Source of the DNA: JBFJWU01 sp041623475 [NCBI: bacterium]
Lineage (GTDB): Bacteria; J088
Direction: 5' to 3'
Length of the DNA: 14,704 nucleotides
Assembly (NCBI GenBank): GCA_041623475.1
Contig: JBFJWU010000039.1
Location: forward strand, 1-14,704
Made by a program: the position numbers and the translations under genes. Below, in pieces: positions 1-14,704 of the stretch; within the stretch, counting starts at the first letter, position 1, and every line of letters begins with the position of its first letter. Under the pieces are notes generated by a model that worked only from the letters and a program-made list of their open reading frames with translations, was not told the DNA's origin and made no database searches.

Positions 1-565
1 CAATATCAATGTCGTCGTCTTCGAAAAGGTCGTCCGTCCCGAACAGACTTTCGATACTCAGGATCTCGTTCTGGATCAGCTCTTCTTTTGGCCCCATAAA
101 CGGGATCGCCATGTAAACGATTGGCTCGTCGTCGATTGTGAAATCGCCCTTGGATTCCTTGAGGGTAGGGGGTGGCTCCCACGCAGCCAGCCAGTCGCTG
201 TAGACGGGGTTGGCCAGTTCACTGAAAACAACCTGCCCAGTTCTGTCGCGGATCTCGACAAAACGGAATTCCGGATCACTTAATATCGGCTCCAGGAGCA
301 GCTCAATTTCTTCACGGTCAAAGCGCCCGCTCTGGAAGTTGTTCTTGCCATAGAAGTGAAGGAACTTGACGGTGCTTTCGAGATGCCGTGCCTGGCTTTG
401 GACAAATTCGTCCCCCAGTCTGGTCTGGTAGAAGAAATGAATAATGGCACTGACAAAGACAATGACCACACCTGTAAGCAGGACCAGTTTGAATCGCAGT
501 CCCATCCGCAATGCCCCCAAGGAATACTCCCGGGCATCAAACTGAATTGGAATCTTGAATTTCAT
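1..565 (-). CDS. membrane-anchored sensor, probable chemoreceptor or sensor kinase (partial)
   Basis: The reading frame is open from the ATG at 565 to the left window edge (188 residues, no stop), so only the N-terminus is present. A cytoplasmic segment of about 24 residues precedes one strong hydrophobic helix (about residues 25-46, LVLLTGVVIVFVSAIIHFF). A presumably periplasmic sensory region follows, containing VEIRDRTGQVVFSE (about 103-116) and VYMAIPFMG (about 150-158), which resembles single-Cache or PAS-like input domains of chemoreceptors and sensor kinases. The visible part ends in an acidic stretch. The start overlaps the stop of the upstream cheW by 4 nt (ATGA), and a GGGGA lies 9 nt upstream. 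As last visible gene of a che operon, a methyl-accepting protein is the natural guess. A HAMP-containing histidine kinase is equally compatible, because the signalling domain lies outside the window. Confidence 0.75.
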   Translation of the reverse strand, partial: MKFKIPIQFDAREYSLGALRMGLRFKLVLLTGVVIVFVSAIIHFFYQTRLGDEFVQSQARHLESTVKFLHFYGKNNFQSGRFDREEIELLLEPILSDPEFRFVEIRDRTGQVVFSELANPVYSDWLAAWEPPPTLKESKGDFTIDDEPIVYMAIPFMGPKEELIQNEILSIESLFGTDDLFEDDDIDI

Positions 566-1176
566 GAGTCAGCGTCCCCGGGCTTGGTCGCGCGCTTCTT
601 TTTGGCCGGGGGTTTCTTCCTGGCTGGTGGGCGGCCCTTTTTCTCGCTGGAAGGTCTCTTTGTGGCTGTTTCGCCTGATTTCTTACGGTCCCGCGGTTCG
701 TCGCCTGCCAGCAGCGACGAGCGCAATTCCTCCATATGGAGTTTTTCTTCCGAGGTCAGGACGTTTGACAGGTCCAACAACAGGATGATCTCGTTGTCCG
801 AGCGGATAACCCCTTCAAGAAATCCCGGTGCGGTGCCAATCTTGGGCGGGGGTTCAATCGAATCGCCGTCGACAACCATTACGTCCCGTACCGAATCGAC
901 GGTAAATCCAACCGGTTGTCCGTCAATTGGTGCAATAATGATGCGGCTTTTTTCGGCATTGACAACGGGTTCCAGTCCCAATCGGTCGTGTAATCCAATG
1001 ACGGGAACAATTTCAGTTCCGCGCAAGTCGGTGACGCCACTGAGGAATTCGGGGGCGCGGGGGATCTTGCGGATCGCCTGATACCGGGCGATCTCGCGGA
1101 TTTGCAGAATGTCCAGCGCGAATTTGTCGTTGCCGACGTAAAAGACAACGACCTGGCGCTCAAGCAGCTCGTTCAT
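562..1176 (-). CDS. cheW: CheW-like coupling protein with lysine/arginine-rich C-terminal tail
   Basis: The product (204 aa from the chosen start) has a CheW SH3-like domain over about residues 7-150. CheW hallmarks are DKFALDILQIREI, RKIPRAPEFLSGVTDLRG, IVPVIGLHDRLGL and EIILLLDLSNVL. CheW links chemoreceptors to CheA in signalling arrays. After the domain, residues 162-198 form a disordered-looking tail in which 17 of 37 residues are Lys or Arg, mixed with Pro, Ala and Ser, like histone-H1-type tails; an ordinary CheW has about 160 aa and no such tail. I chose the ATG at 1176 over an in-frame GTG at 1191 because GGGGA lies 8 nt before it; this gives a 17-nt overlap with the upstream cheW. 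The stop overlaps the next gene's ATG. The family is certain. The tail's role (array contact, DNA binding, or pairing with the acidic arm of the neighbouring CheW) is open. Confidence 0.93.
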   Translation of the reverse strand: MNELLERQVVVFYVGNDKFALDILQIREIARYQAIRKIPRAPEFLSGVTDLRGTEIVPVIGLHDRLGLEPVVNAEKSRIIIAPIDGQPVGFTVDSVRDVMVVDGDSIEPPPKIGTAPGFLEGVIRSDNEIILLLDLSNVLTSEEKLHMEELRSSLLAGDEPRDRKKSGETATKRPSSEKKGRPPARKKPPAKKKRATKPGDADS

Positions 1177-1918
1177 CACTCGATTCCCCACGGTCCAGGA
1201 CCGTGTCCAGGCTGATCAGCGCGATCAGTTCGTCGTCAATCCGGATCAAGTCAGACAGAAATTTCCCGGCCGTGTCTGTCAACGCGGCAGGGATCTGCTC
1301 CAGACGCTCCGGATTGATCCGTTCCACGTTGTTGACCTCGTCGACCAGTAGTCCGCACGGTTCGTCATAAAACGTTACCACGATTATCCTTTGTGCGCTG
1401 CCTTCGTTGATTTCTATTCCCAGTCGACGTCTCAGGTCAACGACGGGGACCATGGTGCCGCGAAGACTGACAATTCCCAGGATCCATTCGGGGGTCCTGG
1501 GGACCCAGGTATATCCGCGAGGTTTGACGATTTCTTCGATTTCTTCCAGATAAATGGCAAAGAATTCCTTGTTTAACCTGAACCGCAGGATTTCAACCAG
1601 TTCGTCAACATCGTCGTCGAAGTCGAGTTCGTCTGGATCGTCGATTTCTTCGGCTTCCTCTGAGTCGTCAACATCGTCGTCGGGATCATCTTCCTCGTCC
1701 CATTCTTCGTCCTCGGCATCTTCACCCGGTTCAACGTCTTCGTTGGATTCCGACACCGGGTCGTCGTCGAAAAAATCGCTATCCCCGAACTCTCCAGCCA
1801 GCATGGCATCGTCAAGTTCCAGATCTTCGTCCGTTGTCTCAATCGCATTTTCGCCAGCAGGTTTGTCCGTCTGGGCTGGTTGTTTGCGGGCGCGTTTTCG
1901 GAGTTCTTTGAAATCCAT
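1160..1918 (-). CDS. cheW: CheW-like coupling protein with long acidic N-terminal arm
   Basis: The 252-aa product has three parts: a short basic start (FKELRKRARK), an extremely acidic segment (about residues 29-106, 46 of 78 residues Asp or Glu), and a CheW domain (about 107-243). CheW motifs are FAIYLEEIEEIVKP, WILGIVSLRGTMVPVVDLRRRLGI, CGLLVDEVNNV and ELIALISLDTVL. The frame stays open to 2110, but its first 64 codons lie inside the upstream ATPase gene and encode no recognisable sequence. The ATG at 1918 is preferred: it lies 1 nt after the ATPase stop, with GGTGG about 6 nt upstream. The acidic arm is coded by a GAT/GAC-rich tract with an exact 18-nt direct repeat (1602-1619 and 1665-1682), giving DDDVD twice, so it may have grown by internal duplication. 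The acidic arm and the next CheW's basic tail make a complementary pair. Confidence 0.92.
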   Translation of the reverse strand: MDFKELRKRARKQPAQTDKPAGENAIETTDEDLELDDAMLAGEFGDSDFFDDDPVSESNEDVEPGEDAEDEEWDEEDDPDDDVDDSEEAEEIDDPDELDFDDDVDELVEILRFRLNKEFFAIYLEEIEEIVKPRGYTWVPRTPEWILGIVSLRGTMVPVVDLRRRLGIEINEGSAQRIIVVTFYDEPCGLLVDEVNNVERINPERLEQIPAALTDTAGKFLSDLIRIDDELIALISLDTVLDRGESSDERAA

Positions 1919-1919
1919 G

Positions 1920-2726
1920 TCAAGCCACCAGGCCAAGGTCAGTCGACACATCCAGAACAATGTCCCTGGTAATCGGGTCCTGCTGGCGGACATACCCTTC
2001 GAGGATGGCGTTGGCGCAGATATTATTAACCACCCGGGGTATCCCGTTGCTGTTTTCAGCAATAGCCGCAATCGCCCCATCGTCAAACATCGCTTTCTTG
2101 CGGCCGACACTGGCGATTCGGGAATGTACGTAATCGCTTACCTGCTCTGTGTCCAATGGGCCGAGATGAAAACGAATTCCAATCCGTTGCGCCAAAGGGC
2201 GAAGCCTGGGATGCAACAGCCGCCGGGAAAGCTCGGGTTGTCCGACCAGCAGTACGCCAATCAGGTTTTCCTGATCCATCTGGATGTTTGTCAGCAGTCG
2301 CAGTTCTTCGATTGTATCGGGGAACGGCAACATCTGTGCCTCGTCGATCAACAGCACGACTGGTTTGCCATTTGACCAGGCCGCAAAGATCCGTTCCTGA
2401 ACGGCATCCAACAGTTCGACCCGATTCCGCGGAACCGGGTCGACACCCAGCCTGATCGCGATCTGATGCAGTAACTGGTTTGGCGTCAGTCGGGGGTTGA
2501 GGATCCAGACGATTTCGACTTCGTCGTCCAGGCGATCGACCAGCACGCGGGTAGCCGTCGTTTTTCCGACGCCAATGTCACCGGTCAGGACCGCAATTTC
2601 ACGCTGTAGCGCTGCGTGTTCGAGGCGGGCGATTGCTTCTTCGATTTCGTCGGTCAGGTACAGGTTCTCTGGGTCCGGTGCCTTGGAGAACGGGTTGCGC
2701 TCGATCTTGTAGAACGATTCAGGCAT
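1920..2726 (-). CDS. ExeA/GspA-type AAA+ ATPase
   Basis: This 268-aa P-loop ATPase belongs to the ExeA/GspA/MshM group (AAA_22-like, also related to TniB). It starts with the group's typical YKIERNPFSKAPDPENLYLT. Next come Walker A (GDIGVGKTT, residues 49-57), Walker B (VVLLIDEAQ, 123-131), a sensor-1 strand (VLLVGQPEL, 158-166), an arginine-rich finger region (RPLAQRIGIRFHLGPL, 176-191) and the sensor-2 motif GIPRVVNNIC (228-237). It ends right after the AAA+ module, without the transmembrane helix and peptidoglycan-binding domain of secretion ExeA. It lies between cheA and cheW, overlaps cheA by 8 nt, and has no clear Shine-Dalgarno of its own, so coupled translation is likely. Family members use ATP to assemble or place pilus and secretion parts. 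Here it may position or remodel the array or drive an output. Family assignment is firm; role is inference. Confidence 0.9.
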   Translation of the reverse strand: MPESFYKIERNPFSKAPDPENLYLTDEIEEAIARLEHAALQREIAVLTGDIGVGKTTATRVLVDRLDDEVEIVWILNPRLTPNQLLHQIAIRLGVDPVPRNRVELLDAVQERIFAAWSNGKPVVLLIDEAQMLPFPDTIEELRLLTNIQMDQENLIGVLLVGQPELSRRLLHPRLRPLAQRIGIRFHLGPLDTEQVSDYVHSRIASVGRKKAMFDDGAIAAIAENSNGIPRVVNNICANAILEGYVRQQDPITRDIVLDVSTDLGLVA

Positions 2727-4734
2727 GGCTGTGGCGGGTTGTTTCGTCGATTATTGCCGCGACATCAAGAACCAGGACTGTCTGGCTGTCGCCCATTTCT
2801 GTCGCCCCGGCAATTCCCGGCGTCTCCCTAAGGATTGATCCGACTGATTTGATAACCACGTCCTGCTGCCCCAGCATTCGGTCCACCAGCAGGCCCATAC
2901 GTTTCTCTGCAAGGCCGACGACGACGATAAACGGGTCGGTTGGTGGTTCGCCGGCACGGTCAAGGCCAAATATCGAATCGAGCCGGATCAACGGCAGCGT
3001 CATCCCCTGGTGATAGTGAACTTCGCGGTTCTCTACGGTCTGGATCTGGGATCGGTCAATCACCAGGCTTTCGAGCACCGCGTTCAGCGGGATTGCAAAC
3101 TTCATGTCGCAGACGTCTACCAGCAGCGCCTGGATAATCGCCAACGTTATCGGCAAGGTCAGGATCATTGTGCTGCCCTGGCCGGGTTGACTGCGGACGT
3201 CAATCAGCCCGCCCATCGTTGCGATATTGTTCTTGACCACGTCCAGTCCAACGCCGCGGCCACTGATTTCACTGACTTCTTCTTTGGTGCTGAAGCCGGC
3301 CTCGAACAGCAGTTGGAAAATCTCTTCGTTGGTCAACTCCTGGTCTTCACGGATCAGGCCTCGTTCCAGGCCTTTGGCACGGATCTTTTCGGGGTCGATT
3401 CCACCGCCATCGTCCTCGACCTCGATAACAACGTGGTTGCCCTTCTGGTAAGCCCGGATAACCAGTTTTCCCGCCGGTTTCTTGCCCGCGGTTTTGCGTT
3501 CCTCGGGAAACTCGATGCCGTGGTCAATCGCGTTTCGGACAATATGCATTAACGGGTCAGCGAGGTCCTCGATCAGTAACTTGTCCAGCTCCGTGTCGGC
3601 GCCAATAATTTCGAGGTCAACTTCTTTGCCGAGGTCCTTGGAGGTCTTGCGAATAATGCGGTTGAGCTTGTCGAATACCTGGCGCATTGGCACCATCCGT
3701 ACATCCATTACCCGCTGTTGCAGTTCGTGAAGTTTGCGGTCCAGGAGCTTCGCCTGCTTGGTTACCTCGACCGCAACAGTCGAGCCGCCGGAATGCTGCC
3801 GTAATGATTCGGCATGTCGGTTCAGGGCACTTTTGATCAAGACCAGTTCGCCAACAATGTTGGAAATCTGGTCAATTCGCTCGATGTCCACCCGTACGGT
3901 TTTGGCAATGCTGCGCAACGAGTCCTGCGCTTCGACGGTTTCGGAACCGGTGTCCGCAATTGCCGGGGCAGGCGGTGCAGTCTGAGCGATTTCGGAAATC
4001 TCGGGTTCGTCGTCAGCAAGCAGGTCAGAGAGACGTTCGGCTGGCTCGGCGCTGCCGACCAGCAGGTCGAACGCCAGTTGATCAGGAGAGGCTTCGATCT
4101 GGCTGGGGAGCGTCGTAATCAATTCGCCGATTTCCTTGATCGCCGTCGTCGCGGCGGTCAGGCGGCTGTCAAATTCCATCAGCGGAAAGCGAAGGGAACA
4201 GCGGTAGATATTCCTGTGCTGCTTGACGTTCTCGCGCAGTCGATGCTCTTCATATTCGGTCAAGACATTCAGCAGATCCTGGTCTACGTCTAGTCGATCC
4301 AGGGGGTCTTCCTCTGATTGTCCAGACTGGTTCTTGATGAAGTCCGCCACCCGGCCCTCGAACGGAGATACGAGTTCTTCAGGCACGTCAGATTCATTTG
4401 TTGAAATTGTTCCGACGGCATTGCGCAACTGCGCGACACCGTCAAGCAGGAAGTCCAGGACACCTTCGGAAAAATCGATTTTCCCCAGACGCATCTGGTC
4501 GAGCAGGTCTTCAAGATTATGGGCCAGGCGGCTCATGTTTCCGAACCCGAACATCCCCGACACGCCCTTGAGTGAATGGGCGCCACGAAATAGTCGGTTG
4601 ATCAGGTCCGGGTCGACGGTCATCGCCGATTGCATAGCTGCCTCGACGGCGATAATGTCCTGTCCCATTTCCTCGAGGATTTCTTCTGCCTCTGACAGGA
4701 AATCCCTGAGCGCTTTTTCGGAGTATTGTTCCAT
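2719..4734 (-). CDS. cheA: chemotaxis histidine kinase CheA
   Basis: The 671-aa product has the full CheA layout. Hpt/P1 has phospho-acceptor His53 in RGAHSLKGVSGMFGF. A P2-like alpha/beta domain follows at about residues 176-240, starting IYRCSLRFPLMEFDSRL. After an Ala/Pro/Glu linker come the P3 dimerisation helices (about 275-345, VRVDIERIDQISNIVGELV) and the P4 HATPase domain: N box HIVRNAIDHG from 397, G1 EDDGGGID at 440-447, G2 GRGVGL at 492-497. The CheW-like P5 domain (about 535-665) closes it. All residues needed for ATP binding and His phosphorylation are visible, so the kinase should be active. I chose the ATG at 4734, which shares its A with the cheY stop (TGATG), over a TTG one codon upstream. 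It presumably docks to the receptor array through the two neighbouring CheW proteins and phosphorylates the adjacent CheY. Confidence 0.97.
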   Translation of the reverse strand: MEQYSEKALRDFLSEAEEILEEMGQDIIAVEAAMQSAMTVDPDLINRLFRGAHSLKGVSGMFGFGNMSRLAHNLEDLLDQMRLGKIDFSEGVLDFLLDGVAQLRNAVGTISTNESDVPEELVSPFEGRVADFIKNQSGQSEEDPLDRLDVDQDLLNVLTEYEEHRLRENVKQHRNIYRCSLRFPLMEFDSRLTAATTAIKEIGELITTLPSQIEASPDQLAFDLLVGSAEPAERLSDLLADDEPEISEIAQTAPPAPAIADTGSETVEAQDSLRSIAKTVRVDIERIDQISNIVGELVLIKSALNRHAESLRQHSGGSTVAVEVTKQAKLLDRKLHELQQRVMDVRMVPMRQVFDKLNRIIRKTSKDLGKEVDLEIIGADTELDKLLIEDLADPLMHIVRNAIDHGIEFPEERKTAGKKPAGKLVIRAYQKGNHVVIEVEDDGGGIDPEKIRAKGLERGLIREDQELTNEEIFQLLFEAGFSTKEEVSEISGRGVGLDVVKNNIATMGGLIDVRSQPGQGSTMILTLPITLAIIQALLVDVCDMKFAIPLNAVLESLVIDRSQIQTVENREVHYHQGMTLPLIRLDSIFGLDRAGEPPTDPFIVVVGLAEKRMGLLVDRMLGQQDVVIKSVGSILRETPGIAGATEMGDSQTVLVLDVAAIIDETTRHSHA

Positions 4735-5114
4735 CAACTCGCCAGGTACTTGTCGACAAGTTCCTTCAGGCGTTCGGGAGCAAATGGTTTGACCAGATAC
4801 TCATTTGCGCCCAATGCCAGGCCCTTTTGACGGTCCCGAGGGCTGCCTTCGGTGGAAATGATAATCAATGGAATGGCTGAGTAATCCCGATTCGAACGCA
4901 GGAACTGGATTAGCTCTAAACCGTTGATATCGGGCATGTTAATATCGGTCAGGATCAGGTCAAACTTGTGCTGAGGAATGACTTTCAGCGCTTCCAGGCC
5001 CGAGGCGCATTCAATGACATCTGCGTCGCCAAAGTCCTGGACGACGGAACTGATCATCGAACGCATCGCGTCCGAATCCTCGACGACCAGGATCTGCTTG
5101 CGCGGCAACGTCAC
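4734..5114 (-). CDS. cheY: single-domain response regulator, CheY-like
   Basis: The 126-aa product is a bare receiver domain with every signalling residue in place: acidic pocket Glu12/Asp13 (VVEDSD), phospho-acceptor Asp57 (LILTDINMPDINGLELI), Ser87/Thr88 (IISTEG) and Lys109 (YLVKPF). CheY-type proteins receive phosphate from CheA and carry the signal by diffusing to the output machine. The start is a GTG at 5114 that overlaps the preceding gene's stop by 4 nt (GTGA). A TTG two codons further in is the only nearby alternative. It is the second gene of the operon, directly before cheA, so it is the likely substrate of that kinase. The target cannot be told from the sequence; no flagellar switch gene is nearby, and the operon suggests a surface-motility or pilus output instead. 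Confidence 0.95.
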   Translation of the reverse strand: MTLPRKQILVVEDSDAMRSMISSVVQDFGDADVIECASGLEALKVIPQHKFDLILTDINMPDINGLELIQFLRSNRDYSAIPLIIISTEGSPRDRQKGLALGANEYLVKPFAPERLKELVDKYLAS

Positions 5115-6787
5115 GCGCCTGCGTCCCGGGAATTCATTTCCCTGATCTGTTTCAACAGGAATGCTCGTTCCAGAGCCAAGCCCGCTTGTGCAAGAAACAC
5201 CTCGACTGTTTCGACATCACGAATCTGAGTCTGTGTCGGGACCTGATCCGCGTACAGCATAGCAACGATGCGCCCCCCTGCCAATACCGGACTGACGACG
5301 ATCTCCAGGGGTTCCGGTCCACCCAGGCGATTGAATAACATCTTGTGGGCCGGGTTGTCCGGCGGCTTCCCTGTAAATGTCCTGTGGGTCTCGTAGACCT
5401 GGTCAAAGACACTTTCCTGGCCTAATTCAATTTGCAAGTCCCGGACCGAAATACTGTCGTCGCCGCTGCGCAGACCGACCTGGCCTAAGCCGACCAAGCG
5501 GCTTTCGCTGACGGCAAAAAATACGCTGCGTTGAAAAAAGTCGGATGCAAATCGCAGAATCAGCAAGCTGACTTCGGCTTCGGCATTGGGGTTCGTCAGT
5601 TCTTCCATCATATGCCGAAGTAAGTGCATCCCCCTGTCTGTGCGCGGTTCGGGCATCTTGACATGGAGGTCTTCTTCTGCCATCAATGCCGCCAGCGGAT
5701 CATCAAGGCTGATGTCAAAACCTGAATCGGGCTGCTCTTCCTGTTCCGGTTCCGGGTCGGGGGCAATCGGTGGGCCAATCGCGGTCAGGACGGCTTGGGA
5801 AAATGTCTCCAGGGCTTTGTCTGGTTCCGTTTTCCAATCCTTGCGAGCCGGTTTGGTAATAAATGCCTTGACACCGGCATCGCGACCTTGTGTTTCGATT
5901 TCTTCGTTGATCATGTCGGAACACAGGTAAACATCGCGTACTTTTTCGTGCCCGGACAGCTCCTGTGCCACTTCCAGGCCCCCCAGTACGCCGGACCGGT
6001 CCCGTTTTGGCATGACCAGCTCACAGACGATTGTCCAGTCGTCTTCGTTGGCACGTCCAATCACGTCGGCTGCACCGGCAACAGAGTTTGCGACGGCGAC
6101 GTGGCCGTAGCCGCGGGCGCGCAAGGCGCCGGACAAGCGGTCTGCCATATCCGGCTTGACATCGACGACCAGGATTCGACTGACCGAGTCATCGGCTTCG
6201 TCAGGCATTGAGCCAGTGATGGTCTCGTCACCGACATCGCGCTGATCCGGCTCCATACTGGCGGCGGATTCATCGTGCAGGCGCGCACCTTCCATCGCCA
6301 GGAACTGGGCGCTCAGTCCCTCCTCGTCCGAAGGGAAAACTGGTACCTGAATGACTTTTCGATAAACGGATTCATTTGGGTCCATTTCGAAGCTGAACTC
6401 GCCACTGTTCCACTGTGATGCGCGGGTTACGAGCCAGATCATGTAGCCTTCGGCCCAACGGGTCAACTTGTCCTGGTCTTCTTCGAACTCGGCGGCCCAG
6501 AATTCCGTCCAGGTTTCCGGGCGAAATGATTTTTGTTTGAGGACCTGGAGGAAACGCTGTTCCTGCGTGTCCGACAAGACGCGCTTGTCGGTGAAGAACC
6601 TGTGCAGAGTCGAAATTGAGGGGTGGGGGCGTGCGGCAACAACATCGCCCGAGCGGATAAACAGGTCCAGTCCCTTGTCCCGGCTGGTCATTCGCAGGAT
6701 ACCACTCTTCCTGGACAACGAAAGGATCTGGAGAATGTCGTTCAGCCCCAGGTCTTCCAGGCTGCCAGCAAGGCTTACGGAGCTCAT
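5111..6787 (-). CDS. PATAN (DUF4388) protein with degenerate receiver and GAF-like domains
   Basis: First gene of the che operon, 558 aa. The N-terminus (about residues 6-150) is a DUF4388/PATAN domain: LAGSLEDLGLNDILQILSLS, GILRM and LFIRSGDVVAA. After a linker, residues 203-325 form a receiver-like domain (SRILVVDVKPD...). The phospho-acceptor position is Glu256 (IVCELVMP) instead of Asp, and the second acidic-pocket residue is Val210; Ser290 and Lys312 (AFITKP) are kept. It should not be phosphorylated normally, and the Glu may mimic a locked-on state. An acidic, Pro-rich linker leads to a GAF-like domain (about 384-545) ending EIVVSPVLAGGRIVAMLYAD and a helix. PATAN-receiver proteins of cyanobacteria control type IV pilus motility, one by binding PilB. 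The start ATG at 6787 has GGAG 7 nt upstream and is preferred over a GTG 6 codons earlier. Domain calls are good; the output is inference. Confidence 0.87.
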   Translation of the reverse strand: MSSVSLAGSLEDLGLNDILQILSLSRKSGILRMTSRDKGLDLFIRSGDVVAARPHPSISTLHRFFTDKRVLSDTQEQRFLQVLKQKSFRPETWTEFWAAEFEEDQDKLTRWAEGYMIWLVTRASQWNSGEFSFEMDPNESVYRKVIQVPVFPSDEEGLSAQFLAMEGARLHDESAASMEPDQRDVGDETITGSMPDEADDSVSRILVVDVKPDMADRLSGALRARGYGHVAVANSVAGAADVIGRANEDDWTIVCELVMPKRDRSGVLGGLEVAQELSGHEKVRDVYLCSDMINEEIETQGRDAGVKAFITKPARKDWKTEPDKALETFSQAVLTAIGPPIAPDPEPEQEEQPDSGFDISLDDPLAALMAEEDLHVKMPEPRTDRGMHLLRHMMEELTNPNAEAEVSLLILRFASDFFQRSVFFAVSESRLVGLGQVGLRSGDDSISVRDLQIELGQESVFDQVYETHRTFTGKPPDNPAHKMLFNRLGGPEPLEIVVSPVLAGGRIVAMLYADQVPTQTQIRDVETVEVFLAQAGLALERAFLLKQIREMNSRDAGA

Positions 6788-6794
6788 AACTGGT

Positions 6795-6798
6795 CTCC
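6795..6798 (-). promoter_or_regulatory. ribosome binding site of the first che-operon gene
   Basis: GGAG on the minus strand lies 7 nt before the ATG at 6787. It decides that start over the in-frame GTG at 6805, which has no comparable site. Confidence 0.7.
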
Positions 6799-6883
6799 GC
6801 CGCACGGGGTTTCAGACCGCTGGAAAGGCTGCGACACAGACTGCTGATCGCACAGATTTTTCCCATTATCGAACATGGGCAAC

Positions 6884-6889
6884 ATTATA
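6884..6889 (-). promoter_or_regulatory. candidate -10 box of the che operon
   Basis: A perfect TATAAT is seen on the minus strand in the 175-nt gap between the lipoprotein stop and the first che-operon gene. Transcription would begin near 6876, leaving a leader of about 89 nt. No good -35 is present at 16-18 nt; the hexamer 17 nt upstream is TAGAAT (3 of 6 matches), so the promoter may need an activator. It is the only strong promoter-like hexamer for the seven-gene operon inside the window. Confidence 0.55.
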
Positions 6890-6962
6890 GTGAAAAGCCC
6901 AGTTGGATTCTACGGTGGCCGGGCGGAAAATTCTTACGTTACAAGGACTTGCGGGAATCCGG

Positions 6963-9461
6963 TTACGGGACCAGTGATAAATTGAATCCGATTCGGCCGA
7001 ACCCGTTTGAGGCATCTTCCCAGACACCAATTGCCCCGGACGGGCTGGATCCGATCGCGGGTGTCCAGGCGTGAGTAACCGATTGACCGCCACCGTCCAG
7101 GCGAGTTGGTTCGGCAAATCCGTCGATTGCGGTTCCGCGCACATACCAGGACCGGACGGTCGCGTCGTCGACCGACTGCCAAGCGATCCAGATTCTGTCG
7201 CCTTGTGATTCGATTTCCGGTGCTGCAACGGATCGGTCCAGTCGATTGCTCAACGGGATATCAAGGGGTTCGAAGTCTGTGTCGAATCCGATAACGGATG
7301 CCTGGATTCGCGTGTTGGCATCGCCCGGTCGCTGGCCGGTCCACGCCAGCCACGCGTTGAATTGGTCGTCGATTCCGCAATCAACACCGGTCACATTCGG
7401 GTACTGCTCTGGTTCTTCGGTGATAGGCCAGGTTTCCTGAAAAATTTTGCCGCCTTCATCAATGTCGGATGTCGCGACCGATACGGACCCAGGAAATTCA
7501 ATGTCAGAAATCCAGCAATAAAGCTGGTTTCCGTCAGGCAGCATTGCCACGCGCGAAAAATACGCGCCGGCCGGATCAGCTAACGTTGACTCGGTATTGG
7601 CTGACAGCCATTGAGGCTGGAAAAAGAAATTACTGGTTTCGGTACTTGCTGACAGGGCACCGGTGACAGCGGCCACGGCTCCGACACCAAACCTGTAGTC
7701 AGTCCACGTAAATGCAAGTTTCGTTTCGTCGCCATCATTGAACCCAGCGACATCGGGCCACAACTGCGGGCCCCCAGTGTTGTCAATGATTGTTGGGGGG
7801 CTCCACTGGCTGCTTTGGGTGCTGAACGTTGCATATCGAATTCGTTCCAGTCCGGGCCCTCCCTGTTCCCACACAGCGACCAGCAATTGCCCTGCATTGA
7901 CCAGTCGTATATTTCGTGCGGCCGTCTGGACCGTTGCGATTTCACCCTGGTCAATTATTGCCCCTTGCTCCAGCGTGCCCCAACGGACGGTTGCTGTTGT
8001 CCCTAATTGTGCGGTCCAGGCGACCAGCACCTGATTGTCGCCCAGCACCGCTACGGAGGGGCGTACCGTGTGTGCGGTAACGCCACCGGGAGTGTTGAAC
8101 GGATAGGCTCCGGATTGTGGAAGTCGTACCTCGGCGGCGGCCAGTCCGGCGGTGTAGGATCCCTCGTTTGGGGCTTCGCTGCCCGGGCCAAGCTGAATCC
8201 CCAACTCCGTCAGTACGTCGCGGCGTGCATCGTCTGTGATGGCTGCATTTGAATCAGCCGGGTCCGGAAAGGTCCACTCGCCGATATCGGCATAGCCGCG
8301 TTCGGCAATATTGCCAACGAATGCCATAGGCGGCTGGCCAGAATCGACCTTGCGGGTGATATGGCTTTGTCCGTCCAAAGCCGCACCGGGAAGGTTTCCT
8401 GACAGCGTTGCAGTTAGCCCGGCCAGGATCTGCGGCAAATGTTGAACCGACGCCCAAGCCCCGGATCTGGCCAGGTCTGGAATCCATAAATCGTTGATCG
8501 GGTTGTACGTCCAACCCGGGTATGAGGTCGGCTGGACAATCAGTCCGCCGCCCAGGTCGGCCAACCTCCGCCTCAGGTCGAGACGATCAATATCGTTTCC
8601 GGGCAGGGGAGCGATCCTGATGGGGGCTACACCTGGTGAATTAGACAGCAGCTCCATGGGGCGAAGTTCGGCGAATTTCCTGGGTGTCAGTCCCCGGTTT
8701 CGATCATCCAGGGTGGCGTGGGCAGCTGGAATCGTGCCGATTCGGTCGCCGTTGGGGGCGTAGATTACCAGCTGCCGTTGTACCGTCGGGGATTCCGCGA
8801 CGATGGCCTGTCCGGGAAACGCCAGTTCGTCGCCGAAATCGGCGATCTCAGTTGCGTCAGAGGTTGCCCGTGTGTTGGTTGGAGCAACAATTGATGCAAC
8901 CGTCAGCATTCCTGACAACGCCGCAAATTCACCGACAATGATGTCTGTTGTGAGCCAGTTGACATTACCCAGGGCCAGTTCCAGCGCGTGCTGGTCTGAC
9001 ACAATCGCAGAGCCAAATTGCGCCCGATACAGGTCCATGACCGATTTGTATTCTGCCTGCAGCCGGCTTCTGGCTTCGGACAAGGAAGCGGCTGTTCTGG
9101 CGTTCTGTCCGCGGGGTCCGAGGAACTGCGCGAAGTCTGATAGATCACCGGGAAGTACGACCAGGTTTCGCCCGTCACGGCGCTGGCATTCAGCGAGCCG
9201 TGATGCAGCCTGCAACGCCGGGGCCCGAACCGATTCCAGGTCAAAGTCCGCGTCTATCTGAAAGTCCAGGCCCACGGCAAACGCACGGACATCGCCATTA
9301 CCAGCGATTTCCAACGCACAGTTGTTGATTTCATCGTCTTTTCCGTCGTCAAACAGGCCCAGCGCCGACGTCAGCGCCGAGCACGCCGATAAACACACGG
9401 CCATCGGAACGAGGCAGGCCAGGCGTGCTAAGCGATTGCGGGCAATCAGCTTTTTCGCCAT
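6963..9461 (-). CDS. lipoprotein with degenerate nitrilase-like and beta-propeller-like domains
   Basis: The 832-aa product starts with a signal peptide and lipobox (LSAC, acylated Cys27, Ser at +2), which predicts an outer-membrane lipoprotein. Residues 58-366 read like a carbon-nitrogen hydrolase (nitrilase) fold: RAFAVGLDFQID, LVVLPGDLSDF, LVIYAPNGDRIG, RRRLADLGGGLIVQPTSYPGW, GLTATLSGNLPGAALDGQS. The catalytic residues look lost: the Glu after LVVLP is Gly, the Lys region reads DDRNRGLTP, and no Cys is seen in the IRIAPLPGND stretch. The rest (about 480-832) has repeated blocks of the type VLVAWT, LLVAVWEQ, LAFTWTDYR, AWLAWTG and IWIAWQS, like beta-propeller blades. I chose the ATG at 9461 because it places the signal peptide at the N-terminus; the frame stays open to 9563. 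It stands alone, divergent from the next gene. Lipoprotein call is firm; domain calls are inferences from pattern. Confidence 0.8.
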   Translation of the reverse strand: MAKKLIARNRLARLACLVPMAVCLSACSALTSALGLFDDGKDDEINNCALEIAGNGDVRAFAVGLDFQIDADFDLESVRAPALQAASRLAECQRRDGRNLVVLPGDLSDFAQFLGPRGQNARTAASLSEARSRLQAEYKSVMDLYRAQFGSAIVSDQHALELALGNVNWLTTDIIVGEFAALSGMLTVASIVAPTNTRATSDATEIADFGDELAFPGQAIVAESPTVQRQLVIYAPNGDRIGTIPAAHATLDDRNRGLTPRKFAELRPMELLSNSPGVAPIRIAPLPGNDIDRLDLRRRLADLGGGLIVQPTSYPGWTYNPINDLWIPDLARSGAWASVQHLPQILAGLTATLSGNLPGAALDGQSHITRKVDSGQPPMAFVGNIAERGYADIGEWTFPDPADSNAAITDDARRDVLTELGIQLGPGSEAPNEGSYTAGLAAAEVRLPQSGAYPFNTPGGVTAHTVRPSVAVLGDNQVLVAWTAQLGTTATVRWGTLEQGAIIDQGEIATVQTAARNIRLVNAGQLLVAVWEQGGPGLERIRYATFSTQSSQWSPPTIIDNTGGPQLWPDVAGFNDGDETKLAFTWTDYRFGVGAVAAVTGALSASTETSNFFFQPQWLSANTESTLADPAGAYFSRVAMLPDGNQLYCWISDIEFPGSVSVATSDIDEGGKIFQETWPITEEPEQYPNVTGVDCGIDDQFNAWLAWTGQRPGDANTRIQASVIGFDTDFEPLDIPLSNRLDRSVAAPEIESQGDRIWIAWQSVDDATVRSWYVRGTAIDGFAEPTRLDGGGQSVTHAWTPAIGSSPSGAIGVWEDASNGFGRIGFNLSLVP

Positions 9462-9495
9462 GCGACGGGTTCTTTCGCGACTCGATTGCGCATGT

Positions 9496-9513
9496 CCGTA
9501 TTGTCCCATACGG
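9496..9513. promoter_or_regulatory. inverted repeat in divergent intergenic region
   Basis: CCGTAT and ATACGG form perfect 6-bp arms around a 6-nt spacer, next to GGCCGGCC. It lies 35 nt before the lipoprotein start and about 80 nt before the DUF1015 promoter, a usual place for an operator serving either gene. Arms this short can arise by chance. Confidence 0.3.
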
Positions 9514-9595
9514 CCGGCCACAAGTACAGACGAGGCTGTGGTGGCCTGGATTCCTGTTACCACGGACGATCATCGCGTGTACAGGGGATTCACAC

Positions 9596-9625
9596 TTGAC
9601 ACGGTTGGTAAGGCGCGCGCATGAT
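9596..9625 (+). promoter_or_regulatory. candidate sigma70-type promoter of the DUF1015 gene
   Basis: A perfect TTGACA (9596-9601) is followed, after 18 nt, by CATGAT (9620-9625, 4 of 6 matches). The predicted start near 9632 gives a leader of about 26 nt that holds a strong Shine-Dalgarno. Confidence 0.55.
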
Positions 9626-9642
9626 GTTCTGATCTTGGCATC

Positions 9643-9651
9643 AAGGAGGAG
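9643..9651 (+). promoter_or_regulatory. strong Shine-Dalgarno deciding a TTG start
   Basis: AAGGAGGAG lies 6 nt before TTG at 9658. The next in-frame ATG (at 9739) comes after conserved DUF1015 N-terminal sequence, so the TTG is the true start. Confidence 0.85.
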
Positions 9652-9657
9652 TGTGTT

Positions 9658-10887
9658 TTGCAACTAATTCGTCCATTTCGCGGCCTGAGGGTCGTACCTG
9701 ACCGGGCCAGCGAGGTCGCTGCACCACCCTATGACGTAATGAATACCGAGGAAGCCAGGCGTATGGTCGATGGCAAACCCGATTCGTTCCTGCATGTGTC
9801 CCGGCCCGAAATTGATTTGGAACCCGGGATAAGCCTGTATGACGATGCCTGCTACCAGAAGGCAGCTGAAAACTTCGATCGATTGCAGGCGACGGGCGCA
9901 ATGGTTCGGGACGACACTGAAAACCTGTATCTCTATCGTCTGACGTTTGACGGCAGGTCACAATTGGGTATCGCCGCAGAGGTGGCTGTTCAGGCGTATC
10001 TGGATGGCCGAGTCAAGAAGCACGAGTTTACAAGGCCGGACAAGGAAGATGATCGTACGAGGCACATCGATGCAATCGATGCGAACAGTGGTCCTGTCTT
10101 CCTGGTTTATCGCCAGGATCCGGATCTGGACTCGTTCCTGACAGAGTGGACCGAACAAAACGACCCGGTTATCGATCTGGCAGCTGACGACAATGTGCGA
10201 CACGAATTCTGGGTTGTCAGTGGACGCGACGATATTCAGCGAATCGTGGGTGCCATCGACGCGCGCGGTGCGTTGTATATCGCCGACGGCCATCATCGAT
10301 GTGCGGCAGCGGCCAGGGTGTGCCAGGCGCGGGGGACAGATCAACCCGGCCGCCACGACGGCTTTTTTGGTGTCTTGTTTCCGCACAACCAGACCCGTGT
10401 TTACGACTATAACCGGGTTGTGTCGGATCTGAATGGACTGGACGAAACTGCGTTCCTCGATGCGATCGGTGACACGTTCGATGTCGATCCATCCGATGGC
10501 CCGGTTCGACCGGACAGGCCAAATACTTTCGGGATGTTTATTGGCGGTTCGTGGTATCGACTGGCGATTGATGACAAGTTGGTCGACCGCAATGACCCGG
10601 TGCGGCGCCTGGATGTTGCCCTGCTGGCCGATTACCTGCTGGAGCCTGTATTGGGAATTTCAGACCCCCGCCGCGACAAGCGAATAGATTTTGTTGGCGG
10701 AATTCGTGGGCTGGGTGAACTGGAGCGACGTGTGGCTGCTGGAGCCGCGGTGGCTTTTTCGCTGTTTCCTACGTCCCTGGATGACCTGATGGCGGTCGCT
10801 GATGCCGGACAGGTGATGCCGCCAAAGTCAACGTGGTTTGAACCGAAACTTCGGGACGGTTTATTGGCCCAATTGCTTTCTGACTGA
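9658..10887 (+). CDS. DUF1015 family protein (COG4198)
   Basis: The 409-aa product matches the DUF1015 family over its full length. It starts LIRPFRGLRVVPDRASEVAAPPYDVMN, keeps the central block KKHEFTRPDKEDDRTRHIDAIDANSGPVFLVY split as HEFT, EDR and NSGPVF motifs (residues about 120-151), and has the signature ALYIADGHHRCAAAARV (about 205-221). His/Asp/Arg residues in these blocks look like an active site. The biochemical role is unsettled: members often lie near serine-biosynthesis genes, and a link to serine or phosphate-ester metabolism has been proposed, but nothing in this window confirms it. It uses a TTG start with a near-consensus Shine-Dalgarno and its own candidate promoter. No soluble-protein exception is seen: no signal peptide or membrane segment. 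It is followed by a 266-nt gap, so it is probably a single-gene unit. Confidence 0.92.
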   Translation: MQLIRPFRGLRVVPDRASEVAAPPYDVMNTEEARRMVDGKPDSFLHVSRPEIDLEPGISLYDDACYQKAAENFDRLQATGAMVRDDTENLYLYRLTFDGRSQLGIAAEVAVQAYLDGRVKKHEFTRPDKEDDRTRHIDAIDANSGPVFLVYRQDPDLDSFLTEWTEQNDPVIDLAADDNVRHEFWVVSGRDDIQRIVGAIDARGALYIADGHHRCAAAARVCQARGTDQPGRHDGFFGVLFPHNQTRVYDYNRVVSDLNGLDETAFLDAIGDTFDVDPSDGPVRPDRPNTFGMFIGGSWYRLAIDDKLVDRNDPVRRLDVALLADYLLEPVLGISDPRRDKRIDFVGGIRGLGELERRVAAGAAVAFSLFPTSLDDLMAVADAGQVMPPKSTWFEPKLRDGLLAQLLSD

Positions 10888-11055
10888 CGTCGGACACGCG
10901 ACACTTCGAATCCGGCAGTCTGCGGCACCGTCCTCGCGCTCCACATCTTTGGAATAGAGAACGCTGATCCACTGAGGCCCTGGCTGCGGCTGTCACCACA
11001 TCTCATGCAAATCTGCGGCGAAGGCCCGCAGGACACCCACTCTTTTGCCGGTCAG

Positions 11056-11084
11056 TTGCTTCGCCAAAGGCGTGCCGCTAGAAT
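11056..11084 (+). promoter_or_regulatory. candidate promoter of the acyl-CoA dehydrogenase gene
   Basis: TTGCTT (11056-11061) and TAGAAT (11079-11084, 5 of 6 matches to TATAAT) are 17 nt apart. The predicted transcription start near 11091 is just upstream of a strong palindrome. The 165 nt before it, after the DUF1015 stop, hold nothing else I can recognise. Confidence 0.5.
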
Positions 11085-11096
11085 GACCCTTTCCCG

Positions 11097-11118
11097 TTAT
11101 TGACATATCAGTCAATAA
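11097..11118. promoter_or_regulatory. operator-like palindrome before the acyl-CoA dehydrogenase gene
   Basis: TTATTGAC and GTCAATAA are perfect 8-bp inverted arms around a 6-nt spacer (ATATCA), 22 bp in all. It begins about 6 nt after the predicted transcription start and 36 nt before the start codon, which suits a dimeric repressor of the TetR, MerR or GntR type that blocks transcription. Fatty-acid and branched-chain degradation genes are commonly controlled this way. No regulator gene is in the window. Confidence 0.6.
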
Positions 11119-11153
11119 ATGAATTTTCCTTGTCGCCCGCATTGGAGGGACCG

Positions 11154-12314
11154 ATGAATATACCCAATATGAAGCGCCGGATCTTTAGCGAAGAACACAA
11201 TATTTTCCGTGAACAGTGCCGCAAGTTTGCCGAAACCGAGATCGCGCCGAATATCGAAAAATGGGAAGAAGAGTGCCAGGTTTCCCGTGAGGTCTGGGAG
11301 AAAGCCGGAAAGGGCGGATTTCTGGGATTGACTGTTCCCGAGGAATACGGTGGTGCCGGAGCAGACTTTATGTACAGCGTCGTCCTGGCCGAGGAATTCA
11401 GCAAGGTGGGAAATTCCGGTTTTGGTGCCGGATTGCATTCCGATATTATCGTGCCGTATCTCGTCGAGTTGGGTACCGAGGAGCAGAAAAAGCGCTGGCT
11501 TCCGGGATGTTGTGACGGGTCGATCATTACCGCAATCGCAATGAGTGAACCGGGGACCGGTTCGGACCTGGCAAATATTTCGACGACCGCTATTGACCAG
11601 GGTGACCACTATCTGCTGAATGGAACGAAGACATTCATATCCAACGGTATCCTCAGCGACCTTGTGATTGTTGCCGCAAAAACGGATCCAGAAGCCGACC
11701 CGCCGCACAGTGGGGTGTCATTGCTGGTCGTTGAGCGCGGGATGGAGGGCTTTGAGCGCGGGCGCAAACTGAAGAAGATTGGCCAGCACGGCCAGGATAC
11801 TGCGGAACTGTTTTTCAATGACGTAAAAGTTCCCAAGGAAAACCTGTTGGGTCAGGAAGGTACTGGATTCTACGCTTTGATGCGTAACCTTCAGCAGGAA
11901 CGGTTGATGGTTTGTATTGGTGCGACCGAAGCCATGTTTTCGATCCTGCGCCATACCCTGGAGTACACGACGGATCGCAAGGCGTTCGGCAGGCCAATTG
12001 CAAAATTCCAGAATTCCCAGTTCAAGATCGCCGAGATGTACAGCCTTTGTCAGATCGCCCGGACATTTACCGACCGCCTGATTGAAGAGCACATGGCAGG
12101 CGAGAACATCGTTGCCCAGGTCAGTGCGGCCAAATGGTGGCTGACAGACATGCAGTGCCAGATGGCAGACGAAGGCCTGCAATTGCACGGTGGCTATGGG
12201 TACATGACCGAGTATCCGATCGCCAAAGATTATGTCGACGCACGGGTGCAGCGAATCTATGCGGGATCGAACGAGATTATGAAGGTCATCATCGCCAAAC
12301 AGCTTGGCCTTTAG
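11154..12314 (+). CDS. acyl-CoA dehydrogenase, long-chain/isovaleryl catalytic type
   Basis: This FAD flavoenzyme (386 aa, normal length) oxidises acyl-CoA to trans-2-enoyl-CoA and passes electrons to ETF. Visible motifs: GLTVPEEYGGAGAD, the FAD/substrate block AMSEPGTGSD (about residues 130-139), DRKAFGRPIAKFQNSQFKIAEM, LQLHGGYGYMTEYPIAKDYVDARVQ and IYAGSNEIMK at the end. The position of the catalytic Glu in medium-chain enzymes (YEGT) is Ala370 here. The base is instead probably Glu249 in NLQQERLMV, as in long-chain and isovaleryl-CoA dehydrogenases; the C-terminal half also resembles mammalian ACADL. I chose the ATG at 11154 because GGAGG lies 5 nt upstream; the frame extends back to a TTG at 11100 that falls inside the palindrome. 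Family is certain; chain-length preference is inference. Likely electron route: ETF, then the Fe-S oxidoreductase at the right edge. Confidence 0.96.
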   Translation: MNIPNMKRRIFSEEHNIFREQCRKFAETEIAPNIEKWEEECQVSREVWEKAGKGGFLGLTVPEEYGGAGADFMYSVVLAEEFSKVGNSGFGAGLHSDIIVPYLVELGTEEQKKRWLPGCCDGSIITAIAMSEPGTGSDLANISTTAIDQGDHYLLNGTKTFISNGILSDLVIVAAKTDPEADPPHSGVSLLVVERGMEGFERGRKLKKIGQHGQDTAELFFNDVKVPKENLLGQEGTGFYALMRNLQQERLMVCIGATEAMFSILRHTLEYTTDRKAFGRPIAKFQNSQFKIAEMYSLCQIARTFTDRLIEEHMAGENIVAQVSAAKWWLTDMQCQMADEGLQLHGGYGYMTEYPIAKDYVDARVQRIYAGSNEIMKVIIAKQLGL

Positions 12315-12317
12315 AAT

Positions 12318-12434
12318 GGCGCGATTTCGCGCCGCCTTCGCCGCTGTCCTCGGTCGTCGATCCTCGCCATAGCGTTGCTATGCCTGTGGTCGCCGCCCTT
12401 GCGGTCATCGACGAATTCGACGCAAACTTGCGCC
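12318..12434. repeat. palindromic intergenic repeat element (REP/MITE-like)
   Basis: About 117 bp begin 4 nt after the dehydrogenase stop. The left end is a hairpin (GGCGCG-ATTT-CGCGCC, 12318-12333). The right end is a matching hairpin (CGCAA-AC-TTGCG, 12421-12432). The ends align as imperfect 16-bp inverted repeats. Inside are 8-bp arms TCGTCGAT (12354-12361) and ATCGACGA (12407-12414) around a central hairpin CATAGC-GTT-GCTATG (12368-12382). The nested symmetry is typical of dispersed non-coding repeats in proteobacteria. As RNA it could stabilise or end the upstream transcript; there is no T-tract. Only one copy is in the window, so dispersal is unproven. No promoter or gene is evident in the 93 nt between it and the next gene. 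Confidence 0.6.
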
Positions 12435-12527
12435 CTGTTCTGTCGCGGTTAATATCCGAGGTCCTGAACCACTTTCAATCAGGCGGGATCTGTCCACGAT
12501 CGTTCGACGACAGGGTTCGATGGGCGG

Positions 12528-13220
12528 ATGGCTATGCCTGACCAAAAACTGGGGGTGTTATTTGACCTGGACGGGGTACTGATCGATTCTGGAGAATTTC
12601 ATTTTCGCGCATGGGAATGGCTGGCGGACCGGGACGGTGTGCCGTTTTCACGATCGTTTTTTGACCAGACATTTGGTATGCCGAACCGGCAAATCCTGCC
12701 GCGAATGTATCCGGATTCCAGGCTTACGGAATCCGACGTTGAACGGCTCGGCGAGGAAAAAGAGTCAAAATATCGCGAATTTGTGGCTCAGGAGCTGGAT
12801 TGGATGCCCGGTGCCCGCGAACTTGTAGATGAGTTAGCGGCCGACGAACATTGGGTTGTTGGGCTGTTTACGTCGACACCTCGGTCGAATCTGGAATTCA
12901 TTGACCAGCGGTTGGCACTATCTGACCGAATGGCTGTTTTGCTCAATGGTTCAGAAGTGGCCAACGGCAAGCCCGCGCCCGACGGATACCTGGAACTGGC
13001 CCGGCGGTTGGAGGTGCAGCCCGAACGAGGGGTGGTAATCGAAGACGCACCCGCCGGGATCGAGGCAGGAAACGCAGGCGGGTTCCATACTGTTGGACTT
13101 GCGACCACCCACGAACCGTCCACAATCGCGACCGCAGACCACGTCTTTACCGATCCGTCGGCGCTGACGGTGCAAATTCTGGCTGATATTGTTTCCGGGA
13201 CATTTCGGGCAAGTCACTGA
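12528..13220 (+). CDS. HAD-superfamily phosphatase/phosphoglucomutase, beta-PGM-like
   Basis: The 230-aa product has all four HAD motifs: motif I DLDGV (nucleophile Asp13, acid/base Asp15), motif II LFTST (Thr115/Ser116), motif III Lys148 (NGKPAPDGY), and motif IV VVIEDAPAGIEAG (Glu172/Asp173). A helical cap (about residues 20-90, with FHFRAWEWLADRDG and FDQTFGMPNRQIL) marks subfamily IA, the beta-phosphoglucomutase/phosphoglycolate-phosphatase group. The DLDGVLIDS start, the TFGMPN cap motif and the EDAPAGIEA ending fit sugar-phosphate mutases or phosphatases best, but the substrate cannot be read from sequence. The ATG at 12528 is listed; an ATG two codons on (12534) has GGGCGG at better spacing and is equally possible. 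It stands behind the palindromic repeat with no clear promoter, so it may be co-transcribed with the dehydrogenase gene. Confidence 0.92.
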   Translation: MAMPDQKLGVLFDLDGVLIDSGEFHFRAWEWLADRDGVPFSRSFFDQTFGMPNRQILPRMYPDSRLTESDVERLGEEKESKYREFVAQELDWMPGARELVDELAADEHWVVGLFTSTPRSNLEFIDQRLALSDRMAVLLNGSEVANGKPAPDGYLELARRLEVQPERGVVIEDAPAGIEAGNAGGFHTVGLATTHEPSTIATADHVFTDPSALTVQILADIVSGTFRASH

Positions 13221-13270
13221 CACCTGTAGGTTTTTTTGCGATTCCCCTAGCGTGGCCGTCGATCGTGCGG

Positions 13271-13276
13271 TAGAAT
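13271..13276 (+). promoter_or_regulatory. candidate -10 box giving a leaderless transcript
   Basis: TAGAAT (5 of 6 matches) ends 7 nt before the ATG at 13284, so transcription would begin at or next to the A of the start codon. No Shine-Dalgarno is present between them. No convincing -35 is seen at 16-18 nt, which weakens the call. Confidence 0.4.
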
Positions 13277-13283
13277 CTGGAAT

Positions 13284-13763
13284 ATGGCAAAAAAGAAGAC
13301 ATCCAGTAAAACAAGTGGCCCCGGGGCACCGGACGACGTCGCCGACGAAACAACCTTTGAGGTAGGCGAGGGGGGACTGGCAGACGTCCTGAAAAAGATG
13401 GCCTATTTGGGAGTGGGGACAATGTTCGCGACCCAGGAAACGGCATCAAGGATGGTCAAAGACATGACGTTGCCGCGTGAAGCTGTTAACGCCATTGTCA
13501 ACGCCATTGAGCGGAATCGCGATGAAATTGCCCGGGCTGTTTCCAAGGGGACCGAGGATTTTCTGCGCAATCTGGACATTGTCCATCTGGCAAAGAAGAC
13601 GTTTGACGGTATGAATATCCGCGTCAGCGGCGAAATCCAGTTCAACTACGATCCGACAACGCGATCGTCAGCCAAAACAAGATCGAACACCAAGGTCAGT
13701 GTCGGACGGAAGTCGGGTGGCCGGGGGCGAAAACGGGGCGCAAATAGCGAACCGGGTTCTTGA
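13284..13763 (+). CDS. small phasin-like protein with basic tail
   Basis: The 159-aa product has a basic, Ser/Lys-rich start (AKKKTSSKTS) and an alpha-helical core. The core resembles PHA-granule phasin-regulators (COG3937-like): GGLADVLKKMAYLGVGTMFATQETASRMVKDM, written here as LADVLKKMAYLG, FATQETASRMVKDM and AVNAIVNAIERNRDEIARAVS. A DFLRNLDIVHLAKKTFDGM helix and a predicted strand (IRVSGEIQFNYD, about 112-123) follow. The last 35 residues are strongly basic (KTRSNTK, GRKSGGRGRKRG). Phasins such as PhaF join a granule-binding helix to a basic DNA-binding tail, which this layout echoes, but similarity is weak and the strand is not phasin-like. I do not recognise a firm family. It converges on the Fe-S oxidoreductase gene across a strong terminator. 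Confidence 0.75.
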   Translation: MAKKKTSSKTSGPGAPDDVADETTFEVGEGGLADVLKKMAYLGVGTMFATQETASRMVKDMTLPREAVNAIVNAIERNRDEIARAVSKGTEDFLRNLDIVHLAKKTFDGMNIRVSGEIQFNYDPTTRSSAKTRSNTKVSVGRKSGGRGRKRGANSEPGS

Positions 13764-13788
13764 CCGTAGCGAGCCTTCAAAAATCATG

Positions 13789-13817
13789 AAAAAAGGGGCC
13801 TTTGGGGCCCCTTTTTT
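13789..13817. terminator. bidirectional rho-independent terminator
   Basis: A 12-bp perfect stem: six A (13789-13794) plus GGGGCC (13795-13800) pair with GGCCCC (13806-13811) plus six T (13812-13817) around loop TTTGG. The GC-rich stem followed by a T-tract on both strands ends transcription in both directions. It sits between the converging stops at 13763 and 13840. Confidence 0.95.
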
Positions 13818-13839
13818 GTTGCGCAACCCTGAACTGACC

Positions 13840-14704
13840 TCAGGCCTCGGGTTGCTCTGCCTGGCCGTCACCAGCCGATTCCGCAGTGGCCGCGGCAGGT
13901 TCAGGGGGCTCGACTGGCTCCGGCTCGGCGGCCGCCGCAGACACGCTGTCCCCGAAAATTGAACGCGCCAGAATCTCGGCCACGTCCTGGGTCTGGACTT
14001 TTTCTTCGGCCTCACGATCCTTGACACCGTTGTCCAGCATCGTCATGCAGAAGGGGCAGCCCGAAGCGATGGCATTGGTGTCCTGCGCCAGGGCCTCGTC
14101 GACGCGGTTCAGGTTAACCCGGGTGCCGATGTCCTCTTCCATCCACATTCGACCGCCGCCAGCACCGCAGCAGAATCCCTGCTCTTTGTTTCGGGGCATC
14201 TCTTTGCGGACAACACCGGGAATTGCGTCCAGGACTTTGCGTGGCGCTTCATAAACGTCATTGTGACGGCCCAGGTAGCAAGAGTCGTGAAATGTAACGC
14301 TAAAACCATCCAGCGCCTGCGGTTCCAGTTTCCCCTGGTCAATCAGGTCGGCCAGAACCTCTGTGTGGTGCTGTACTTCAAAGTTCCCACCAAATTCGGG
14401 GTATTCGTTGCCCAGTGTGTTAAAGCAGTGCGGGCACTGGGCGATGATTTTCCTGACGCCATAGCCGTTCAGCGTTTCGATGTTCATCTGGGCCATGGTC
14501 TGAAACAGCAGTTCGTTGCCCAGGCGCCGGGCACTGTCGCCGGTGCACATTTCTTCCATACCCAGGACCGCGTAATTTACACCAGCCTGATTCAACAGCC
14601 TGGCCATTGCCTGGGTGATCTTTTTGTTACGGTCGTCATAGGCTCCACTGCATCCAACCCAGAACAAGTATTCAACGTCCTGTGGGTTTTCCATCTCGCC
14701 CAGG
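13840..14704 (-). CDS. CCG-domain Fe-S oxidoreductase, C-terminal part (partial)
   Basis: The frame is open to the right edge (an in-frame ATG at 14694 is preceded by coding sequence reading LGE), so this is about 287 C-terminal residues of a larger protein, usually 650-700 aa with an N-terminal membrane part. Numbered from that ATG, two cysteine-rich CCG-type domains appear. The first has VGC15SG, MC50TGDSARR and C87PHC90FNTL. The second has C139 in HDSCYLGRHND, CCGAGGG at 175-181 and C213PFC216. The second has the full CX-n-CCG-X-n-CXXC layout of a non-cubane cluster site as in heterodisulfide reductase HdrB. The motifs fit membrane Fe-S oxidoreductases that take electrons from ETF to menaquinone in beta-oxidising deltaproteobacteria. 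An Ala/Pro/Glu-rich tail (about 35 residues) is added. Pairing with the acyl-CoA dehydrogenase fits; ETF genes are not in the window. Confidence 0.88.
   Translation of the reverse strand, partial: LGEMENPQDVEYLFWVGCSGAYDDRNKKITQAMARLLNQAGVNYAVLGMEEMCTGDSARRLGNELLFQTMAQMNIETLNGYGVRKIIAQCPHCFNTLGNEYPEFGGNFEVQHHTEVLADLIDQGKLEPQALDGFSVTFHDSCYLGRHNDVYEAPRKVLDAIPGVVRKEMPRNKEQGFCCGAGGGRMWMEEDIGTRVNLNRVDEALAQDTNAIASGCPFCMTMLDNGVKDREAEEKVQTQDVAEILARSIFGDSVSAAAAEPEPVEPPEPAAATAESAGDGQAEQPEA

What the first reader, a model, noticed from the sequence alone, without database searches (positions are those of the whole stretch)
1..6889. Seven-gene overlapping operon: a candidate non-flagellar chemosensory system with an atypical parts list
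PATAN pseudo-receiver, CheY, CheA, AAA+ ATPase, acidic CheW, basic CheW and a membrane sensor are linked by overlaps of 4, 1, 8, -1, 17 and 4 nt. This combination is unlike the standard flagellar, Pil-Chp or Frz operons I know. The only strong promoter-like box is before the first gene. The set may be a distinct chemosensory class coupled to surface motility or secretion.
Basis: partly seen in the sequence, partly recalled or inferred. Interest (0 to 1): 0.6.

Follow-up and report, generated by a model that had tools for sequence, protein, structure and literature searches.

The report
Esn-like, non-flagellar chemosensory operon
This is a chemosensory gene set from a barely sampled bacterial lineage whose parts and order match a known class that, in Geobacter, helps cells colonise electrodes; its least understood part is an ATPase paired with a tailed adaptor protein.

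Summary
In detail: seven minus-strand genes with exactly the stated junctions. It is a conserved operon, not a new class. The one close relative found (G001, MAG labelled Ca. Dadabacteria J088) has CheA-AAA-CheW-CheW-sensor on one contig and MCP end-Zn-ribbon receiver-HEAT/CheR-CheB-GAF-CheY on another. The window CheA lies in a 38-row clade (support 100/99). Of 36 class members found in 395 genomes of the Desulfuromonas phylum, 25 have CheY as next recognised gene upstream and 22 the AAA ATPase downstream. Published G. sulfurreducens GSU2222-2221-2220 (esnC, ATPase, esnB) shows the same order and matters for electrode growth (PMC5585712); the class fits the delta-proteobacterial beta group (PMC2577667), though no named sequence could be compared. 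FliG_C was found in 23 of 37 class genomes, not in G001. New here: the AAA gene and a short N-terminal peptide on the first CheW are both present or both absent in 75 of 76 loci, with too few independent changes for significance. Verdict: new member of a known kind; the ATPase/tailed-CheW pair deserves a test.

The parts
5111..6787 (-). PATAN (DUF4388) + degenerate receiver + GAF-like protein, 558 aa; first gene of the operon
   Evidence: Pfam DUF4388 6.4e-18, Response_reg 5.5e-8, GAF_2 3.8e-5 (below its cut-off); start codons; aligned with L120 and L121 over its length, 31-32% identity, receiver Asp replaced by Glu
4734..5114 (-). CheY-like single-domain receiver, 126 aa
   Evidence: Response_reg 3.3e-28; CheY is the next recognised gene upstream of CheA in 25 of 36 class clusters
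2719..4734 (-). CheA histidine kinase, 671 aa (Hpt, P3, HATPase, CheW; P2 match below cut-off)
   Evidence: Pfam; trees; alignment
1920..2726 (-). AAA+ ATPase (AAA_22, like TIGR03015/ExeA; nearest solved structure by sequence MuB)
   Evidence: AAA_22 3.6e-23; TIGR03015 210.9 bits, below its 324.5 cut-off; PDB hit 8xvb 'ATP-dependent target DNA activator B' 1.1e-8 over profile positions 18-269 of 276
1160..1918 (-). CheW with N-terminal peptide MDFKELRKR and ~100-aa acidic linker
   Evidence: CheW 5.3e-31; motif
1892..1915 (-). codons of the N-terminal peptide DFKELRKR, of the pattern found on CheW1 of the AAA-bearing clusters
562..1176 (-). second CheW, basic lysine-rich C-terminal tail
   Evidence: CheW 2.6e-34; start codon
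1..565 (-). membrane sensor, truncated by the window edge; probably the N-terminus of a methyl-accepting chemotaxis protein
   Evidence: 174.5-bit match in G001 L089; at the same place G014 and G062 have an MCP; G001 contig C375 ends inside an MCP. Direct match to the G014 MCP is weak, E 0.085

Best explanation
The window holds the first part of a chemosensory operon that is orthologous to the delta-proteobacterial beta-group / Geobacter Esn system. Inferred mechanism: membrane receptors (at least one probably encoded in the operon) form an array with CheA through the two CheW proteins; the array sets CheA autophosphorylation; CheA phosphorylates the stand-alone CheY and, from the downstream genes of relatives, CheB and the Zn-ribbon receiver protein, while CheR/CheB adapt the receptors. 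The output is not the flagellar switch but a change in surface or biofilm lifestyle; in Geobacter this runs with the c-di-GMP synthase EsnD, encoded elsewhere. The PATAN-receiver-GAF protein is probably an output or scaffold protein; in this lineage its receiver has lost the phospho-acceptor. The AAA+ ATPase probably acts on the array through the first CheW, whose N-terminal basic peptide is joined to the CheW domain by a flexible linker. Shown: genes, order, domains, CheA clade, AAA/peptide co-occurrence. Taken from the literature: the electrode phenotype in Geobacter. Inferred: orthology to GSU2222 itself, all phosphotransfer steps, and the AAA-CheW contact.
For: Gene order shared with G001, G014 and G049. 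Clade of 38 CheA rows, support 100/99, separate from E. coli CheA and from all 37 other rows in that tree; with a second phylum added, 77 rows, SH-aLRT 100. Next recognised gene upstream is CheY in 25 of 36 and downstream is AAA in 22 of 36 class clusters. Of 17 AAA-bearing clusters held as long stretches, 16 go on to HEAT, CheR and CheB; in the other (G173) the contig ends after HEAT. G001 contig C375 carries MCP end-ZnREC-HEAT/CheR-CheB-GAF-CheY, the order of the G049 tail, where an unnamed 278-aa protein stands in the GAF place. GSU2220 CheW / GSU2221 ATPase / GSU2222 CheA in print, Tn-Seq table values -2.4, -2.1, -2.8; deletion of esnB or esnC harms electrode growth but not Fe(III) oxide reduction (PMC5585712, passages). 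The beta group is described from Geobacter and myxobacteria (PMC2577667 section 12). Genome G401 carries both this cluster (L174) and a cheW-cheA-cheR-HDOD-cheB cluster (L178) that fits the Geobacteraceae-only alpha group with its HD protein, which suggests that it is a Geobacteraceae and that L174 is its beta cluster.
Against: No named Geobacter or Myxococcus CheA sequence could be compared directly, so identity with the beta group/Esn rests on gene order, the co-resident HDOD cluster and host range. Tran et al. say that beta clusters hold no mcp gene; here MCPs lie in the clusters of G014 and G062 (and weaker hits in G287, G267, G346) and in 15 of the 39 class clusters read in the second phylum. 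Esn receptors in Geobacter are class 40H, whereas the MCPs of G014 and G062 have about 30 heptads after the tip, against 21.6 by the same crude measure in an E. coli receptor. The class is not uniform: 14 of 36 lack the AAA next to CheA, and of nine AAA-less clusters held as long stretches besides G110, six show only CheB and three none of HEAT, CheR, CheB. The window ends before cheR/cheB, and in G001 these lie on a separate contig. FliG_C is present in 23 of 37 class genomes, so a flagellar role in some hosts is not excluded.
Confidence: 0.75

Rival explanations
1. A flagellar chemotaxis system (F class) of an unusual composition.
For: FliG_C is found in 23 of 37 class genomes; CheR/CheB/CheY are of the usual kind.
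Against: FliG_C is not found in G001, G014, G049 and 11 more class genomes; no flagellar family was hit by the window proteins scanned; E. coli CheA is outside the clade; PMC2577667 says that none of the major Geobacter che clusters lies close to the flagellar genes, and the published phenotype is on electrodes.
Confidence: 0.1
2. A type IV pilus (Pil-Chp-like) system in which the PATAN protein is the pilus-facing output, as recalled for cyanobacterial PATAN regulators.
For: The T2SSE family (pilus/secretion ATPases) is found in 37 of 37 class genomes; a PATAN hit precedes CheA in 24 of 36 class clusters; the Geobacter electrode Tn-Seq list also holds pil genes.
Against: T2SSE also matches in 14 of 14 control genomes (13 over the cut-off), so it discriminates nothing; CheA has one Hpt stretch, not several as in ChpA (recalled); no pil family was hit by the operon proteins scanned.
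Confidence: 0.15
3. The AAA gene is an unrelated passenger and the CheW peptide is merely a lineage trait.
For: Only 2 independent contrasts lie on supported branches; in one the peptide goes with the ATPase, in the other it does not differ. G111 keeps the peptide without the ATPase.
Against: Presence/absence agrees in 75 of 76 loci; a che cluster of another CheA class in G072 again pairs AAA with a CheW that starts MAKIGEIRKKK, although the search pattern itself does not match it; of 53 AAA loci examined (51 distinct places) only that one has che neighbours, and the other 52 show two scattered matches to the pattern downstream; Tn-Seq lists GSU2221 beside its neighbours (polar effects not excluded, and no GSU2221 deletion was among the mutants seen).
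Confidence: 0.3

Closest known systems
Geobacter sulfurreducens Esn system (GSU2220 EsnB, GSU2221 ATPase, GSU2222 EsnC; EsnA and EsnD elsewhere), PMC5585712
   Same: cheA - ATPase - cheW order; CheA/CheW pair; not tied to a flagellar locus
   Different: the window lineage probably has its own receptor in the operon; its PATAN receiver is degenerate; MCPs found in clusters of two relatives look longer than 40H; sequences were not compared directly
Delta-proteobacterial group beta che clusters, PMC2577667 section 12
   Same: cheA, cheW, cheB, cheR content in relatives; found in Geobacter-like genomes and in a second phylum that is probably Myxococcota
   Different: described as without mcp; this lineage is not among the hosts named in that section
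Vibrio ParC/ParP array-positioning pair, PMC5706961
   Same: an ATPase paired with a CheW-like protein whose N-terminus (in ParP) binds the ATPase
   Different: ParC is a ParA-type ATPase (recalled); here an AAA+ ATPase of the AAA_22/MuB-like kind; no binding shown
XrtA/PEP-CTERM ATPase TIGR03015, and MuB
   Same: AAA+ family, near full-length profile matches
   Different: below the TIGR03015 cut-off; no exosortase or transposase family was hit by the window proteins scanned
Frz / Dif / Pil-Chp
   Same: non-flagellar chemosensory logic
   Different: no CheA-CheY fusion, one Hpt in CheA, no CheC/CheD domain in the operon proteins run against Pfam

Membership tests
delta-proteobacterial beta group / Esn (40H) class | CheA belongs to the same clade as named beta-group CheAs | tested here: inconclusive
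   The window CheA is in a 38-row clade 100/99 and a 77-row clade, SH-aLRT 100, but no named beta-group CheA could be put in the tree
delta-proteobacterial beta group / Esn (40H) class | cheA - ATPase - cheW order (GSU2222-2221-2220) | tested here: met
   window; 22 of 36 class clusters; published locus numbers
delta-proteobacterial beta group / Esn (40H) class | cheB and cheR in the cluster | tested here: inconclusive
   beyond the window edge; in G001 on a separate contig C375; present in the G014 and G049 clusters
delta-proteobacterial beta group / Esn (40H) class | no mcp gene in the cluster | tested here: inconclusive
   G014 and G062 carry an MCP after the second CheW, as do 15 of 39 second-phylum class clusters, while other class members show none, so the trait varies inside the class; the window sensor is cut off and only probably an MCP (weak)
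delta-proteobacterial beta group / Esn (40H) class | works with class 40H receptors | tested here: inconclusive
   MCPs of G014/G062 have about 30 heptads after the tip, crude measure; the window receptor is cut off
delta-proteobacterial beta group / Esn (40H) class | needed for electrode or biofilm growth | not testable with these tools
   published for Geobacter only
flagellar (F-class) chemotaxis | host has a flagellar motor | tested here: inconclusive
   FliG_C not found in G001, but it is a fragmented MAG; 23 of 37 class genomes have it
flagellar (F-class) chemotaxis | CheA groups with E. coli CheA | tested here: not met
Pil-Chp (Tfp) | multi-Hpt CheA (ChpA) and pil genes alongside | tested here: not met
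   one Hpt stretch, no pil family hit among the window proteins scanned; definition recalled
Frz-type ACF | CheA-CheY fusion | tested here: not met
   separate CheY gene, no receiver domain in CheA
ParC/ParP | ParA-type ATPase binding the N-terminus of a CheW-like protein | tested here: not met
   the ATPase is AAA_22/MuB-like; binding not testable
MiST F1-F17/ACF/Tfp classes | class HMM score | not tested
   class models not available here

The most novel reading that the evidence does not exclude
The AAA+ ATPase and the tailed CheW form a detachable array-control module: a MuB/TnsC-like AAA+ ATPase grips a short N-terminal peptide ([D/N/E][L/I/F]xx[I/A/L]Rx[K/R]) on one CheW through a long flexible linker and so places, clusters or remodels the chemosensory array, an AAA+ counterpart of the ParA-type ParC/ParP pair. 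The module is present in the window lineage and in 22 of 36 Desulfuromonas-phylum members of the class, was not seen in the 39 class clusters read from the second phylum, and a similar pair occurs once in a che cluster of another CheA class (G072).
Probability: 0.35. Interest if true: 0.62.

Novelty: new member of a known kind. Interest (0 to 1): 0.42.

Why it matters
It extends a chemosensory class known mainly from Geobacter electrode biofilms to a lineage with almost no sequenced relatives in the held collection, and gives that class a fuller parts list (PATAN, CheY, CheA, AAA, two CheW, MCP, Zn-ribbon receiver, HEAT, CheR, CheB, GAF, CheY). It also turns an unexplained ATPase gene that appears in the Geobacter electrode Tn-Seq list into a testable proposal: that it acts on the array through the tail of one CheW.

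Tried and rejected
A scan of genome contigs with CheA found no relative; the CCG gene at the window's other end found L001 at 84% and opened the way to G001. Class- and phylum-level searches centred on G001 covered only G001 itself. Looking for the operon's AAA in the phylum of G028 gave at best 189 bits, not far below the weakest operon AAAs (196-199 bits for L174, L176, L177), but none of the 30 loci taken has che neighbours; the CheA search there then showed the class without the AAA. Promoter argument rejected. Significance of the AAA/peptide pairing rejected as unproven. Paper searches with PATAN+CheA+CheW and DUF4388 listed nothing on this operon. A Geobacter chemotaxis review (PMC8396549, passages) did not help. 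PMC13194489 (passages) reports no mutations in the Esn genes in its evolved anode strains, which neither helps nor hurts. I did not run structure prediction.

Rows and choices: I gave the genomes of 50 of the 80 loci. Searches scored three or four candidates per genome, so their counts are lower bounds. The 253-aa CheA fragment in L119 was left out of the trees. G577 was read and falls outside the class, but stays among the 76 rows of the pair count. Two of 40 second-phylum loci (L307, L323) gave no CheW hit and were left out of the pair count; one 12-bit AAA hit (L302) was counted as absent. The peptide pattern was written after seeing the sequences; a looser form was used; neither form matches the G072 CheW, whose peptide was recognised by eye. 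Some second-phylum CheW frames (L299, L304, L309, L317) are over-extended upstream, so a motif could be missed there. Background for the pattern: 16 of 451 reading frames of 200 aa or more. In one search two places were held twice (L217/L270, L218/L271), so its 53 loci are 51 places.
Full report
OBSERVATION. The window carries seven minus-strand genes in the order PATAN-receiver-GAF, CheY, CheA, AAA ATPase, CheW, CheW, membrane sensor. With the most likely start codons the junctions are 4, 1 and 8 nt overlaps, a 1-nt gap, 17 and 4 nt overlaps, as reported. CheA has Hpt, dimerisation, ATPase and CheW domains; the P2 match is below cut-off. The promoter claim does not stand: one TATAAT in the window against 1.05 expected and 7 two-hexamer sites in 1-7300 against 3.4 +/- 2.1.

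WHERE IT COMES FROM. No genome is held for the window. A CheA scan of genome contigs found nothing. The CCG-domain gene at the other end of the window matched one MAG at 84%, labelled Ca. Dadabacteria J088; the next best were 59-60%. Searches at class and phylum level around that genome (G001) covered only G001 itself, so the lineage is almost unsampled in the held collection.

THE REST OF THE OPERON. G001 contig C144 starts inside CheA (67% identity over 273 columns) and goes on AAA-CheW-CheW-sensor, where the contig ends. Another G001 contig, C375, ends inside an MCP and carries a Zn-ribbon receiver protein, a HEAT-CheR fusion, CheB, a GAF protein and a CheY. Desulfuromonas sp. BM515 (G049, L121) has the same tail order, with an unnamed 278-aa protein in the GAF place (a like-placed 274-aa protein in L174 has a GAF domain); Deltaproteobacteria bin23 (G014, L120) agrees up to CheB, where my stretch ends.

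A CONSERVED CLASS. Among the genomes of 50 of the 80 CCG loci, only G014 and G049 had CheA matches well above the rest (616 and 583 bits; next 352). In 395 genomes of the phylum of G049, 36 have a CheA of at least 424 bits and the next match is 375 bits (three candidates per genome were scored, so counts are lower bounds). In these 36, the next recognised gene upstream of CheA is CheY in 25 and downstream is AAA in 22; a PATAN hit precedes CheA in 24 (some loci are short or end near CheA). Of 17 AAA-bearing clusters held as long stretches, 16 continue to HEAT, CheR and CheB and one contig ends after HEAT. The AAA-less ones differ: G110 has HEAT, CheR and CheB, six (G287, G327, G267, G346, G168, G305) show only CheB, three (G398, G243, G417) none of these, and four were held only as short stretches. 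A maximum-likelihood tree of 76 CheA rows puts the window, G001 and the 36 in one clade (100/99), apart from E. coli CheA and 37 other rows. In a second phylum (that of G028, whose title reads Deltaproteobacteria; probably Myxococcota, my inference) the class is also common (282 genomes). I read 40 of the listed places; 39 fall in the class by the tree, which then has a 77-row clade with SH-aLRT 100; 15 of the 39 have an MCP hit in the stretch read.

COMPARISON WITH THE KNOWN. Tran et al. 2008 describe a beta group of che clusters in Geobacter and myxobacteria with cheA, cheW, cheB, cheR and no mcp, and an alpha group with an HD protein only in Geobacteraceae (PMC2577667: abstract, passages and sections 6, 7 and 12 seen). 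Genome G401 here holds a cheW-cheA-cheR-HDOD-cheB cluster outside the class (L178) and a cluster of the present class (L174), which fits alpha and beta in one Geobacteraceae genome. Chan et al. 2017 (PMC5585712, passages) list GSU2220 CheW (esnB), GSU2221 ATPase and GSU2222 CheA (esnC) with Tn-Seq values -2.4, -2.1 and -2.8 on electrodes; esnA, B, C and D deletions grow badly on electrodes but reduce Fe(III) oxide like the wild type. EsnD makes c-di-GMP (PMC6456294, passages). Desulfuromonas genomes are reported to carry beta-group clusters (PMC8235581, passages). I could not compare the GSU2222 sequence, so membership rests on order, content and host range. Against it: many clusters of the class carry an mcp, and the MCPs of G014 and G062 look longer than 40H (about 30 heptads after the tip; 21.6 by the same measure in an E. 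coli receptor).

FLAGELLA AND PILI. FliG_C: 23 of 37 class genomes; not found in 14, among them G001, G049 and the single-contig G014. T2SSE ATPases: 37 of 37, but also 14 of 14 controls (13 over the cut-off), so uninformative.

THE ATPASE AND THE TAILED CheW. The AAA protein's best solved relative by sequence is MuB (1.1e-8). In all 24 AAA-bearing clusters (22, the window and G001) the first CheW starts with a peptide like M(D/N)LAxIRKKA and in general a long low-complexity linker; of 14 class clusters without the AAA, 13 lack it and one, G111, keeps it. G111's close relatives G173 and G145 have the AAA, and G111 has only 147-157-bit paralogs elsewhere. In the second phylum none of 38 loci with a CheW (37 of them in the class) shows the peptide and the only AAA hit is one of 12 bits. 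Together 75 of 76 agree, but independent contrasts on supported branches are only two: in one the peptide goes with the ATPase, in the other it does not differ; so this is not statistically shown. Outside the class, G072 has a CheY-CheA-AAA-CheW-MCP-CheR-CheB cluster whose CheW begins MAKIGEIRKKK, seen by eye; its own class cluster has neither AAA nor peptide. Of 53 AAA loci examined (51 places, the G072 one included) no other has che neighbours. Text searches for chemosensory AAA/CheW/ParP terms, Geobacter/Myxococcus CheA with MuB and the GSU locus tags listed no paper on such a pair by title or abstract; of the listed papers I saw passages of PMC5706961, PMC5585712, PMC13194489 and PMC8396549 only.

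PROPOSED WORKING. Receptor, two CheWs and CheA form the array; phosphate goes to the stand-alone CheY and, from the downstream genes of relatives, to CheB and the Zn-ribbon receiver; output is a lifestyle change on surfaces rather than motor switching. The window's PATAN receiver has Glu in place of the acceptor Asp that the two relatives aligned keep, so in this lineage it is unlikely to be switched by phosphorylation. The AAA+ ATPase is proposed to hold or remodel the array through the CheW tail, by analogy with ParP, whose N-terminus binds ParC (PMC5706961, passages). All of this paragraph is inference except the residue change.

Noticed in passing
L268:728-11306 (G072): A second che cluster, CheY-CheA-AAA-CheW-MCP-CheR-CheB, whose CheA scores far below the class; it repeats the pairing of AAA with a CheW that starts with an IRKKK-type peptide.
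   Followed up: partly
L200:11640-19919 (G001:C121): G001 has another che cluster, CheA-CheW-MCP-HEAT-CheR-CheB, whose CheA sits on a long branch outside the class.
   Followed up: no
L148 (G111): The one exception: CheW1 keeps the N-terminal peptide and linker although the AAA gene is missing next to CheA.
   Followed up: partly
6963-9563: 866-codon reading frame with a lipoprotein-like start further in and no Pfam match at E 0.1, directly upstream of the operon on the same strand.
   Followed up: no
13284-13763: 159-aa protein with a lysine/arginine-rich C-terminus; only a sub-threshold Pfam hit (E 0.04).
   Followed up: no
L175:15065-17239 (G201): A 724-aa protein with many CxxCH motifs (multihaem cytochrome-like) follows the class cluster in this genome.
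   Followed up: no
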